In this document: positions 1 to 64,000 of the stretch, piece after piece
Layout of the letters: the number at the start of each line of letters is the position of its first letter
Position numbering within the stretch: the stretch's first letter is position 1
Origin: Rivularia sp. PCC 7116
GTDB taxonomy: Bacteria > Cyanobacteriota > Cyanobacteriia > Cyanobacteriales > Nostocaceae
Reading direction: 5' to 3'
NCBI RefSeq assembly: GCF_000316665.1
Contig: NC_019678.1
Span: 2,604,001-2,668,000, forward strand
Length of the DNA stretch: 64,000 nt
Notes under the pieces: model-generated
What the model was told of the DNA's origin: nothing
The model's database searches: none
What the model saw: only the letters and a program-made list of their open reading frames with translations
Position numbers and translations under genes: made by a program

Positions 1-120
1 ATTCGCTGCAATCCGGAGTAAGAGAGAGAGGGGAGAGGGGGAGAGGGGGGAGAAAATCTTAACTGCTAACTATTTTTCATCAACTAACAACTAACCACTA
101 ACTACTAACAACTAAATCTT
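1..120. repeat. Low-complexity and tandem-repeat leader
   Basis: A purine-only stretch of GA and G runs (about 20-55) is followed by a degenerate series of CTAAC/AACTA units up to the first gene. This is the short tandem repeat style seen between genes throughout the window and typical of filamentous cyanobacteria. No gene is visible here. Confidence 0.6.
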
Positions 121-125
121 AAAAA

Positions 126-401
126 ATGTCGGAAATATATCAAGTTATAGAACAAGCATTTAAAAGACCGATGGTTTCCTACAATCCATCAAGACAATCG
201 CTCAAAGCTTGGGTAATGTTTTGTTTGCGAGATAAAGGTTTTAAGGTGATATACGCACAAAATGCCGACTTTGCCATTGAAAGAAAAGGCGAAAAATCTT
301 ATTTCAAAGTATCCGAGACAGCCGAAAATCTAGATAAAGAGTTCAACTGGGTTGTCTGGGATAACAGCGCGGGAGCCGCTATCGTCATTCCTGCTGAGTG
401 A
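126..401 (+). CDS. Hypothetical protein, 91 aa
   Basis: A small soluble protein with no signal peptide or membrane segment and no family that I recognise. Its composition is protein-like, with conserved-looking aromatic residues (GFKVIYAQ, NWVVWDNSAGAAIVIP). It starts at ATG, six bases after a TAA-rich repeat leader, without a strong Shine-Dalgarno sequence. It stands alone, and the next gene begins 88 bp downstream in the same direction. No function can be inferred from sequence or context. Confidence 0.6.
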   Translation: MSEIYQVIEQAFKRPMVSYNPSRQSLKAWVMFCLRDKGFKVIYAQNADFAIERKGEKSYFKVSETAENLDKEFNWVVWDNSAGAAIVIPAE

Positions 402-488
402 GAATGATGGACAAAGAGAATTTTTACGTTTAACCTTTAACAACAGCTAATGCTTGTATAAAATTTTGCGAATTACTTAGAAAAATAG

Positions 489-1112
489 ATGCTAAGAACA
501 AGCCTTGATCAAAAATTACTAAGTGCAGTCGTTGCACTCTCTCTGATGGCAGCTTGTGCTGTGCAAAAGGGTAATTCTAAAACAATACCAAGTTCTGAAA
601 TGCCGGAAACTTCATTTAGTACTAGTCAAATAGGTGATACCACTGCAAAAACACTCAAAAGTATTGAAAGCGTTTATACCTCTTTAGAACTTAAAGACTG
701 CGAAGTCGTGGAAACCTATGAAGAAAGGGGCGGTCGTTTACTTCGCTGCAACGGCTATCAAGACATTTCTCTCTACGTCAAAGACCAAGGCGCTCGTTTC
801 GATGTAAATGCTGGCGTACCTAGCTCCAAGTGGACAACAAAGGGGCTTGCTTACAATTCAATCGGCAAGACTGTAGAATGGCGCATTCACGACGGCAAAC
901 CAGTGGCTATAATATTGCGGTATAACTTCATGACAGATGGTATGAACCCAACCGGGTGGTCGGATCTAGCTGTCACCTCAGTTGGTCGCAAAGGTTCACC
1001 AGGATGCTTGATTGAATGGGTAAAAGCTGATGCAAAACCCAGTCAAAATAAAGCCGCACGACAGATCGCAGATAGACAAGCGGAAAACTTTGATTGTGAT
1101 TCTGCTCAGTAG
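489..1112 (+). CDS. Putative lipoprotein, 207 aa, unknown function
   Basis: The N-terminus has a charged start, a hydrophobic stretch (LLSAVVALSLMAAC) and a lipobox-like MAAC, so I infer an exported lipoprotein with Cys23 as the lipidated residue. The mature part begins with a Ser/Thr-rich linker followed by a compact domain of about 140 residues containing several cysteines (KDCEVVETY, RLLRCNGY, GSPGCLIEW), which could form disulfides outside the cytoplasm. I do not recognise the family. It follows the 91-aa gene on the same strand. Confidence 0.6.
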   Translation: MLRTSLDQKLLSAVVALSLMAACAVQKGNSKTIPSSEMPETSFSTSQIGDTTAKTLKSIESVYTSLELKDCEVVETYEERGGRLLRCNGYQDISLYVKDQGARFDVNAGVPSSKWTTKGLAYNSIGKTVEWRIHDGKPVAIILRYNFMTDGMNPTGWSDLAVTSVGRKGSPGCLIEWVKADAKPSQNKAARQIADRQAENFDCDSAQ

Positions 1113-1202
1113 AATTACGAACAGGAGATGTTGAGAAACTCTAACATTACACTCAACATTTTCACTAACAAGCCAGATTTTTCCGGCTCAATTCCCAATT
1201 CC

Positions 1203-1949
1203 CTATTTCTCAAATATCATCAAATGTTGCTGCGGAAGTAATTCTTTAGTTTCTTTCCAAGTTAATCCTACAGCTTGCATTTCTTTTTTGACTTGCTTTT
1301 GAGTCATTTTATGCAAGCGTTTGATAGCAATAAAAGGATTTTCGCCGCGATATTCAACTAATACTGCTTGTCCACCTGGTTTGAGCGATTTTACAACCCC
1401 TTCCATAACTTCTTTAGGATACTCAAACTCGTGATAAGCATCCACCATTAATGCTAAATCAACGCTTTCTGCTGGTAAATTTGGATTTGTAGGGGTTGCT
1501 AAAACCGGCTCTACGTTATCAATTTTTGTTTCCTTTCTGAAAAAATCAATAATATCCAGCATTTCTGGTTGAATATCTACAGCAAACACCTTGCCATCCA
1601 ACACTTTAGGAGCAATGCGAAAACTCATATAGCCAGTACCAGCACCAATATCTGCGACAACATCGGTATCTTCGAGTTCAAGAGCGCTGACAATTTTACT
1701 GGGTTGTTCCTGGGATTCACGAGTAGGTCTTTCTAACCACATCGCACCTTTATGTCCCATTACTTGAGAAATTTCTCTACCCATATAAACTTTTCCAATA
1801 CCATCCGAACTAGCAATAGATTTCTGTTGGTAAACCTCAGTAGATGTGGCTGCAAATGCTGTATTGAAAGGATAAAATAGCAATCCTACTAACATTATAA
1901 AAATGATTCCAGCAGAACGTAAAAAATTTAATTGATGATTTATGTTCAT
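1203..1949 (-). CDS. Class I SAM-dependent methyltransferase with N-terminal signal/anchor
   Basis: A Rossmann-fold methyltransferase: motif I is ADIGAGTGYMSFRIAP, followed by an acidic motif II (VFAVDIQPEML) and a post-motif region LALMVDAYHEF. The N-terminus has a hydrophobic segment ending in NTAFAAT, which looks like a cleavable signal peptide or membrane anchor, so the enzyme is probably exported or membrane-attached; this is unusual for the fold but common for this cyanobacterial subgroup. I chose the ATG at 1949 because the longer frame begins at a TTG at 1988 inside repeat DNA. The methyl acceptor is unknown. Confidence 0.8.
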   Translation of the reverse strand: MNINHQLNFLRSAGIIFIMLVGLLFYPFNTAFAATSTEVYQQKSIASSDGIGKVYMGREISQVMGHKGAMWLERPTRESQEQPSKIVSALELEDTDVVADIGAGTGYMSFRIAPKVLDGKVFAVDIQPEMLDIIDFFRKETKIDNVEPVLATPTNPNLPAESVDLALMVDAYHEFEYPKEVMEGVVKSLKPGGQAVLVEYRGENPFIAIKRLHKMTQKQVKKEMQAVGLTWKETKELLPQQHLMIFEK

Positions 1950-1982
1950 TTTATTAAAAATGGGTATGTATAATAGGTTAAA

Positions 1983-2160
1983 AGTCAATGATTAGAGGTT
2001 AAAGGTGAAGAATTAATTCCTAACTCTTAATTTAAAATCTAAAATCTAAAATCTAAAATCTATTACACTCCTAACTCTTCATTCCTAACTTCTAACCTTT
2101 AACCTTTGACCTTTAACCTTTAACCTTTGACCTTTAACCTTTAACCTTTAACCTTCAACC
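1983..2160. repeat. Heptamer-type tandem repeats
   Basis: Two arrays lie side by side: a run of AAAATCT units near 2034-2060, then many CTTTAAC/CTTTGAC heptamers from about 2094 to 2160. The second array reaches the stop codon of the leftward phosphoesterase, whose TGA (2155-2157) lies within a repeat unit. Such short tandemly repeated sequences are known from heterocystous cyanobacteria. Confidence 0.8.
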
Positions 2161-3726
2161 TATCGTAAAAGGCTTGATTTCAGGATAATTCCATCGTTGC
2201 TCATAACGTTCGGCGACGAATGGTTTGACAACAAACTTAACAGGATTACCTGCTTTGACATCAATTCGTATTCCAGAGTAAGGAGAGCGTGCTAATGATT
2301 CGTAACCTTTACGACCGACAAAAAGCAAAGAATCCGCAACTTTACGGCTGGGTTTGTCAGGAATATAATCAAAAGTTTCCATTAATTCTGAGCCTGATTT
2401 CCTCTGGCGACGGGGATAATGACCGCTGCCTCCGCTGACAATACAGTTTAGATGCGAGTCTGCGTGTCCAGTGTCGGTTGTAACGAGATGTTCTAAACAG
2501 TGAGCATGTCCGTTTAAAATTAAGTCAACAATTGGACTTTTCTGATTCAAGTTCTCGATAGTTTGAGCAACTTCATCAAACACCCATCGCAGACGACGAC
2601 GCACGGCTAAAGTTTGCGCTTGATTCCACTTATTTGCCTCTGTAACGTAGGGTGGGTGATGAAAATAAACGATGCGAGCGCGAACTTCCGAATTATTCCA
2701 AGATTCAATTAACCTTTGCTTGAACCATTCAAGTTGTTCAAAATCAACTTGGGGATGATGGGATGCGAGTTGTTTTTCGATATCAACTTTGATTTCGTTA
2801 ATCTGGCTTAATCTGGCTTCGAGTGTATCGCTTTGTTCGGCATCTTTGGGATTATCGAGGTTTAGTTTTTCGTATTCTTCTAAAATCTGCTGTTCTTCTA
2901 TATCTATTTCATCGCGACGCTGAGTTAAAGCTTTTCGGCGAATATCTCCTTGCGGTGTTTCCGGTATGGGTGAAGGGTCGTTAATAGTATTTGAATCGAG
3001 AGCAAAAAAGTCAATACCGCCGTAACGAAACGTATAATAACGATTTGGTAAGCGGGTAAAATGTCCCGGCTCGTAACGCAAACAGCGCCCGTTGTCGGTT
3101 TTTGCGGTGTAATGTTCGTCTAAATGAAACTCTAAATTTTGCTTGCGGTTGAACCGTGCTAAATAATCTAAAAATGCTTTTGCATAAGCATCACCTTGTT
3201 CTGAGCCATGCCAACCAATTTCAAAATCTTTATAACGCAATAATCGACGCAATTTCAGCGTGGGGCCTGTAAGTACTCGATACATCAAAGGTACATCATA
3301 ATAATCGTGATTTCCCAAAGTTGTCAGAATCGGAGTATCAAACACCATATTGTCATAGGTGATGTTTTTAGGATTTTCACCACCTTTGATAAACTCGCGA
3401 TAGGGTTCTATAAAATTTGATGGGTAATATTCGCGAGAACCAACAGTATAAATCACGTCGCCGGTATGCAAAACAAAACGGCATTCATGACGATGCTGAA
3501 GCATTAATTTAGCAATTTCTCGCTGGGGATGATATCCATATTGGCAAGTAGTACCAGTATCACCAATAACCATAAAAGAGAATTCTTCACTATCCTCCTT
3601 ACCGTCATCGAGAACCATACTAGTTTGGTCAATTCCCCTTTGCACAATACTTTTATGCTGCCATCGTACCCGTTGCTTCATTTTCTCGATTTTTACGGGA
3701 ATTGCCGGTTCCATTATCAAATCCAT
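2155..3726 (-). CDS. Calcineurin-like metallophosphoesterase, 523 aa
   Basis: All dinuclear-metal motifs of the metallophosphoesterase fold are present: VIGDTG near residue 54, HTGDVIY near 90, LGNHDYYD near 137, YFHHPPY near 350 and LNGHAHCLEH near 405. The closest analogy is purple acid phosphatase-type enzymes, but there is no signal peptide, so it is probably cytoplasmic. A charged insert of about 60 residues (REALTQRRDEID-like, rich in Glu and Lys) is predicted to be helical. It starts at ATG 3726 with GGAG upstream. The substrate is unknown. Confidence 0.85.
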   Translation of the reverse strand: MDLIMEPAIPVKIEKMKQRVRWQHKSIVQRGIDQTSMVLDDGKEDSEEFSFMVIGDTGTTCQYGYHPQREIAKLMLQHRHECRFVLHTGDVIYTVGSREYYPSNFIEPYREFIKGGENPKNITYDNMVFDTPILTTLGNHDYYDVPLMYRVLTGPTLKLRRLLRYKDFEIGWHGSEQGDAYAKAFLDYLARFNRKQNLEFHLDEHYTAKTDNGRCLRYEPGHFTRLPNRYYTFRYGGIDFFALDSNTINDPSPIPETPQGDIRRKALTQRRDEIDIEEQQILEEYEKLNLDNPKDAEQSDTLEARLSQINEIKVDIEKQLASHHPQVDFEQLEWFKQRLIESWNNSEVRARIVYFHHPPYVTEANKWNQAQTLAVRRRLRWVFDEVAQTIENLNQKSPIVDLILNGHAHCLEHLVTTDTGHADSHLNCIVSGGSGHYPRRQRKSGSELMETFDYIPDKPSRKVADSLLFVGRKGYESLARSPYSGIRIDVKAGNPVKFVVKPFVAERYEQRWNYPEIKPFTIG

Positions 3727-3834
3727 CGCTGATTACTCCGGGTAACGCACGCATCAGTATTGTAACTAATTGTTACGCTCTGGGGAAGTTTGAGTATGAT
3801 TTATTTTTTGTAGTGCGAGTGCTAGCTTCCAATT

Positions 3835-4047
3835 CATATCTTCATCTTTTTACTGAAAAGCCACTACAATAACCTGAAAAACTTTAACCAAAATCAAGCA
3901 GATATTGTAAATTCAGTCATACATCATCTAGACGGGTGGAAATGGTTTTTTGCTGCTCGAAACAACATTGCTTATATCACCATTATCCCAACAATCATAT
4001 TGGCTTATTTTGCAAGAAGAATTTGGATAACAAGAAAGTTAAGCTAG
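3835..4047 (+). pseudogene. Remnant of a membrane protein C-terminus
   Basis: Between the phosphoesterase and the ABC exporter, one frame stays open without a start codon and ends at TAG 4045-4047. It would encode a hydrophobic, basic-tailed segment (IAYITIIPTIILAYFARR, then IWITRKLS). The pattern of a helix plus a positive tail looks like real protein, so I read it as the decayed 3' end of a lost membrane protein gene. No family is recognisable. The rest of the 400-bp gap is AT-rich, with AGGAGTTAGGAG-like repeats before 4125. Confidence 0.3.
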
Positions 4048-4126
4048 AGAGTGAGGAGTTAGGAGCAAGGAGTTAGGAGTTAATAATTATCCTAATGCCC
4101 AATGCCCCATGCCCCATACCTAATCT

Positions 4127-5953
4127 TTACCGATACCCCTGCGCTTGCAAGGAAAACAGCGTCGCATACCTTCCATTCGCTTTTAATAACTCTTCATGGG
4201 TTCCCGTCTCCAAGACTTCACCCTGCTCTATAACCACAATTTTGTCAGCCATTCGCACTGTAGAAAAACGGTGGGATATCAAAAACACCATTTTATCTTG
4301 AGTCAAATTACGAAAACGGTCAAAAATTTCGTATTCTGCTTGGGAGTCTATTGCTGATGTTGGCTCATCTAATACGAGAATATCGGCGTTTTTTCGCATA
4401 AAAGCCCGAGAAAGGGCAATTTTCTGCCATTGTCCGCCGGAAAGCTCTTGCCCTGACTTAAACCAACGTCCTAATTGAGTTGTGAAACCATCAGGCAATC
4501 TTTCGATAAAAGGTTGAGCCATTCCTTTTTCGGCAGCGATTTCCCATGCTGTTTCATCTTCCAATTTTTCCACATCACCAACACCAATATTTTCACCGAC
4601 GGTAAATTGGTAGCGAACGAAATTCTGAAAAATTACTCCAATTCTTCGTCGCAATTCATCTAAATCCCACTCTTCTAAATTCAAGCCATCTAATAAAATT
4701 CTTCCCGATTCTGGAGTATAAAGTCGGGTGAGCAATTTAATTAAAGTCGTCTTTCCCGAACCATTCTCACCAACAATTGCTAGTTTTTCACCCGGTTTCA
4801 AATGCAGCGAAATATTTTTCAAAGCTGGTTTTGTACTTCCGGGATAAGTAAAAGAAACGTTTTCAAACCGAATTCCATCTTCTGGATTTGTACCTTTGGT
4901 TGCTCTACCGTATCTTTTCGGTACTTCTTCTTCTAAGAATTCGTAAAGGTTGGAAAGATATAGGTTATCTTCGTACATTCCCCCAATAGAAGTCAAAGCA
5001 CTTGCAAAAGTAGTTTGTCCCTGACGGAATACGGTAAGATACATCGTCATATCTCCCAGAGAAATCCTACCGGCAACGGTTTCTAATACAATCCACGCAT
5101 AAGCAACGTAGAAAGTTGCAGTACTCAACAAACCTAATAAATAACTCCAAAAACCCCGCTTGATTGTCAAATCCCTATCTTCACCGTAAAGTTGATGAAA
5201 TAGGTTGCGATATCTTCCCAACAACATGTCACCAAGCTGATAGAGTTTTACTTCCTTGGCAAAATCTTCGCGAGCTACCAACGTCTCTAAATATCGCTGC
5301 TGTCGGGTTTCCGGGGCACGCCAGCGAAATAAACGAAAAGCTTGTCCCGCAAACCGAGTTTCGGCAACAAATGCAGGTATGGCGGCTAAAATCAGTATGG
5401 CTACAGCCCATGCAGAAAAGCTTATCAGCAAAGCGCCGTAGGTAAGCAGCGATAAACCACTTTGCACCAAACCAAAAGTACGATTAACTAAAGAAAGCGG
5501 ACGACTAGAAGCTTCCCGTCGCGCATTTGTCATTTTGTCGTAAAATTCGGAATCTTCAAATTGACGCAATTCCAACGTCAGCGCTTTCTCGATAATCAGT
5601 ACATTTACTCTTTGACCTAGTAATACTCTTAACAGCGACTGAGCAACGCTAAGTCCGCGCTGACTACCTGCAAGTAAAGCCACAGCAACAGCTTCTAATC
5701 CTACATACATCAAAGGAAAAGAAGTATTGAGATTATCTTGTAAAGATAAATTTCGGGTTTCAACAACAGCATCAACAATCAATTTACCGATGTAGGCAAC
5801 AGCAGCCGGTAAAAGCCCCGCCACTAAAGTTAAAACTGCCAGAATAATCGTGAGAGTGCGATTAGTAGTCCAAACTAAATTTACAGCTCGTCCGCTGTAG
5901 CGAAATACAGCGAAAGATTGGCGTAAGTTGTTACGTAATTTGCTTATCCTCAT
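4127..5953 (-). CDS. ABC exporter half-transporter (fused permease and ATPase), 608 aa
   Basis: The N-terminal ~340 residues hold about six membrane helices of an ABC type-1 exporter domain. The C-terminal ATPase has Walker A GENGSGKTT (395-403), signature LSGGQ (504-508), Walker B ILVLDEPTS (about 525-533) and the switch histidine in ISHRFST. The standard length fits a homodimeric exporter of lipid, drug or peptide type; the substrate cannot be told. It starts at ATG 5953. The gene stands alone, with the accessory island beginning about 80 bp upstream. Confidence 0.88.
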   Translation of the reverse strand: MRISKLRNNLRQSFAVFRYSGRAVNLVWTTNRTLTIILAVLTLVAGLLPAAVAYIGKLIVDAVVETRNLSLQDNLNTSFPLMYVGLEAVAVALLAGSQRGLSVAQSLLRVLLGQRVNVLIIEKALTLELRQFEDSEFYDKMTNARREASSRPLSLVNRTFGLVQSGLSLLTYGALLISFSAWAVAILILAAIPAFVAETRFAGQAFRLFRWRAPETRQQRYLETLVAREDFAKEVKLYQLGDMLLGRYRNLFHQLYGEDRDLTIKRGFWSYLLGLLSTATFYVAYAWIVLETVAGRISLGDMTMYLTVFRQGQTTFASALTSIGGMYEDNLYLSNLYEFLEEEVPKRYGRATKGTNPEDGIRFENVSFTYPGSTKPALKNISLHLKPGEKLAIVGENGSGKTTLIKLLTRLYTPESGRILLDGLNLEEWDLDELRRRIGVIFQNFVRYQFTVGENIGVGDVEKLEDETAWEIAAEKGMAQPFIERLPDGFTTQLGRWFKSGQELSGGQWQKIALSRAFMRKNADILVLDEPTSAIDSQAEYEIFDRFRNLTQDKMVFLISHRFSTVRMADKIVVIEQGEVLETGTHEELLKANGRYATLFSLQAQGYR

Positions 5954-6032
5954 TTTTCACTCTAACAATTAACATAACTCGCTAGCTATATAGTTAAGCC
6001 CGCTAGACTAACATATACCTAGCGAGTAACAA

Positions 6033-6395
6033 TTAAAATGGGATGTAATTTAGATCCACTATATTTTTCAACTGATACCAATATTTCAATTTCATTCGAT
6101 ATGTGACTTTCCCGCGTATATCCCTTTCTGAATTTGCGGTGAAAAAATTAGCAATTATCGGGTCATCCCACCTACCATAACTACTAGATAAACTCTTATC
6201 AATTTCCTCGTAAAAGCTAAGAAACTGATATAGTTTACGGTAATGCTTTTGTGGTAGATTGCTTGCGGAGAATTTTTTCCTGTAATTAACGCTTAACTCA
6301 TTGATATAAGAGGTTATGCGCGGGTTGTTCCAGTCCCAACCTAAGCTTTCTAGCTTGGAATCTACGGTATTAAAATCTATTGATGTTGGTTGCAT
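6033..6395 (-). CDS. Hypothetical protein, 120 aa
   Basis: A small, basic, aromatic-rich soluble protein (LGWDWNNPRITSYI near the N-terminus, Tyr/Trp-rich C-terminus) of no family that I know. It is read leftward just after the IS110-type recombinase, with 57 bp between them that contain a palindromic terminator, so it may be transcribed separately. It belongs to the accessory island. It begins at ATG 6395; upstream is an A-rich stretch without a clear ribosome site. Confidence 0.5.
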   Translation of the reverse strand: MQPTSIDFNTVDSKLESLGWDWNNPRITSYINELSVNYRKKFSASNLPQKHYRKLYQFLSFYEEIDKSLSSSYGRWDDPIIANFFTANSERDIRGKVTYRMKLKYWYQLKNIVDLNYIPF

Positions 6396-6426
6396 TTTTT
6401 AATTTTCACCTAAAAAAAAACTACAA

Positions 6427-6448
6427 AAAAATGGCGATCGCCATTTTT
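6427..6448 (-). terminator. Perfect 22-bp palindrome with HIP1 core
   Basis: AAAAATGGCGATCGCCATTTTT is a perfect palindrome four bases beyond the stop of the recombinase gene. The GC-rich core with an A/T-rich flank would act as a rho-independent terminator in either direction, and its centre is the cyanobacterial HIP1 site. Confidence 0.6.
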
Positions 6449-6452
6449 ACCG

Positions 6453-7637
6453 TTAACTATCACAAAGTGCTTTGACTAACTCCCGAAACAGCAATTTACC
6501 TGCTAGCGCAGCAGTTTTAGAACGTGCTAGCTGCACGGGTTTACCGCCTATTTTCATTTCATCTAAGTATTTACCGAGCTTTTGAGTAATTGTGTTTGTC
6601 CGGCGATGTCTTGGCTCAACCGCTGAAAATACCCACAGCCACCACATTTTTCTTGATAAAGAGCTTCCGGATTTAACTTTATCTTTCTTGCTATCCCCCG
6701 AATACTCTTGAGTAGGTGCTAGTCCAAGACTTTTTAAAAACCGGCGTTCGGAAAGATGTCTAGCTGTTGGCTTACCCGAAATTCTTCCTTTACGGATTTT
6801 GATAATCGGCTTATTATCTTCTAAATAACGGGTGAACGGATATATTTGAGTAATTATTAAGGCTTCTGTGCGATACCCAAAATTAAATAATTTAAAAGTT
6901 TTTCGGTATCGCACAAAGTCTTGATGAGCAATAATTTGTTTTAGTTGTTGCTCGAGGGAATATTCTTCTTTGTGAAATTCACATATCCGATGACTGTGGA
7001 GTTCTACGCTCTCTGTAATTCCAAGTCCTATTGAATCTTTATACAAGCGTTTGTATTTCGGACTTCTCCTTTCCCCGCACAACCATCCCCAAAGCAGGGG
7101 AGACAAAATAGTTTTTGATTCCGAACGAACGAATGCTACTTCTGGGAATTGCCAAGCTAAATCTTGACGGACGCGATTAATAATTGCAGTGCGGATGCGG
7201 TTTATGTGCTGTAACCTCAAAACAATTTGACGTAATTTAAAAGTTTTTGGGGAACGAATATTTATAAACTTAGTAGACTTGTCTAAATACTCAACTCCAT
7301 AAGCAGCAAGCGCGAGAGCATCAGCATCATCATCTTTGTTTGGCAATTCTAAGTGCCTTTCCCGGTAATATCGCAATTTGGCGTGATCTACTAGTCTTGT
7401 CTCAACACCTGCATTCATTAAATGGTGAATCCAAATTAAAGAGTAATTAATCCCGGTTGGCTCAAGAACCGCAATGTCAGGTTTAAATGCCAGTAAAGCT
7501 GACAAACCTTTTTTATCAGCATTTAATTTTGCAAACGGGTATTCGTAGTAAAATTCATGGATGTCATTGGGTAAACCGTGCAGCAGACAGCATGAAACTG
7601 AGGACTTGCTTACATCAAGTCCCAAAATTCTTTTCAT
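6453..7637 (-). CDS. IS110-family transposase (DEDD recombinase), 394 aa
   Basis: The N-terminal RuvC-like half carries the expected acidic residues: D8 (LGLDVSK), E59 (VLEPTG) and D103/D106 (NKDDDADALALAAYG). The C-terminal half has the Transposase_20-like stretch FLKSLGLAPTQEYSGDSKKD; the conserved serine in YSG is a candidate for the nucleophile of the family. The length is normal and the frame intact, so it may be active. IS110 elements lack inverted ends and use a structured RNA from their non-coding end for target choice. The 200-bp leader upstream of this gene is structured, while the ends of the element cannot be placed from one copy. Confidence 0.85.
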   Translation of the reverse strand: MKRILGLDVSKSSVSCCLLHGLPNDIHEFYYEYPFAKLNADKKGLSALLAFKPDIAVLEPTGINYSLIWIHHLMNAGVETRLVDHAKLRYYRERHLELPNKDDDADALALAAYGVEYLDKSTKFINIRSPKTFKLRQIVLRLQHINRIRTAIINRVRQDLAWQFPEVAFVRSESKTILSPLLWGWLCGERRSPKYKRLYKDSIGLGITESVELHSHRICEFHKEEYSLEQQLKQIIAHQDFVRYRKTFKLFNFGYRTEALIITQIYPFTRYLEDNKPIIKIRKGRISGKPTARHLSERRFLKSLGLAPTQEYSGDSKKDKVKSGSSLSRKMWWLWVFSAVEPRHRRTNTITQKLGKYLDEMKIGGKPVQLARSKTAALAGKLLFRELVKALCDS

Positions 7638-7840
7638 AGGTTGTAATCTTACGAACTAATGAAGGCCGCAGCCTAATGTACTCTCAAAGTAGAAGCTCAT
7701 GAAAAATGTAAGGCAATAAGCCTATCTGAATATCTGAGCTTTGGTGCTAGAACGGTGAAACCATCCCGCGACTGTGGGATTTACCCACAGTTTCGGTTAG
7801 TGGTTAGCTAACCTCGTCAGGCGAGTTAAATACATTAAAT
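7638..7840 (-). ncRNA. Structured leader of the IS110 recombinase, candidate bridge RNA
   Basis: This non-coding stretch lies directly upstream of the recombinase. It holds a perfect 8-bp hairpin (ACTGTGGG at 7771-7778 with CCCACAGT at 7784-7791) framed by AACC/GGTT, a 12-bp perfect palindrome GGTTAGCTAACC (7802-7813) and a small CTCG/CGAG hairpin just beyond. The position matches where IS110-group elements encode their bridge RNA. The structure is seen; the RNA function is inferred, and transcription is not shown. Confidence 0.35.
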
Positions 7841-8050
7841 TCAATCAAGAAAGTTACTGAATGTGCTTTTGTCAAAACGTAAACTACTCGTTCTTATCAC
7901 CCAACTTCTTTTTTTTTGTGCCCTACAAGGGTGAATAGTAGAAGAAGTCAGCACCTGTAAATTTTCAAGTCTTAATGACAAGTATTCTAAAAATTCAACG
8001 AATTTTTTAGCGTCGTTTGCGGTTCCTGTTATGTTTAATTTAACTTCCAC
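7841..8050 (-). CDS. Small hypothetical protein, 69 aa
   Basis: The frame begins at GTG 8050 with AAAAAAGGAC a few bases upstream, a plausible ribosome site. The first half (VKLNITGTANDAKKFVEFLEYL) looks like a folded alpha/beta segment; the second half is rich in Ser, Arg and Thr and looks less protein-like, so the 3' part may be frame-shifted or degenerate. It is the last small gene before the recombinase leader. The function is unknown. Confidence 0.4.
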   Translation of the reverse strand: MEVKLNITGTANDAKKFVEFLEYLSLRLENLQVLTSSTIHPCRAQKKRSWVIRTSSLRFDKSTFSNFLD

Positions 8051-8128
8051 GATTGTCCTTTTTTATAATCGGTAAATTTTGCCAAGCCTAGTTTTCTTCC
8101 CTTTGCTATTCTTTTTAAATCATCGCTT

Positions 8129-8392
8129 CTAATACTCAACATCTGTTAATTTCATCAATCCATCGCAGTATTCTTCAAGAGAGTCATCACTACATTTATC
8201 GAGTTCATATTGTGCCTGCTGGAAAACATTCTTTCTATAAGCATCTTTTGACATGTTTGAATTCATTAAAACATGTGCATTACCTAAAGCCATAGTGAAT
8301 GCTTTTTCTATCAAACCTAAATGCCTTTTATGAATCAAAATATAATCGCTATCGTCAGCTTTTTTGAATGCAGGCTTAGTTTTTTGATTCAT
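8129..8392 (-). CDS. Small island protein, 87 aa, paralogue of its neighbour
   Basis: Residues 13-45 (DSDYILIHKRHLGLIEKAF..ALGNAHVLM) match residues 11-43 of the upstream neighbour (DPNYVLVHKRALVAMSHCV..AIQSFAVC): the spacing is the same and YxLxHKR is shared. Its start codon (ATG 8392, with AAAGGAT upstream) lies inside the end of that gene, a 17-bp overlap that suggests translational coupling. It appears alpha-helical and soluble. I know no family or function; an origin by tandem duplication is the simplest reading. Confidence 0.6.
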   Translation of the reverse strand: MNQKTKPAFKKADDSDYILIHKRHLGLIEKAFTMALGNAHVLMNSNMSKDAYRKNVFQQAQYELDKCSDDSLEEYCDGLMKLTDVEY

Positions 8393-8669
8393 TATCGAAC
8401 ATATCCTTTAAATCCAAAATTCCTGATTTACCTTGATTTTTTATCAACTGTTCAATAACAAAATCTAATTGCTGTTGTGACAATTCATGGACATGAGAAT
8501 TAGCATAATGACTAAATTGCAGAGTAGTTTCTTGCATCTCGCTACCGCTACAAACAGCAAAGCTTTGAATAGCTAATCCCACGCAGTGAGACATTGCAAC
8601 CAATGCTCTCTTATGAACCAATACATAATTCGGGTCATTGTCTGGGATTTTGTAGGATTCTTCTTTCAT
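8376..8669 (-). CDS. Small island protein, 97 aa, paralogue of its neighbour
   Basis: This is the upstream member of the overlapping pair described for 8129-8392. It shares the YxLxHKR motif near residues 14-21, followed by a hydrophobic helix (MSHCVGLAIQSFAVC) and a C-terminal helical region (LSQQQLDFVIEQLIKNQ). It starts at ATG 8669, 4 bp after the stop of the 120-aa gene, so these genes very probably form one leftward operon. The function is unknown. Confidence 0.6.
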   Translation of the reverse strand: MKEESYKIPDNDPNYVLVHKRALVAMSHCVGLAIQSFAVCSGSEMQETTLQFSHYANSHVHELSQQQLDFVIEQLIKNQGKSGILDLKDMFDNESKN

Positions 8670-8673
8670 CTCT

Positions 8674-9036
8674 TTATATTGGGAATTCTAAATTTAATAT
8701 TGTGTCTGGATTTAAGTTGGCTTCTCTACAGTAATCAATTATCTTTTTAAGAGACTCTGCACCGCGCTTTATTTCAGCATCTAGCTGTTTTTTTTCTTCT
8801 TTTAATTCAGCAATGTCTAACTGTAACCGTGTCCTTTTATCTTCCATCTCTAAAACGTGTAGTCCTAGTTTTGAATCTACTGTAGCTTGTGCAAAATCAA
8901 ACCGTTCTAAGAAATTCTCATCTTCTTGAATTTCAAATTCTACACAACAACTTGCGTTACCTAAGCTTCTTGGCAACGTTCTTTCATATCTTATTTTTTT
9001 CCATCTAATTTCGTTCCGAATCACATCTAAATTCAT
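8674..9036 (-). CDS. Coiled-coil island protein, 120 aa
   Basis: The C-terminal half is a strong coiled-coil candidate (about residues 58-100, heptads of Leu/Ile/Val in a Lys/Glu background, LDIAELKEEKKQLDAEIKRG), followed by a short tail ending LNLEFPI. The N-terminal half has paired cysteines (NASCCVEFEI). It starts at ATG 9036 with GGAGAG upstream, and the ATG overlaps the TGA of the previous gene, a coupling arrangement. It could be a structural or adaptor protein; this is inference only. Confidence 0.6.
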   Translation of the reverse strand: MNLDVIRNEIRWKKIRYERTLPRSLGNASCCVEFEIQEDENFLERFDFAQATVDSKLGLHVLEMEDKRTRLQLDIAELKEEKKQLDAEIKRGAESLKKIIDYCREANLNPDTILNLEFPI

Positions 9037-9248
9037 TTACTCTCCTCATCCAAAGCATTAATATAATTACTGCAATGACCTAGCTTCATAGAAGCCTCTA
9101 CAAACATCGGGTAAACTTGTGCGTTGGCTTCTTTGTTTAGCGCTTCTTGCTCTCCTATGATTTTTTTAATTTCTACTAGCTTTTCTATTGCACCATGCAA
9201 TAACTCCCATACTTGCTGATAATCCCAACCTGGATCTGTATTTGACAT
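9033..9248 (-). CDS. Small island protein, about 71 aa
   Basis: A helical, soluble protein (YQQVWELLHGAIEKLVEIKKI). I place the start at ATG 9248, because AAGGAG sits five bases upstream; an in-frame GTG at 9254 would overlap that ribosome site. It overlaps the next gene by 4 bp (ATGA). It is the first or second gene of the leftward small-gene operon. No family is recognised. Confidence 0.55.
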   Translation of the reverse strand: MSNTDPGWDYQQVWELLHGAIEKLVEIKKIIGEQEALNKEANAQVYPMFVEASMKLGHCSNYINALDEESK

Positions 9249-9319
9249 AATCACTCCTTGAGTTAGACTTAACTGATTTCGTGCATAGTAAAAGGTAGAT
9301 ACACCCTGACGTAGCGTTT

Positions 9320-9526
9320 CTATACTTTAGAAGCGCTATTCTCTTTCTTTAAGTCTTCAGTTGAAAAAGCGATTTCAAGTATTGCGTTGGGTAATAACCC
9401 TTGCAAGACTTTGAAATGCCTTTCACATTCAGCGCGAGACTCTAGACGCGCTATACACATTTGATAACCGCCAGTAGATAGGCGTTTGAAAATACACCAA
9501 TTAGCTTCACTTGCAAGTTGGTTCAT
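9320..9526 (-). CDS. Small island protein, 68 aa
   Basis: A short alpha/beta-looking protein (GGYQMCIARLESRAECERHFKV) that lies first in the leftward small-gene run, next to the structured control region. Start ATG 9526 has no clear ribosome site. Cys and aromatic residues are spaced as in a small folded domain, but I recognise no family. Regulation probably comes from the control region to its right. Confidence 0.45.
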   Translation of the reverse strand: MNQLASEANWCIFKRLSTGGYQMCIARLESRAECERHFKVLQGLLPNAILEIAFSTEDLKKENSASKV

Positions 9527-9539
9527 AGTTAAAACTGTT

Positions 9540-9850
9540 TTTAAATTGTTAGGAAACGCGGGTTGTAGACAAAAACCCGCGCAAGTCGAAAAAGGATTAG
9601 TAGTGATTACAGATTTTAGTTATTTAAAAACACCTCCTCAGTTTGACGCTGCAAAAATTTGGGCTAGCTGTGGCGATTGCTAACCCGCCCTTCTAACTGT
9701 TCTCAAATAGCGCATTGGTGGGGTCTGGTAGACATAGCGCCATCAGTTAGAAGGATTATTTGATTGTTCAAAGATTCCACAAATCTTGGTTTGCGGAGTA
9801 GGTATCCCGTAGTTACTGGTGTGTCTCGCGAGTTTTAGGCGAGAGGGGAA
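9540..9850. other. Structured non-coding control region of the island
   Basis: Between divergent gene sets lie several inverted repeats. CGCGGGTT (9557-9564) pairs with AACCCGCG (9574-9581). CCTTCTAACTG (9689-9699) pairs perfectly with CAGTTAGAAGG (9744-9754), and the 44-bp loop holds two ATAGCGC copies. A CTCGC/GCGAG pair lies near 9826-9845. Such a layout fits a structured RNA, an origin or a recombination site. No convincing gene is seen here. Confidence 0.4.
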
Positions 9851-9852
9851 TT

Positions 9853-9872
9853 ATTCATTTACAAAAATGAAT
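9853..9872. promoter_or_regulatory. Inverted repeat, candidate operator
   Basis: ATTCATTT and AAATGAAT form a perfect 8-bp inverted repeat around a 4-bp centre, about 75-80 bp upstream of the RHH regulator. It lies next to the longer inverted repeat at 9884-9934. Size and symmetry suit a dimeric DNA-binding protein. Confidence 0.4.
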
Positions 9873-9883
9873 TATAGGGATAA

Positions 9884-9934
9884 TATTTCATATATAAAAA
9901 TAAAAGTCAATACCTCATTTTTATATATGAGATA
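9884..9934. promoter_or_regulatory. Long inverted repeat upstream of the RHH regulator, candidate operator
   Basis: The arms 9884-9901 and 9917-9934 match at 17 of 18 positions (inner 14 perfect: TCATATATAAAAAT and its complement), with a 15-bp spacer. The right arm ends just before the ribosome site GGAGAG (9938-9943). RHH proteins commonly bind such repeats at their own promoters, so autoregulation is the natural inference; a replication or recombination site is the alternative. Confidence 0.5.
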
Positions 9935-9951
9935 ATCGGAGAGTAAAATGA

Positions 9952-10170
9952 GTGATTTTGGTTATGGCAAAAAGAGGAAGGCCCAAGTCCGGACGAAACG
10001 CGAAGACGGTGAGTCTAACGATTTCACCGGAGGCATGGGAGATGTTCAGACTCCAAGCTATGGAGCAAGGAATAACTCGTTCGGAGTTGTTAGAGAAAAT
10101 TGCAAAAACACCGAATGTGATGAACAACCTATCAAACAAGAAACAGCTGGGGGAACTTTACGCCAGTTAG
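9952..10170 (+). CDS. Ribbon-helix-helix DNA-binding protein, probably interrupted by a frameshift
   Basis: The product carries a basic arm (KRGRPKSGRNAKT), a beta strand (VSLTIS) and two helices (PEAWEMFRLQAMEQ, TRSELLEKIAKT): the classical RHH/CopG fold. GTG 9952 lies 8 bp after GGAGAG; ATG 9964 is the alternative start. The frame stops at 10170, but the other frame continues with GGTLRQLANEVREQL and a coiled coil to 10286. Restoring one G in the G5 run at 10149-10153 would join them into one protein of about 110 aa. So this is either a mutation, a read error or programmed frameshifting. Confidence 0.65.
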   Translation: MILVMAKRGRPKSGRNAKTVSLTISPEAWEMFRLQAMEQGITRSELLEKIAKTPNVMNNLSNKKQLGELYAS

Positions 10171-10286
10171 CTAATGAAGTTAGAGAGCAACTGGCATATC
10201 ACGAGTCGCAGATTGAATTACAACGAAACCGTCTTAAAAGATTAGAAACCTTAATTCAAGAAGAAGATTTAGATAAACCGTCTTAG
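10140..10286 (+). pseudogene. Out-of-frame C-terminal coiled coil of the RHH protein
   Basis: The frame ending at TAG 10286 encodes a clean helical segment (LRQLANEVREQLAYHESQI, then QRNRLKRLETLIQ) typical of a C-terminal coiled coil. It has no start codon of its own in the sensible part. The same frame is open back to ATG 9948, but there it is only a shadow of the RHH frame. A terminator follows directly. A -1 shift near 10150 is the most economical link to the RHH domain. Confidence 0.45.
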
Positions 10287-10307
10287 TAATGTACTAGGAC
10301 GGTTTTT
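10275..10307 (+). terminator. Strong rho-independent terminator
   Basis: AAACCGTC (10275-10282) pairs with GACGGTTT (10298-10305). The stem extends inward through TAGTA/TACTA to about 14 pairs with a 3-base loop, and a T run follows. The stop codon of the coiled-coil frame lies within the stem. It closes the RHH transcript. Confidence 0.8.
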
Positions 10308-10342
10308 CATTATTCTTTTGATTTGGAACCCCAAACATAGAA

Positions 10343-10375
10343 CAAAATCCCTGCACTACCAAGTAAGGGATTTTG
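10343..10375. terminator. Hairpin, 10-bp perfect stem
   Basis: CAAAATCCCT (10343-10352) pairs perfectly with AGGGATTTTG (10366-10375) around a 13-base loop. It lies 36 bp after the previous terminator and just upstream of the 238-aa gene, so it could be a second terminator, an attenuator or a protein-binding site. Confidence 0.4.
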
Positions 10376-10418
10376 TAGGGTACCAACTTGCAATTGGCTA
10401 ATATTAACTAATAGAATT

Positions 10419-11135
10419 ATGACACAAAGTAGAAACAAATCAATAAGCCAGTGGACATATAAACATGATGAATTCTGTTTACAAAATTCAATAAGTCCTG
10501 CCGCTAAACTCCTATGGCAATGGTTGATTAAAAAAGGATACATAGGGGAATCTGAACCGGACTTAAAAGATTTTAATAAATGGGTATCTAGGAACCGTAG
10601 TAAAGGCGCTTATTGCAGAAATACTTTAAAAGATGCTTTCAATAAACTCGTAGAATCTAGAGCTATCAACCTTGTCAAGAAATACACTTGGAATATTGTC
10701 AAAATAGTAACCAGACCAATTGAGTATCTGAAACCGAAAAAAAAGTTACAGAAGCGAAATATTTTTGACAGTTTAGATAGGTCAAAGCAGCGAAATTACG
10801 ACAACGGGTTATCACAACAACAACATATAAGAATATTAGACAATCAAATTTTATTTTCTCAGTACGGTATCCACTTTGACGACACAGAAAAAGAAGTACT
10901 TGACCGTCCTAAAAATGAAATACTCCTTGCTATTGTCTGCTATCAACTGGCGGACGAAACAAGAATTACTCAGTGTACTGGCGTTGATGAAAACAACGAA
11001 CCGTTAGAGATTTTAGAAGAGTTAAAAGCTGCTGAGGTTTTTAATTTACCCGTCTCAAATGGAATCTACAAAGGTGCTATTTACGCAATTTCAGAGCAAA
11101 GCTCAGTACTTAAATTCACCGAATATTCAAACTAG
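10419..11135 (+). CDS. Island protein, 238 aa, possible winged-helix/replication-type DNA-binding protein
   Basis: The N-terminal ~100 residues (SPAAKLLWQWLIKKGY, CRNTLKDAFNKLVESRAI) resemble the helix-turn-helix layout of plasmid or phage replication and regulatory proteins, followed by a very basic linker (LKPKKKLQKRN). The C-terminal ~90 residues are acidic (HFDDTEKEVLDRPKN). The start ATG has no good ribosome site, and a hairpin lies upstream. The next gene starts 5 bp after its stop. I infer a DNA-binding role, perhaps replication of the element, without being able to name a family. Confidence 0.5.
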   Translation: MTQSRNKSISQWTYKHDEFCLQNSISPAAKLLWQWLIKKGYIGESEPDLKDFNKWVSRNRSKGAYCRNTLKDAFNKLVESRAINLVKKYTWNIVKIVTRPIEYLKPKKKLQKRNIFDSLDRSKQRNYDNGLSQQQHIRILDNQILFSQYGIHFDDTEKEVLDRPKNEILLAIVCYQLADETRITQCTGVDENNEPLEILEELKAAEVFNLPVSNGIYKGAIYAISEQSSVLKFTEYSN

Positions 11136-11140
11136 AATCG

Positions 11141-11416
11141 ATGACTTTTCAAGACTTTCTTGTTGTATTTGCGGAAGTATTACTACCGTTAATACTTGCT
11201 TTTGTAGCGCGAAATACTGAAATTACAAAATCTAGCCTGACAGAGATTAAGGCACTAAAAAAACAAATCGAGAGCGATAAACACGAACAAACCCAATGGA
11301 TTATTGAAGTCAGAGAATCGCTTAAGCGAAATGACTTTATGACCGAACGTAATTCAACTTTAATTGCGAAGCTAGTTGACCACTCTTTTTTGGGGAATAA
11401 AAATGAAAATCAGTAG
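11141..11416 (+). CDS. Small single-pass membrane protein with coiled coil, 91 aa
   Basis: One N-terminal membrane helix (FLVVFAEVLLPLILAFVA) is followed by a charged helical segment (LTEIKALKKQIESDK) suited to coiled-coil pairing. The size and topology recall phage holin/spanin-like or element-borne accessory membrane proteins, but no family is clear. It begins 5 bp after the 238-aa gene and overlaps the next gene by 14 bp, so the three are one operon. Confidence 0.5.
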   Translation: MTFQDFLVVFAEVLLPLILAFVARNTEITKSSLTEIKALKKQIESDKHEQTQWIIEVRESLKRNDFMTERNSTLIAKLVDHSFLGNKNENQ

Positions 11417-11594
11417 TATTATTGAATGGCTTAAAATTTTGGTTGCAACTAGCGAGCAAGTTGCCGAAATTATTGAAGCGTCTAGCATTCCACCTGAAGA
11501 GCAGAATGCTGTACGCAACAGCGTTTCTACTGCACTAGAAAAGCTTAATTACGCAAACAGTAAAGTTGATGTTGAGCCTACATGCAATAGCTAA
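11403..11594 (+). CDS. Small helical protein, 63 aa
   Basis: I set the start at ATG 11403 (MKISSIIEWLK), with GGGG about 8 bp upstream, rather than the longer frame from 11376. The product is an amphipathic helical protein (WLKILVATSEQVAEIIEA, then PPEEQNAVRNSVSTALEKL). It overlaps the end of the membrane protein gene. The function is unknown; co-translation with the membrane protein suggests a partner. Confidence 0.45.
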   Translation: MKISSIIEWLKILVATSEQVAEIIEASSIPPEEQNAVRNSVSTALEKLNYANSKVDVEPTCNS

Positions 11595-11641
11595 ATAGTT
11601 ATCTAACCATCAACACTAAATTTATTATCTTCCTCATGCTG

Positions 11642-11670
11642 CTACCGGTACGCCTCCCGGTAGTTTTCTT
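11642..11670 (+). terminator. Rho-independent terminator of the rightward island operon
   Basis: CTACCGG (11642-11648) pairs with CCGGTAG (11657-11663), followed by TTTTCTT. It lies 48 bp after the last gene of the operon. Confidence 0.75.
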
Positions 11671-11756
11671 GGTTGGAATGCCACAGTACATTTATATTCT
11701 AAGCTGCCGCTGGCAAAAAACATGCGTATCTTCCGAGCATCTATAAGTAATTTAAA

Positions 11757-11787
11757 AACCCGCACGTTTTAAGATGCGGGTTTTTTT
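11757..11787 (+). terminator. Second rho-independent terminator
   Basis: AACCCGCA (11757-11764) pairs with TGCGGGTT (11775-11782), followed by a run of T. With the terminator at 11642 it forms a double stop and may mark the right boundary of the island's transcription. Confidence 0.75.
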
Positions 11788-12149
11788 GCGTTTTTTTTGG
11801 GGTATGCTGCGGTATAACAATGAAGTGTTTGTATTACTCATGAACACAATCATAGCTAGTTTTAGTATTTTGTCAACTTTGAGCCTTATTAGTTCTGAAT
11901 ATAGCGCGAAATTAGTGGCGATCGCCGAGGAAAGTGTATAAAGTATTAATATATTTATTCAGTTACGGTAATCAAATTACTTTTATGATTGCGTAGACAA
12001 AAACGCTATATAGCAATGCAAGGCGCAAAATACTGAAATAGCAAAAATATTTTTACATAGATACCATGATAGATTAAGTACTTTTTCTGAATCTGAATCA
12101 ATCAAACAAAAAAATAATTTAATTTAAATCTATAAATCTACCACAATAA
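11788..12149. other. AT-rich intergenic region with a possible 33-aa ORF
   Basis: Apart from one HIP1 site (11917-11926), the only item is a tiny frame at 11840-11941 (+), which would encode a hydrophobic then acidic peptide (IIASFSILSTLSLISSE). It has no ribosome site, so I do not call it a gene. The rest is AT-rich and featureless. Confidence 0.3.
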
Positions 12150-12443
12150 ATGAAATCATCACCTATCGTAATTTGTACTAAAAGCCTTAATAATATTAAA
12201 TATAATAGCGTTATCAACTGGACTCTGCTTGAAGATTTTAATGTTGTATATGAATCACGTTGTCCAGAAAAAAATATTTATCACAAACAAGAAATGTGTT
12301 TTGACAATTTGCCAATACAGATAAAAATAATGATAGCTAAGCAAGCAATAAAGAGTCCTTTTCTAAAAACTTTAGAATCGAAAGAACAATTAAAATTAGT
12401 GCTGTTTGCTGTCAAGGAATCGACTATCAACTCATGGTTATAG
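12150..12443 (+). CDS. Small hypothetical protein, 97 aa, paralogue of 12760-13056
   Basis: This protein and the next one share a common architecture: (P)V/I-V-x-C-x-K near the start, LNNIKYNSVINWTLLEDFNV, a CPEK turn, then NLP-x-x-I-x-IMIAKQAIK near residues 60-72. The second half is helical (MIAKQAIKSPFLKTLESKEQ). No family is recognised. The spacing of 316 bp and equal orientation point to an old tandem duplication. Confidence 0.55.
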   Translation: MKSSPIVICTKSLNNIKYNSVINWTLLEDFNVVYESRCPEKNIYHKQEMCFDNLPIQIKIMIAKQAIKSPFLKTLESKEQLKLVLFAVKESTINSWL

Positions 12444-12759
12444 CTATAAGTAAAATCCTATGCTATTAGCTACAAAAATAGTCTAATTAACTATAAAAAT
12501 AAATGTTAGCAGCAGTAAATTACTTACTAAATTTGCAATCAATACTTTATAGGCTGTAGTGAAATATGACTAAAAATAAGCATCGGGCTTAATTAATGTG
12601 CTTATACTTATCTTGATGAAAATAACACGAATCTAGCCGCAATTGCCAAAAAATAACAATAGAGGATTTACATAAAAATTTTACAAGTCACAATATTGCC
12701 ACCCTTTAGATTGTAATATATTAATTAGTTATCATTAAATTATATATTCTCCTAGCTCT
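12444..12759. other. AT-rich spacer between the two paralogues
   Basis: I see no gene, hairpin or clear repeat here; it is AT-rich and probably holds the promoter of the second paralogue. Confidence 0.5.
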
Positions 12760-13056
12760 ATGAAATTACCATTAAACATTAAATCATTACCTGTTGTCAC
12801 TTGTGCTAAAGACCTAACGAATCTCAAGTATGGAACGATTAGTAAATGGATGCTGTATGAAAATTTTACAGTTAACTATGAATGGTCTTGTCCTGAGAAA
12901 AAGAAATCTCGCAGGCAAGAAATTGATTTTGAAAATTTACCACTAGAAATACAAATTATGATAGCGAAACAAGCTATTAAAAATCCTACTTTGAAGAATT
13001 TGGAATCCGATAAACAGTTGTTTTTAGTTCATCTTGCTGTCTTAAATAATTCATAA
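12760..13056 (+). CDS. Small hypothetical protein, 98 aa, paralogue of 12150-12443
   Basis: This is the second copy of the pair, with the same order of motifs (VVTCAKDLTNLKYGTISKW, CPEKK, ENLPLEIQIMIAKQAIK). The match at IMIAKQAIK is exact, while the surrounding residues have diverged, so both copies have probably stayed under selection. It starts at ATG 12760. The function is unknown. Confidence 0.55.
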   Translation: MKLPLNIKSLPVVTCAKDLTNLKYGTISKWMLYENFTVNYEWSCPEKKKSRRQEIDFENLPLEIQIMIAKQAIKNPTLKNLESDKQLFLVHLAVLNNS

Positions 13057-13210
13057 GCTAATAGTAAGTTATCTCTGAAACTTTTAGTTAAAACAAGGTC
13101 GTAGATAATAGAAAGTAGAAAGTAGGGGGAGTATTTTGCAACTGTTTTAAATTCTGTTAAATAGGTTCAATTGTGGCAATTTTATTTAATCAATCTAAGC
13201 AAGTTTCGAT

Positions 13211-13525
13211 TCATTTTTTGCTCTGTTTTTCAAAAATAGCTTTTTTCGCACTCCATAAACTGATAGCTAAAAGTCCGAAAATTATTTTTGGTTCGGGTAC
13301 AGAAGCAATTCGACGATATTGGATGGGAGTATTTACTATTAAGTCACCTTGAGAATTAAAAATTTGATCCAAGGCATCAATGCTATTTTCTCTAATAGTT
13401 ACCTGAGAAACAACTTTACCACCAGAACTTGTTGGACAGCCATCGGGAGCATTGTTTCCAGTATAAAAGTTGGGTTCGTAAGTAATTTCTAAGTCGCAGC
13501 TGACTGGAATGAGGTTGGTGACGTA
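13211..13525 (-). pseudogene. C-terminal half of a PEP-CTERM protein, cut off by an IS605-type element
   Basis: The product ends in SVPEPKIIFGLLAISLWSAKKA, i.e. VPEP, a membrane helix and a basic tail, the PEP-CTERM sorting signal recognised by exosortase. The upstream part (YVTNLIPVSCDLEITYEP) has no start of its own and continues in frame from the fragment at 15085-15531 once the element at about 13526-15108 is removed. The intact protein would be about 245 aa, secreted and envelope-linked. The gene is disrupted. Confidence 0.7.
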
Positions 13526-13526
13526 C

Positions 13527-13556
13527 TCCACACACTCCCCTTCGGGTGAGTGTGGG
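13527..13556 (-). repeat. Right-end hairpin of the IS605-type element
   Basis: CACACTC pairs with GAGTGTG, with inner CCC/GGG around a TTC tip. It lies about 15 bp past the tnpB stop. In this family the 3' end of tnpB and the right end form the guide RNA whose spacer is the flanking host DNA; that function is inferred here. Confidence 0.55.
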
Positions 13557-13569
13557 CTTCTCAGAGACT

Positions 13570-14795
13570 CTAGGCAACCCTAGACATAAACTGAGCTTGT
13601 TTATACAGGTCGTGCGCCCCACGATTCCTGATGTTAATTGCGGCATTTTGGTCACGGCAAATAGAAGTATGACAAACCGGGCAATTATGCATTCTTTGAG
13701 ACAAAGGTTTCTTTACTTTGTGACCACAATTTGAACACTCTTGAGAAGTACCATGAGGCAATACTTTTATTACCACCAAACCAGCATTTTCGGCTTTGTT
13801 TGTAAGTATTGAAATGAATTGTCCCCAACCTGCGTCATGAATACTTTTAGCAAGTCTAGTCCTAGCCAGACCTTTTATATTTAACTTTTCAACCGCTACT
13901 ACATCATAATTTTTAAGTAGTCGATTAGCTATTTTAAAATGAAAATCTTTCCTTGTATCAGCAATCTTTTTATGCTGTTTACTTAATTTTCGTATAGCTT
14001 TTTTACGTCTATTAGAACCTTTTTTGCGGCGAGAAACGCGCTTTTGAGCTTTACATAATTTACGTTCTGCTTTACGTAAATATTTTGGTGCTGCAACTCT
14101 TTCGTTATTAGACGTAACAATAAAGTCTATTAATCCGGCATCAATCCCAACAATATTATCCCGGTTAAAGTCAGGTTTAATTGTTGGTACTGTCTTATCA
14201 TCAAGGCTCAAAGTTACATAATAACCATCCGCTTTCTTCGTGACGGATACAGTTTTTATTGTGAAACCGTCTGGAATAGGACGATGTACGATTACTTTTA
14301 CATCACCAATTTTTGAAAGCTTTATCACTTTATTTGAGAAATGATGTTGCTTGAACTGCTGATAAGTAAAAGTCTTATATTGACCTTCGCCCTTAAATCT
14401 CGGCCGTCCCGATTTTTTACCGCGAAGTCTGCCGGACAGAGTACTCTTTCCGGCGAGCTTCGCGTTAGCATCACCTTTCAACCATCTATCAAAAGCTTTT
14501 TCAACTCTTTTCGGAACTTCCTGTAATACTTGGGAATGAATATCTTTGTACCAAGGATGTTCTTTTTAAGTTGTGTTAAAGATGCTTTTTGATTGTAATA
14601 ATTTGGTTGCTCTATTAATTCAGGCAGGTAGCAAACCAAGGAACATCTATCAATTGAACAACGGTTCTGTTCATACCAGTTAAATCTTTGAGCCAACAAA
14701 AAATTGTATTGATAACGCAACATATTTAATGTATTGTCAATTTTTTCTGCTTGTTGATTTGTTGGCTTAATTTTGAATTGGTAAGAAGTTTTCAT
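13570..14795 (-). pseudogene. tnpB: TnpB (IS605 OrfB) with a one-base frameshift
   Basis: The N-terminal part (14795 to about 14563, MKTSYQFKIKPTNQQ) and the C-terminal part (to 13570) are in different frames. The true continuation ([32 protein letters not shown]) is open back to the A5 run at 14563-14567, so one lost A breaks the gene. The C-terminal part has an intact RuvC triad (D in GIDAGL, E in AVEKLNI, D in [14 protein letters not shown]) and a four-cysteine zinc ribbon (CSNCGHK, CPVC). Without the shift it would be about 400 aa, an RNA-guided nuclease. A TTG-started short product from 14481 is unlikely to be functional. Confidence 0.75.
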
Positions 14796-14885
14796 TGATT
14801 TATTCCTTGGTTCGACCTATAACTATAATAACATAAACATACAGCCATTGTACAGACTGATGAGTAAAAAAGATTAGACGTAAGA

Positions 14886-15035
14886 ATGAGTGAGCGCAGA
14901 TTAAATAAGTTAAAGCTATACGCGGCAAGCAAGGATAAAACCATGACCGCAATTCTTGAAGATTTGATTGACTCGTTGCCATCCGAAGAAATTGATAAAA
15001 GTCTCGCTGTCCTAAAAAGCTCGTCAACAAGTTGA
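14886..15035 (+). CDS. 49-aa ribbon-helix-helix protein carried by the TnpB element
   Basis: The product has a short basic strand (RRLNKLKLYAASKDKT) and two helices (MTAILEDLIDSL, then PSEEIDKSLAVLKSS), the RHH antitoxin/CopG pattern. It is divergent from tnpB, 90 bp from the tnpB start. Its end overlaps a long hairpin near the left end of the element. Either it represses tnpB, or it is a passenger. It starts at ATG 14886; no strong ribosome site is visible. Confidence 0.55.
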   Translation: MSERRLNKLKLYAASKDKTMTAILEDLIDSLPSEEIDKSLAVLKSSSTS

Positions 15036-15050
15036 CATTGCTTTTAGGAC
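15009..15050. terminator. Long hairpin at the end of the RHH gene
   Basis: GTCCTAAAA (15009-15017) pairs with TTTTAGGAC (15042-15050), with an inner GTCAAC/GTTGAC stem (15023-15028 with 15031-15036). The RHH stop codon lies in the inner stem. It may terminate the RHH transcript or insulate tnpB from outside reading. Confidence 0.5.
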
Positions 15051-15084
15051 GCAAAACTTTTATCCTCGGATTCATCTCACCGCC

Positions 15085-15531
15085 TCACTTCGTGTAGGCG
15101 GGAGGCTTCTCCGGTTCCAAGCTAAAATTAACAATACGTTCGGATTTAGGACGGTTACATATCCCGCTTAAAAACTCTGGATTAATAACGCTACGAACGC
15201 CGAGGTTAACTATATCATTTCCTTGACTAAAAGAATAAAAACTATTGCGTTCAAAAACATTACTTTGCTGTTGTAAGTAAAGATTTTGTGTATTTGCAGC
15301 TTGATTTCCACCAGCTAATTCTACGCTACAGGTAGACAAGTCAATTAAGGGTACCCTGGGATTATTAGCTACCTGTGTGGAATTGTCAAAGTTTCCAGTA
15401 AACCACCGTGTTACTTCATTTACTTGTGTCTCAATTGGTGGAGCAATACTAGCAGCAGCACGATTTGAATTAGCAAATGTAAATCCTGAAAGTACAACTG
15501 TTAAAGCATACACTTTGAATTTATTCATCAT
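15085..15531 (-). pseudogene. N-terminal half of a PEP-CTERM protein, cut by the IS605-type element
   Basis: MMNKFKVYALTVVLSGFTFA..AAAS is a signal peptide, followed by about 110 residues of a secreted domain with two cysteines (DLSTCSVEL, SGICNRPK). The native sequence ends at FSLEPE; the last seven residues (KPPAYTK) are encoded by the element. It continues in frame at 13525. See 13211-13525 for the sorting signal. The truncated product has no anchor, so it would be secreted or degraded. Confidence 0.7.
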
Positions 15532-15801
15532 TTTCCAAGATAATTTTACTTTAGATAGATTTTTTAATTGCTCATTTTAGTTATGAGTAAATTTATAATG
15601 TAATTTCCAATTAAGCAATATTTCGGAGACGTTAAGCATAATATCTTAATTGATTTTCTAGGATTATTTACTAAAATTTTACATTGCTTTGTAGAAATAC
15701 TGATAATGAAGCACAAGGAGGTTCATCTACTAGAAAATATCAATATTTAAACTTGCATTTATCTCTGTTTTTGCAGGTATTTTTGATTAAATACATAATT
15801 A

Positions 15802-16182
15802 TTAACGCATCAAAAGTAAAGGAATACTTAATATCCCTAGCAGCATTACAATAGTGCTTAAAAACCAAATTAATACACGACTTGGTCGGTAATCGGCTCG
15901 TTCAATTTGTCGAAATACTCGATTATAACGCCAAGCCGCTAAAGCAATAACTATAATGCCAATAATTACCAAGCATAATCCTAAATTTTCGGAATTAAAT
16001 ATAGAATTATTTTTGACTGTTTGACTAGCAGTTGTGGTTTGTAGTTGGCGTAAAAATAAACTAAATCTAGCAATAGCTAAGCCAAAACCAATTAAAGAAA
16101 TTGATGTCCGTAACCAAGCTAGAAAAGTACGCTCGTTAGCTAGATGTTCTCTAAGGCGACTGTCCCTATTTTTGTTCGCCAT
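15802..16182 (-). CDS. DUF202 (YidH-type) inner-membrane protein, 126 aa
   Basis: The N-terminus RLREHLANERTFLAWLRTSISLIGFGLAI is the signature of the DUF202 family. Three membrane helices follow (near residues 25-45, 67-87 and 103-123). The family is small and of unknown function. It lies alone, convergent with nothing, and begins at ATG 16182. A 270-bp AT-rich gap separates it from the PEP-CTERM fragment; that gap holds an AAGGAGG (15717-15723) with no usable start codon after it. Confidence 0.85.
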   Translation of the reverse strand: MANKNRDSRLREHLANERTFLAWLRTSISLIGFGLAIARFSLFLRQLQTTTASQTVKNNSIFNSENLGLCLVIIGIIVIALAAWRYNRVFRQIERADYRPSRVLIWFLSTIVMLLGILSIPLLLMR

Positions 16183-16381
16183 TAATAAGTATAAATAACA
16201 GAATATTTGATAATTTTACATTGATAAGGATGTTAAATTTCATGTGGTATAGTCAATAGCGGTTTAATTTCTGCAACAATGATTTTATAAAAAATTATCA
16301 ATGAACAATTAACAATAAAGAACTAGTTGATAATTGATGAACCACACCCTGCGGGTGAAAATTTATCGCTGATGATGGATT

Positions 16382-17212
16382 ATGTTTATTCGTAAAACTT
16401 TATCTCTACCAGATATTCAACTGTCTTACTTAGAATGGAATCAAGGAAAAGAACCTTTATTATTACTCCACGGTTTAGCTGACAATGCCCTTATTTGGTC
16501 TAATTTGGGCGATTATTTAGCCGCAGATTATCATATAATTGCTCCAGATATGCGCGGTCATGGTGAAAGTAGCAAACCAGAAAATGATTATACATTTAGT
16601 AGCACTATCAGAGATTTAGAAGCTTTGATGGATAGTTTGGGATGGAAAAACGCTCATATTATCGGACATTCTTGGAGTGGTAAGTTAGCTTGTATTTGGG
16701 CAACCAAGAATCCCCAACGTTTGAAAAGTATGGTGTTGGTAGATCCAATTTTTATTTGGAAAATGCCCGATTTTTTCAAATTTTCTTTTCCAATTTTATA
16801 CCGCGTTCTACCCTTTCTTAAAGGCATGGGACCTTTTGAAAGTTATGACTCAGCAGAAAAACAAGCACGTCAGTTAAGTCAATATCAAGATTGGACTCCT
16901 TTACAGCAAAAAGTCTTTCAAAACAGCATCGAACAAAAAGCTGATGGTAATTGGGGAAGTAAATTTACCATAGCCGCACGAGACGGTATTTTTGACGAAG
17001 TTATGCAGGTACCAGGTTTAACGGAGTCAGTGAATATTCCTACTCTTTTCGTACAGCCAGAAAAAGGAGTAAACCGGCAAGATTGGCAACTAAAACCTTA
17101 CAAAACCTATTTAAAAAACTTACAGATATCTCAATTACCGGGAAATCATTGGTGTTTTATGACGGAACCAGAAGCGTTTAATAAGAAGGTAGGGAAATTT
17201 TTAAATCAGTGA
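16382..17212 (+). CDS. Alpha/beta-hydrolase, 276 aa
   Basis: The canonical fold is clear: oxyanion motif LLLHGLADNALIW, DMRGHGESS, nucleophile elbow GHSWSG (catalytic Ser), the acid in the LFVQPEKGV region and a histidine in GNHWCF. The length is typical of cytosolic esterases, epoxide hydrolase-like or haloperoxidase-like enzymes. The substrate cannot be told. It starts at ATG 16382, and an AACAGTGAACAG-type repeat begins at its stop codon. Confidence 0.85.
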   Translation: MFIRKTLSLPDIQLSYLEWNQGKEPLLLLHGLADNALIWSNLGDYLAADYHIIAPDMRGHGESSKPENDYTFSSTIRDLEALMDSLGWKNAHIIGHSWSGKLACIWATKNPQRLKSMVLVDPIFIWKMPDFFKFSFPILYRVLPFLKGMGPFESYDSAEKQARQLSQYQDWTPLQQKVFQNSIEQKADGNWGSKFTIAARDGIFDEVMQVPGLTESVNIPTLFVQPEKGVNRQDWQLKPYKTYLKNLQISQLPGNHWCFMTEPEAFNKKVGKFLNQ

Positions 17213-17410
17213 ACAGCGAACAGTGAACAGTGAACAGCGAACAGTTATCAATTGTATTAGTTCAAGATAATAGTGATTATTCGATACTATTAATTGTAGG
17301 TAATTTTTTTCAATTAAAATCTGTTATTAAATTATAATTACAGCTTTAAAACTTGCAAAAAATGCTAAATAATTACTGTTCACTGATAACTGTTCACTGT
17401 TAACTGATTA
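17213..17410. repeat. GAACAGT-type tandem repeats flanking an AT-rich gap
   Basis: GTGAACAGCGAACAGTGAA units start directly after the hydrolase stop, and the complementary units CACTGTTCACTG lie at 17380-17407 before the leftward permease stop. Converging genes with opposite-orientation repeats may form a large hairpin. Confidence 0.6.
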
Positions 17411-18196
17411 CGCTCCCATTCCGGAATATTTTTTCAACCCTTGTCTCCACATAATTCGATTAATTCCTAGAAATAAGATAAACCAACCTGTTGTTGATAA
17501 AAAACCTCTTGCAATATCTGTTGGTAAGCCCACTAAAATACTGACGGGGAAGTTAATTAAATAAGGAAATGGTGTTAATAATACTATCTGCCTTACCTGT
17601 TCGGGAAATACTTCTAATGGTGCTATAGTTCCCGACAAAAATAGATAGAATAAAAACCAAAAATCGTGCAAGGCATAGGCTCTTTCCGTCCAAAATGCGA
17701 ACATTGCAAAGGTATATTGAATCACGAAGCGCAGAGCAAAAGCCATTGCCGAAGCCAAGAAAAATAATATTATTTGTACGAAACTTGGTACCCAAACAGC
17801 CTGGGGATAAAGTGCGAAAAACAAAATTATCAAAAATATGGCAAAGGGTATACGAGCAACTCTTTCTGAAAGGTGAGAAGATACATGATACCATACCGGG
17901 TCTAAAGGCTGTAGCAAACGCGGTGAAAGTTTCCCTTCTACGACTTCTCTTTCAAATTCCCAAATTACCCATACAACTGTTAATTGTCTGACTAAAAACA
18001 CCGCTAGAAAATAACGAGCAAAATCTGTTGAAGATAAACCAAATTTTCCTCCTTCCGCTGCTTCCGTCCAAACTCCCATCATAATTATCGGCAGGGAACC
18101 CGTTAAAACCCATAATATTAATTCGGCGCGGTATTCTACCATGTAGGCGTAGTATACCGTGAGTAGGGTGACAGCTTTTCTGATTATACGTTTCAT
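17408..18196 (-). CDS. ABC-2 family permease (DUF990-type), 262 aa
   Basis: Six membrane helices with the DUF990-family signature region (FEREVVEGKLSPRLLQPLDP) between helices 2 and 3. Such permeases pair with ATPases like the one at 32784-33770, where the exact partner type is present but 15 kb away. The normal complex needs two permeases; only one is in this window. The substrate is unknown; envelope-material export has been suggested for relatives. It starts at ATG 18196. Confidence 0.75.
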   Translation of the reverse strand: MKRIIRKAVTLLTVYYAYMVEYRAELILWVLTGSLPIIMMGVWTEAAEGGKFGLSSTDFARYFLAVFLVRQLTVVWVIWEFEREVVEGKLSPRLLQPLDPVWYHVSSHLSERVARIPFAIFLIILFFALYPQAVWVPSFVQIILFFLASAMAFALRFVIQYTFAMFAFWTERAYALHDFWFLFYLFLSGTIAPLEVFPEQVRQIVLLTPFPYLINFPVSILVGLPTDIARGFLSTTGWFILFLGINRIMWRQGLKKYSGMGA

Positions 18197-18555
18197 AAAT
18201 TTGTTATTTGTTAGTTGTTAGTATTTTATAAGAAAGAAGCAAAATTTTAAAAATTAAATCAGCAAATTATTCTTTATTCTCTGCTTGCTAATCCCACTTC
18301 AATTAATAGTTATTAATCTTATTTACTTTACAAACACTTTCTTAAAACTTACCCTTTTCATTACTATTCATTTCTAAATTCTTTATATAAATTAAGTAAA
18401 AACTCTGAAGATAAGAATAATCTCTCAACGCAAAATATACTAATAGGCGAAATTAATTAGGTGTATCCGAAATTTTAAGTACAGGGTTTTCAACGCCACT
18501 TCTATCATCTCATCATTTTCCTCATTAGTAGCATTTATAAAAACCTGTATTAATT
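18197..18555. other. AT-rich intergenic region upstream of the G8 protein
   Basis: No gene, hairpin or repeat is recognised. It presumably holds the divergent promoters of the permease and the G8 protein gene. Confidence 0.5.
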
Positions 18556-21500
18556 ATGAATTCAATAAATAATATGATGCACTCTCAAGCTCATATGAAT
18601 CACTCGGATAATCCGGTGAAGCAAAAAGAGCATATGGATTTGGTGAATCTATCGCAAAGGTTGAATAATCCTGTTGTTGCCATTAATAATGGTTCCTGGT
18701 TTGATTCCAATACTTGGGAAAATAGTAAGATTCCCGAAAGCGGTGATGATGTAGTTATTTCCGAAGGGGTAACGGTAACCTACGATAATGCAAGTGATAC
18801 TCGTTTAAATGTGATGCGGGTAGATGGAAAACTACAATTTGCATCCAATCAAAATACAAAATTAGTTATAGATAGTATTTTTGTTTCTAAAGAAGCTGAA
18901 TTATCTATCGGTACTAAAGATAATCCAATTCAAGCTGATAAAACTGCACAAATAATTTTTACTAGCGATACACCCATAGATACAAATTGGGATGTCAAAC
19001 AACTAAGTCGGGGTTTGGTAAGTCACGGTAAAGTTGATATTTTCGGTACTGAAAAAACCGATTTTCTGACTCTTCAAAATGATGTTTTTGCCGGTACAAA
19101 TCAATTAATTTTAAAAAACGTTCCTGAAGGCTGGCAAGTTGGCGATACAATCGTCGTCGGCGGTACTCAATACGATTACGATGGTAAGGATGAAGATAAT
19201 TCTCGCTTCCAAGATGAAGTTTTAACTATTACAGAAATTAACGGCAATATAGTTAAATTCACTAATAATGATATTACTTCGGGAGATAATACTGTACTGC
19301 GGTTTGACCACAAAAGACCGGATATTGCCGAAAAAGACCAGTTAAATTTATACGTGGCAAATACTAGCCGTAACGTCAGCTTTGCAACCGAAAATGCCGA
19401 TAGGGTACCCCTCAATCAACGCGCTCATGTCATGTTTATGCATAACACTGACGTGCGGGTATACAACGCGGGGTTTTATGGTTTGGGGCGTACCGATAAG
19501 TCTATACCAGTAGATGATATCGGACGAAATCTAGATGGTAGTGTCGGTAACGGTACCAATATTCGCAGTAGATACGCGCTACACTTTCACCGCGCAGGCT
19601 CCGAAGATATCAACGGTATGGCTGCTATTGCTAAGGGTAATGCCATCGTTGATTCTCCCGGTTGGGGAATTGTCCATCACGACAGTCACGCAATTATTGA
19701 AGATAACGTTGTTTTTGATGTTGTTGGCTCTGGTATTATTACTGAGTCTGGTAACGAAATTGGTGCTTGGCGAAACAATATTACTATTAAGACTGTAGGT
19801 TTTTCTGGCGACAGAAATGCCTTAGATCCAGATTCCCCCAGAGTACTAAACTTCGATTTTGGCTTTGATGGTGAGGGCTACTGGGTTCAAGGTGCTGCTG
19901 CGATCGCAATCGAAGATAACGTTGCGATTAGTGCGGCTGGTGGTGGTATCAATATATACGGCGGTAATGACGGGGGAGAATCGGTTAGGGATAAGAAGTT
20001 TATTGATGTCAAAAATTTACCCGATTATCTAAAGAATATTGCTAAAGGTACCGATGATGAAACAAAAGTCGATGTTGGTGCGGTACCGTTTCAATTATCT
20101 GGTTTTGAAAGTTATAATTCCCGAGATGGGATTTTTTCTTGGGGAAAAGTACGCAACGATGACGGACAATTAGATTCAAATTTTGATTCTGAAGGTTTAA
20201 AAAGACCTGCTCATGAATATATTTCAACTCTAGAAGATTTTAAGTTATGGAATATTTATGAAAAAGGAATTGTCCTATTTTATAATAACAATTTTGAATT
20301 TAAAGACGGTTTAATTGTCGGTGACAGTACGGATATAAATGACCGTCACGGACTGGGGATATTTACAAATCATGCTTCAAAAGAAGAGATATTTGATAAC
20401 TTAAAAATCAAAAGATTTGAAGACGGTTTGACAGTACCCTTTGATGCTGGAAAAGACTTTATTGCTTCCGAATTGAAAAATAGTAGTTTTTCAGAAATAG
20501 ATAATGTATTTGTTTCAACAGAACCCCCGAAACCAGAAGATAACTTTTTAGAAGAAATAGAAGATTTTCCCAGCTATTTTGAAATTAATAATACTGAATT
20601 TGAACCAGTCGTAGGTAATTTAGCTCCAACAGCAACTTTTCAAACTCAAGCAATTGGAGGTTATGCAATACAGCTTGATGCAAGTGCTTCCTTCGATGAA
20701 GATACCGATGCAAAATTTAAAAATCAACCCAGCAAAGGAATTGTTGCTTATGGTTGGGATTTGAATAATGACGGAGATATTGATAAATTTGGTCGTAAAA
20801 TCAATCATTATTTTGACAAAGCTGGTTTGCAAGATATTACTTTAAAAGTTTGGGATAACCAAGGTACAGCTAATACTATTACTCAAGCTATTAATATCCA
20901 ACAAACAGCTTACAAAAATCCTTTAATTAACGGTGATTTTAGTTCTAATCAGTTGGGAGAAGACTATAAAGCTAATAGTACCGCTGCCAATCAAGGTTGG
21001 TTTGCAACTCCAGGAACAAAACATAATTCTGATAGAGGTGGTTCGGTTGTTTTATCTGGAGAATTTAGTGCGGGATTATCGCAGATTATTTACGATAATC
21101 AAATTACCAGAGGATTGCAAACCCTTAGTTTCAATTTTAAAAATATTGAAGGAAGTTCCGAACCGTTACAGGAAAATCAAATTTTAGTAACTGTTTACGG
21201 CGTAAATGGAGAGTTTGAAAATGACTTATATTCTGGTGAAGGACCAACTCAAGTTGGTGTTTTGCCAATGGATAGCTTTAAATTATTAGAAGAAGACTTT
21301 GGAGGTTCCGATTACGATTGGAAAGAAATTACACGAGATATCGATTTAGGAACCGGTTACGACTATTTAATGTTCCAAATTAACACCAAAGAAGCAAATC
21401 AATCCGGAGATTTGATTGCCATAGATGATGTCGCAATAATCGGTGAAGGTTTACCAATAGTCACCCCCGAAGACATAATTGTACCCGAATTAATACAAGA

Positions 21501-22551
21501 ACTACCAGAAATTGAAATTCCAACCATCGACATACCAGAAATTGAAAATCCCCAAACTTTAGGAACAAATCCTTTAGAAATTGAAAATTCCGGAATATAT
21601 ACTCTACCCGAAGGCAAAAACCTTAAATTCAATCTCGATAACATCTCAACTGAAAATGTTAGCGAAATTGGTATATTTATAGTTGATGACCAAAACGGAA
21701 ATATTAACGGCATCGCTCCAAATTCTCCAGATTATCTGCAAGCTGCTTTATCGCGATCGCAAGTAATTTTCTCTACAATTTCCAACTCACCCAACGGATT
21801 CAACCCTACAAATATTAAACGTATCCTCGAACTTGATTCTCAAAGACAATTTGGTTTCTACACAATCCCCAACGGAAGCAGAGATACAGCGATTACAGAG
21901 ATAAGAGAAAGCGGCAAAACAAACTTAACCGTATTATTTTCCAACTCTTCTCAAATACAGGTAAGCAATTTCAATCAACAAGGTTTTTCCTTAGAATTAT
22001 CAGCAATATCATTAAACGTACAGTTTGCAGAAGATACTTCAGTAACAGGAACAAAACTGCAAACACAAACAGAACTAATCGATTTAAGGGATGAAACTGT
22101 TGAAATATCAGTTAATATCGACGTATACCGAGAAGCAGAATACGACAATATAATCGGCTTTTATCAAATCGCTGACGCAGAAGGCGGAATCGATATTACT
22201 GGAGACGGTATTGCAGACATCAATGTTGGGGAACAGGGATATAGGCAAGCAGCTTTAGACAATAGAATTACCAGTATTGATTTACTTCAAACCGAGAATC
22301 AGCAAACCGCATCCTACGACGGAATATTACAAGGTGGAAGCCTGATATCTTCATTTATGATTGTCGATGCAGGTTTACAGGAAGCAATCAACGGTGAAGC
22401 AGAAGTTTTATTCTCGCAATTAGGAGCAAATACCGATAACGTAGATAGCGTGAGGATTTTGGGTGATAACATCTTCGGTTTTGAAGATTCGGGAAATACC
22501 GGGGATTTTGATTACAACGATATGATTGTGAAGATTGATTTTGGGGTTTGA
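18556..22551 (+). CDS. Giant G8-domain / beta-helix / PKD / DUF4114 exoprotein, 1331 aa
   Basis: In order: a short His/Met-rich N-terminus (HSQAHMNHSDN), a G8 domain (about 40-170; GSWFDSNTW, then DDVVISEGVTVTY), parallel beta-helix repeats with RYALHFHRAG as in CEMIP/TMEM2-type proteins (about 280-670), a PKD domain (about 690-790; LDASASFDEDTD, YGWDLNNDGDID), a carbohydrate-binding-like module (about 800-940), an acidic Pro/Ile linker (ELPEIEIPTIDIPEI) and two DUF4114-like repeats, the last ending FGFEDSGNTGDFDYNDMIVKI. There is no N-terminal signal peptide, so I infer type I-like or C-terminal signal secretion and Ca2+ binding by the many Asp-rich loops. CEMIP binds and depolymerises hyaluronan; here a role in extracellular polysaccharide handling is only an inference. 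Confidence 0.8.
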   Translation: MNSINNMMHSQAHMNHSDNPVKQKEHMDLVNLSQRLNNPVVAINNGSWFDSNTWENSKIPESGDDVVISEGVTVTYDNASDTRLNVMRVDGKLQFASNQNTKLVIDSIFVSKEAELSIGTKDNPIQADKTAQIIFTSDTPIDTNWDVKQLSRGLVSHGKVDIFGTEKTDFLTLQNDVFAGTNQLILKNVPEGWQVGDTIVVGGTQYDYDGKDEDNSRFQDEVLTITEINGNIVKFTNNDITSGDNTVLRFDHKRPDIAEKDQLNLYVANTSRNVSFATENADRVPLNQRAHVMFMHNTDVRVYNAGFYGLGRTDKSIPVDDIGRNLDGSVGNGTNIRSRYALHFHRAGSEDINGMAAIAKGNAIVDSPGWGIVHHDSHAIIEDNVVFDVVGSGIITESGNEIGAWRNNITIKTVGFSGDRNALDPDSPRVLNFDFGFDGEGYWVQGAAAIAIEDNVAISAAGGGINIYGGNDGGESVRDKKFIDVKNLPDYLKNIAKGTDDETKVDVGAVPFQLSGFESYNSRDGIFSWGKVRNDDGQLDSNFDSEGLKRPAHEYISTLEDFKLWNIYEKGIVLFYNNNFEFKDGLIVGDSTDINDRHGLGIFTNHASKEEIFDNLKIKRFEDGLTVPFDAGKDFIASELKNSSFSEIDNVFVSTEPPKPEDNFLEEIEDFPSYFEINNTEFEPVVGNLAPTATFQTQAIGGYAIQLDASASFDEDTDAKFKNQPSKGIVAYGWDLNNDGDIDKFGRKINHYFDKAGLQDITLKVWDNQGTANTITQAINIQQTAYKNPLINGDFSSNQLGEDYKANSTAANQGWFATPGTKHNSDRGGSVVLSGEFSAGLSQIIYDNQITRGLQTLSFNFKNIEGSSEPLQENQILVTVYGVNGEFENDLYSGEGPTQVGVLPMDSFKLLEEDFGGSDYDWKEITRDIDLGTGYDYLMFQINTKEANQSGDLIAIDDVAIIGEGLPIVTPEDIIVPELIQELPEIEIPTIDIPEIENPQTLGTNPLEIENSGIYTLPEGKNLKFNLDNISTENVSEIGIFIVDDQNGNINGIAPNSPDYLQAALSRSQVIFSTISNSPNGFNPTNIKRILELDSQRQFGFYTIPNGSRDTAITEIRESGKTNLTVLFSNSSQIQVSNFNQQGFSLELSAISLNVQFAEDTSVTGTKLQTQTELIDLRDETVEISVNIDVYREAEYDNIIGFYQIADAEGGIDITGDGIADINVGEQGYRQAALDNRITSIDLLQTENQQTASYDGILQGGSLISSFMIVDAGLQEAINGEAEVLFSQLGANTDNVDSVRILGDNIFGFEDSGNTGDFDYNDMIVKIDFGV

Positions 22552-22560
22552 ATTTGAGGA

Positions 22561-22684
22561 AGCCCTCACTCTAGAAGAGTGGGGCTATCGGAACAAAGCC
22601 CACCTTCGTGGGCTTAAGAAATTAATTAGCCCACGCAGGTGGGCTTCGTAAGTGTAGCCGCACCCATAAGCGGGTGACGGCGGT
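22561..22684. repeat. REP-like element, copy A (beside the RAYT gene)
   Basis: Four hairpins in a row: CTCACTC/GAGTGGG, AGCCCAC/GTGGGCT (twice) and CCCATAAGCGGG. It matches copy B at 23196-23330 closely, in the same orientation, and overlaps the end of the RAYT gene. REP elements of this form are the natural substrate of RAYT transposases. Confidence 0.75.
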
Positions 22685-22687
22685 GAG

Positions 22688-23092
22688 CTACATTTCCCAC
22701 TCCGAAATCAAAGTTTCTTGTCTGTGATGTGTAGCTTGGTTTTCGATATAATTCGTTACTGCTTCAATACCATTACGACTAACAGTAAACGCACCGTAAG
22801 CACCTTGCCATTTAAAAAAGCTATCCGGTTTAACTTCATGAGTAATAAGATGAGAAGAACTTCCTTTTACCTTTCCAATTAATTCAGATATTGTTAAACT
22901 AGGCGGAAAATTTGTGAGCAGATGTACGTGATTTGCAATACCTCCGACAGCAATTACAGTGCATCCTAAATCTCTACATTGTTTCGCAATAGCAGCATAA
23001 ATAATATCTTGAATATCTTCTGTTACTAAGGGTAATCTATCCCAGGTTGCCCAAACAGAATGTAAATATAATTGAGTAAAATTTCTCGACAT
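22688..23092 (-). CDS. REP-associated tyrosine transposase (RAYT, Y1/IS200-like), 134 aa
   Basis: The Y1_Tnp fold is clear: the HUH motif is NHVHLL and the catalytic tyrosine is in VTNYIENQATHH. The start MSRNFTQLYLHSVWATWDR is typical. The gene is flanked by two direct copies of the same REP-like palindromic repeat, as expected for a RAYT (single-copy, host-domesticated, cutting single-stranded REP DNA). It starts at ATG 23092. Confidence 0.85.
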   Translation of the reverse strand: MSRNFTQLYLHSVWATWDRLPLVTEDIQDIIYAAIAKQCRDLGCTVIAVGGIANHVHLLTNFPPSLTISELIGKVKGSSSHLITHEVKPDSFFKWQGAYGAFTVSRNGIEAVTNYIENQATHHRQETLISEWEM

Positions 23093-23195
23093 TTTTTATA
23101 TTAAACGGATTAAAAGCGAATAATTCTATATTTCCCTTATTTAATGCTTAAATAACATTTCGATAATAGAACCATCACCCCACAGAAGGCTTCAC

Positions 23196-23330
23196 AATCG
23201 CCCTCAGCCTAGAAGGCTGGGGCTATCGAAACAAAGCCCACCTTCGTGGGCTTAAAAAATTAATTAGCCCACGAAGGTGGGCTTCGTAAATGTAGCCGCA
23301 CCCTTCTAGGGTGTCGGCGGCTTCAAATCA
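23196..23330. repeat. REP-like element, copy B
   Basis: Same orientation and arrangement as copy A: GCCTAGAAGGC hairpin, AGCCCACCTTCGTGGGCT, AGCCCACGAAGGTGGGCT and a CACCCTTCTAGGGTG hairpin ending in GGCGGC. It is separated from the RAYT start by about 100 bp. Its stems differ from copy A by compensating changes (for example CTCACTCT/AGAGTGGG versus CTCAGCCT/AGGCTGGG), which suggests that the structure is selected. Confidence 0.75.
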
Positions 23331-23380
23331 TTTATGAAAAATCATTTGTTAGCAACCTAAATCTGGAAAGACGTAAAATT

Positions 23381-24310
23381 TTACGTCTCTACATTTTTTA
23401 ATAAATCCCCAAAACGTTGATTAAAACCTAATATTCCCTGCAAACCACCTGTATGAATTACCACAATCGTACTATTCTCTTTAAAATTACCTTTTTCAAT
23501 TTCATTCCATACACCATAAAATAATTTTCCTGTATAAATTGGGTCAATTTGTAACCGAATTTTTTTATAAAAATCATTGATAAAATCGATTAATTCCTGA
23601 TTCCATTTTGTATAACCACCAAAATTATAATCACTTATTAACTGCCAATTATCGTAGCTTTCTCCCACAAATTCCCATATCAAACTATGAATTTCATCTA
23701 GAATAAAATTACCTTTAAGCGCTGGAAATACCTTCACCAAAGACACTCCAGCCAATCCAACAACCAATCCCGCAGCTGTTCCACCCGTACCGCTACTTAC
23801 ACAAAAATAATCCGGTACGTTATCAAGTTGTTCTTGCACTTCTGCAACTATCTCAGCACAACCTTTAACAGCTAAAGTGTTACTTCCACCTTCGGGTATT
23901 ACATAACAGCTTCCCAACTCATCCTGTAACCGTGCGGCTATTTCCGCTTTCTCTTCCCGGTACTCTTTTCTTCCTACAAACACAAACTTCATTCCCTGCT
24001 GTTGCGCTAAATTCAAAGTTGGATTCAAAGGTTTCACTAATTCCCCTCGAATTACACCAATCGTCTCAAAACCAAACATATTTCCTGCTGCTGCGGTTGC
24101 GGCAATATGATTGGAATAAGCTCCGCCAAAAGTAAGTAAGCGCTGTTGTTGCTGTTGTTTTGCTACTTGGAGATTATATTTTAATTTACGCCATTTATTA
24201 CCCGAAATTTGCGGATGAATCAAATCATCTCGTTTAACAAATAGGCGTATGCTGCGTTTTGTTAATAGTTCATCTTCAATAAGCTGTATTGGACTTGGTT
24301 TATTAAGCAT
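23381..24310 (-). CDS. PLP-dependent D-cysteine desulfhydrase / ACC-deaminase family protein, about 309 aa
   Basis: The fold-type II PLP enzyme has the Lys of HPQISGNKWRKLKYN as the Schiff-base residue, and GGAYSNHIAATAAA and SSGTGGTAAG as cofactor-binding motifs. The family includes D-cysteine desulfhydrase and 1-aminocyclopropane-1-carboxylate deaminase; which applies cannot be told. I chose ATG 24310 (MLNKPSPIQLIE) rather than the 24343 start, which adds an unlikely Cys/Tyr-rich stretch. It stands alone. Confidence 0.8.
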   Translation of the reverse strand: MLNKPSPIQLIEDELLTKRSIRLFVKRDDLIHPQISGNKWRKLKYNLQVAKQQQQQRLLTFGGAYSNHIAATAAAGNMFGFETIGVIRGELVKPLNPTLNLAQQQGMKFVFVGRKEYREEKAEIAARLQDELGSCYVIPEGGSNTLAVKGCAEIVAEVQEQLDNVPDYFCVSSGTGGTAAGLVVGLAGVSLVKVFPALKGNFILDEIHSLIWEFVGESYDNWQLISDYNFGGYTKWNQELIDFINDFYKKIRLQIDPIYTGKLFYGVWNEIEKGNFKENSTIVVIHTGGLQGILGFNQRFGDLLKNVET

Positions 24311-24433
24311 ATTTGGGCAAAAATAACTATAGAGACACTGCATTTCAATGTCTCTACTTAAATTTTAGTTATTCATTTAATAAATTACCATCTATAAAGT
24401 ACCAAAAAAAATAGGGAACAAGTAAACACTAAT

Positions 24434-25171
24434 ATGACAAATACACCACAATGGGCAATTGAAAGAATCCGTGAAACTCAAAATAACCAGCTTAGCTGGT
24501 TAAATTTAAGTTGGGTTCCCTGGATGTATAAAAGTCAAAAGCTAACAGAAGTTCCTTTGGAAATATTTGAAATCGAATGGTTAAGGGAATTATATTTATG
24601 CAATAATAAACTGACGAGCATACCTGAATATATTACTAATCTTAATAATTTAACTTCTCTCGATATATCTGAAAATCAACTTATAGAAATTCCCGAATAT
24701 ATTTTTAGCTTAAGTAATTTAATTAAACTTGATGTAAGCGATAATCAACTAACTAAAATTCCTGAATCTATTATTCATCTTAAGAATTTAACAGAACTAA
24801 ATATTAGTGATAATGATTTGAGTAAATTACCAGAATCAGTTACAAAATTAACTAATTTAACTAAACTATGGTCATGGAATAATCAGCTAAGAGAAATACC
24901 AGAATCTATTACCCGTCTCATCAACTTGATAGAACTTGATTTAAGTGAAAATAAACTGACGGAAATACCAGAATTTATTAGCCGTCTCACTAATTTAACT
25001 ATACTCGATTTAGAAGAAAATCAACTAACTGAATTACCTGAGTATATTAGTTATATCTCCGGCTTAAATGAAATTTATTTAAACAATAACCCCTTAGAAA
25101 ATCCATCTTTAGAAGTTGCAAAAAAAGGTATTATTGCAATTCGCGAATATTTTGAAAATTCTGCAATCTAA
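24434..25171 (+). CDS. Leucine-rich repeat protein, 245 aa
   Basis: Residues 38-220 consist of about eight 23-residue LRR units (LxxLxLxxNxLxxIPexI), plus a C-terminal NNPLENPSLEVAKKGIIAIREYFE cap. That cap is the sequence that in cyanobacterial ROCO proteins leads into the Roc GTPase domain, so this may be the LRR part of such a protein left alone. The GTPase is not found downstream. Probably a protein-protein interaction module in the cytoplasm. Confidence 0.85.
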   Translation: MTNTPQWAIERIRETQNNQLSWLNLSWVPWMYKSQKLTEVPLEIFEIEWLRELYLCNNKLTSIPEYITNLNNLTSLDISENQLIEIPEYIFSLSNLIKLDVSDNQLTKIPESIIHLKNLTELNISDNDLSKLPESVTKLTNLTKLWSWNNQLREIPESITRLINLIELDLSENKLTEIPEFISRLTNLTILDLEENQLTELPEYISYISGLNEIYLNNNPLENPSLEVAKKGIIAIREYFENSAI

Positions 25172-25218
25172 AATTTAGATTCTATATACAAAATCTGTAA
25201 TACACCTTAATATTCGAT

Positions 25219-25281
25219 GGTGCGTTACGGCAACATTGACGTATTGTTTTCCTCGGATATTATTCCGTGCCGTAACACACC
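25219..25281. repeat. Hairpin element with GTTACGGCA ends
   Basis: GGTGCGTTACGGCA (25219-25232) and TGCCGTAACACACC (25268-25281) are an inverted repeat with 13 of 14 matches, separated by 35 bp. A similar element lies at 38344-38412. They look like small hairpin-type MITEs. Confidence 0.55.
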
Positions 25282-25287
25282 CAACTT

Positions 25288-26916
25288 CTACCTCTTCAAA
25301 AACCTCCGTCTCATCTGAGCCGCAAAATCATTAACTTCCGGTATATTCATCATCGAAGCAACAACTCCGAAAACTGCTAATCCCGCAAAACCAGATATTG
25401 ATAATTGTAAAAGCTGAATTAATAAATTATCCGAATTTATAATCTTTGCCATACCTAAAGAAGTTGCAAAACTTGCCGCACCTGCTACTACACTACCCGC
25501 AGCTAATCCTAATATCGGCAAACTCCACTTTACTATAGGTAAACCATTTAATTTGCGGTTGAGTAGGAATAACAACATGAATACCGAACTACAATTTACT
25601 CCCACTGTTGCTAATACTAAACCTGGTGCGCCTAAATTAAAAACTTTAATAAATAGATAGTCAAATAAACCATTAAGAAAAATATTTATCATACTGATAC
25701 GAAATGGTGTGTTTCCATCACCCAAAGCGTAAAATACCCGGACTAAAACATCGCGTCCTAAATAAATAAACATACCGATGCCATTTACAACCAGCAAAGA
25801 AGCAACTAATTGAGTAGCTTCTGGGTTGAAAGCACCGCGCTCGTAGACTATCTTGACAATCGGGTTTGCTAAAGCCACCATCAAAGCACCCAAAGGCAAC
25901 ATTGTAAAAGCGGAAAGCAATAACCCCTCACGAATCTTTAATTTTAAATCTTCCCAATTTTGTGGATCTGCGAGTCGGGCAAACACTGGTAGCAAACGCA
26001 CTAAAATTACATTAGAAATAATTCCCAAGGGAGTTTGTACTAACAACCCAGCATTTGCTAAAGCAGGTGCAACTTGAGTACCAATAAATCCAGCGAAATA
26101 CAAATCGGTGTAAAGGTTAAATTGCAGCATCCCAGAAGAAAAAGTCGCAGGTCCCATAATTCTGAGGACTTCTTTTACTGCTGGCTGATTAAAATCGAAT
26201 CGCAAGCGAATTCTGCCCATACCCGCTTTTGTTTGCGCTGCTATCTGCATAAACCATTGCAAAAGCGCTCCTACCAAAGTTCCTACAGCTAAAAAGGTTC
26301 CTCCCAACATTGCATATTCGGGAGTACTGATTTTGTTACCAACTTGTAGATAAAGAATGCCTACAGCCGCTACAAGTGCAGTACTGGAAAACAAAGGACT
26401 GATAGAAGGAAGCCAATATACGTTAGCAGTATTCAAAGCCCCAAAACCAATACCAATCAAACCCGCTAAAACCGCCATTGGAGCCATAATTCGCAATTGA
26501 CGGATGGCAATTTCTTGAACTAACTGCTTAGTTGCTCCCTCTTCAACGGGCATTGTAAAAAGATCGACAAACAAAGGGGCAGTAATGACTATAACGATTG
26601 AGACAATAAATAGTATTCCACCAATCAGCGTCATAATCGTTTCTAACAACGGCGCTGCTTCCTCCTTCTTGCGCTTAGCTAAAACGCTAACTACAGCGCT
26701 ATAAAAAGGGCCATTAATACCGCCGAGCAATATCAGCAAAAATCCTGGTATCGTATAAGCGTATTGAAAAGCAGCAGCAGCAGGCCCCAAACCAAAAGCG
26801 GCAGATATAACCAGCTGCCGCACCAAACCAAAAACTTTACTAATTAAAGTGGCAGCGGCAATAATGCCAGCAATCCCAGCAAACGAACGAGAAGGTTTAT
26901 CTTGTTGTTTTGTCAC
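25288..26916 (-). CDS. murJ: Lipid II flippase MurJ (MviN), 542 aa
   Basis: About 14 membrane helices with the MurJ signature LISKVFGLVRQLVISAAFGLGPAAAAF near the N-terminus and GGINGPFYSAVVSVLAKR soon after. It flips the peptidoglycan precursor lipid II across the plasma membrane. The length matches the family. The frame starts at GTG 26916 (MTKQQDKPSRS), and an ATG alternative is not close. It lies alone between the LRR gene and a repeat-rich gap. Confidence 0.9.
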   Translation of the reverse strand: MTKQQDKPSRSFAGIAGIIAAATLISKVFGLVRQLVISAAFGLGPAAAAFQYAYTIPGFLLILLGGINGPFYSAVVSVLAKRKKEEAAPLLETIMTLIGGILFIVSIVIVITAPLFVDLFTMPVEEGATKQLVQEIAIRQLRIMAPMAVLAGLIGIGFGALNTANVYWLPSISPLFSSTALVAAVGILYLQVGNKISTPEYAMLGGTFLAVGTLVGALLQWFMQIAAQTKAGMGRIRLRFDFNQPAVKEVLRIMGPATFSSGMLQFNLYTDLYFAGFIGTQVAPALANAGLLVQTPLGIISNVILVRLLPVFARLADPQNWEDLKLKIREGLLLSAFTMLPLGALMVALANPIVKIVYERGAFNPEATQLVASLLVVNGIGMFIYLGRDVLVRVFYALGDGNTPFRISMINIFLNGLFDYLFIKVFNLGAPGLVLATVGVNCSSVFMLLFLLNRKLNGLPIVKWSLPILGLAAGSVVAGAASFATSLGMAKIINSDNLLIQLLQLSISGFAGLAVFGVVASMMNIPEVNDFAAQMRRRFLKR

Positions 26917-27325
26917 AAATATTACCCGACAATATTCTAATTAAAGATAGCTGAAAGTATTTAACCAGAAATTAAGTTAGTAGTCAGGGAAAATTTGACA
27001 AATTCATTGATGGGTAATGGGTAATTGGGGATTGGGCTTGGGGCATAGTAAGTCACTGCGTTGGGCGGGTTCCCCGACTTGTAGCAAGTGGCGCAACCCG
27101 AAGGGGGCATAGGGCATGGGGCATAGTTAGGAATTAGGGGTTAGGAGTAGGGAATAGCGCCTAGTGAATTAATAATTTGTGCCTTCATTCCTTATCTCTC
27201 CTTATCTCTCCTTATCTCTCCTTGTCCCCTTGTCCCCTTGTCTCCCAACTACCAACTACCAATTACCAATTACCAATTACCAACTACCAACTACCAATTA
27301 CCAATGCCCAATGCCCAATGACCAA
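26917..27325. repeat. Repeat-packed intergenic region
   Basis: No gene. Contains a TTGGGCGGGTTCCCCGACTTG palindrome-like unit near 27061, TGGGTAAT/TTGGGCATGGGGC units, four TCTCCTTATC units (27186-27220), TCCCCTTG units and a long CCAATTA/CCAACTA array to 27320, ending just before the leftward pentapeptide gene. Confidence 0.75.
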
Positions 27326-27832
27326 TTACCGACAACCCAAGCTATACCGAGTCTCTACACCAGTTTCCGGGTTCACCCCAGAAGCGCGATCGCACATCAA
27401 TTTCACCTGGTAGCGGTCGATTATCGCGTCTGTGAAATCGGCTCCGGTAATATCAGCATCAAAAAAGCGGCTGCGGCTCATTGTTGCTTGTGTAAAGTTG
27501 GCGTTTTTCAGGTTGGCATTATCCAGCGTTACTTGATCTACCAAAGCATTTGTAAAATTTGCCCCTTCTAAATTGGCTCCTAATAAATTGCCTTTGGTAA
27601 ACATTGCGTTTGTTAAGTCAGCACCTTGAAAATTCGTTCCCCGCATTTCAGCGGAAATAAAGTTAACTGCTGTTAAATCTTGATTTGAAAAATCGCGGTT
27701 TTCTAAATTCGTGCTACTGTAGTTAATCGTGTTTGTTTGAGCAAAAGCCGGATGGGCATCAAGCAATACCCACAACCAAGCCAGACATAAAATAAACACT
27801 AAGCCTAAAAAGCGAAAAAGAATTTTTTTCAT
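27326..27832 (-). CDS. Pentapeptide-repeat protein with signal peptide, 168 aa
   Basis: A signal peptide ([23 protein letters not shown]) is followed by about 15 A(D/N)LXX-type pentapeptide repeats (residues 40-145; [16 protein letters not shown] and so on), forming a right-handed beta-helix. The C-terminus has Cys residues ([13 protein letters not shown]) that may form a disulfide. This is the pattern of the thylakoid-lumen pentapeptide proteins of cyanobacteria. The molecular role of these is not known. Confidence 0.85.
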
Positions 27833-27837
27833 AATCT

Positions 27838-28015
27838 TATACAGTGAACAGTCAACAGTTAACAGTAATAAATTATCACTTATCAGTTATTCACCCGTTG
27901 ACCGCCAGGTGTTCCCGTAGGGTAGGGTGTGGATCTCAGTTCAGGAATCAATTACCAATTACCATAAACCTGGTAACTGATAACTGATAACTGTTCACTG
28001 ATAACTGTTCACTGT
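27838..28015. repeat. AACTGATAACTG / AACAGT tandem repeats
   Basis: Repeats of (A)ACAGTGAACAGT and AACTGATAACTGTTCACTG fill the gap and run into the stop of the LCP gene. A short GTTCCCGTAGGG-type unit lies near 27909. Confidence 0.7.
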
Positions 28016-29451
28016 TTCCAATCTTTGCCAAGACGTATTGTTAGGTCAGATTTTATATCGCCAGTAGCAGATATATCAATATGATTGATGCCTAAAATTT
28101 GCTGTAATTCTTGCGCTGCTGCTTTGTTGCCTTTTTGAACTATGACTTCGGATTTTGCTCGTTTGTCCGGCCAGTTTGCCACGGCGTAAACATTTACGAA
28201 GCCTTGTTTTTTCAGAACTTCAATAGTTTTTTGAGTTTGTTCTGGTCGATTGCCGGTATTTTGGATGGCAATTTTTAAGCTGGTAAGCGGTTTTGTATTT
28301 TGCTTAAGGCTTGCCAGGTTCATACCCGTGTAGTTGGAAAGCAAGTCGCCTTGTCCAGTCAAATTCAACCAGTAACTATCGGGATCTGCACTCAAAGCGC
28401 TGAATATTCCCGGTAGCATAGTCATTTGAAAATCGTCTCGCTCTACTTGGGAAGCAAAATTGACTAATGCCATCATTTCTTCCAGCTTCAAGTTAGTATC
28501 AAAATACTTCCGCATTACGCGAGTTAACTGTGGTAGGCGAGGTAATACTTTAGGACTCCAAAGACGTTCGCGCAATGCTAACAGCATTGTTTGCTGTCGT
28601 TGGACTCTTTCTAAATCCCCCGAACCTTTTTCTTTGTAGCGGACAAATTGTTGTGCTTGTTCGCCGTTGAGAGTTTGCCAACCACCCACTAAATTAATCG
28701 ATAATTTTTGAGCCGAATCTTTGTACTGCATTGCCTTGGGTACAAATACTTCGACTCCTCCCAACTGGTCTACTAATTGCTGCATTCCAGCAGTTGAAAT
28801 ACGAATGTAGCGATGAATCGGCGCATTACTTAAACTACGACTTACTACCCGCGCAGCTAAAACCGGGCCACCAAAAGCGTTCGCTTGAGATACTTTATTT
28901 AATCCTTCTTCGGGAATTGAGATCATCGTACCCTTGGGAATCGAAAGTACCCGAATGGATTTATCTTGGGGGTTAAATCTCACTAATAGCATGGTATCGC
29001 TAGTTCCAGAAAAGCTTTCTGGGGAACCTTCAACCGTACCCGGAACCGGTTCGATTCCTAAAACCAAAATATTCATCGGTTTTCTTAGCTGGTATTGAGA
29101 AATATTGCTCCACAAAGCCCCAGGTAACGGCGCATCGTCAGCATCTATTGGCGACCATCCAAACTCCGAATCACTCTTCTCGATACCACTCCATAAAGGA
29201 GTCCAAAGAGCCAAAGAAGATACCAGTAATCCCGATAAAGTAATCCCCATGACAACTGTGAAAATCCAAAACAGCCATCTGGGCATTGCCAAACCCAGCC
29301 GATAATATAGCTGAGAGGGAATAGAACTCGTTTTTTTACTACTTCTTGGCTCAACCTTGACTAGCTGACCATTTACAGGAGGCTGATTCTGTAATTCTTG
29401 CTCCTGCTCGTAGCTATTCGGTTTTTGCCAACCTTCTACTTGTTTAACCAC
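28009..29451 (-). CDS. LytR-CpsA-Psr (LCP) family protein with LytR_C domain, 480 aa
   Basis: One membrane helix (about 62-85), then the LCP catalytic core (SGTSDTMLLVRFN, LSIPKGTMISIP, LVDQLGGVEVFVP, FVRYKEKGSGDLERVQRQQ) and a C-terminal LytR_C domain (about 380-478). LCP enzymes transfer undecaprenyl-phosphate-linked glycans to peptidoglycan. The usual IPRDT motif reads IPKGT here, i.e. the Asp is replaced. The start is GTG 29451. Divergent from manC, which supplies GDP-mannose, a plausible functional link. Confidence 0.85.
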   Translation of the reverse strand: MVKQVEGWQKPNSYEQEQELQNQPPVNGQLVKVEPRSSKKTSSIPSQLYYRLGLAMPRWLFWIFTVVMGITLSGLLVSSLALWTPLWSGIEKSDSEFGWSPIDADDAPLPGALWSNISQYQLRKPMNILVLGIEPVPGTVEGSPESFSGTSDTMLLVRFNPQDKSIRVLSIPKGTMISIPEEGLNKVSQANAFGGPVLAARVVSRSLSNAPIHRYIRISTAGMQQLVDQLGGVEVFVPKAMQYKDSAQKLSINLVGGWQTLNGEQAQQFVRYKEKGSGDLERVQRQQTMLLALRERLWSPKVLPRLPQLTRVMRKYFDTNLKLEEMMALVNFASQVERDDFQMTMLPGIFSALSADPDSYWLNLTGQGDLLSNYTGMNLASLKQNTKPLTSLKIAIQNTGNRPEQTQKTIEVLKKQGFVNVYAVANWPDKRAKSEVIVQKGNKAAAQELQQILGINHIDISATGDIKSDLTIRLGKDWKQ

Positions 29452-29566
29452 AACTCACTCCCCACTAACCAATCCTTAAACGTTATGTTAATTCAAGCCA
29501 AAAATATTGCCACTTTTAAAGCCCACTGTACACTTGTAGTGTCGTAAATTAGGTTGGTAAGACAAC

Positions 29567-30631
29567 ATGACTAAACGATTGTTTCCCGTAATTCTTGCAG
29601 GTGGTAAGGGCGAACGTTTTTGGCCTCTTTCTCGACGAACCCGACCTAAGCAATTTTTAAATCTTGATGGCACCTCTCGAAGCTTAATGCAAGCCACTGC
29701 TGACAGGCTGTTACCGCTGACTGATGGTTGGGATTCCTTATGGGTGATAACTTCTAGCCTGATAGCAGAAGGCGTAAAAGAACAATTACCAGAATTGCCT
29801 GAAGCCAACTTGCTTGTAGAACCACAAGGAAGAGATACGGCAGCAGCAGTTGCCTGGGCTAGTTTGGAAATTAAAAAGCGTTATGGTGAAGACGCTATTA
29901 TTGGCTTTTTCCCTGCCGACCACTGGATCGCCGACCAAGAGGCATTTGCAAGCACATTAAATGCAGCAGCCGAATTAGCCGCACAAAATCCGGCGATTGT
30001 AACGCTCGGGATCAAACCAACATTTCCATCAACAGGCTATGGCTACATAGAACAGGGTGAAAAATTTGGTAGCTTTAACAACTTGCCAGCCTACCACGTT
30101 AATCGCTTTACTGAAAAGCCCGACCGAGACACGGCGGAAACTTTTTTACAAACGGGACGCTTTAGCTGGAATAGTGGAATGTTCTTTTTTAGAGCAGGGG
30201 TTGTTATCAAAGAATTATATACTTATGCTCCAGAAATCATCGAACCCATAGAAAAAAATGGTCCTTCTATTTATCCCGAGCTGCCAAAACTAAGTGTAGA
30301 CTATGCTTTGATGGAAAAGACCAATCTAGCATACGTCTTACCAGTAGAATTTGGCTGGGACGATCTAGGAGACTGGAACGCCATTGAAAGGTTGCTTAAA
30401 AAAGAAAAAGAACCAAACGTCGAATTAGCTACTCATGTAGGATTAGACACCCAAGGAGCCATTCTCTACGCCAGCAATGAAGATGACGTAATTGTTACTA
30501 TTGGTCTAGAAGATGTAGTCGTCGTTCGCGACAAGAATGTCACTTTAATTGTCAAAAAAGAACGCACCCAAGAAATTAAACAGGTACTTAAAAATCTACA
30601 GTCCGATTCTCGCTTTACCGAACTACTTTAA
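29567..30631 (+). CDS. manC: Mannose-1-phosphate guanylyltransferase, 354 aa
   Basis: The nucleotidyltransferase motif PVILAGGKGERFWPLSRRTRPKQFL is at residues 7-31, with FPADHWI near 120 and FTEKPDRDTA near 180. It makes GDP-mannose from GTP and mannose-1-phosphate. It lacks the C-terminal cupin isomerase domain, so it is the monofunctional type. It starts at ATG 29567. It shares a 115-bp divergent promoter region with the LCP gene. Confidence 0.88.
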   Translation: MTKRLFPVILAGGKGERFWPLSRRTRPKQFLNLDGTSRSLMQATADRLLPLTDGWDSLWVITSSLIAEGVKEQLPELPEANLLVEPQGRDTAAAVAWASLEIKKRYGEDAIIGFFPADHWIADQEAFASTLNAAAELAAQNPAIVTLGIKPTFPSTGYGYIEQGEKFGSFNNLPAYHVNRFTEKPDRDTAETFLQTGRFSWNSGMFFFRAGVVIKELYTYAPEIIEPIEKNGPSIYPELPKLSVDYALMEKTNLAYVLPVEFGWDDLGDWNAIERLLKKEKEPNVELATHVGLDTQGAILYASNEDDVIVTIGLEDVVVVRDKNVTLIVKKERTQEIKQVLKNLQSDSRFTELL

Positions 30632-30958
30632 AGTAACTATAAAGTAACTATGTCTTAAGGATTATATATTGGGCATTGGGTAAGGTGAAATACAAAAAAT
30701 TACCGTACCCAATCGCCCAAAACCTAAAACCGGAGGATCTAAAGTCCTCGATTAAAGAATAAAACCTCAAACCCTTGACAGAAGCGTAAAAGCTGTATTT
30801 CCTACTAGTATAGCTATTCAGTCAGTTAACAGTTAACAGTTATCAGTGAACATTCAAGAGAGGGAATAGAAAATAATTCCTCACTCTTAATTAATTCATA
30901 ACTCCTAACTCTTTGACCTTTGACCTTCAACCTTTGACCTATTTAATTATTATTAAAA
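30632..30958. repeat. Repeat-bearing intergenic region
   Basis: A GTAACTATAAAGTAAC duplication, an imperfect GGATCTAAAGTCC hairpin (30733-30748) and AACAGTTATCAGTGAAC and TTTGACCTTCAACC repeats lead to the next gene. No gene is seen. Confidence 0.6.
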
Positions 30959-32608
30959 ATGTTTCTAACCCAAACCGTTCCTCGTCAAAGAGAAATTATT
31001 GAAGTTTTATTCCGCAATGGCTGGGATTACATGCGACGGCTGATTACTCTTGGTAAAGCCGATGAACCTCAGTTACCTCCTCCTGCGGTTTTAAAGAATA
31101 TTTTGGTAGATTTGGGTCCGGTTTACGTTAAGCTGGGGCAATTACTTTCTACTCGTCCAGATTTACTTAGTGCATCTTATATTGATGAACTTTCAACTTT
31201 GCAAGATGATGTACCACCAGTGCCTTGGGCTGATGTAGAAGTACTCATTCGCAAACAATTAAAAAATCCTTTAGAAGAAAGCTTTGACACAATTAACCCG
31301 ATACCTGTAGCTGCGGGTTCTATCGCTCAAACCCATAAAGCTACTTTAAAAACTGGTCAAGAAGTCGCAATCAAAGTCCAGCGCCCCGGAATTGACTTGA
31401 TTGTTGACCAAGATATTGCTTTAATACAAGGTATCGCCGAGTTAGTCGCTCGTACAGAATTTGGACAAGTTAATGACATTAAGGCGATCGCCGATGAATT
31501 TTGTACTGCATTAGAAGCAGAATTAGATTTTACACGGGAAGCTGGCTTTACCGATCAGCTACGACGCAATTTATCTGAAGGTACTTGGTTCGATCCTAAA
31601 GATATAGTAGTTGCCAAAATCTACTGGGAGCTAACCTCGTCAAAATTAATGGTGATGGAATGGCTAGATGGTGCGCCAATTTTATCGGCAACTATACCCA
31701 ACGAAAACAATAAAAGTACGACTCGGGAAACGGAACGTCAAAGAGTTACCAGCTTGTTATTTGCTGTTTTCTGTCAGCAATTGTATGTAGACGGTTTCTT
31801 TCATGCAGATCCCCATCCCGGCAATATCTTTTATCTTAATGACGGTCGCGTTGCTTTGTTAGACTGCGGTATGGTAGGAAGACTCGATCCCCGCACTCAA
31901 CAAATACTGATAGAAATGCTACTGGCAATTGTGGATTTAGATGCTCCCAGATGCGCTCAGTTGACTTTACAGCTAGCAGGTTCATCCAAGTCGGTGGATA
32001 TGTCGCGTCTGGAAGGTGATTTTGACCGGATGCTGCGAAAATATTTTAATTTAAGCTTAGCTCAGCTTAATTTTTCTGAAATTGTTTACGAAGTTTTTCA
32101 AGTTGCTCGTAACAACAATATCCGCTTACCCAGCAATATGGGGTTATACGCCAAAACCATCGCCAATTTAGAAGGATTAGCTAGAGGATTCAATCCGGAA
32201 ATAAATTTCCTAGAAGAAATCAAACCTTTTTTAACCGACTTATTCCGCAAACAGCTGGTTGGGGATTCACCAGTTCGTTCTCTTTTAAGAACAGCATTGG
32301 ATTTAAAAAGTCTTTCCTTACAATTCCCCCGTCAAATCGAATATTTATTAGAGCAAGTAACAACAGAAACCTTAGAATGGAATCTAAATATCAAAGGTTT
32401 AGACGGTTTGCGACGTACTACAGATGATGCAGCCAATCGTTTATCCTTCAGCGTATTAGTAGGTTCGCTGATAATGGGTGCAGCAATTATTTCCACCAAC
32501 GCTCAAACTGCACAATTATCTTTAATTAGTAACATCTTGTTTGCTGCTGCTAGTTTATTAGGTTTGTGGTTGATTGTTAGTATCTTGCGCTCCGGAAGAT
32601 TACGGTAA
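30959..32608 (+). CDS. ABC1/UbiB-family protein kinase-like protein, 549 aa
   Basis: The atypical kinase core has the UbiB Ala-rich loop AAGSIAQTHKATLKTG, the Lys in VAIKVQRPGI and the catalytic loop FHADPHPGN, then DCGMVG as the metal-binding motif. The C-terminal end carries two membrane helices (about 500-545), as in UbiB/COQ8. In plastids and cyanobacteria such proteins act in quinone/tocopherol and lipid metabolism; the target here is unknown. It starts at ATG 30959. Confidence 0.87.
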   Translation: MFLTQTVPRQREIIEVLFRNGWDYMRRLITLGKADEPQLPPPAVLKNILVDLGPVYVKLGQLLSTRPDLLSASYIDELSTLQDDVPPVPWADVEVLIRKQLKNPLEESFDTINPIPVAAGSIAQTHKATLKTGQEVAIKVQRPGIDLIVDQDIALIQGIAELVARTEFGQVNDIKAIADEFCTALEAELDFTREAGFTDQLRRNLSEGTWFDPKDIVVAKIYWELTSSKLMVMEWLDGAPILSATIPNENNKSTTRETERQRVTSLLFAVFCQQLYVDGFFHADPHPGNIFYLNDGRVALLDCGMVGRLDPRTQQILIEMLLAIVDLDAPRCAQLTLQLAGSSKSVDMSRLEGDFDRMLRKYFNLSLAQLNFSEIVYEVFQVARNNNIRLPSNMGLYAKTIANLEGLARGFNPEINFLEEIKPFLTDLFRKQLVGDSPVRSLLRTALDLKSLSLQFPRQIEYLLEQVTTETLEWNLNIKGLDGLRRTTDDAANRLSFSVLVGSLIMGAAIISTNAQTAQLSLISNILFAAASLLGLWLIVSILRSGRLR

Positions 32609-32740
32609 TAGGTAATGGGTAATGGGTAATTGGTAATTGGTAATGGGAGTTAGGAATAAAATTTCTACCCCCTCTTCCCCCCTCTTCTCCTCTCCCCCCT
32701 CTAAACCTTTGACCTTAAATCTTTGACCTTTGACCTTTTT
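32607..32740. repeat. GTAATGG / TTTGACC tandem repeats
   Basis: Six GGTAATG/GGTAATT units begin at the UbiB stop codon, then a C/T-rich tract and CTTTGACCTT units follow before the ABC ATPase. Confidence 0.65.
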
Positions 32741-32783
32741 AAGCTTTAATCTGGTATATATTGCACCGTTTGAAATCAGATAT

Positions 32784-33770
32784 ATGTCTATTATCATTGC
32801 TCAGGATTTGAGCAAAGTTTATCCAGTCGCTATTAAGGAACCGGGTATTAAAGGTACAGTCTCTCATTTCTTTCGCCGCAAGTACCGGGAAATCAAGGCT
32901 GTTAATAACGTTTCTTTTGAAATTGCACCCGGTGAGGTGGTTGGTTTTTTGGGGGCAAACGGTGCGGGGAAAACTACTACTCTCAAAATGCTGACTGGGT
33001 TAATTCACCCGAGTAGCGGTAATGTAAGAGTTGCTAATAATATTCCGTTTCAACGAAAAGAAGCTTTTTTACAACAAATCACGCTGGTGATGGGACAAAA
33101 ACAGCAGTTGTTGTGGGATTTACCGGCTCTCGATTCCTTGAGAATCAACGCTGCTGTCTATAGTATTCCCGACAAGGAATTTCATCATCGGGTGGGAGAG
33201 TTAACCGAAATGCTTTCACTCGAAGGTAAACTGACTCAACCAGTACGAAAAATGTCTTTGGGCGAACGCATGAAAGCCGAACTATTAGCGGCGCTTTTGC
33301 ATCGTCCCCAGGTATTATTTTTAGATGAGCCGACTTTAGGATTAGATGTCAACGCTCAAGTTAACGTGCGCGATTTTTTACGGGAATACAATCAGCGCTA
33401 TCAAGCAACAGTTTTGTTAACCAGTCACTACATGGCAGATATTACAGCCTTGTGCAAACGAGTGCTGCTAATTCACCAAGGAGAATTGATGTATGACGGT
33501 AGTTTAGATGGACTTTTGGAAAGGTTTGCTCCCTACCGAGTGATTAATGTGGAATTAGCGCAACCTGTAGACTTAGTTAGATTAGAAACCTTCGGCGAAG
33601 TGCAAGCTCACGACGGTAGAATGGTTGGTTTTATGATTCCTCAAGAGAAGCTAACTAGTACTGTGTCGCGTATTTTAACTGAGTTAGAAGTAGTTGATTT
33701 AACCGTTGCAGAACCGCCGGTAGAGGAAGTGATTGGGAAAGTTTTTCAAGCTGGAGCCGTTAGCAGTTAA
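32784..33770 (+). CDS. ABC-2-type transporter ATP-binding protein, 328 aa
   Basis: Walker A is GANGAGKTTTLKML, signature LSLGERMKAEL and Walker B ILFLDEPTLGLD-like (VLFLDEPTLGLD), with TSHYMADITALC as switch region. The longer C-terminal domain and the SHFFRRKYREIKAVNNVSF start are those of ATPases that pair with DUF990 permeases such as 17408-18196. I chose ATG 32784; the frame is open to 32730 only within repeat DNA. The permease partner is not adjacent. Confidence 0.82.
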   Translation: MSIIIAQDLSKVYPVAIKEPGIKGTVSHFFRRKYREIKAVNNVSFEIAPGEVVGFLGANGAGKTTTLKMLTGLIHPSSGNVRVANNIPFQRKEAFLQQITLVMGQKQQLLWDLPALDSLRINAAVYSIPDKEFHHRVGELTEMLSLEGKLTQPVRKMSLGERMKAELLAALLHRPQVLFLDEPTLGLDVNAQVNVRDFLREYNQRYQATVLLTSHYMADITALCKRVLLIHQGELMYDGSLDGLLERFAPYRVINVELAQPVDLVRLETFGEVQAHDGRMVGFMIPQEKLTSTVSRILTELEVVDLTVAEPPVEEVIGKVFQAGAVSS

Positions 33771-33997
33771 CAGTTAGCAGTTATCAGTTATCAGTTATCA
33801 ATTTCGGGGGTAATTGTATTACCGCGATTAATTTTACTAAACTCGCTGCTCTTATCAGTTGATTGATGCAGCAGATGTTAGTAACTTAATTCAAAAGGTC
33901 AAATAGGTGCATTCTCAAAAATAGAGACAGTGGCGATCGCCCTGTAAGAGCGGTAACAGAGTATACTTTTTAAGTGACGATAGAATAACTAATATTT

Positions 33998-34201
33998 CTA
34001 ACGTAATTCTGCAATAATACTTTTAGCTGATTGAGGTTGATAATTACCAGCACGAAAATCAGCCAAAGTTTTTTGAGCATCCTTTGCGATTTCTGCTCGA
34101 CGGCTTTCATGTTGGCGATTTTGCAGAATTTTTATCAGCATCTCTTGCTGCTCGTAAGGCAATTGTAAAGCGCTTCCTAGGACTTGATTAAGAGTATCCA
34201 T
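33998..34201 (-). CDS. Orphan antitoxin-like protein, 67 aa
   Basis: The sequence MDTLNQVLGSALQLPYEQQEMLIKIL with a C-terminal KDAQKTLADFRAGNYQ tail is the small antitoxin type often found beside RelE/ParE or PIN toxins in filamentous cyanobacteria. No toxin gene is next to it: after its stop the sequence to 33965 is non-coding. It may be a leftover or act in trans. It starts at ATG 34201. Confidence 0.55.
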   Translation of the reverse strand: MDTLNQVLGSALQLPYEQQEMLIKILQNRQHESRRAEIAKDAQKTLADFRAGNYQPQSAKSIIAELR

Positions 34202-34443
34202 AAAATTAGGTTATCAGCTTTAAGCTTGTAAAAGCTTATATATTTTAATAAATTTTAACGCTCATAGAAATGCTACAAGACATCTTTCCTAAAAAATACT
34301 AATTAAGACATCGGAACAAACTTAAACACAAATCCTCTAATCCCTCACTTCAGATGATTCCGTTTTATTTCTCTAAGTAGATTTATCTTTAACTCTGGCA
34401 AGGTAGTTTTACAAATATTATTATTTAATTCCATCTTCGTAAT

Positions 34444-35562
34444 ATGCAGTTAAAGCTAAAAAATGAACTAGTAAAACAGGAGGTTAAAGCCGCTCTTGCT
34501 GTTGAACCTGCGGAATCTGCGGAAATTGTGGGCTTAATTTATGTCAGCGATGCAACTCCTGGTATTAAGCGTCAGCGCCAAGGCAAAGGGTTTTGTTATT
34601 ACGATGCAGAAGGAAATAAAATCTGTTGCGAAGATGAATTAAATAGAATTAGAGCTCTTGTTATACCTCCAGCTTGGAATGAAGTATGGATTTGTGCCCA
34701 TGCTCAAGGACATTTGCAAGCTACGGGAAGAGATGAAAAGGGACGCAAGCAATATAGATATCACGCACATTGGCGAAAAATCCGTTCTCAAACTAAATTT
34801 AATCGGACGATTGCTTTCGGTTTAGCTTTACCTAAAATTCGGGAAAGAGTACAAAAAGATTTAAGGAAACACGGTTTACCTAAAGAAAAGGTTTTAGCGG
34901 CTACTATAAAGCTCTTGGAAACTACTAAAATTCGCGTCGGTAACGAGCAGTATGCCCAGAGGAATAAGTCGTTTGGCTTAACCACAATGAAAGAGCGTCA
35001 TGTTGATATTTCCGGTTCGCGATTGCGATTCAAGTTTCGTGGTAAAAGTGGTGTAGACCATGATATTGAATTATGCAATCGACGTTTAGCAAAAATCGTT
35101 AAGCGAATTCAAGAATTACCCGGACAAGAGTTATTTCAATTTATTGATGATGATGAGAAACGTCAGTCGATTGATTCAGGCGATGTGAATGATTATCTTA
35201 ATGAAATTACCGATTTAGATTTTACTGCCAAAGATTTTCGTACCTGGTTTGGAACCGTATTAGCAGCGGAAGAACTATATGAAATGGGTGAATTTGAATC
35301 GCAAAAACAAGCCAAGAAAAATATTGTTCGGGCAATTAAAAATGTCGCGCAAGAGTTGGGAAATCGTCCTGCAACTTGCCGTAAATATTACGTTCATCCA
35401 GGAATTTTAGCAGCATATCAAGATGGCTCGCTATCTACTGCAATTGAAAAAATTAATCCAAGCGATAAAGAAAATTCACAAAAAAACTCTCAATTACGTC
35501 CGGTAGAACAAGCCGTATTGAATCTTTTAGAACAACATTTATTAAAAAAGATTGAAAAATAA
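34444..35562 (+). CDS. DNA topoisomerase IB (eukaryotic/poxvirus type), 372 aa
   Basis: The catalytic set of type IB enzymes can be seen: an Arg in TTKIRVGNEQYAQRNKSFGLTT, Lys in KFRGKSGVDH, Arg/His near ITDLDFTAKDFRTWFGTV and the nucleophile Tyr in ATCRKYYVHPGIL. The length fits bacterial type IB proteins. It relaxes supercoils by a 3'-phosphotyrosine link. It starts at ATG 34444, without a clear ribosome site. It stands alone. Confidence 0.85.
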   Translation: MQLKLKNELVKQEVKAALAVEPAESAEIVGLIYVSDATPGIKRQRQGKGFCYYDAEGNKICCEDELNRIRALVIPPAWNEVWICAHAQGHLQATGRDEKGRKQYRYHAHWRKIRSQTKFNRTIAFGLALPKIRERVQKDLRKHGLPKEKVLAATIKLLETTKIRVGNEQYAQRNKSFGLTTMKERHVDISGSRLRFKFRGKSGVDHDIELCNRRLAKIVKRIQELPGQELFQFIDDDEKRQSIDSGDVNDYLNEITDLDFTAKDFRTWFGTVLAAEELYEMGEFESQKQAKKNIVRAIKNVAQELGNRPATCRKYYVHPGILAAYQDGSLSTAIEKINPSDKENSQKNSQLRPVEQAVLNLLEQHLLKKIEK

Positions 35563-35832
35563 TGGTTTGTAATAAATGTCTGATATACTTACAACTATTT
35601 GCGAATATCGCAGTCAGGATAAAATGAAATGATTAGAAATTATATAAATAGAAAATAATATTTAATATCCTTCATATTATAGATTTATTTTTTTATATAA
35701 AGCTTTAATCTACAACATAGTGATATTAAATCAGTTACCAGTGAAGAATCAAAAATTATCAATTTTCACCTCTAGGGTGTGGATAATTCATAAGCAACTG
35801 TTAACTGATAACTTGTAGTTGATAACTGAAAA

Positions 35833-36510
35833 ATGGTTAAACTAAATCTCGAGGTACAAACAGATTTTCTTAAAGCAATTCAAGGTAAAGCAGACGGTGT
35901 TTCATTTCAAGGAAAAGGATTAAAATTACAAGATATTAGCCTTACTGAGTTTCAAATACAAACCGATGAGGTTGATATCAATCCACTTAAGGTTTTATTT
36001 GGCGAAGTTGAATTAAATCAGCCGATAAATGCACAGACTAAAATAGTAGCCAAAGAAGCTGATATTAATCAAGCTTTACAATTAGATTTAGTTCGCCAGC
36101 TATTGCACGATTTTTTTACCTTCCATACCGAAGAATCAATCGTCAGTATCTATCCGCAAAACGTTCAGTTTCGTTTGCCGGGAAATAAGAAAATTCAAAT
36201 AGAAGGAGAAATAATTTTAGATTCAGGTGCAGAAAAAAAGCCTTTAGGTTTTGTAGCAGATGTTCGTCTGGAATCTTTAGAAAAGCCAATCGTGCTTGAC
36301 AGCTTTAAATGCAATACGACCGAAGGAATCGAATTAGAAATTATGGTGGCGTTAATAGATAAAATCCATAAGCTGCGGAAATCGCCTTATTTTAAATTAA
36401 AAGATGCAGCATTCAGAGTTAATACTCTAGAAGTACAAAAAGGTAGTATAATCATTTTGGCACAAGCCCAACTTGCAAAAATTCCCGATAACATACCCTC
36501 TTCGGAATAA
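35833..36510 (+). CDS. DUF2993 (LmeA-like) protein, 225 aa
   Basis: The start VQTDFLKAIQGKADGVSFQG and INPLKVLFGEVELNQPI are typical of DUF2993, a beta-rich lipid-binding-like family. There is no signal peptide here, unlike the actinobacterial members. It starts at ATG 35833, preceded by AACTGATAACT-type repeats. The function is unknown. Confidence 0.7.
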   Translation: MVKLNLEVQTDFLKAIQGKADGVSFQGKGLKLQDISLTEFQIQTDEVDINPLKVLFGEVELNQPINAQTKIVAKEADINQALQLDLVRQLLHDFFTFHTEESIVSIYPQNVQFRLPGNKKIQIEGEIILDSGAEKKPLGFVADVRLESLEKPIVLDSFKCNTTEGIELEIMVALIDKIHKLRKSPYFKLKDAAFRVNTLEVQKGSIIILAQAQLAKIPDNIPSSE

Positions 36511-36610
36511 ATTTTATAAATTGGTTATATGACTGGGGTATGATGTAACTTTTAAAGGTAATTACTAATATAAATTAATCAGTATATTCCATATCCCAAA
36601 AATATTAACT

Positions 36611-38302
36611 ATGCAACAGTATGATGTTGTAATTATCGGTGCAGGGCACAACGGATTAGTTTGTGCTGCTTACTTATTGAAAGCTGGCTACACTGTAGCT
36701 TTATTAGAAAAACGTGCGGTACCTGGTGGTGCTGCCACAACAGAGGAAATTTTACCTAAAGAAGCACCCGGATTTAAATTTAATTTGTGTGCGATCGACC
36801 ACGAATTTATCCACCTCGGGCCAGTTGAAGAGGAATTAGAATTAAAAAAATACGGATTGGAATATTTATATTGCGACCCAGTTGTATTTTGTCCCCATCC
36901 AGACGGAAAATATTTCTTGGGACACAAATCTTTAGACAAAACCTGTGCGGAAATAGCTCGTTATTCTGAGCGCGATGCTGCAAAGTATAAGGAATTTACT
37001 GAATATTGGCAGCGTGCATTAGGTGCAATGATTCCGATGTTCAACGCACCACCGAAGTCAATCTTAGATATTGCTGGTAACTACGATATTACTAAGATAA
37101 AAGATTTGTTTTCAGTAATTGGCTCTCCCTCGAAAACCCTGGATTTTGTACGCAACATGTTAACCAGCGGAGAGGATATTCTCAACGAGTGGTTTGATTC
37201 AGAATTTCTCAAAGCACCTTTAGCAAGACTTTGTGCCGAACTTGGTGCCCCACCTTCACAAAAAACCTTGGCAATTGGTGCGATAATGATGGCGATGCGT
37301 CACAATCCGGGGATGGCAAGACCTCGTGGTGGAACTGGTGCATTAACTAAAGCATTAGTAAATTGCGTCACAAGTCATGGTGGCGTTATTTTTACCGAGC
37401 AACACGTGGAAAAAGTGTTGATTGATGACGGTAAAGCTGTTGGCGTTCGCGTTGCAGGTGGTAAAGAATATCGCGCTAAAGAAGCGGTAATTTCTAACAT
37501 TGATGCAAAAAGATTATTCATGCAAATGATTGATAAGAGCGAATCAGATGCAGCAGATCCAGACTTACATGAAAGGTTGAAGCGCCGTATTGTCAATAAT
37601 AACGAAACCATCCTTAAAATTGACTTAGCATTAAACGAACCGCTACGCTTTGAACACCACGAACACAAAGATGAATATTTAGTTGGTTCAATCTTAATTG
37701 CTGATTCAGTTCATCATGTAGAACAAGCTCATAGCTTGTGTACCTTGGGACAAATTCCCGATGAAAATCCATCAATGTATGCCGTCTTGCCAAGTTATTT
37801 AGACCCAACTTTAGCACCTCCAGGAAAGCATACTTTGTGGATTGAATTCTTTGCTCCCTATCAAATCAAAGATGCTAACGGTACTGGTTTAAATGGTACT
37901 GGCTGGACTGATGAATTGAAAAATAAAGTAGCTGATAGAGTCATAGATAAACTAGCAGATTACGCGCCAAACGTAAAAGATGCAACTATTGCTCGTGCTG
38001 TAGAAAGTCCCGCAGAATTAGGTGAAAGATTGGGTGCTTATAAGGGGAATTACTATCACGTTGATATGACATTGGATCAGATGATTTTCTTCCGTCCCCT
38101 ACCCGAAATCGCCAATTATAAAACACCACTTGAAAACCTGTATTTAACAGGAGCCGGAACCCATCCAGGCGGTTCAATTTCCGGAATGCCGGGACGTAAC
38201 TGTGCTAGGGTATTGTTGCAGAACAAGCAACCCATGCAGATGAGTTTGAAGGATGCAAAAGAAGCGATTACTTCTACATTTGAGTCGATGTTTAAGAAGT
38301 AA
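36611..38302 (+). CDS. crtO: CrtO-type beta-carotene ketolase (FAD-dependent), 563 aa
   Basis: The N-terminal dinucleotide motif is VVIIGAGHNGLVCAAYLLKAG, and the C-terminal CrtI-like motif is YLTGAGTHPGGSISGMPGRNCARVLL. The length and the GATTEEILPKE/AIDHEFIHLG region fit the CrtO ketolase group, which introduces keto groups into beta-carotene to make echinenone and canthaxanthin, rather than CrtI. Neighbouring genes are unrelated. It starts at ATG 36611. A related NAD(P)/FAD oxidoreductase of another specificity cannot be excluded. Confidence 0.78.
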   Translation: MQQYDVVIIGAGHNGLVCAAYLLKAGYTVALLEKRAVPGGAATTEEILPKEAPGFKFNLCAIDHEFIHLGPVEEELELKKYGLEYLYCDPVVFCPHPDGKYFLGHKSLDKTCAEIARYSERDAAKYKEFTEYWQRALGAMIPMFNAPPKSILDIAGNYDITKIKDLFSVIGSPSKTLDFVRNMLTSGEDILNEWFDSEFLKAPLARLCAELGAPPSQKTLAIGAIMMAMRHNPGMARPRGGTGALTKALVNCVTSHGGVIFTEQHVEKVLIDDGKAVGVRVAGGKEYRAKEAVISNIDAKRLFMQMIDKSESDAADPDLHERLKRRIVNNNETILKIDLALNEPLRFEHHEHKDEYLVGSILIADSVHHVEQAHSLCTLGQIPDENPSMYAVLPSYLDPTLAPPGKHTLWIEFFAPYQIKDANGTGLNGTGWTDELKNKVADRVIDKLADYAPNVKDATIARAVESPAELGERLGAYKGNYYHVDMTLDQMIFFRPLPEIANYKTPLENLYLTGAGTHPGGSISGMPGRNCARVLLQNKQPMQMSLKDAKEAITSTFESMFKK

Positions 38303-38343
38303 ATCAAGGTTAAAGGTTGAAGGTCAAAAATAAATAATTGTAG

Positions 38344-38412
38344 GTTGGGTTAGACACGAAAATTAATTTGGACTAATAAAGAAAATTTTGATTAGTCGTG
38401 TCGTAACCCAAC
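38344..38412. repeat. Hairpin element with TTGGGTTA ends
   Basis: GTTGGGTTAGACACGA (38344-38359) and TCGTGTCGTAACCCAAC (38396-38412) form a near-perfect inverted repeat of about 16 bp. It is comparable to 25219-25281 and lies in the 311-bp gap between crtO and the HNH gene. The rest of that gap is AT-rich, with a HIP1 site at 38484. Confidence 0.5.
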
Positions 38413-38613
38413 ATTACTATTGTGAAAAAACAATATTATTCGTAGTTAATCATTGCTAATCATTACACATAGAGTATGTTGTGGCGATCGCCATGAAACC
38501 ATTAAATATTTTAAAGACAACTTTGGCTATTAATCTGTATATAAAAAATTTATAAGCTAGATGTTTGTAATAGTCGTGCGGGAAATAAGGTAAAAATTAT
38601 TTACCTCAGAATA

Positions 38614-39021
38614 TTGAGATTAAAAAATTCATTAATTCATTATTATAAATCTTTAAAAAATAAAATTTTAATTAGCGATAAAAAACGTTGCTGCTATTAT
38701 TTTACAACTGAAGCTAATAGCGGAATTCCTATGACTTATGACCATATTCAACTGCTTTCAAAAGGTGGAAAAACTAGCTTTAAAAATCTTTGTTTAGCTT
38801 GTCGCTCATGTAATGAATTGAAGTCAGATTATACCGAAGCTATGGACCCTTTAACAGGAGAAACTGCACCAATATTTAATCCTCGCACACAAATATGGTT
38901 TGATAATTTTAAATGGAGTCCAGATAGCACAAAGGTTGAAGGTTTGACAGCAATTGGTAGAGCGACAATTGTTGCTCTTAGAATGAACAACGCTGTTATT
39001 GTTGTAGCTAGAAGGCGATGA
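38614..39021 (+). pseudogene. Degenerate HNH endonuclease
   Basis: The middle resembles the cyanobacterial HNH family (PMTYDHIQLLSKGGKTSFKNLCLACRSCNE, then FNPRTQIWFDNFKW and RATIVALRMNN), but the first zinc pair is degraded (CCYYF instead of CxxC), the only starts are weak (TTG 38614) and the C-terminus is shorter than usual. It probably no longer functions. It lies alone. Confidence 0.6.
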
Positions 39022-39131
39022 ACAATTAACAACTGGCATCCTCCTATCGATTGAGTAATGTCATCCTGGCTACAGATGACAAACTATATATAAAACTGAT
39101 GGAATATATGTAGCGTAGCCAATGCAAGACC

Positions 39132-40223
39132 ATGACACAACGGGTTTTAATTTTAGGGGGAAGAGGACGTATAGGTAACAGCGTTGCTCAAGATATAGCC
39201 AAGCATACGCAAGCAGAAATTACTGTTACCGGACGCAAAGCTATAGAAAAGCAGCAAGAAAGCAGTTTCAAACACCTTGCTTTAGATTTAAGCGATACCG
39301 AACGATTACGCGAACTTATTTCTAATAGTGATATTTTGGTTCATTGCGCTGGTCCTTTTCACTACCGAGATACTTCCGTTTTGCAAATCTGCATTGAGCA
39401 AGGTATCAACTATGTAGATGTTAGCGACCATCGTTCTTATACTAGTAAAGTATTAGCGCTTCACGAACAAGCTGCACAAAAAGGTGTAACGGCAATCATT
39501 AATACAGGCATTTTTCCCGGTATTTCTAATAGTATGGTGCGTCAGTGCGTGGAACAATTTGATGAACCAGAAAATATTCATTTGAGTTATGTTGTAGCGG
39601 GTTCCGGTGGCGCTGGTGTTACGGTAATGCGAACTACTTTTCTAGGCTTACAAAATCCTTTTCAAGTCTGGATAAATGGAAAATGGGAAACGGTTAAACC
39701 ATATACGGAGAGAGAAACTGTTGCTTTTCCCGAACCTTACGGAAAAAGTGGGGTTTACTGGTTTGATATGCCCGAAACATTCACTTTACCTAAAGCTTTT
39801 CCCACAGTAAAAAGTGTAATTACTAAGTTTGGTTCAGTTCCCGATTTTTACAACCATTTAACCTGGATAGCGGCAAATATATTCCCTAAATCTTGGATTC
39901 AGAATTCTGGTGGTGTAGAGTTTCTATCTCAAGTGAGCCATTTTATGACTGATGTTTCCGATAATTTCAGCGGTATTGGTGTAGCAATTCGCTCGGAAGT
40001 GGTGGGAATAAAAGATGGTTTAACAAGAAGTTATTGCTCAACTTTAGCTCATGAGAATACCTCAATAGCTGCCGGTTATGGTACGGGTAGTATAGCTCAA
40101 TTGCTACTTGCAAGTAAGTTGAAGAAACCAGGAGTCCATACTGTAGAAGAAGCTTTACCAACAGATTTATTTGCAGAAACGATGCATGAAAGGAATGTAA
40201 AAATTAACCAATACTGGTTGTAG
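39132..40223 (+). CDS. Saccharopine dehydrogenase-like NAD(P)-binding protein, 363 aa
   Basis: An N-terminal Rossmann motif (VLILGGRGRIGNSVAQDIAK) and the saccharopine-dehydrogenase-type region LVHCAGPFHYRD..VLQICIEQGINYVDVSDH are clear. The rest is a family-typical catalytic-like domain. Relatives include lysine-degrading enzymes and enoyl-reductase-like proteins; the substrate is unknown. It starts at ATG 39132. Confidence 0.75.
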   Translation: MTQRVLILGGRGRIGNSVAQDIAKHTQAEITVTGRKAIEKQQESSFKHLALDLSDTERLRELISNSDILVHCAGPFHYRDTSVLQICIEQGINYVDVSDHRSYTSKVLALHEQAAQKGVTAIINTGIFPGISNSMVRQCVEQFDEPENIHLSYVVAGSGGAGVTVMRTTFLGLQNPFQVWINGKWETVKPYTERETVAFPEPYGKSGVYWFDMPETFTLPKAFPTVKSVITKFGSVPDFYNHLTWIAANIFPKSWIQNSGGVEFLSQVSHFMTDVSDNFSGIGVAIRSEVVGIKDGLTRSYCSTLAHENTSIAAGYGTGSIAQLLLASKLKKPGVHTVEEALPTDLFAETMHERNVKINQYWL

Positions 40224-40630
40224 AATCACTCAAGCGGTTTAGTTACTTATGCATCTTCCCATAGAAGGAACTGTTTCATAAACAAGCTTAGGGAGCAACT
40301 CATAATAAGCTGTGGATAATGAATGGGCGGCGTGGATTATTCATTGATTATCTATAAAGCATAATTATAATTGTATACATATAACATAAGATATTTTGAT
40401 AGGGCGGTTTATACGCTTATAAATAGAAAATAAATATGTAATATTATCAATAAGATTGATGAAAACAATGTTTCCCAAAAGAGATTATTACATAATATCT
40501 GCTTGCTGTATCCTCTTCTATTTGAGCCGGATAGCAGTAACTAGTTTAAAAATAGAGCCATTGAAATAAGCGCTTAAGACTCGCTTGTACTTGCCTCATT
40601 GATACTATTAACTTACTATCTGGGTGTTTT
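40224..40630. other. Intergenic region with a possible 33-aa ORF
   Basis: An AT-rich gap. One small frame at 40468-40569 (+) would encode a Cys/Tyr-containing hydrophobic peptide (YYIISACCILFYLSRIAV), but no ribosome site supports it. A palindrome-like GTGGATAATGAATGGGC..GTGGATTATTCATTG duplication lies at 40312-40350. No other structure. Confidence 0.35.
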
Positions 40631-41131
40631 ATGGCTTATTCTGATTGTATTCAACAGAGGCATACAAATTGCATTTCGAGGCTGTTTTCTATTAATTTTA
40701 ATGATTATTGGAAAAAGCGTTTATCTATATTTTCTGGAAATTCACTTGTTTTAATTGTTGATAATGATGCTGATAACTTGCAGTTAACTAAACAAATAGT
40801 CAAGTTATTGGGCTACCGCGCTATTACCGCAAAAGATGGGGAAAGTGCTTTAAAATTAATAGAGAAACATCAATTTGCCTTAGTGTTGTTAGAAGTAATG
40901 TTGCCCGAAATAGACGGTATTAATGTTGCTAGATATTTGAGAGAAAATCAAAATTTAGTTCCGGTAATTGCTCTAACTAGTTTACCCAGCCATATGTTTC
41001 GAGATGAAGCTTTGATGGCAGGTTGTAATGGGTATATTGAAAAACCTTTTCAAATAGAGTATTTAGAAGCTGCGATTAAGCAACTTCTTTTTGTTCCAGC
41101 ATCTTCATTAATTAACCCTGTTAAGCCGTAG
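40631..41131 (+). CDS. Pseudo-receiver domain protein (Asp to Glu at the phosphosite), 166 aa
   Basis: A single response-regulator receiver domain with an N-terminal extension of 38 residues: acidic pocket LIVDNDAD (D44, D46), the switch Thr in IALTSLP (T116) and Lys in IEKPF (K138). At the phosphoacceptor place stands Glu88 (LVLLEVMLPEIDG; normally LLD). Glu often mimics the phosphorylated form, so it may be constitutively on or not phosphorylatable. There is no output domain. It overlaps the 3' end of the antiporter gene by 11 bp (convergent). Confidence 0.8.
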   Translation: MAYSDCIQQRHTNCISRLFSINFNDYWKKRLSIFSGNSLVLIVDNDADNLQLTKQIVKLLGYRAITAKDGESALKLIEKHQFALVLLEVMLPEIDGINVARYLRENQNLVPVIALTSLPSHMFRDEALMAGCNGYIEKPFQIEYLEAAIKQLLFVPASSLINPVKP

Positions 41132-42398
41132 ATTTGATTTTACTCGCAACATGTTTGTTATACCAACTCATTAATGGAGTTGCGCTAACCCCATGTAGCA
41201 GTACTGAAGCAACAACAGTAGTATAAGTTATCCAAGAAATTTGTTCGGCTAATGCTCCTTTTAAGCCGTTATCAAGAGCATAGGCAAGATAGTATAAAGA
41301 ACCAACTCCACGTATACCAAACCAACCGAATAACCAGCGCTTCTGGGGATACATTTTTTGATTTTGTGGATTTTTGATAGTACGTTTACCAATTGTACTA
41401 ATGAAGACTCCCAAAGGTCTAATTACCAAGAAAAGAAATAAAATTATTAGAATTGATTGAGATGCAAAATCAACTACTGGTTGATATAGTAAAATCGTTC
41501 CTAGCAGTAAAATTGTTCCTATTTCTAGAAGCTTCTCTACTTGCTCGATAAATTCTAATTGCGCTGATGGTTTTTCTGAGTTATGGTAACTTTTTTGCAT
41601 TACTAAACCAGCTATAAATACTGCTAAAAAACCATAGCCATTGACAACTTCTGTTAGAGAATAGGTGAGAAAAACAGCGCTTAAAGCGATAAAATCTTCC
41701 ATCAAGTCGTCTACGGGATGACGTTCTTTGATTTTCATATCCAGCCAGACTATAGCTTTAGCAACGATAAAGCCCATAATAATGCCAGTACCAATCGCCC
41801 AAATTAAATCTACTCCTACCCAGGATTTAATCCAATTATCCCAATTATTATCTTTAAGAGCATAAAGACCAAAATATACGAAAGGGAAAGCTAAGGCATC
41901 ATTTAATCCACCTTCGCTAGTTAAACCAAAACGTAATTCATCGTTATCTTTTGTATCTTTTAACTGTATAGCAGAAGCTAAAACCGGGTCAGTAGGAGCT
42001 AAAATTGCTCCTAATAAAATTGCCGTACCCCATTCCATTCCTAAAAAGAATTTCCCTACAGCAGCAATTGCAAAAATTGATATCGGCATCAAAATTGTGA
42101 TGAGCCGAATTGTAATACTCCAAGCACTTAATTTTAAAGGACGAGCAATTTTTAAACCGCAACCAAATACAGATATAATAACTACTAATTCTGTTAACCG
42201 TTTGAGTAATTCAACATTAAATATACCGTCGTGACGTAATTCAATTAAACCAAAACCATAAGGTCCAATTGCAATGCCAACTATTAAATAAATAATGGCA
42301 TAGGAAAAAGGCGATCGCGAAATTACACCAGAACCCAAAGTAACAAAAAGCAAGAGTAAACCAACGACAAGTAGATTCAGAATATAAACATCCACCAT
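41121..42398 (-). CDS. Cation:proton antiporter, CPA1 (NhaP-like) type, 425 aa
   Basis: About 12 membrane helices with the CPA signature ILAPTDPVLASAIQLKD (ion-binding Asp) and SEGGLNDALAFPFVY, typical of Na+/H+ antiporters of the NhaP group. It exchanges monovalent cations and protons across a membrane; whether the plasma or thylakoid membrane is not visible. It starts at ATG 42398. The long regulatory tail is absent. Confidence 0.85.
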   Translation of the reverse strand: MVDVYILNLLVVGLLLLFVTLGSGVISRSPFSYAIIYLIVGIAIGPYGFGLIELRHDGIFNVELLKRLTELVVIISVFGCGLKIARPLKLSAWSITIRLITILMPISIFAIAAVGKFFLGMEWGTAILLGAILAPTDPVLASAIQLKDTKDNDELRFGLTSEGGLNDALAFPFVYFGLYALKDNNWDNWIKSWVGVDLIWAIGTGIIMGFIVAKAIVWLDMKIKERHPVDDLMEDFIALSAVFLTYSLTEVVNGYGFLAVFIAGLVMQKSYHNSEKPSAQLEFIEQVEKLLEIGTILLLGTILLYQPVVDFASQSILIILFLFLVIRPLGVFISTIGKRTIKNPQNQKMYPQKRWLFGWFGIRGVGSLYYLAYALDNGLKGALAEQISWITYTTVVASVLLHGVSATPLMSWYNKHVASKIKSTA

Positions 42399-42580
42399 AG
42401 AATTGTTACTCCTCCTATTACGACATAATTCTGTTAGTTTAAGAGCAAAACTAATAATTATGTATCACCCGCAGGTAGACTTGATGAAGCAGCATTATGT
42501 ACCAATTGAGTAAATTAAATGTAACCAAAAGCAGTTAAAAATCGTTAGGCTGATACTATAAGTATTTTTGAGTGGTAGCG

Positions 42581-43945
42581 ATGGAACAGGTAAAAGGACC
42601 AAAAACTCCTAAATTTGCTCAATTGATTGAGTGGATTTTCAACCCGTTGCAGATGATGGAAAAATCTGCGAAAGCTTATGGAGATAAATTTAAATTATTC
42701 TTAGTTGGCGATAATCCCTCAGTATTTGTCCACCATCCCCAAGCCATTAAAGAAATTTTTACCGCCAGCCCTGATAAATTTGATTCTGGGAGAGGAAACC
42801 AAATAATTGCATCTTTACTAGGAGAACAATCTCTAGTTTTGCTCGACGGTAGCCAGCATCAACGTCAGCGCAAATTATTAACGCCACCGTTTCATGGAGA
42901 CAGAATGAAATCCTATGGTGATTTGATTTGTAAAATCACCGAAGAAGTAATTAGTGATTGGAAAATTGGCGAACCTTTTGCAGTTCGCACTTCCATACAA
43001 GAAATTTCGCTTAGAGTTATTTTGCAAGCGGTATTCGGACTTAATGAAGGGGAACGTTACGACGAAATCAAGCAGTTAATCGCTTCAGTATTAGATGTAT
43101 CCGGTTCTCCTTTACGGGCTATGCTAGTATTCGTACCTTTGCTACAAAAAGATTTAGGTGCTTGGAGTCCCTGGGGTCATTTTCTAAGACAGCAAAAGCG
43201 ATTAGATGATTTGCTGTACGCCGAAATTGAAGAACGCAGAGATAACCCGGATGCATCTCGTGAGGATATTTTATCTTTAATGATGGCTGCAAGGGATGAA
43301 CAAGGGCAGCCAATGACAAATAAAGAAATCCGCGATGAGTTGATGACTTTATTAGTCGCAGGGCACGAAACTACTGCTTCATCATTAACTTGGGCATTTT
43401 ACTGGATTCATCATCTTCCTGAAGTTAAGGAAAAACTATTAGCAGAGTTAGATAAAGTTGATACAAGTGATGATTTGAGCTTAATTGCTAAATTACCTTA
43501 TCTAAATGGAGTTTGTGCCGAAACATTACGCATTTATCCCATTGCTTTAATTGCTTTTCCCCGAATTAACAAAGCGCCAATTAAAATAATGGATTGCGAA
43601 TATCCCGCAGAAACATGGTTAACACCTTGTATTTATTTAACCCATCATCGCGAAGATTTGTATCCAGAACCAAAACAATTTAAACCAGAAAGATTTATTG
43701 AGAAACAGTATTCACCTTACGAATATTTACCCTTCGGAGGTGGCAATCGTCGCTGTATTGGTATGGCGTTTGCCCTGTTTGAAATGAAACTAGTATTAAC
43801 AACAGTTTTGCAAAAATTAGACTTAGCTATAGTTAACAACCAAGAAGTTAAACCAACTCGTCGCGGAGGTACTTTGGCACCTTCAGATGGTAAATGGTTG
43901 GTAGCAACTGCAAAAAGAAATATGAAAGTAAAAGTAGAGGTTTGA
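42581..43945 (+). CDS. Cytochrome P450, CYP110-type, 454 aa
   Basis: P450 hallmarks: the I-helix LLVAGHETTASSLTWAF (oxygen-activating Thr), the ETLRIYP ExxR motif and the heme loop FGGGNRRCIGM with the axial Cys. The N-terminus (PKTPKFAQLIEWIFNPLQMMEKSAKAYG) resembles CYP110, a family common in filamentous cyanobacteria and implicated in fatty acid or alkane oxidation. It is soluble. I chose ATG 42581 over the in-frame GTG three codons before. Redox partners are not adjacent. Confidence 0.85.
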   Translation: MEQVKGPKTPKFAQLIEWIFNPLQMMEKSAKAYGDKFKLFLVGDNPSVFVHHPQAIKEIFTASPDKFDSGRGNQIIASLLGEQSLVLLDGSQHQRQRKLLTPPFHGDRMKSYGDLICKITEEVISDWKIGEPFAVRTSIQEISLRVILQAVFGLNEGERYDEIKQLIASVLDVSGSPLRAMLVFVPLLQKDLGAWSPWGHFLRQQKRLDDLLYAEIEERRDNPDASREDILSLMMAARDEQGQPMTNKEIRDELMTLLVAGHETTASSLTWAFYWIHHLPEVKEKLLAELDKVDTSDDLSLIAKLPYLNGVCAETLRIYPIALIAFPRINKAPIKIMDCEYPAETWLTPCIYLTHHREDLYPEPKQFKPERFIEKQYSPYEYLPFGGGNRRCIGMAFALFEMKLVLTTVLQKLDLAIVNNQEVKPTRRGGTLAPSDGKWLVATAKRNMKVKVEV

Positions 43946-44321
43946 TATCATGTTGGGTTAAACAGTTATCATATCTGTGGGGGTTGGTAATTGGTAATTG
44001 GTAATTGGTAATGGGTAATAAATAACTATTGAAACCTTCAAGGAATAGTAATTAAAACGGTGTAAACACAAGTTTCTGAGTTTCTTTAACACCGTTTAAA
44101 TCCCCCTAACCCCCCTTAAGAAAAGGAGAATAACTGGTTCCCAGTCTCTGGCTGGGAACAGATTTTAAGAGGCTCTGCCTCTAGTCTAAGCAAGGTGAGG
44201 CAGAGCCTCGTGAACTGTATTCCCAGGTAGAACCTGGGAACAAGAAATACAGATTAACCTCACCCCCTTTCCCTCTCGAAGTCATCGGAGAGGGGTGAGG
44301 TAATAGTGTATTTAACCGGCG
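43946..44321. repeat. Gap with TTGGTAA repeats and two palindromic repeat elements
   Basis: TTGGTAA units (43987-44020) are followed by a repeat element (44135-44242) with three hairpins (TTCCCAG/CTGGGAA, GAGGCTCTGCCTC and TCCCAGG/CCTGGGA), related to 59265-59368. After it comes CCTCACCCCC with GAGAGGGGTGAGG (44257-44301), related to the unit at 62158-62195. No gene. Confidence 0.7.
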
Positions 44322-45812
44322 TTAAGGTAGCCAGAAATCTGGAATAATGGATTTACCAATTCCGCGCACGGTATTGTTAATTGTTCTGGCAAACTGTATG
44401 TGCGCTTCGTCTGCTTCTACAGGTAAAATATTCGCGTTTGCACCTTTTCCTAAATATTTAACTACAAAATTTGCAGCTTCCAAACCCGTAACATAAGCCT
44501 TTTCCTGGGAGAAAGAACCGTGGCGGGTGATAATCCAATCACCACTCATAAATAGATTATTCAAACTTGTTCTTGCTGGCAGCATATTTCTATAGCTACC
44601 GGGTGAAAAGTGCGTTACTGCTTGGGGTAGACGGATAACGCTGCTGTCGATTACTTTTGCATGAGCAAATTCCGGTACGCAAGTAGTTAAATATCTTTGC
44701 ACTATAGGAATTATTTCTTCATCGCTCAATGAAATAAATTGATTAGCATGGTAAAAATCAACTTCTACAACCGTTCCCGGTTCGTCTTTATATTCATCGT
44801 GAAGCGCATTTAAATCAAAAAACGTCCATCCGGTAGTTTTATCAAAGCCAAAACAAGCATTAGACGGACGAGGAATATTAATTTTTCGATCAAACCATAG
44901 ACGAGTTGCTAATACATCAATAGAATTTAAATTTTTCAAATTGCGAAATTCTGACCGAGTTTGTAAACTTTCACTATTAGCAACAATCTTTTTCATGGCA
45001 TTGATACCGACACTAAAAACTACCGCATCCGCATCAAAAACTTCATCGCCGCAAACTACACTTTTGACTTGATTGCCATCAGTAACTAATTCGGTAACTC
45101 GTTTATTTGCAAGAACTTTTCCCCCAGCTTGGGTAATTTTATCCACCCAAGGGCGAAAAATTTGTTCGCCAACAGTACCCCGACACCAAACCACATCAAA
45201 ATCCGGTTGATGAGCCAAAATAAAATAATAAAGCATTCCCAAAGCAGCAGCAGCAGAACATTGTTCTCCAGGTGCGAATAAACCCACCAGCAACATTGGC
45301 TCAAAAGATTCGCGGTAAAGTCGTGCAGAAACGCCAAACTGCTTGAACAATTCCCGCGCCGTGACATAATCGTAACGCCGCCAAGCAGCATCGGAATTAT
45401 CAAAATCAATTAGAGCATAAAGTAAAGGTAAAGCGCTGAGCCTATCAACTAACGGCAACCTTTGAAACTGAGTGTAAATAAAAGTCCCTAAAGGAGTAGG
45501 AAGCCTTGGTAAATCTTGAAAAATCGGCGATTCAACTTCTAAACCTGCGGGAGAATATTGAGATGAGCGAGTCCAAGTAGTGAAAGGATTAATATTTAGC
45601 TCATTGATTAAAGCAAAGATATTTCTGTAAGGATACCAAAATCCGTGAATACCAGCTTCAACAGATTTACCTTTTTCAGTTTTCCAACCAGCAACCAAAC
45701 CTCCTGGATAGGAACCAGCTTCTAAAAGCGTCACATCGTAACCTTGTTTTGCTAGATGATGAGTGGCACCTAAACCAGCCCAACCAGCACCTACTACTAC
45801 TACTTTTTTCAT
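44322..45812 (-). CDS. FAD-dependent amine-oxidase/desaturase-like protein, 496 aa
   Basis: The N-terminal motif VVVVGAGWAGLGATHHLAKQGYDVTLLEA binds FAD; the C-terminal GDWI-type end (LFMSGDWIITRHGSFSQEKAYVTGLEAAN) fits the phytoene-desaturase/zeta-carotene-desaturase-like branch of FAD enzymes. The exact reaction is unknown. It precedes the ureide group on the same strand, 180 bp from the AllA-like gene, without obvious link. It starts at ATG 45812. Confidence 0.75.
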   Translation of the reverse strand: MKKVVVVGAGWAGLGATHHLAKQGYDVTLLEAGSYPGGLVAGWKTEKGKSVEAGIHGFWYPYRNIFALINELNINPFTTWTRSSQYSPAGLEVESPIFQDLPRLPTPLGTFIYTQFQRLPLVDRLSALPLLYALIDFDNSDAAWRRYDYVTARELFKQFGVSARLYRESFEPMLLVGLFAPGEQCSAAAALGMLYYFILAHQPDFDVVWCRGTVGEQIFRPWVDKITQAGGKVLANKRVTELVTDGNQVKSVVCGDEVFDADAVVFSVGINAMKKIVANSESLQTRSEFRNLKNLNSIDVLATRLWFDRKINIPRPSNACFGFDKTTGWTFFDLNALHDEYKDEPGTVVEVDFYHANQFISLSDEEIIPIVQRYLTTCVPEFAHAKVIDSSVIRLPQAVTHFSPGSYRNMLPARTSLNNLFMSGDWIITRHGSFSQEKAYVTGLEAANFVVKYLGKGANANILPVEADEAHIQFARTINNTVRGIGKSIIPDFWLP

Positions 45813-45824
45813 TTCAGAGGAATG

Positions 45825-45860
45825 CGAACAGTTAACAGTAAACAGTTAACAGTAATCATA
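45825..45860. repeat. AACAGTTAACAGTA repeats
   Basis: Three GAACAGTTAACAGTAA-type units upstream of the FAD enzyme; the same repeat type is seen at 27838 and 47590. Confidence 0.5.
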
Positions 45861-45991
45861 TTATTTTTAGGTAACGCGAAAAATAATTTTGGAATTCGAC
45901 ATCCCAATACAATAAATTTTATTTCTCAGATTTTCATATTAGTTAATATCAAAGATATCAAAACTCTAAATTCCTGATTACCAATTACCAA

Positions 45992-46573
45992 TTACCCATT
46001 ACCTACTTCTAATTCAATTTCATATCCCAATCTTTTAGCAAGAGAGATTTTATAAACATCGCCTTGATTCATTTCTCCTGGTTCTTTCATTTGAGTTAAA
46101 GCGGTAACAACTTCATCAGAATTTGCCGTCAAGATAACTACAGGTGTATCGCAAGCGATGGGGAAATCATGCCAAGTACCGAGATGTAATAAAAGTCCAT
46201 GCCCTGGAGGAAAACGCAAGGCTTTTACCTGAGACAAATCCGGTAAATCTTGGTTATTTTGATGAGTGGGTGGCGATAAAACCATAATAAAAGGAGATTG
46301 TCCCAAACCGATAAACATTTGAGTCATATACATATGACGTTCCAACCAGGTTACTGTCGGATATCCCGGCAGAATTTTCGCTGTTCTAAAAGTTGCATTT
46401 CCGCGATAGGTAAAGTCTATATTTTCACCTTCTAATACTCTTCCTTGATAAAAAGGTATTCCCAATCCCGGTTTACTAACGTCATCACCTAACAAATGCC
46501 CGTAGGGTTTAATATTTTCCGAATCCGCATCAATTACGGGAATTGTTAAAGTTTTAGTTGGAGAAGTAGTCAT
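45992..46573 (-). CDS. Ureidoglycolate lyase-like (AllA-type cupin) protein, 193 aa
   Basis: The cupin-like AllA family pattern is seen in PYGHLLGDD at the N-terminus, ERHMYMTQMFIGLG in the middle and FPPGHGLLLHLGTWHDFPI (the His-rich metal/active loop). Ureidoglycolate lyase yields glyoxylate and urea at the end of allantoin breakdown. It is read in the same direction as the PuuE-like gene (163 bp upstream), which supports a ureide role. It starts at ATG 46573. Confidence 0.7.
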   Translation of the reverse strand: MTTSPTKTLTIPVIDADSENIKPYGHLLGDDVSKPGLGIPFYQGRVLEGENIDFTYRGNATFRTAKILPGYPTVTWLERHMYMTQMFIGLGQSPFIMVLSPPTHQNNQDLPDLSQVKALRFPPGHGLLLHLGTWHDFPIACDTPVVILTANSDEVVTALTQMKEPGEMNQGDVYKISLAKRLGYEIELEVGNG

Positions 46574-46645
46574 ATGAATTTTGGATTTTGGATTTTGGAT
46601 TTTAACAACGGATAGTTTTTTTATTTTTGGATTATAACCCTGAAA

Positions 46646-46693
46646 ACCTCACCCTGTCCTGTCGGACATCCATCTCCTTGTTAAGGAGAGGGA
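46646..46693. repeat. CTCACCC..CTCCTTG..AAGGAGAGG repeat unit
   Basis: A degenerate copy of the CCTCACCCC unit with an imperfect CTCCTTGTTAAGGAGAG hairpin (46673-46690). It is related to 62155-62195 and 44257-44301. Confidence 0.5.
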
Positions 46694-46736
46694 AAGATTT
46701 ACGATAAGAATTAATTCATTTATAACTGATAACTGT

Positions 46737-47591
46737 TCACTGTTCACTGATAACTGACTCATATATTTGCTCTCCCGTCGTCATCCAAGTATCGGGTTGA
46801 TTTTTAATATGCATTAAACATTCTTTTAAATATTTTAACCGCATGGGTTGACCGACTATAAAAGGATGTAAACCAATTGCCATTGTTCTAGCTTGCGATT
46901 CTGCTTCTTGCCATAATTGATAAAATTGGTCTTCTATAGCTTTAGCAAATTCTGCACCAGAAAAGCGGTTGCTTAAACACAAAGTTATATCGTTGGCTTC
47001 AATGGTATAAGGAATAGCTAATAAACGTCCATTTTCAACAGGGTACCAATAAGGCAGATCGTCATTTACCCAATCGGCAGTATATTGAATTCCAGCAGCA
47101 TGTAATAAATCAAATGTTGATTCTGTAATCGAAAATCCAGGAGTTAACCAACCTTTGGGAATTGTACCTGTAGCTTGTTTAAGTAAAGTTATAGTTTTAT
47201 TTATTGTATCAATTTCTGTTTCTTTATCCATACCGCTATGACCCGTAGAATTATTAATTCCATGTGCCATTATTTCCCAATTATGTTGCAGCATCGCTTC
47301 CATAATTTCTGGGTATAATTCGCAAATTTCCCCGTTCACTGCTGCGGTTACAGGAATTTCTAATTCAGCAAATAAATCAAATAAACGCCAAATACCAACT
47401 CTATTTCCATAATCTCGCCAACCGTAATTAGCAATTTCTGGATAGCTATTTAAATGAGGTTGAATTGCCGTTCCTTGTTTACCAAAGGTGAAATGTTCAA
47501 CGTTCATTACCACCCATACGCCGACTCTAGCATTATTAGGTAATTTTAGTTGTGGACGTTGAGTAATTGGTTGGAAAGATGGAGGAAGCAT
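46737..47591 (-). CDS. Polysaccharide-deacetylase-fold allantoinase-like (PuuE-type) protein, 284 aa
   Basis: The NodB-like fold is seen with VVMNVEHFTFG near residue 28, YGWRDYGNRVGIWRLFDL, EIMAHGINNSTGHSG (metal His) and GWLTPGFSITESTFDLL. PuuE-type proteins act as allantoinases opening the hydantoin ring of allantoin. The context with an AllA-like gene and a nucleoside-type ABC importer supports purine degradation; substrate specificity is inferred. It starts at ATG 47591. Confidence 0.7.
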   Translation of the reverse strand: MLPPSFQPITQRPQLKLPNNARVGVWVVMNVEHFTFGKQGTAIQPHLNSYPEIANYGWRDYGNRVGIWRLFDLFAELEIPVTAAVNGEICELYPEIMEAMLQHNWEIMAHGINNSTGHSGMDKETEIDTINKTITLLKQATGTIPKGWLTPGFSITESTFDLLHAAGIQYTADWVNDDLPYWYPVENGRLLAIPYTIEANDITLCLSNRFSGAEFAKAIEDQFYQLWQEAESQARTMAIGLHPFIVGQPMRLKYLKECLMHIKNQPDTWMTTGEQIYESVISEQ

Positions 47592-47660
47592 AAATCAGTT
47601 AACAGTGAGCAGTGAGCAGTGAACAGTGAACAGTTGTTCATCCGGAGGATGTGGATCATC
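47592..47660. repeat. CAGTGAGCAGTGAAC repeat array
   Basis: Tandem AACAGTGAGCAGTGAGCAGT units start 3 bp after the PuuE start codon on the other side. They are interrupted by a GTTCATCCGGAGGATGTGGATCATC unit. Confidence 0.55.
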
Positions 47661-47826
47661 AGTGAGCAGTCAACAGTTGTATTAAATAATATTTTGTATA
47701 CTATATAACATGAAATTATAGAAAACTATTTTATAAATGTGAGATATGAATATGTTTTTTTAATAGTTCTTAAAAAAAGGCTTTTACTAAGAATTATTTT
47801 ACTAATTCTCAATGCCCAATTACCAA

Positions 47827-48756
47827 TTACCAATTACCACTACTGCGAAAAGGTTCTCCTAATGATGCAGGAGCTTGTAATTTCAATCGGGTTTCGTCTC
47901 GCGAAATAATTACTAGTACTAAGATAGTCGCGATATAGGGGAAGGAAGATAATAGGTAAGGAGAAAGATTTACACCAATTGCTTGTAAAGTTAACTGTAT
48001 GGCACTGATTCCACCAAATAAATAAGCACCGAGTAGTATTCTAGCTGGTTTCCAACTGGCAAAGGCAACTAACGCGATCGCAATCCATCCTTTACCTGAT
48101 GCCATATTTTCTGCCCATAATGGAGTATATGCCAGAGAAAGATAACTTCCTGCTAAACCTGCCATTGCACCACCAAACATTACTGACAAGTAACGGATTT
48201 GGCGAACTTTTAAACCAAGTTTGTTTGCCGATTGAGGAGATTCACCGATACTGCGTAAAATTAATCCCAAACGAGTTTTGTGGAGGAACCAAGACACTAA
48301 TATTATTAATAAAATTGAAGTATATACTAAAATATCTTGATTAAACAAAGCTCCAATTATGGGAATTGATTTTAAAATCGGAATTCCTAGAGGTTGTAAT
48401 GGAGCTATAGTTTTACCTACGTATTCAGCACCGATAAAAGCACTCACACCAGAACCAAAAATACTTAATGCTAAACCACTCGCAACTTGATTAGCATTTA
48501 TTGTAATTACTAAAACTGCATGAATTAAAGCAATTATTATTCCTGCTACAACCGATACTAACAATGCCAAATAAATATTACCTGTAACTACCGCAGCGAT
48601 AAAACCGCTTGCCGCACCAACTAACATCATTCCTTCAACACCAAGATTAAAAACTCCAGATTTTTCCGCAATTAATTCACCTGTAGCTGCCAAAATTAAC
48701 GGTGTCGCAGCCTTCAAAGTATCGTTAGTAATTGATGTTAAAAGTTGTAGGTTCAT
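47827..48756 (-). CDS. ABC importer permease, nucleoside (NupQ/BmpC-like) type, about 309 aa
   Basis: About nine membrane helices with the family motif LILAATGELIAEKSGVFNLGVEGMML and GWIAIALVAFASW. This matches the second permease of BMP-type nucleoside importers. I prefer ATG 48756 to the 48789 start, whose codon is TTG in repeat DNA. It works with the genes at 49072 and 50858; the substrate-binding protein is not in view. Confidence 0.8.
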   Translation of the reverse strand: MNLQLLTSITNDTLKAATPLILAATGELIAEKSGVFNLGVEGMMLVGAASGFIAAVVTGNIYLALLVSVVAGIIIALIHAVLVITINANQVASGLALSIFGSGVSAFIGAEYVGKTIAPLQPLGIPILKSIPIIGALFNQDILVYTSILLIILVSWFLHKTRLGLILRSIGESPQSANKLGLKVRQIRYLSVMFGGAMAGLAGSYLSLAYTPLWAENMASGKGWIAIALVAFASWKPARILLGAYLFGGISAIQLTLQAIGVNLSPYLLSSFPYIATILVLVIISRDETRLKLQAPASLGEPFRSSGNW

Positions 48757-48839
48757 GTTATCAGTGAGCAGTATCCAGTTATTAGTCAATTATTTATTTA
48801 ATATCATAGTTATCAAATACGAGATTTCTTGTAGTGCCC

Positions 48840-48930
48840 TCAATCGCCCTCACTCTATAAGAATGGGGCTACTTAAACAAAGCCCGTCTACACGGGCTAA
48901 ATTAGGGGCATCTCTATAAAGAAATGGTAT
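48840..48930. repeat. REP-like element, copy C (short form)
   Basis: Same start as copies A and B (TCAATCGCCCTCACTCTATAAG, GGGGCTACTTAAAC), then an AGCCCGTCTACACGGGCT hairpin and the shared tail CATCTCTATAAAGAAATGG. It lacks the third and fourth hairpins of the RAYT-linked copies. Copies D (55125-55211) and E (57611-57838) share this short form. Confidence 0.7.
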
Positions 48931-48974
48931 TACCCGCTATTTAAAACTTGCATTTAAAAAACATAATTCTTCAT

Positions 48975-49073
48975 GCCCAATTACTTGTTACCAATTACCA
49001 ATTACCAATTACCAATTACCAATTACCAATTACCAATGCCCAATGCCCAATGCCCAATGCCCAATGCCCAATT
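48975..49073. repeat. CCAATTA / CCAATGC tandem array
   Basis: About seven CAATTAC units followed by six CAATGCC units end at the stop of the permease gene (49072). A typical heptamer array. Confidence 0.75.
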
Positions 49074-50133
49074 ATTTATTAGTAAGTAAAATTTTGTTAT
49101 AAATTAATAAATCGGTTGATAGTAATACTAATAATAATATTCCTTGAAAGATGCTGGCTAAAGCCAAAGGTAATCCTAATTTTATTTGTAAAAGTTCGCT
49201 GCCTACATAAAGTTGCGCTAGCAATAAGCTCGATAATATTATCATTAATGGGTTTAATCTGCCGATAAAGGCTGCAATTATGGCAGTGTAACCGTAACCG
49301 GGGGAAATTGTTGCACGCAGTTGTCCAATTAATCCGCTAACTTCACATACTCCTGCTAATCCTGCTAAGCTACCACTCAATAGCAAGCTTAACCAAATTA
49401 TTCGTTTTCTATTTATCCCCGCATACTCTGCTGCTGGTAAGGAAGCACCAACAACCCGCAGGCTGAAGCCAAACTGCGATCGCGACAGGATTAACCATAC
49501 AATAATTGCTGCGATCGCGGCGAATATTATTCCTAAGTGTAGTCGAGTTCCAGGAATTAGCGGTGGAAGGGTGGCAAATTCGCTTAAAATTGCAGATTCA
49601 GGAAAGTTAAATCCTTCAGTATCTTGTAATGGTCCCCTGACTGAATAATTAAGTAAAGATATAGCAATATAATTCAACATCAAGCTCGTAAGGATTTCAT
49701 TGGCATTGAATCGCACTTTTAAGAATGCTGGTATGCTTGCCCAAATCGCACCACCAATAATTCCGGCAACTAAACAAAAAAACAGTAAACTGTAATTATT
49801 TATATTGGGAAAAAAGATGGCAACCGCACTTCCAAAAACTGCTCCTACAATGAATTGCCCTTCAGCACCTATATTCCATATTTTGCCTTGAAAACATATT
49901 GCTAAACCCACGGCTATAAGTAATATTGGCGCTGCTTTAACTAGAATTTCTGTGATTGCGTAGGGATTTATTAGTGGCGATATTAACAATGTTTCCAAAG
50001 CTAGAATCGGAGGTTTACCGTTTAAACTAAATAAAATAATACCAGAAAATATGGTTCCGAATAATGCTACTAGAGGTGATAGTATTTGCCAAAATTGTGA
50101 TGGAGTATTACGCGGCTGAAGTTTAATCTGCAT
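49072..50133 (-). CDS. ABC importer permease, nucleoside (NupP-like) type, about 353 aa
   Basis: About ten membrane helices with ETLLISPLINPYAITEILVKAAPILLIAVGLAICFQGKIWNIGAEGQ-type start (family motif FQGKIWNIGAEGQFIVGA). This is the first permease of the importer. I use ATG 50133 (MQIKLQ) because the longer start is a TTG. The gap of 725 bp to the ATPase is unusual for this operon type, since it holds a rightward small gene. Confidence 0.8.
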   Translation of the reverse strand: MQIKLQPRNTPSQFWQILSPLVALFGTIFSGIILFSLNGKPPILALETLLISPLINPYAITEILVKAAPILLIAVGLAICFQGKIWNIGAEGQFIVGAVFGSAVAIFFPNINNYSLLFFCLVAGIIGGAIWASIPAFLKVRFNANEILTSLMLNYIAISLLNYSVRGPLQDTEGFNFPESAILSEFATLPPLIPGTRLHLGIIFAAIAAIIVWLILSRSQFGFSLRVVGASLPAAEYAGINRKRIIWLSLLLSGSLAGLAGVCEVSGLIGQLRATISPGYGYTAIIAAFIGRLNPLMIILSSLLLAQLYVGSELLQIKLGLPLALASIFQGILLLVLLSTDLLIYNKILLTNK

Positions 50134-50157
50134 GGAACATGAAAAATTATTTAGCAA

Positions 50158-50857
50158 AACTTATTATCCCATTAAGTTTGATATTCTTCTCAAACCGTAT
50201 ATAAACTTTCTCTTCGCTTCCAGATTAACTATATCCCTGTATTTCGTTTATGTGTTTTCTTTGTCACTGTGGCTTCTGTTATCGGTAGTCTTGTTGTTAT
50301 ATAGCGATTGAAAAGAGTTATTGAATATTCAGAGATAGAAATGAATATATTTGTATTAACCTAATTCTTAATTAATAACTAACCTAAATTTTACATAAGG
50401 TACAATAAAATGATACTTATGGTAGAGTTCAAAGTTAATGCTAAATATTTAAAATATTAGTAAGCTAAATATATATTTTTTCTGGATGTGATAAACAATA
50501 TTCGACAGCATCCCGGAAAGCTTAACTGAGGATTTGATGTTAGTTACATAGGCTGTGGATACGAATAAATCCAATACTTCAAGGGAGGTTTTTCTATGGA
50601 AGGCGCTTTATTGATACTATTCCTTTTTCTACTGATTACTTCCGGTAAAACAGAAAAAACACCCGACGAACATTACGAAGTAAAAATCTACGACAAAAAG
50701 AAGAAAAAAGATGAATGAGGGTATTATTTTTCTGCGAACTAACAAGTAATAAATTAAGGCTTGGGGTAATTCTACTTAATTAAATATGGAAAAAATCAGT
50801 GGTAATGCTGCGTCAATATAGCTTCGATTAAATATTTTGGTGTTTCCTATTTTTGGC
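50158..50857. other. Gap between importer permease and ATPase
   Basis: AT-rich, with the 40-aa gene at 50596 the only supported item. The remainder shows no hairpin, array or tRNA. Confidence 0.5.
50596..50718 (+). CDS. Small membrane protein, 40 aa
   Basis: A perfect Shine-Dalgarno AAGGGAGG lies 7 bp before ATG 50596. The product has one hydrophobic helix (GALLILFLFLLITSG) followed by a charged tail ending YDKKKKKDE. It is opposite to the importer genes. The strong ribosome site makes it a real gene. The function is unknown; small single-helix proteins of this type are often overlooked. Confidence 0.6.
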   Translation: MEGALLILFLFLLITSGKTEKTPDEHYEVKIYDKKKKKDE

Positions 50858-52399
50858 TCATAACCCTATCCCTCCCATCAAGTGACCAATTTTCTTACGA
50901 TTAATATCTGTAGTTGCTGTTAAAGGAGAAAGTCTTCCTTTATAAATGACTCCAATACGATTGCATAAACTACAAAGTTCGTTCAAATCTTCAGAAATCA
51001 CGATTACAGATGAACCCGAATCGCGCATTTGGAATAAAGCATTGTGGATAGTTGCACAAGCGCTAATATCAACTCCCCATGTTGGATGTGCAGCTATTAA
51101 AACAATGGGATTCTGCTGTATTTCTCGCCCAATAATAAATTTTTGTAAGTTTTCCCCCGATAAACTACCTGCTCTGGAATTTAATCCACCACCTCTAACA
51201 TCAAATGCATTGACAATTCTTTTCGTCCAAGCCTTTAATTTAGATTGACGAATCATTCCGCTTTGCAACATACCTTGTCCATAAGCAGTCAGTAAAGCGT
51301 TCTCTTGCAAGGTCATATTTGCTACGATGCCTTTAGACAAACGTTCTTCTGGAGCGTAAGCTATACCCAAACGCCGACGCATAGTAACGCCAAAATTACC
51401 GACGGGCATTTCTCCTAACATAATCATTTCATTCGACGAAGAAACAATTTCACCGCTTAAAGCCGACGTTAATTCTGACTGCCCGTTACCGGCAACTCCA
51501 GCTATTCCGATAATCTCACCGCTACCAACTTCAAAATTGATATTTCGCAAAGCAATACCGTAAGGATGCTGCTTCGGTAAGCATAAATCTCGAACCTGCA
51601 AGCAGATATCACTGGATACATAAGAGTATTTAGAATATTTGGCATTATCCTCTTCAACTATTCCCAATGCCCAATCTTTTCTATCTTCGCCAATCATTAA
51701 TTTAGCTAAATAATTTGGCGTTTCCTTTTGAGGATTGCAGTTTGCGACTACCTTACCTTGGCGTAATACTGTAGCATTAGTACAAAGTTGGTGTATTTCA
51801 TTCAACTTATGAGAGCTAAACAAAATACTGCAACCATTGATTGCTAGCTTTCGTAAAATGGCAAAAAGTTTATCTATTTCTTGGGGAGTTAAAACAACGG
51901 TAGGTTCATCTAAAATCAATAACTTTGTATTTTGACACAAACACCGGAGAATTTCTACTTTTTGTTTTTCTCCTACAGCCAAAGTATGAACTAAACGCGA
52001 AGGATTTACTTTTAAACCGTATTCCTTAGAGACAATGCGGATTTTTCTATCGACTTGCTTCAGATTCCATTTTCCCCGAAGCGTTAAAGCAATATTTTCC
52101 GTAACCGTAAGGCTATCAAACAAAGAAAAATGCTGAAACACCATACTAATACCGAGCATACGTGCTTCTTCAGGAGTCGCAAAATTAATTTGATTGCCTT
52201 CCCAAAATATTTCTCCAGCATCTTGAGTTATCAACCCATAAATAATTTTCATTAAAGTACTTTTACCTGCCCCGTTTTCTCCTAACAAAGCATGAATTTC
52301 ACCTGGTTTAATCGTCATATTAATACGATTATTGGCAATACAGTCGGAGTAGGATTTGCGAATATTTCTGACTTGTAAACGAGGAAGAGAGTTGTTCAT
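50858..52399 (-). CDS. ABC importer ATPase, nucleoside (NupO-like) type, 513 aa
   Basis: Two ATPase halves: the first has Walker A GENGAGKST (near 41) and LDEPTVVLTPQEI; the second has GVAGNGQSELTSALSG and the degenerate signature LSGENLQKFIIGRE. The duplicated ATPase is characteristic of sugar/nucleoside (BMP) importers. It powers the two permeases downstream on the same strand. No purine riboswitch was recognised upstream. Confidence 0.83.
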   Translation of the reverse strand: MNNSLPRLQVRNIRKSYSDCIANNRINMTIKPGEIHALLGENGAGKSTLMKIIYGLITQDAGEIFWEGNQINFATPEEARMLGISMVFQHFSLFDSLTVTENIALTLRGKWNLKQVDRKIRIVSKEYGLKVNPSRLVHTLAVGEKQKVEILRCLCQNTKLLILDEPTVVLTPQEIDKLFAILRKLAINGCSILFSSHKLNEIHQLCTNATVLRQGKVVANCNPQKETPNYLAKLMIGEDRKDWALGIVEEDNAKYSKYSYVSSDICLQVRDLCLPKQHPYGIALRNINFEVGSGEIIGIAGVAGNGQSELTSALSGEIVSSSNEMIMLGEMPVGNFGVTMRRRLGIAYAPEERLSKGIVANMTLQENALLTAYGQGMLQSGMIRQSKLKAWTKRIVNAFDVRGGGLNSRAGSLSGENLQKFIIGREIQQNPIVLIAAHPTWGVDISACATIHNALFQMRDSGSSVIVISEDLNELCSLCNRIGVIYKGRLSPLTATTDINRKKIGHLMGGIGL

Positions 52400-52478
52400 A
52401 TTTTAGGAGTAGTAAGTAGCGGGTTAAAATTAAATATTAAACCTTAAACCTTTAATCTCTAACCTTTAACCTTTGCTC
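52400..52478. repeat. TTAAACC/TTAACC heptamers between divergent genes
   Basis: AACCTTAAACCTTTAATCTCTAACC units (52435-52472) sit in the divergent promoter region of the importer ATPase and the glycerate kinase. Promoters must share this short space. Confidence 0.5.
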
Positions 52479-53492
52479 ATGATTACCGAGACAATAATAG
52501 AAAAAGATAAACCGCAACAAAATATAATTGCAGCAGCACTAGATGATAAATTACGAGCTAAAGCTTTCGGTATTACACCCGAAAATGTCGAAGAAATAAT
52601 TAACAAACGCTGGAATTTATTAAAGTCTGTTTATCCAGCTTTTAAAGAGCTATGTCAAAAATCATTATTAATACAACCTCAACTGATACTGCCGACATTA
52701 TGGAATTTATGGCTGCCTTTAGCAATGCAAATAGCATCGCGACATCAACAAATAAAGCGTCCTTTCATCCAGGGAATATTAGGAGGGCAAGGAACAGGAA
52801 AAACCACTACTTGTAAAGTTCTCAAGTTGATTTTATCGCATTTGGAATATCGTACCTTAAATTTATCTATTGATGACTTATATAAAACATACCAAGCACG
52901 TTTAATTTTACAACAACAAGACCCCCGTTTAATTTGGCGGGGACCACCGGGAACTCATGATGTTGATTTGGGTGTAAATATTTTAGATAGTATTCTTCAA
53001 CGTCAAACGATAATTACGGTTCCCCGTTTCGATAAATCGCTACATTCCGGAAATGGCGATCGCGCCTTACCAGAAACGGTAGAAAACATTGATATAGTAT
53101 TATTTGAAGGTTGGTTTGTCGGAGCAATTCCAGTAAATCCAGGAGTATTTAATAACTCACCGCTACCGATTATTACAGAGGCAGATAAACAATTTGCCAA
53201 GGATATGAACGATAAACTTCATGAATATCTATGCTTATGGCAGCGTTTAGATAGTTTAATTGTACTTAATCCTGAAGATTATCGTCTTTCCTTAGAATGG
53301 CGAAAACAAGCAGAACATCAAATGAAAGCTAGTGGTAAACCTGGAATGACAGACTTACAAATAGAAGAATTCGTAAACTACTTTTGGAAAGCACTGCACC
53401 CGGAATTATTTATCAAACCATTAACCAAATCTCCATCAATTGATTTAGTAATTGAAATAAATCCAAATCATAGCTTTGGAAAAGTTTTTTAA
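52479..53492 (+). CDS. D-glycerate 3-kinase (plant GLYK-type), 337 aa
   Basis: The P-loop GGQGTGKTT is at residues 102-110, with LSIDDLYKTYQARLIL and RGPPGTHDVDLG following, the pattern of the plant/cyanobacterial glycerate kinases that finish photorespiration by making 3-phosphoglycerate. The start is ATG 52479, because the frame before it begins with TTG. A length of about 337 aa is normal. Confidence 0.85.
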   Translation: MITETIIEKDKPQQNIIAAALDDKLRAKAFGITPENVEEIINKRWNLLKSVYPAFKELCQKSLLIQPQLILPTLWNLWLPLAMQIASRHQQIKRPFIQGILGGQGTGKTTTCKVLKLILSHLEYRTLNLSIDDLYKTYQARLILQQQDPRLIWRGPPGTHDVDLGVNILDSILQRQTIITVPRFDKSLHSGNGDRALPETVENIDIVLFEGWFVGAIPVNPGVFNNSPLPIITEADKQFAKDMNDKLHEYLCLWQRLDSLIVLNPEDYRLSLEWRKQAEHQMKASGKPGMTDLQIEEFVNYFWKALHPELFIKPLTKSPSIDLVIEINPNHSFGKVF

Positions 53493-53590
53493 CAGTGAGC
53501 AGTTAGCAGTTAGCAGTTACCAATGCCCAATGCCCAATGCACCATGCCCCATGCCCAATTACCCATTACCTATTACCAAATACCAATTCC
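53493..53590. repeat. AGCAGTTAGCAGTTA and CCAATGCCC repeats
   Basis: CAGTGAGCAGTTAGC units start at the kinase stop; CAATGCCC and ATTACC units follow to the SelO stop. The converging genes have no other terminator visible. Confidence 0.65.
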
Positions 53591-55051
53591 CTATTCCCGA
53601 ATCTTTTCAATCAAATCGTTAAAAGGTTGCCAATTATCTTCTTTAGTAATTGATTCCCATACTGATTCAATCACAGGTCTTAAGATTACTGTTTGAGGAT
53701 TAGATTGTTTTAAAAGTTGAGCAATATTGTCCATTTCCGAAGTTGCCATAGTATTTAATATTCTGTGATAAATACCAGCCCAGTTAAAAAATAATTCCGA
53801 TGAGCCTAAAGATTTTTTAATTTCGGAACCTTCTAAAATGTAGCTGGCATCATCTTGCCATTTATGAGAAAAAGTTGCGGCTATGTCGGCGAAAAAGTCG
53901 TGGTAGCTGATGGGATAATGCTTAAGAAAATCAATTGTTGCTCTTAGTAGTTCATCTACTTCCGATTTAGGCAATTCTTGATTGAATCCCAATTTTTTCA
54001 ACATCAATAAACGGTAATTTCCCAAGAAATATTGACCGAATTTTATCAACCCAGCATCCATTTCTGACTTATCAACAACAGCCTTTAACGCTTCTTGGAG
54101 CATTTCTAAATTCCACATACAAATATCTGGCTGGTGGATGTAAGAATAACGACTGTAGTGGTCAAAATAAGCTGCTGTAAAATGCGGATCGTACTTTGGA
54201 ATAAACGCGTAGGGACCGTAATCAAAACTTTCCCCAGTAATCGACATATTGTCAGTATTTAAAACCGCATGACAGAAACCAGCAGCCATCCATTGTGCTG
54301 CTAATTTTGCGACTTTTTCTACTAATTCCGCATAAAATAAAGCATATTTTTCTTGTTCCTTAATTAAATGCGAATAGTAAACTTCTATTACATGGTCTAA
54401 AAGCTTTTTAGTTAAATCTGGACGTTTTAAATAATTTAAACGTTCAAAAGTGCCGAAGCGAATATGGGAACGGTTCATTCTTACCATTACAGCCGAACGA
54501 GTTGGGGAAGGTTCATCACCTCTCCATAACTGCATTCCTGTTTCAATTAAGCTCAGACACCGGGAGGTACGTACACCCATTCGATGCAACATTTCCCCCG
54601 CTAACACTTCCCGCATTCCACCTTTAAGGGTAAGCATTCCATCCCCACCACGAGAATAAGGAGTTCTACCGGAACCTTTAGTACCAAAATCATAAAGTTC
54701 GCTATCGATTCCGCGTACTTGTCCGTAAAGAAAACCTCTACCATCACCCAATCTGGGATTATATTCGCCAAATTGATAGCCGTGGTAGCGCATTGCAAGA
54801 AGAGGTTTGCGATACTCAAATTTGCCAAAAGCTTGAAGAAAATTTTCGTCAGTTACTTCTTGGGGGTTCAATCCTAAAAGCGGAAGCAAGTCATTGTTAC
54901 GGAAGCGGAGTTTATGAAGGGGAAATTCCTCCGCGACAACTTCATCAGAATAGTCCGAGCCAAGAGATTCAAATGCTGGTTCGTAATTGAGGTTAATCAG
55001 GGGATTAGTAGTTTCAGCCGTTTGCATTACCAGTACGGGTAAGTTTGCCAT
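53591..55051 (-). CDS. selO: Protein adenylyltransferase SelO (YdiU family), 486 aa
   Basis: The pseudo-kinase fold is clear: [20 protein letters not shown] near residue 88, [20 protein letters not shown] (nucleotide-binding), [25 protein letters not shown]. SelO transfers AMP to Ser/Thr/Tyr of proteins, with a role in oxidative stress known from other bacteria. It starts at ATG 55051, with AAAGGGA immediately before. Confidence 0.87.
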
Positions 55052-55124
55052 TCCCTTTATGGTACATCTGAGTGGGGATAGTGGGGGAGATGGGGATCTG
55101 ACTTTTCACGCTATGTGGAAAAGC

Positions 55125-55211
55125 TCAATCGCCCTCACTCTATAAGAGTGGGGCTACTTAAACAAAGCCCGTCTACACGGGCTAAATTCGGCGCATCTTT
55201 ATAAAGAAATG
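55125..55211. repeat. REP-like element, copy D
   Basis: TCAATCGCCCTCACTCTATAAG..GGGGCTACTTAAAC, AGCCCGTCTACACGGGCT and CGCATCTTTATAAAGAAATG: nearly identical to copies C and E. It lies in the promoter region of the SelO gene and the LTXXQ protein. Confidence 0.7.
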
Positions 55212-55336
55212 TAGGAATGGCCGCAACTAGCACATTTTGCTTGTAGGGTGCTGTGACAGTTCGCTTGATTTCTAACGCAATAATAAGGTTTTCCTGTCAC
55301 GCACCAACCAAAGCCTTATGATAATTGCGTAAGTTC
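55212..55336. repeat. Degenerate MITE beside copy D
   Basis: A GTAGGGTGCTGTGAC segment (about 55242-55256) and a CTGTCACGCACCAACCAAAG..ATTGCGTAAGTTCT segment (55294-55336) match the MITE at 57689-57820. The left end is worn (GGCCGCAACTAGCACATT). Confidence 0.55.
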
Positions 55337-55456
55337 TGAAATGATATAAAGGTTAAAAATTAAAGGTTTATTCGTTCTTAACATACATAAAAAGACGTAG
55401 CATTACTACGTCTCTACATGATTCATTATTCATCATGCATTTGTTTCTATAACTAA

Positions 55457-55855
55457 CTACTTAATAATCGCATTAATTCTTTGACGAGATGTTTTCACTA
55501 TTGACCTAATGCGAGCTTTTTGTTTTGGTGTCATCCTCATAGAACGAAGTAATTGAGTTCTTCCTTGGCGCGTTTTCATCGATTGCATAATGTCACTACG
55601 TTGCGCTCTAGTTAGTACATTCGCAATTTGTCTAAATGCTTCGTCTTGAACTGCATCAACTTTTTTCTTCTGTTGCGGAGTTAATCTTTTATAAACACGC
55701 GGTAATGTATATCCTGCTGCTTGTATTGTCAGCGGAATTAGAATAAATCTAGGTATTAATGCTTCGGCTCTTTTAGCGGAAATTCCAGTCAAGGATATGC
55801 TGATAATAGCAGCACTGAAAAATACGGAGAGACGCTTCGCGGATTTACTAAACAT
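55457..55855 (-). CDS. LTXXQ-type (Spy/CpxP-like) periplasmic protein, 132 aa
   Basis: Signal peptide (SVFFSAAIISISLTGISAKRAEA), then YKRLTPQQKKKVDAVQDEAF with the LTPQQ motif, and RMTPKQKARIRSIV as a second, related motif, in a helical, Lys/Arg-rich protein. The Spy/CpxP group are periplasmic chaperone-like proteins responding to envelope stress. It starts at ATG 55855 with GAGGGG upstream. Confidence 0.65.
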   Translation of the reverse strand: MFSKSAKRLSVFFSAAIISISLTGISAKRAEALIPRFILIPLTIQAAGYTLPRVYKRLTPQQKKKVDAVQDEAFRQIANVLTRAQRSDIMQSMKTRQGRTQLLRSMRMTPKQKARIRSIVKTSRQRINAIIK

Positions 55856-56060
55856 TGAGAAAACCCCTCAAAATATTTTTGATTTTAAATTTTATATTTT
55901 AGATTTGTCAATACTTAGTTTTAACTAAGTATAATAACGGAAATAGCAAAAAGAGAAAAAGGAATAAAAAAATCAACAGCCTCGAACAAAATTAAATCTT
56001 TTAGAAGTATCCTAACTACCGATTACCAATTACCAATTACCAATCACTAATTTTATATTT

Positions 56061-56651
56061 TTAACTATTCCATTTCCGATTAGTTAAACTTGTTAATATA
56101 TGGTCTTGCCATTGATTATTAATTAATAAATAGTCTCTAGCATAACCTTCTACAAGAAATCCTAACCTTTTTAGCAAATTACCGCTACTTTGATTGTGTG
56201 GCATATAATTAGCCATGATGCGGTGCATTTTTAACTCTTCAAACACATAATCAATGCTGGCTTGTAAGGCTTCCGTCATATAACCTTTACCTTGTTCTTT
56301 CTCTGCCAAACTGTAGCCCACGGTACAAAATTGTGCGGCACCTCGGATAAAATTACGGAAATTAATTATTCCAATTATTGTAGATTCAGTTTGAGAAAAA
56401 ATCAGTAGCCTTAATGATTGTCCGCGAACAAATTCCCTCGTTGCTCCTTCTACTTCATTTTGCCAATATTCCGCTGTAAAGAAATCTTCTGACCATGCAG
56501 GATAGAAAGGAGTAAGATAAGCTCTATTTTCAGCGTAAAATTTAACAATTAACGGTACATCTTCCGGAAGTGCAAGTCGCAATAATAGCCTTTTAGTAAA
56601 AATACGCGGTTGTTGCAATTGCATTTGTTTATTTTCAGAACTTATCGTCAC
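56061..56651 (-). CDS. GNAT acetyltransferase, RimJ/RimL type, 196 aa
   Basis: The GNAT core is seen as TKRLLLRLALPEDVPLIVKF at the start, IGIINFRNFIRG, VGYSLAEKEQGKGYMTEALQA (acetyl-CoA loop) and GNLLKRLGFLVEGYARDYLLINNQWQDH, the ribosomal-protein Nα-acetyltransferase group. The start is GTG 56651, or ATG at 56624 (MQLQQPRIF). It overlaps no neighbour; CAATTACCAATT repeats lie downstream. Confidence 0.82.
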   Translation of the reverse strand: MTISSENKQMQLQQPRIFTKRLLLRLALPEDVPLIVKFYAENRAYLTPFYPAWSEDFFTAEYWQNEVEGATREFVRGQSLRLLIFSQTESTIIGIINFRNFIRGAAQFCTVGYSLAEKEQGKGYMTEALQASIDYVFEELKMHRIMANYMPHNQSSGNLLKRLGFLVEGYARDYLLINNQWQDHILTSLTNRKWNS

Positions 56652-56673
56652 AAGGCAATAATATTGATATTGA

Positions 56674-57402
56674 TTAGGAACACATTTGGAATTGTGCCAC
56701 TTCTTTCATACCTGCTGCAACCGGGTCAAAGTTTTTATCAAATAAAGTGTAATTGTTGTAACAAGAATCAGCCAGATTAGCATTTTTTAAATTCGTTTTA
56801 CGCAAATCGGCACCACGCAAATCGGCATTCTTTAAATTAACATTCTGCAAGTTATTAAACCGGAAATCTATCCCCTGTAAGTTAACTCCAGTTAAATTTA
56901 CACCCATTAATAAAGATATTCTCTTTCGTGCTGATATTTGAAGTAATTTTGTATCCTGTAAAAACATAATCGCAAAACGTTTGCGTATGGGGTCGAGTTC
57001 CTCTAAAGTAGCTTGAGTCATAGCTCTAAAAGTAGCCGTTTTTCTTCTGATGGCTTGGGGATTTTCTTGCAAAATTGTTGATGTCATAAATTTAAGATAA
57101 TCCGATAGCACCGCTTGATGGTGAACATCGTTTGCCATTGCAATATTTCTCCCTGCTGCGCTGAATTGATGCCCTGGTTTATAAAATCCCGTTTGAAAAA
57201 ATCCAATTGTAAGAGTCAACAAGAGAACACATGCTGTTACCAACGCAATTAGTGATTTATAAGTCTTTTTCGGAACTTCCTCTAAATTAATCGTCGATCT
57301 GAAGTTTTCTACCGTGCGAAAGAAATAACCACCCAATTTTGTAGATTGAGTTGTATCATATGCTTTATCTAATTTGATAATTTCCTGAGATTCTGTATTC
57401 AT
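56674..57402 (-). CDS. Membrane-anchored pentapeptide-repeat protein, 242 aa
   Basis: One membrane helix (ALVTACVLLLTLTIGFFQTG, about residues 52-72), a helical middle (residues 90-160) and seven pentapeptide repeats near the end (LTGVNLQGIDFRFNNLQ, then NADLRGADLRKTNLKNANL), ending in a Cys-containing tail. Read just upstream of the GNAT gene (22 bp), so likely one transcript. The topology puts the repeats outside the cytoplasm. The function is unknown. Confidence 0.75.
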   Translation of the reverse strand: MNTESQEIIKLDKAYDTTQSTKLGGYFFRTVENFRSTINLEEVPKKTYKSLIALVTACVLLLTLTIGFFQTGFYKPGHQFSAAGRNIAMANDVHHQAVLSDYLKFMTSTILQENPQAIRRKTATFRAMTQATLEELDPIRKRFAIMFLQDTKLLQISARKRISLLMGVNLTGVNLQGIDFRFNNLQNVNLKNADLRGADLRKTNLKNANLADSCYNNYTLFDKNFDPVAAGMKEVAQFQMCS

Positions 57403-57610
57403 AAATTTAGTAATATAAAAAAATGTAGTCCAGATTACTTTTCTATCCAGCCAATTGTTTACACTACATAATTTACCAGAGGACTTTTGAAAAAAAAGTA
57501 GGCTGAGTTATGAAAGTGGAAATACAAGGTGATGGGGAGATAAGGGCACAAGGAGAAAACAAACATTTATAACTCCTAACTCCTAATACCAATTCTGTAT
57601 GAGGCTGCGC

Positions 57611-57838
57611 TCAATTGCCCTCACTTTATAAGAGTGGGGCTACCTAAACAAAGCCCGTCTACACGGGCTAAATTCGGCGCATCTTTATTAGGACTTACGC
57701 AACCGGCACATTCTTCTTGTAGGGTGCTGTGACTGTGACACTTTGAGCAACTGCGAACGTAGTAACAATATTTTCAGTGTCACGCACCAGCCAGTTATTA
57801 TGACAATTGCGTAAGTCCTGTTTATAAAGAAATGGTAT
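57611..57838. repeat. REP-like element, copy E, interrupted by a MITE
   Basis: Same as copies C and D up to CATCTTTAT (57688), then a 132-bp insertion, then TTTATAAAGAAATGG (57821-57835), which completes the tail seen in copy D. The five bases TTTAT are duplicated at both sides of the insertion. Confidence 0.75.
57689..57820. mobile_element. MITE with AGGACTTACGCAA terminal inverted repeats
   Basis: The ends AGGACTTACGCAA (57690-57702) and TTGCGTAAGTCCT (57807-57819) are perfect 13-bp inverted repeats; a second, inner pair is GGTGC..GTGACACT and AGTGTCACGCACC. It has no gene, so it needs a transposase in trans. The flanking duplication TTTAT (57684-57688 and 57821-57825) proves insertion into the REP-like element. 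Confidence 0.8.
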
Positions 57839-57946
57839 AACTCCTAACTCATAACTCCTAGCAGTAATAGTTAATAATTGATTACATCTGCACCTTACGG
57901 CAGGCGATCGCTGATAATTGAAAATTGTTCATTGAAATTTCTACAT

Positions 57947-58948
57947 ATGGGTTTACGCTACGATTGGCAAGAAGCTGAAATACGCGCAATTTACGATACT
58001 CCTTTGCTGGAGTTAATCTATCAAGCTGCTACCATACACCGCCAGCACCACGATTCGAGAAAAATACAGGTTTGCAAACTGGTATCGATTAAAACTGGTG
58101 CTTGCCCTGAAGATTGCAGCTACTGCGCTCAATCTTCTCGCTACAAAACAGAAGTTAAACCTCAATCTCTTTTAGATAAACAAACAGTAGTTGATATCGC
58201 CAAACAAGCCAAAGAAAGCGGTGTCAGTCGTGTTTGTATGGGTGCTGCTTGGCGTGAAGTTCGAGATAATTCTCAATTCGAGCAAGTTTTAGATATGGTC
58301 AAAGAAGTTACAGCATTAGACTTAGAAGTATGCTGTACCTTGGGGATGCTCAACGAATCACAAGCAAAGCGTTTGGAAGATGCCGGACTTTACGCTTATA
58401 ACCATAACCTCGATACTTCAGAAGATTACTACAGCACCATTATCACCACTCGAACTTATGGCGATCGCCTCAAAACAATCGACAACGTTCGGCAAACAAA
58501 CGTAACCGTATGTTCCGGTGGTATCCTCGGTTTGGGGGAAAGCGCAGACGATAGAGTTTCCATGCTAAAAACTTTATCTAACCTGCAACCACATCCCGAA
58601 TCCGTACCCATTAACATACTTTCTCAAGTAGAAGGAACTCCATTAGAAAACCAGCCAGATGTCCCCGTTTGGGAAGTAATCCGAGCGATCGCCACAGCCC
58701 GTATAGTCATGCCAACTTCCGACGTGCGCTTGAGTGCGGGCAGATCCAGACTTTCTCAAATCGAACAAGCAATGTGCTTCATGGCAGGTGCAAACTCCAT
58801 CTTTTCCAGCGACGACGGTAAAATGTTAACCGTCACCACACCATGCCCTGGATACGACACCGACAAACAAATGTTAGACTTGCTGGGTTTAGAAGCGCGA
58901 GAAAGCAAGTCAAAGGTTAAAGGTCAAAGGTTAGAGGTTAAAGTTTAA
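57947..58948 (+). CDS. bioB: Biotin synthase, 333 aa
   Basis: Radical-SAM cluster motif CPEDCSYC (C53, C57, C60), with [20 protein letters not shown] and [13 protein letters not shown] following. It inserts sulfur into dethiobiotin. I chose ATG 57947 ([16 protein letters not shown]), because the longer frame begins at a TTG in non-coding sequence. The last ~14 residues ([14 protein letters not shown]) are encoded by the TTAAAGGTCAAAGG heptamer array, so the natural end was probably earlier. Confidence 0.88.
58908..58946. repeat. GTTAAAGGTCAAAGG heptamers inside the bioB 3' end
   Basis: Five heptamers of (AAAGGTT/AAAGGTC/GAGGTT) run through the last codons of bioB and beyond its stop. They are the same kind as 2094-2160, here in the coding strand. 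Confidence 0.7.
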
Positions 58949-59068
58949 TCTTTAATAAGGTAGGGGTTTTTTCTAGAAGGGGTAGAGGGGGTAGAGGGGA
59001 AGAGGGGGTAGCAAGATGCTCCCACCACCGATTACCAATTACCAATGCCCCATGCCCCATTCCCTAAA

Positions 59069-59164
59069 CTACAGAATCTTAGCTGCACGTAAACCAAAGA
59101 GTAAACCAGCAGCGATGCCGATAAACACACCTAAGAAACCAACATACGAAACAATAGCTAACAT
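59069..59164 (-). CDS. petL: Cytochrome b6f complex subunit PetL, 31 aa
   Basis: A 31-residue single-helix protein ([19 protein letters not shown], then [12 protein letters not shown]) closely fits cyanobacterial PetL, which stabilises the cytochrome b6f dimer in the thylakoid membrane. ATG 59164 is preceded by GGAG with a 7-bp gap. It is read leftward, opposite to bioB and aroB. It is easily missed owing to its size. Confidence 0.75.
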
Positions 59165-59264
59165 TTACTTTTCTCCACAATCGTTCAACTAGCTATATAT
59201 ATTGAAGCATTAGTCAGCGACCAGTGAACAGTAGTTATAAACTTTAGTAGTTCTTGTAGTTCTT

Positions 59265-59368
59265 GTTCCCAGTCTCAGACTGGGAATACATTTTAAGAGG
59301 CTCTGCCTCATTCTAAACTGGAGGCAGAGCCTCAAGTTAGGCATTCCCACCCGGAGACTGGGAATCAG
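59265..59368. repeat. Three-hairpin repeat element, second copy
   Basis: TTCCCAGTCTCAGACTGGGAA, then GAGGCTCTGCCTC/GAGGCAGAGCCTC and CATTCCCACCCGGAGACTGGGAAT. It matches 44135-44242 in order and orientation. It lies in the 282-bp gap between petL and aroB. Confidence 0.7.
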
Positions 59369-59446
59369 TTAATCCCCCTTTCTCCCAATGCCCAATCCCC
59401 CAAATTACGATACAATACACCACGGGGGCTTATTGGGGTTAAAAAA

Positions 59447-60559
59447 ATGTCTTCTGCGATTAAAGTAAATCTTCCGCTATCTTCTTATGAAATTGCGATC
59501 GCACCGTCTGGTTTGGATAAACTGGGCGATTATATGAATGGTTTGCAGCTAGGCAAGAAAGTTTTATTGGTTTCCAATTCCACGGTTTTTGAACACTATG
59601 GGGAAAGAGCTTTAAGTTCCCTTGCAAATGCTGGTTTTGATGTGTGTCAATGCATTTTGCCCGATGGCGAAAAATATAAAAATTTAGATTCTCTTCAAAA
59701 AATATACGATACGGCGCTAGTTAATCGCGTAGAACGTTCTTCCACTATGGTAGCTCTGGGTGGCGGTGTAATTGGCGATATGACAGGTTTTGCTGCGGCT
59801 ACTTGGCTGCGAGGAATTAAGTTTGTACAGGTACCGACTTCCCTTTTAGCAATGGTGGATGCTTCGGTGGGTGGTAAAACTGGTGTTAATCATCCCCAAG
59901 GAAAAAACTTGATTGGTGCTTTTCATCAACCGCAACTTGTATTAATCGATCCAGAAGTACTGAAAACTTTACCAGAAAGAGAATTACGCGCCGGAATGGC
60001 AGAAGTGATTAAATACGGCATTATTTGGGACGCAGATTTGTTTGCAGAGATGGAAAAATGCGAAAATCTCGACCAAATGAAATATTTGATGGCTGATTTC
60101 TCTGGTGGAGATAAATCCTTGATTGACTATATATTAACCCGTTCCTGTCAAGCAAAAGCCGACGTAGTTAGTAAAGATGAGAAAGAAGCCGGATTAAGAG
60201 CAATTTTGAACTACGGACATACCATTGCTCATGCAGTTGAAAGCTTGACAGGGTATAGCGTAGTTAATCACGGTGAAGCGGTTGGAATTGGGATGGTAGC
60301 AGCCGGAGAAATTGCTGCAAAACTAGGAATGTGGAAAGCAGAAGAAGTACAAAGACAAAATGTATTGATTCAAAAAGCAGGTTTACCAACTAAGTTACCA
60401 CCGGGTTTGGATATAGAAGAGATAATTCAGTCGTTGCAACTTGATAAGAAAGTTAAAGCCGGTAAAGTACGGTTTATATTACCAACGCAGATTGGGGCAG
60501 TGATTATTACTGATGAAGTTCCCTCCGATGTGATTCGTGAAGTGTTGCAAAATATGTGA
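59447..60559 (+). CDS. aroB: 3-dehydroquinate synthase, 370 aa
   Basis: The NAD-binding motif [20 protein letters not shown] and [26 protein letters not shown] are diagnostic. It makes 3-dehydroquinate from DAHP in the shikimate pathway. It starts at ATG 59447 after a TTGGGGTT that can serve as ribosome site. Complete length and normal context. Confidence 0.92.
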
Positions 60560-60564
60560 AGTGG

Positions 60565-60670
60565 TAATTGGGAATTGGGCATGGGGCATAGAAAGATAGG
60601 AAGTTAAAAATTCAAAGCTACTCACTGTTCACTGTTCACTGCTCACTGCTCACTGCTCACTGCTCACTGA
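60565..60670. repeat. CTCACTG tandem array after aroB
   Basis: GGTAATTGGGAATTGGGC units, then TCACTGTTCACTGCTCACTGC repeated to the Uma2 stop (60671). The same array lies at 61520-61555 before the second Uma2 gene. Confidence 0.7.
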
Positions 60671-61438
60671 TTAAACCTCTTCCGGGTTAACTCCTAATTC
60701 TCGTAATTTTGCTGCTAAACGTTCGGCTTTTGTACGCTCTTGTTCAAGCTGCTGTTTTGTCGAATCGCGTTCTTGTTCGCTTCTTTCGGCAGGAGTAGGA
60801 ATCAAATTTCCTTGGGCATCATACCACCTTAACCACAGTCGCTCGATACCTTGATAAGTACCTTGCCACAACCCAACACCTAATTCAATAGATGGTAGCC
60901 AAACTGGAGTTTTTGTAAAAGTTATTTCTTGATAACGACCTGCAATGTTTTGAAAAACCTGTAAATTATCACTATAACGGTCAAATATTATATAGTAGGG
61001 AATTCGTAATATTCTTTCGTAAACTTCCCATTTGGTTGGTGGCTGATTAACTTCTCTTAGAGTTTGTCCTAAATCTTCTTTTTCGGTACCTGGAGAAAGT
61101 AGTTCTACTACAACTGTTGGATCTATTCCTTCTTGCCAAACTACGTAGCTCAAACGTAAATCTCTTTCTTGGTAGAGACGAGAAGCTCCTAAAACTGCAA
61201 ACCAATCCGGACGCTTATACCATAGGTGATTGCGAGCGTCGTAATATAAATTTAAGTCACTAGCGATGAACACTTCATCAGTTTCATAGTTTGGTGCTTG
61301 AAAGGTGTCTTCCAACAAACGGGGTTGCCAAATATGAAATTGGTCAGGCAAACCAGGCTCCTTTGGATCTTCACTGGGAAGATTGTACATCGTGGGGAGT
61401 ACTTCTTTAGGAGGAGGTGGTGGATCTGTTTGATACAT
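60671..61438 (-). CDS. Uma2-family endonuclease (DUF820, PD-(D/E)XK), 255 aa
   Basis: The Uma2/DUF820 pattern is seen: SDLNLYYDARNHLWYKRPDWFAVLG, VVWQEGIDPTVVVELLSPGTEKEDLG (acidic metal ligand Glu), YYIIFDRYSDNLQVFQ. The C-terminus is a charged coiled coil (RSEQERDSTKQQLEQERTKAERLAAKLRELG). These nucleases are very common in cyanobacteria with unknown role. It starts at ATG 61438. Confidence 0.8.
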   Translation of the reverse strand: MYQTDPPPPPKEVLPTMYNLPSEDPKEPGLPDQFHIWQPRLLEDTFQAPNYETDEVFIASDLNLYYDARNHLWYKRPDWFAVLGASRLYQERDLRLSYVVWQEGIDPTVVVELLSPGTEKEDLGQTLREVNQPPTKWEVYERILRIPYYIIFDRYSDNLQVFQNIAGRYQEITFTKTPVWLPSIELGVGLWQGTYQGIERLWLRWYDAQGNLIPTPAERSEQERDSTKQQLEQERTKAERLAAKLRELGVNPEEV

Positions 61439-61519
61439 ACGGGCAGGGAATAACCGACTAATTATAGGTTAGCGGATGAAGAGGGGATTAGTGGCTGTTT
61501 GATTAAGAAATATTTTTTG

Positions 61520-61556
61520 GTTACTGCTCACTGCTCACTGTTCACTGCTCACTGAT
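61520..61556. repeat. GCTCACTG tandem repeat
   Basis: Copies of TCACTGCTCACTGTTCACTGC, matching 60620-60668. The similar ends of both Uma2 genes with the same repeats suggest a tandem duplication. Confidence 0.6.
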
Positions 61557-62116
61557 TACACCTCTTCCGGATTAACTCCCAACTCTCGCAACTTTGCAGC
61601 TAAACGTTCGGCTTTTGTACGTTCTTTTTGTACAAGTTCAGTTGGTGTCGGTATCCAATTTTTTGAAGCATCATACCAGCGCAACCACGAACCTTGTGTA
61701 TTTTGATATAACCCTTGCCAAATTCCCAAGCCTAATTCGACTTCATCTAACCATAGTCTTTCATAGGATAAAGTCATTTCTTGGTAACGAGTACCAACTA
61801 ACTGGAATGCTCGCAATTTATTCGTGTATCTATCAAACACCACATAATAAGGAACTCGTAAAATCTGTTCGTAAACTTGCCACTTTGTTGGGGGTTTATT
61901 GACTTCTCGTAGAGTTTGACCTAAATCTTCTTGTTCCGTACCGGGGGAAAGTAATTCAACTACTATAAAAGGAGTCACACCTTCTTGCCAAATCACGTAG
62001 CTCAAACGCAAGTCTTTTTGTTGATTGCTGCGAGGTACACCTAAAACTGCGAACCAATCAGGACGCTTGTACCATAAATGATTGCGAGCATCGTAGTAAA
62101 GATTTAAATCCGTACC
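61556..62116 (-). pseudogene. 5'-truncated Uma2-family endonuclease
   Basis: The frame is open from a MITE boundary at 62117 down to 61556 and matches the neighbour at about residue 68 onward (GTDLNLYYDARNHLWYKRPDWFAVLGVP, then LRLSYVIWQEGVTPFIVVELLSPG), including the RTKAERLAAKLRELGVNPEEV end. The first ~65 codons are missing. The only starts left are the weak TTG at 62011. It is a degraded duplicate; the catalytic core is still present. Confidence 0.7.
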
Positions 62117-62224
62117 AATATAGCGGTTTTCACGCCTATTGGAATACAGGGAAAAACCTCACCCCCTTCCCCTCTCCTTGTCAAGGAGAGGGGTGTATTA
62201 TATCCAACTGAAAACCGCTATATT
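62117..62224. mobile_element. MITE-like element with 16-bp perfect inverted ends
   Basis: AATATAGCGGTTTTCA (62117-62132) and TGAAAACCGCTATATT (62209-62224) are perfect inverted ends. Between them lies CCTCACCCCCTTCCCCTCTCC, and then GTCAAGGAGAGGGG forms a hairpin. There is no gene inside. It separates the truncated Uma2 gene from the CapD-like gene by 19 bp. Confidence 0.7.
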
Positions 62225-62243
62225 CAAATTGCTATCGAAAAGT

Positions 62244-64000
62244 TTAATTCAACGAAATTATTTCTGTACTCGACTTTGCTTCAGCCATCTTTTTTATCAA
62301 TAAGTTTTTTGGCTGGTATTCTGGAACAATTCTACATAGCTCGATAAGTAATTCTTCTATGTTATTTTTCCGAGCATTTTCTAATAAAATATTCAATTCT
62401 GATTCTAATATCTCCCATTCCCAAAAATGTTCGCGGGCACAGAATATTTTGGGATGTTCGGTTGGTTTAACGTTCTTACCTTCAATCAATAATTCTTCAT
62501 AGAGCTTTTCTCCAGGGCGCAATCCAGTAATTTCTATATCAATATCATGTCCGAGTTTTAGTCCGCTCAAACGAATCATTTTTTCTGCTAAATCGTAAAT
62601 TCGGACTGGTTCACCCATTTCGAGTAGGAATACCTCACCCCCTTTTGCCATTGCTCCCGCTTGCATGACTAAGCGTGCTGCTTCGGGAATGGACATGAAG
62701 TAACGAGTGATATCTTTATGTGTGACTGTGATTGATTTACCTTGAGCTATTAATTTACGGAATCTCGGTACAACCGAACCGCTACTATTAAGTACGTTAC
62801 CGAATCGAACAATTGCAAAGCGAGTAATTCCTTCCGGTTGAGTCGCGAATGCTTGGATTATCATTTCAGCTACTCGCTTACTCGCTCCCATGACGTTGGT
62901 GGGACGTACTGCCTTATCTGTAGAGATTAATACAAAGTTATTTACCTGACAATCTATAGCGCAACGAGCAGCTATAAAGGTTCCTAAAACGTTGTTTTCA
63001 ATTCCTCTGGCTGGATTTGCTTCTACTAAAGGAACGTGTTTATAGGCTGCTGCATGGTAAACTGTTTCTACTTGATGGCGATTTAAGATTGATTTTAAGT
63101 AGTCTTGATTGGTGACATTCCCTAAATAAGCGTAGCGTTGCAGACAGGGAAAATTTTCTGAGAGTTCTAAGTCTATACTGTATAGAGCTAGTTCATTCAG
63201 TTCGTAGAGTATTAAACATTTAGGCTGCTGTTGGGCAATTTGTCGGCACAATTCCGAACCAATAGAACCTCCAGCACCAGTCACCAGAACTATCTTATCT
63301 TTGACTTGCTTTTGTAAAAGCTTGGTATCTGGAGCTACTTCTTCCCGTTCCAGTAGTTCGGTGATATCTACATTACGAATTTTCTGAATTGCAACTTTCC
63401 CAGCAAGAATTTCTCCTAGGGTTGGTGTTGTTTTTACGGGAATAGATAAATCTTGTAATTGTTCAATAATCCGAAGTTTGTTCTTCCGGTTTATCGAAGG
63501 CATTGCTAAAATTACGGTATCAAATTTTTTTTGATGCCATAATTTGGATATATTCTTTGGTGAGTAAACCTTGAGTCCCTTAACAACAGTTTGGCTATGT
63601 AATTCTGTATTATCATCTACAAAAGCAATCGGACAATAATGCGGGTCATTTAATAAACCTCTAACAAGTTGATAACCCGCTGTCCCTGCACCGTAAATAA
63701 GTAGCCGTTCTTGGCATCGGCTTGATTGAGTATAGACTATCAGATTTTGAAGCGACGAACGAATTAATAGTCTGACTCCAATGACTAAAAATAGAGTTAA
63801 AAATGCATCGATAATTAGAATAGAGCGAGGGATGGGCCATAATCCCTGAAAGTAAGCTAAGACAATTGATGTAATAGAACTGAAAAATACAGCTTGAAGA
63901 ATATTTCCTAAAAATTCTACATCTGTATAGCGAATAATTGGACTATAGATTCTTTTGAATCTAAAAGCTAATAATTTAATTACGAATAGAGTAATAATCA
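62244..64000 (-). CDS. CapD/WbpM-like nucleotide-sugar epimerase/dehydratase, partial (start beyond the window)
   Basis: The frame is open from the stop at 62244 to the window edge at 64000. The C-terminal enzyme part has the Rossmann motif KIVLVTGAGGSIGSELCRQIAQQ, YHAAAYKHVP and STDKAVRPTNVMGASKR (short-chain dehydrogenase S/K). The N-terminal part has a second nucleotide-binding motif (LLIYGAGTAGYQLVRGLL, about 63680-63730) and two or more membrane helices up to 64000. It makes a UDP-6-deoxy-4-keto sugar precursor for capsule or exopolysaccharide. ATG 63503 is only an internal Met. Confidence 0.87.
   Translation of the reverse strand, partial: IITLFVIKLLAFRFKRIYSPIIRYTDVEFLGNILQAVFFSSITSIVLAYFQGLWPIPRSILIIDAFLTLFLVIGVRLLIRSSLQNLIVYTQSSRCQERLLIYGAGTAGYQLVRGLLNDPHYCPIAFVDDNTELHSQTVVKGLKVYSPKNISKLWHQKKFDTVILAMPSINRKNKLRIIEQLQDLSIPVKTTPTLGEILAGKVAIQKIRNVDITELLEREEVAPDTKLLQKQVKDKIVLVTGAGGSIGSELCRQIAQQQPKCLILYELNELALYSIDLELSENFPCLQRYAYLGNVTNQDYLKSILNRHQVETVYHAAAYKHVPLVEANPARGIENNVLGTFIAARCAIDCQVNNFVLISTDKAVRPTNVMGASKRVAEMIIQAFATQPEGITRFAIVRFGNVLNSSGSVVPRFRKLIAQGKSITVTHKDITRYFMSIPEAARLVMQAGAMAKGGEVFLLEMGEPVRIYDLAEKMIRLSGLKLGHDIDIEITGLRPGEKLYEELLIEGKNVKPTEHPKIFCAREHFWEWEILESELNILLENARKNNIEELLIELCRIVPEYQPKNLLIKKMAEAKSSTEIISLN

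What the first reader, a model, noticed from the sequence alone, without database searches (positions are those of the whole stretch)
6033..11594. Accessory island with an IS110 recombinase, small-gene operon and structured control region
Seen: an IS110 DEDD recombinase, a leftward run of short unknown genes (several overlapping), a non-coding region with near-perfect inverted repeats, a divergent RHH regulator, a 238-aa probable DNA-binding protein and a small membrane protein with strong terminators. Known: this organisation (divergent regulator, operator, DNA-binding protein, small genes, recombinase) resembles plasmid or satellite elements. Inference: an integrated element of an undescribed type, mobilised by the IS110-type recombinase or merely carrying it.
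Basis: partly seen in the sequence, partly recalled or inferred. Interest (0 to 1): 0.75.

Follow-up and report, generated by a model that had tools for sequence, protein, structure and literature searches.

The report
RNA-guided integrating element in cyanobacteria
A 5.9-kb piece of foreign DNA sits at a site that is empty in sister genomes, and the small RNA encoded beside its recombinase spells out both the site it entered and its own ends, making it one of a widespread, apparently undescribed family of multi-gene mobile elements in cyanobacteria that choose their insertion site with a guide RNA.

Summary
The island is real. Its ends are exact: 5956-11892 (5,937 bp), not up to 13060; the site runs uninterrupted in all 7 other genomes held for the genus. 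The IS110 recombinase (6453-7637, minus) is most likely the integrase, and the RNA just upstream (about 7822-7648, minus) reads as a bridge RNA: its target loop matches the empty site on both sides (0 of 3,000 shuffles as good) and its donor loop matches the element's ends, the left one only partly. The same holds in relatives: 24 loci gathered by recombinase alone match their own flank at 4.42 of 6 guide bases versus 1.80 for others' flanks (p<1e-5; 5 of 24 fail), and unusual donor guides helped find two unseen element ends. Measured relatives span 7.8-16 kb; 25 of 25 near-full-length recombinase loci with at least 9 kb upstream carry at least one module gene. The window copy looks like an internal-deletion derivative. 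Bridge RNAs and IS110-carrying phages are known; a multi-gene family with cargo between tip and bridge RNA I did not find in print (six searches of one library). Phage-like or plasmid-like is open. Mobility today is not shown.

The parts
5956..11892 (.). Whole integrated element, 5,937 bp; ends ambiguous by the 3 bases TTC shared by both junctions (5956-5958 and 11893-11895)
   Evidence: G005, G003, G006 have both flanks joined; G004, G001, G002, G007 run on from the left flank into about 20 bases like the right flank
5956..5972 (-). RE tip (recombinase orientation ...TTAGAGTGAA)
   Evidence: Junction; AGAGTGAA tip near the IS110 stop in other elements
11876..11895 (-). LE tip ((GAA)CTAATAAGGCTC), variant of the usual (GAA)TCCCCA
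5977..6027 (.). Inverted repeat just inside RE (15-nt arms, 93%)
   Evidence: role unknown, possibly a terminator
6033..6395 (-). 120-aa gene of unknown function downstream of the recombinase
   Evidence: No relative in the libraries and loci compared
6453..7637 (-). IS110-family (NCBIfam IS110_2) recombinase, proposed integrase
   Evidence: D8, E59, D103, D106, S313 invariant
7648..7822 (-). Bridge RNA, about 175 nt (ends set from the alignment, not from transcripts)
   Evidence: z -3.85 for 7640-7840; 25-sequence covariation
7725..7733 (-). Left target guide, ATATTCAGA
   Evidence: 9-nt match to the empty-site target
7701..7708 (-). Right target guide, CATTTTTC
   Evidence: 8-nt complement to the other half of the target
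7680..7685 (-). Left donor guide, GAGAGT; the next bases (ACA) differ from the family (GAA)
   Evidence: Matches AGAGT of the RE tip
7653..7666 (-). Right donor guide, GCCTT-C-ATTAGTTC
   Evidence: Pairs with LE GAACTAAT/AAGGC with one bulged base
8129..9526 (-). Small-gene operon: 8129-8392 and 8376-8669 (paralogues, 25% identity, E 5e-4), 8674-9036, 9033-9254, 9320-9526
   Evidence: All but 8129-8392 have relatives among the loci; functions unknown
9527..9951 (.). Divergent control region with inverted repeats, likely RHH operator
   Evidence: role inferred
9952..10170 (+). Ribbon-helix-helix regulator (C1)
   Evidence: Relatives beside p10419 relatives
10419..11135 (+). 238-aa protein: C0 winged-helix N-part (to about residue 178) joined to the C-terminus of a different gene
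11141..11416 (+). Small membrane plus coiled-coil protein (by eye)
   Evidence: Position parallels a small membrane gene after the matching gene in L040 and L038
11403..11594 (+). Small last gene before LE (ORF opens at TTG 11376, ATG at 11403)
   Evidence: position parallels C46 of L040/L038; no sequence match found

Best explanation
Positions 5956-11892 are an integrative mobile element inserted by its own IS110-family recombinase, guided by its own bridge RNA. Inferred cycle: the element leaves as a circle that joins RE to LE; the recombinase binds the bridge RNA; the donor loop pairs with the RE-LE junction and the target loop with the chromosomal site; strands are exchanged at a 2-base core, most likely AA in recombinase orientation, leaving no long duplication. 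Shown by computation: exact empty site, guide-target and guide-donor complementarity in this and other elements, conserved RNA structure, regular linkage of recombinase and cargo genes. Inferred: circular intermediate, catalysis, RHH repression of the divergent promoters, p10419 as a DNA-binding replication or control protein. This copy is probably an internal-deletion derivative of a larger element and may be weakly mobile or immobile, because its bridge RNA has changed at core-binding positions of the left target and left donor guides.
For: Site uninterrupted in 7 of 7 other genomes of the genus. Window guides: combined run 17; 0 of 3,000 dinucleotide shuffles reach it, best 15. Own versus other flanks in 16 elements tabulated by hand: left 6.09 of 7 vs 2.45 (n=11), right 5.13 of 7 vs 2.07 (n=15), no permutation of 100,000 as high. 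Second set of 24: 4.42 of 6 vs 1.80, no permutation of 100,000 as high; 17 of 24 match at 5 or more. Variant donor guides fit ends then found for L112 and L102. Structure: 97.1% of cells paired, 25 pairs with two-sided change, covariation 0.364 vs 0.164 shuffled and at most 0.100 slid. Tandem copies in G037 (period 15,393 bp) meet at a junction reading RE-LE. At least one module gene in 25 of 25 near-full-length loci with at least 9 kb upstream, 19 of 19 outside the discovery contigs. The site of the L040 element has no element in G000, G005 and G004, though the junction bases there have diverged.
Against: No reads, transcripts or circular form were examined. Five of 24 loci match poorly (L102 3, L113 2, L128 1, L142 1, L111 0 of 6; L102 and L111 match after a 1-base shift); kinship among the 24 was not corrected for. 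One search is not blind: 8 of 11 LE ends were located with the left guide, three RE ends (L033, L035, L037) through the right guide, and the L035/L037 left-guide anchors were set after the target was seen; right guides of L023 (2), L029 and L035 (4 of 7) are poor. Window left guides carry core-binding changes. The recombinase profile finds no solved IS110 structure by sequence. Most larger relatives also carry a small tyrosine recombinase (C3) that might act in their mobility. Of 4 partial recombinase loci with at least 9 kb upstream, 2 (L150, L152) show no module gene.
Confidence: 0.9

Rival explanations
1. The IS110 unit is an ordinary insertion sequence that landed in an unrelated small-gene island.
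For: IS110 elements are common (recalled); some C0-RHH-C7 modules exist without IS110 nearby (L019, L031, L034 in G004); two partial recombinase loci show no module gene (L150, L152).
Against: The ends that match the guides enclose the whole 5.9 kb, and the empty site has the same ends; at least one module gene in 25 of 25 loci with enough flank.
Confidence: 0.04
2. The tyrosine recombinase of larger relatives is the real integrase and IS110 is a passenger or second system.
For: C3, a Phage_integrase-like protein of about 193 aa, in 23 of 25 loci.
Against: Junctions follow bridge RNA guides element by element; the window has no C3 but a precise insertion; C3 relatives also sit on plasmids pHT582-1 and -2, where no IS110 was found in the stretches held.
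Confidence: 0.06
3. The window copy is a fossil: it entered by this route but can no longer move.
For: Left guides read GAT and GAGAGTACA where the family has GAA and GAGAGTGAA; structural module missing; p10419 is a fusion.
Against: Recombinase ORF is full length with invariant residues; both right guides fit; absent from all 7 relatives held, so probably not old in the genus.
Confidence: 0.4
4. The 5.9-kb form is an original minimal element, not a deletion derivative; larger ones gained cargo.
For: Parts (C7, RHH, C0) also exist as small modules; the two small genes before LE match by position only.
Against: p10419 C-terminus (51 aa, 43%, E 1e-8) matches a gene that lies next to C14 near LE in L040 and in L038, and the gene order after it is alike.
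Confidence: 0.3

Closest known systems
IS621 and other IS110-group insertion sequences with bridge RNA (PMC11208160, passages seen)
   Same: DEDD recombinase; structured RNA upstream of the gene with target and donor loops, left guides matching and right guides complementary; short core; no long duplication
   Different: There the bridge RNA lies in the non-coding LE (IS621 RE-LE 298 bp, RNA about 177 nt) and its promoter is rebuilt at the RE-LE junction of the circle; here 4.1 kb (window) to about 14 kb (L040) of mostly coding DNA lie between LE tip and RNA, so the promoter must be internal (inference)
IS1111 group
   Same: IS110 family, RNA-guided
   Different: Bridge RNA in RE, downstream of the gene, per PMC11208160; here upstream
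Neisseria Nf phage and Thermus filamentous phages Zuza8, Zuza27, phiOH16 (PMC11437467, one passage seen)
   Same: Multi-gene element with an IS110 gene at one end, thought to use it for integration
   Different: No filamentous-phage protein recognised here; no phage or IMG/VR match for the proteins tried; no bridge RNA is mentioned in that passage
Cyanobacterial plasmids pHT582-2 (15.6 kb) and pHT582-1
   Same: C10 relatives at 38% and 36% identity; profiles also find C3, C4, C6 on both and C14 on pHT582-1
   Different: Circular plasmids with Par genes; no IS110 found in the stretches held (all of pHT582-2, 33,490 of 37,028 bases of pHT582-1)

Membership tests
IS110 family recombinase | DEDD catalytic residues and C-terminal serine | tested here: met
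   Invariant D8, E59, D103, D106, S313. Which residues are catalytic is a recalled assignment
IS110 family, bridge RNA system | Structured RNA in the element | tested here: met
IS110 family, bridge RNA system | Target loop guides match own insertion site | tested here: met
   5 of 24 poor
IS110 family, bridge RNA system | Donor loop guides match own ends | tested here: met
   left donor guide of the window only partial; no permutation test was run on donors
IS110 family, bridge RNA system | RNA is transcribed, bound by recombinase, and recombination follows | not testable with these tools
   No RNA or protein assay
Simple IS110-group insertion sequence | Only the recombinase gene between non-coding ends, bridge RNA within LE near the tip | tested here: not met
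   LE tip is 4.1 kb from the RNA, with other genes inside
IS1111 group | Bridge RNA downstream of the gene; long subterminal inverted repeats | tested here: not met
   RNA upstream; repeats shared between the two ends were not sought
Filamentous phage with IS110 | Zot-like ATPase, coat and attachment proteins | tested here: inconclusive
   C20 P-loop ATPase in 11 of 25 loci but only generic or weak hits; no phage or viral-contig relative found for the proteins tried
Tailed prophage or satellite | Terminase, portal, capsid | tested here: inconclusive
   Only weak hits: terminase phrog_2666 E 0.016 on the C20 P-loop, Tail_completion_gp17 E 0.046 below cutoff; not every gene was scanned
Conjugative element | Relaxase and coupling protein | tested here: inconclusive
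   None among the proteins scanned; plasmid relatives typed non-mobilizable; not every gene was scanned

The most novel reading that the evidence does not exclude
A new class of infectious, temperate, phage-like elements of cyanobacteria whose integrase is RNA-guided, with swappable modules: a bridge RNA plus recombinase cassette sets the site, an RHH repressor region sets immunity or compatibility, and variable fibre-like proteins set recognition. Two copies in one genome (G013, L024 and L025) are mostly 97-100% identical over long stretches but diverge at these places.
Probability: 0.3. Interest if true: 0.92.

Novelty: new variant of a known kind. Interest (0 to 1): 0.78.

Why it matters
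Bridge RNAs were described in insertion sequences. Here RNA guidance appears to be the integration system of a multi-gene element family found in many cyanobacterial genomes, with the RNA far from the element tip and different target guides in most copies. Tens of natural guide-site sets, and three donor-guide variants, give direct material to test the pairing rules, the core, and how guides change as elements move. Those cargo proteins that I searched match no phage in the collections used, so a group of cyanobacterial mobile elements may be missing from catalogues.

Tried and rejected
Phage and viral origin by sequence: p10419, C20 and C10 in 'phages' and C20, C3 and the IS110 alignment in viral contigs gave nothing. 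Window DNA in plasmids: no match. Single-protein genome scan with p10419: none. Rfam: 4 hits, all below gathering score. PADLOC: two weak hits (0.0025, 0.0035) over short stretches, not taken. PDB profile searches of C20, C10 and IS110: mostly P-loop proteins, none, none. Structure of p10419: winged helix, best PDB E 0.08, so no class assigned. Structure of C6 (pLDDT 89.6): no match at E<=0.001 in PDB or BFVD. A core of GA was considered; AA fits both the window and L040 and is preferred, not proven. Weakness found on checking: the C0 profile used includes two proteins (L038, L040) that share only the C-terminus, and one C0 hit (L145, E 6e-6, other strand) is doubtful, so the C0 count may be one too high.
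Full report
Where it is. The window is G000:C1:2604001-2668000 of an 8.73-Mb genome. The left flank (an ABC transporter gene starting at 5953) is found in all 8 genomes held for the genus, its own included. In G005 the left match ends at 5958 and the right match resumes at 11893; G003 and G006 behave alike. In G004, G001, G002 and G007 the left flank runs on into about 20 bases like the right flank and then diverges. The element is therefore 5,937 bp, flanked by a shared TTC. The 97/98-aa genes at 12150-13056 are outside.

What relatives show. p10419 has relatives in 26 of 100 related genomes, its own included. Of 34 loci around such relatives, the window included, 17 also carry the IS110 recombinase; many of the loci are cut by contig ends. 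To avoid the bias of starting from p10419, I scanned the species genomes with the IS110 alignment alone (two peptide patterns, so close relatives only): 70 loci, all cyanobacteria by their titles. I kept 55 by hand as near full length; 25 of these have at least 9 kb upstream. All 25 have at least one module gene, 23 the tyrosine recombinase C3, 19 a C0 hit, 19 an RHH hit; outside the discovery contigs the figures are 19, 17, 13 and 14 of 19. L134 has RHH only; L107 and L109 are tandem copies of one contig. The 15 set aside are mostly partial: of 4 with at least 9 kb upstream, L147 and L153 have module genes, L150 and L152 none.

The RNA. Upstream of the recombinase gene lies a conserved RNA in 10 loci of the window's group and 7 of a more distant group. 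Of 37 loci where both ends of the RNA could be set, I gave 24 plus the window to the alignment: six helices, 97.1% of cells paired, 25 pairs with changes on both sides, covariation 0.364 against 0.164 shuffled and at most 0.100 when slid. The window RNA folds with z -3.85 and none of 200 shuffles as stable.

Guides and sites. In recombinase orientation the empty site reads CGCGCTATATTCAGAAAAATG; the RNA holds ATATTCAGA and CATTTTTC, in that order, almost wholly within the two sides of one internal loop. This target comes from another genome, so it is independent of the guides. In 16 elements set out by hand, left guides match own sites at 6.09 of 7 (n=11), right guides at 5.13 of 7 (n=15); 12 of 15 right guides match at 5 or more, L029 and L035 at 4, L023 at 2. 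Eight of those 11 left ends were located with the guide itself, so one search is the fairer test: fixed patterns on 70 loci; 36 had no target-loop pattern, 4 no RE motif, 6 rows came from discovery contigs and were dropped; the other 24 gave 4.42 of 6 against 1.80, and none of 100,000 permutations reached it. Seventeen of 24 match at 5 or 6; two at 4; five fail (L102, L113, L128, L142, L111), two of which match after a one-base shift.

Donor side. The 10 other elements with a known LE begin (GAA)TCCCC, or AAATCCCC in L040, and the usual right donor guide is GGG-T-GATTC, which pairs with one bulged base. The window begins (GAA)CTAATAAGGC and has GCCTT-C-ATTAGTTC, which pairs with one bulge. L112 and L102 have guides ending GGTTC, predicting ends that begin GAACC. 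A pattern of L112's left guide plus that prediction has 47 hits in 12.4 Mb, one of them 14.9 kb upstream of its recombinase on the right strand, reading GAACCCAAAG; a scan upstream of L102 with several alternatives gave GAACCCCAAAG behind its left guide. Tandem copies in G037 meet at AGAGTGAATCCCC, the predicted donor junction.

The window copy as a derivative. Residues to about 178 of p10419 belong to the C0 family; residues from about 184 to 236 match instead the end of a different gene next to C14, near LE in L040, and in L038 of the same genome (43% over 51 aa, E 1e-8 for L038; 40% over 52 aa, E 8e-6 for L040). After it, as in L040 and L038, come a small membrane gene (by eye) and a short last gene; these two match by position, not by sequence. 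An internal deletion that fused the two genes explains this; it is inference. The window RNA also departs from the family at core-binding bases of both left guides, so current activity is doubtful.

What the family is. The measured larger elements (10, all in the window's family) span 7.8 to 16.05 kb (coordinates; G037 period). Beyond that family, module genes stand beside the recombinase in, for example, Chroococcus (L145) and Myxosarcina (L144) records. Genes include an amidase (1.5e-30), the tyrosine recombinase (1.5e-16), a P-loop ATPase, a long coiled-coil or collagen-like protein (by eye) and unknown proteins. C3, C4, C6 and C10 relatives sit on plasmids pHT582-1 and -2, without IS110 in the stretches held; others lie in the window's own genome near a VapE/DUF3854 protein. 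Two elements in G013 are mostly 97-100% identical over long stretches, with some windows at 89-95%, but fall to about 0.5-0.7 at the upstream part of the bridge RNA region, the RHH region, the C6/C39 genes and the C4 gene onward, and to 0.76-0.96 across the recombinase; their target guides differ. That is what modules for site, immunity and recognition would look like, but no virion gene is identified.

Literature. Seen as passages: PMC11208160, PMC11437467, PMC12045711; the rest only as listings. Searches listed no paper that I recognised as describing cargo-bearing, bridge-RNA-integrated elements of cyanobacteria; the library lacks preprints and most subscription journals, so absence is weak evidence.

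Noticed in passing
L024 and L025 (genome G013): Two elements in one genome, mostly 97-100% identical over long stretches, diverge sharply at the RHH region, the bridge RNA region, C6/C39 and C4 genes, and moderately at the recombinase: a mosaic suggesting immunity and recognition modules.
   Followed up: partly
L036/L041, G037:C10: Two tandem copies, period 15,393 bp, joined at an exact RE-LE junction.
   Followed up: partly
L038 (G000:C1:2281000-2300999), same genome as the window: Structural module relatives (C6, C4, C27, C14, amidase) with no IS110 found in the 20 kb, near a 908-aa VapE/DUF3854 protein; a 415-aa gene there weakly resembles C20 (3.9e-6).
   Followed up: partly
L031, L034, L019 (G004): Small C7-RHH-C0 modules without IS110 found nearby; L031 and L034 share 91-92% identity at two places. 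Possibly non-autonomous forms or remnants.
   Followed up: no
window 11876-11849, minus strand: Best promoter match of the region (11 of 12) just inside LE, reading in recombinase direction, where a simple IS110 would start its bridge RNA; a GC hairpin follows (by eye). The number of promoter hits is not above chance.
   Followed up: no
window 12150-12443 and 12760-13056: Two 97/98-aa genes outside the element, paralogues by eye, no Pfam match.
   Followed up: no
window 13570-14795: IS605-type TnpB (OrfB_IS605 1.1e-24 for 13570-14481); the ORF 14478-14795 before it looks like its separated N-terminal part (by eye).
   Followed up: no
L078 about 1412 and 1560: Repeated GTTTCAATCCCTAATAGGGATTTTGATGAATT-like units near an element end, resembling a CRISPR repeat (recalled likeness, not tested).
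   Followed up: no
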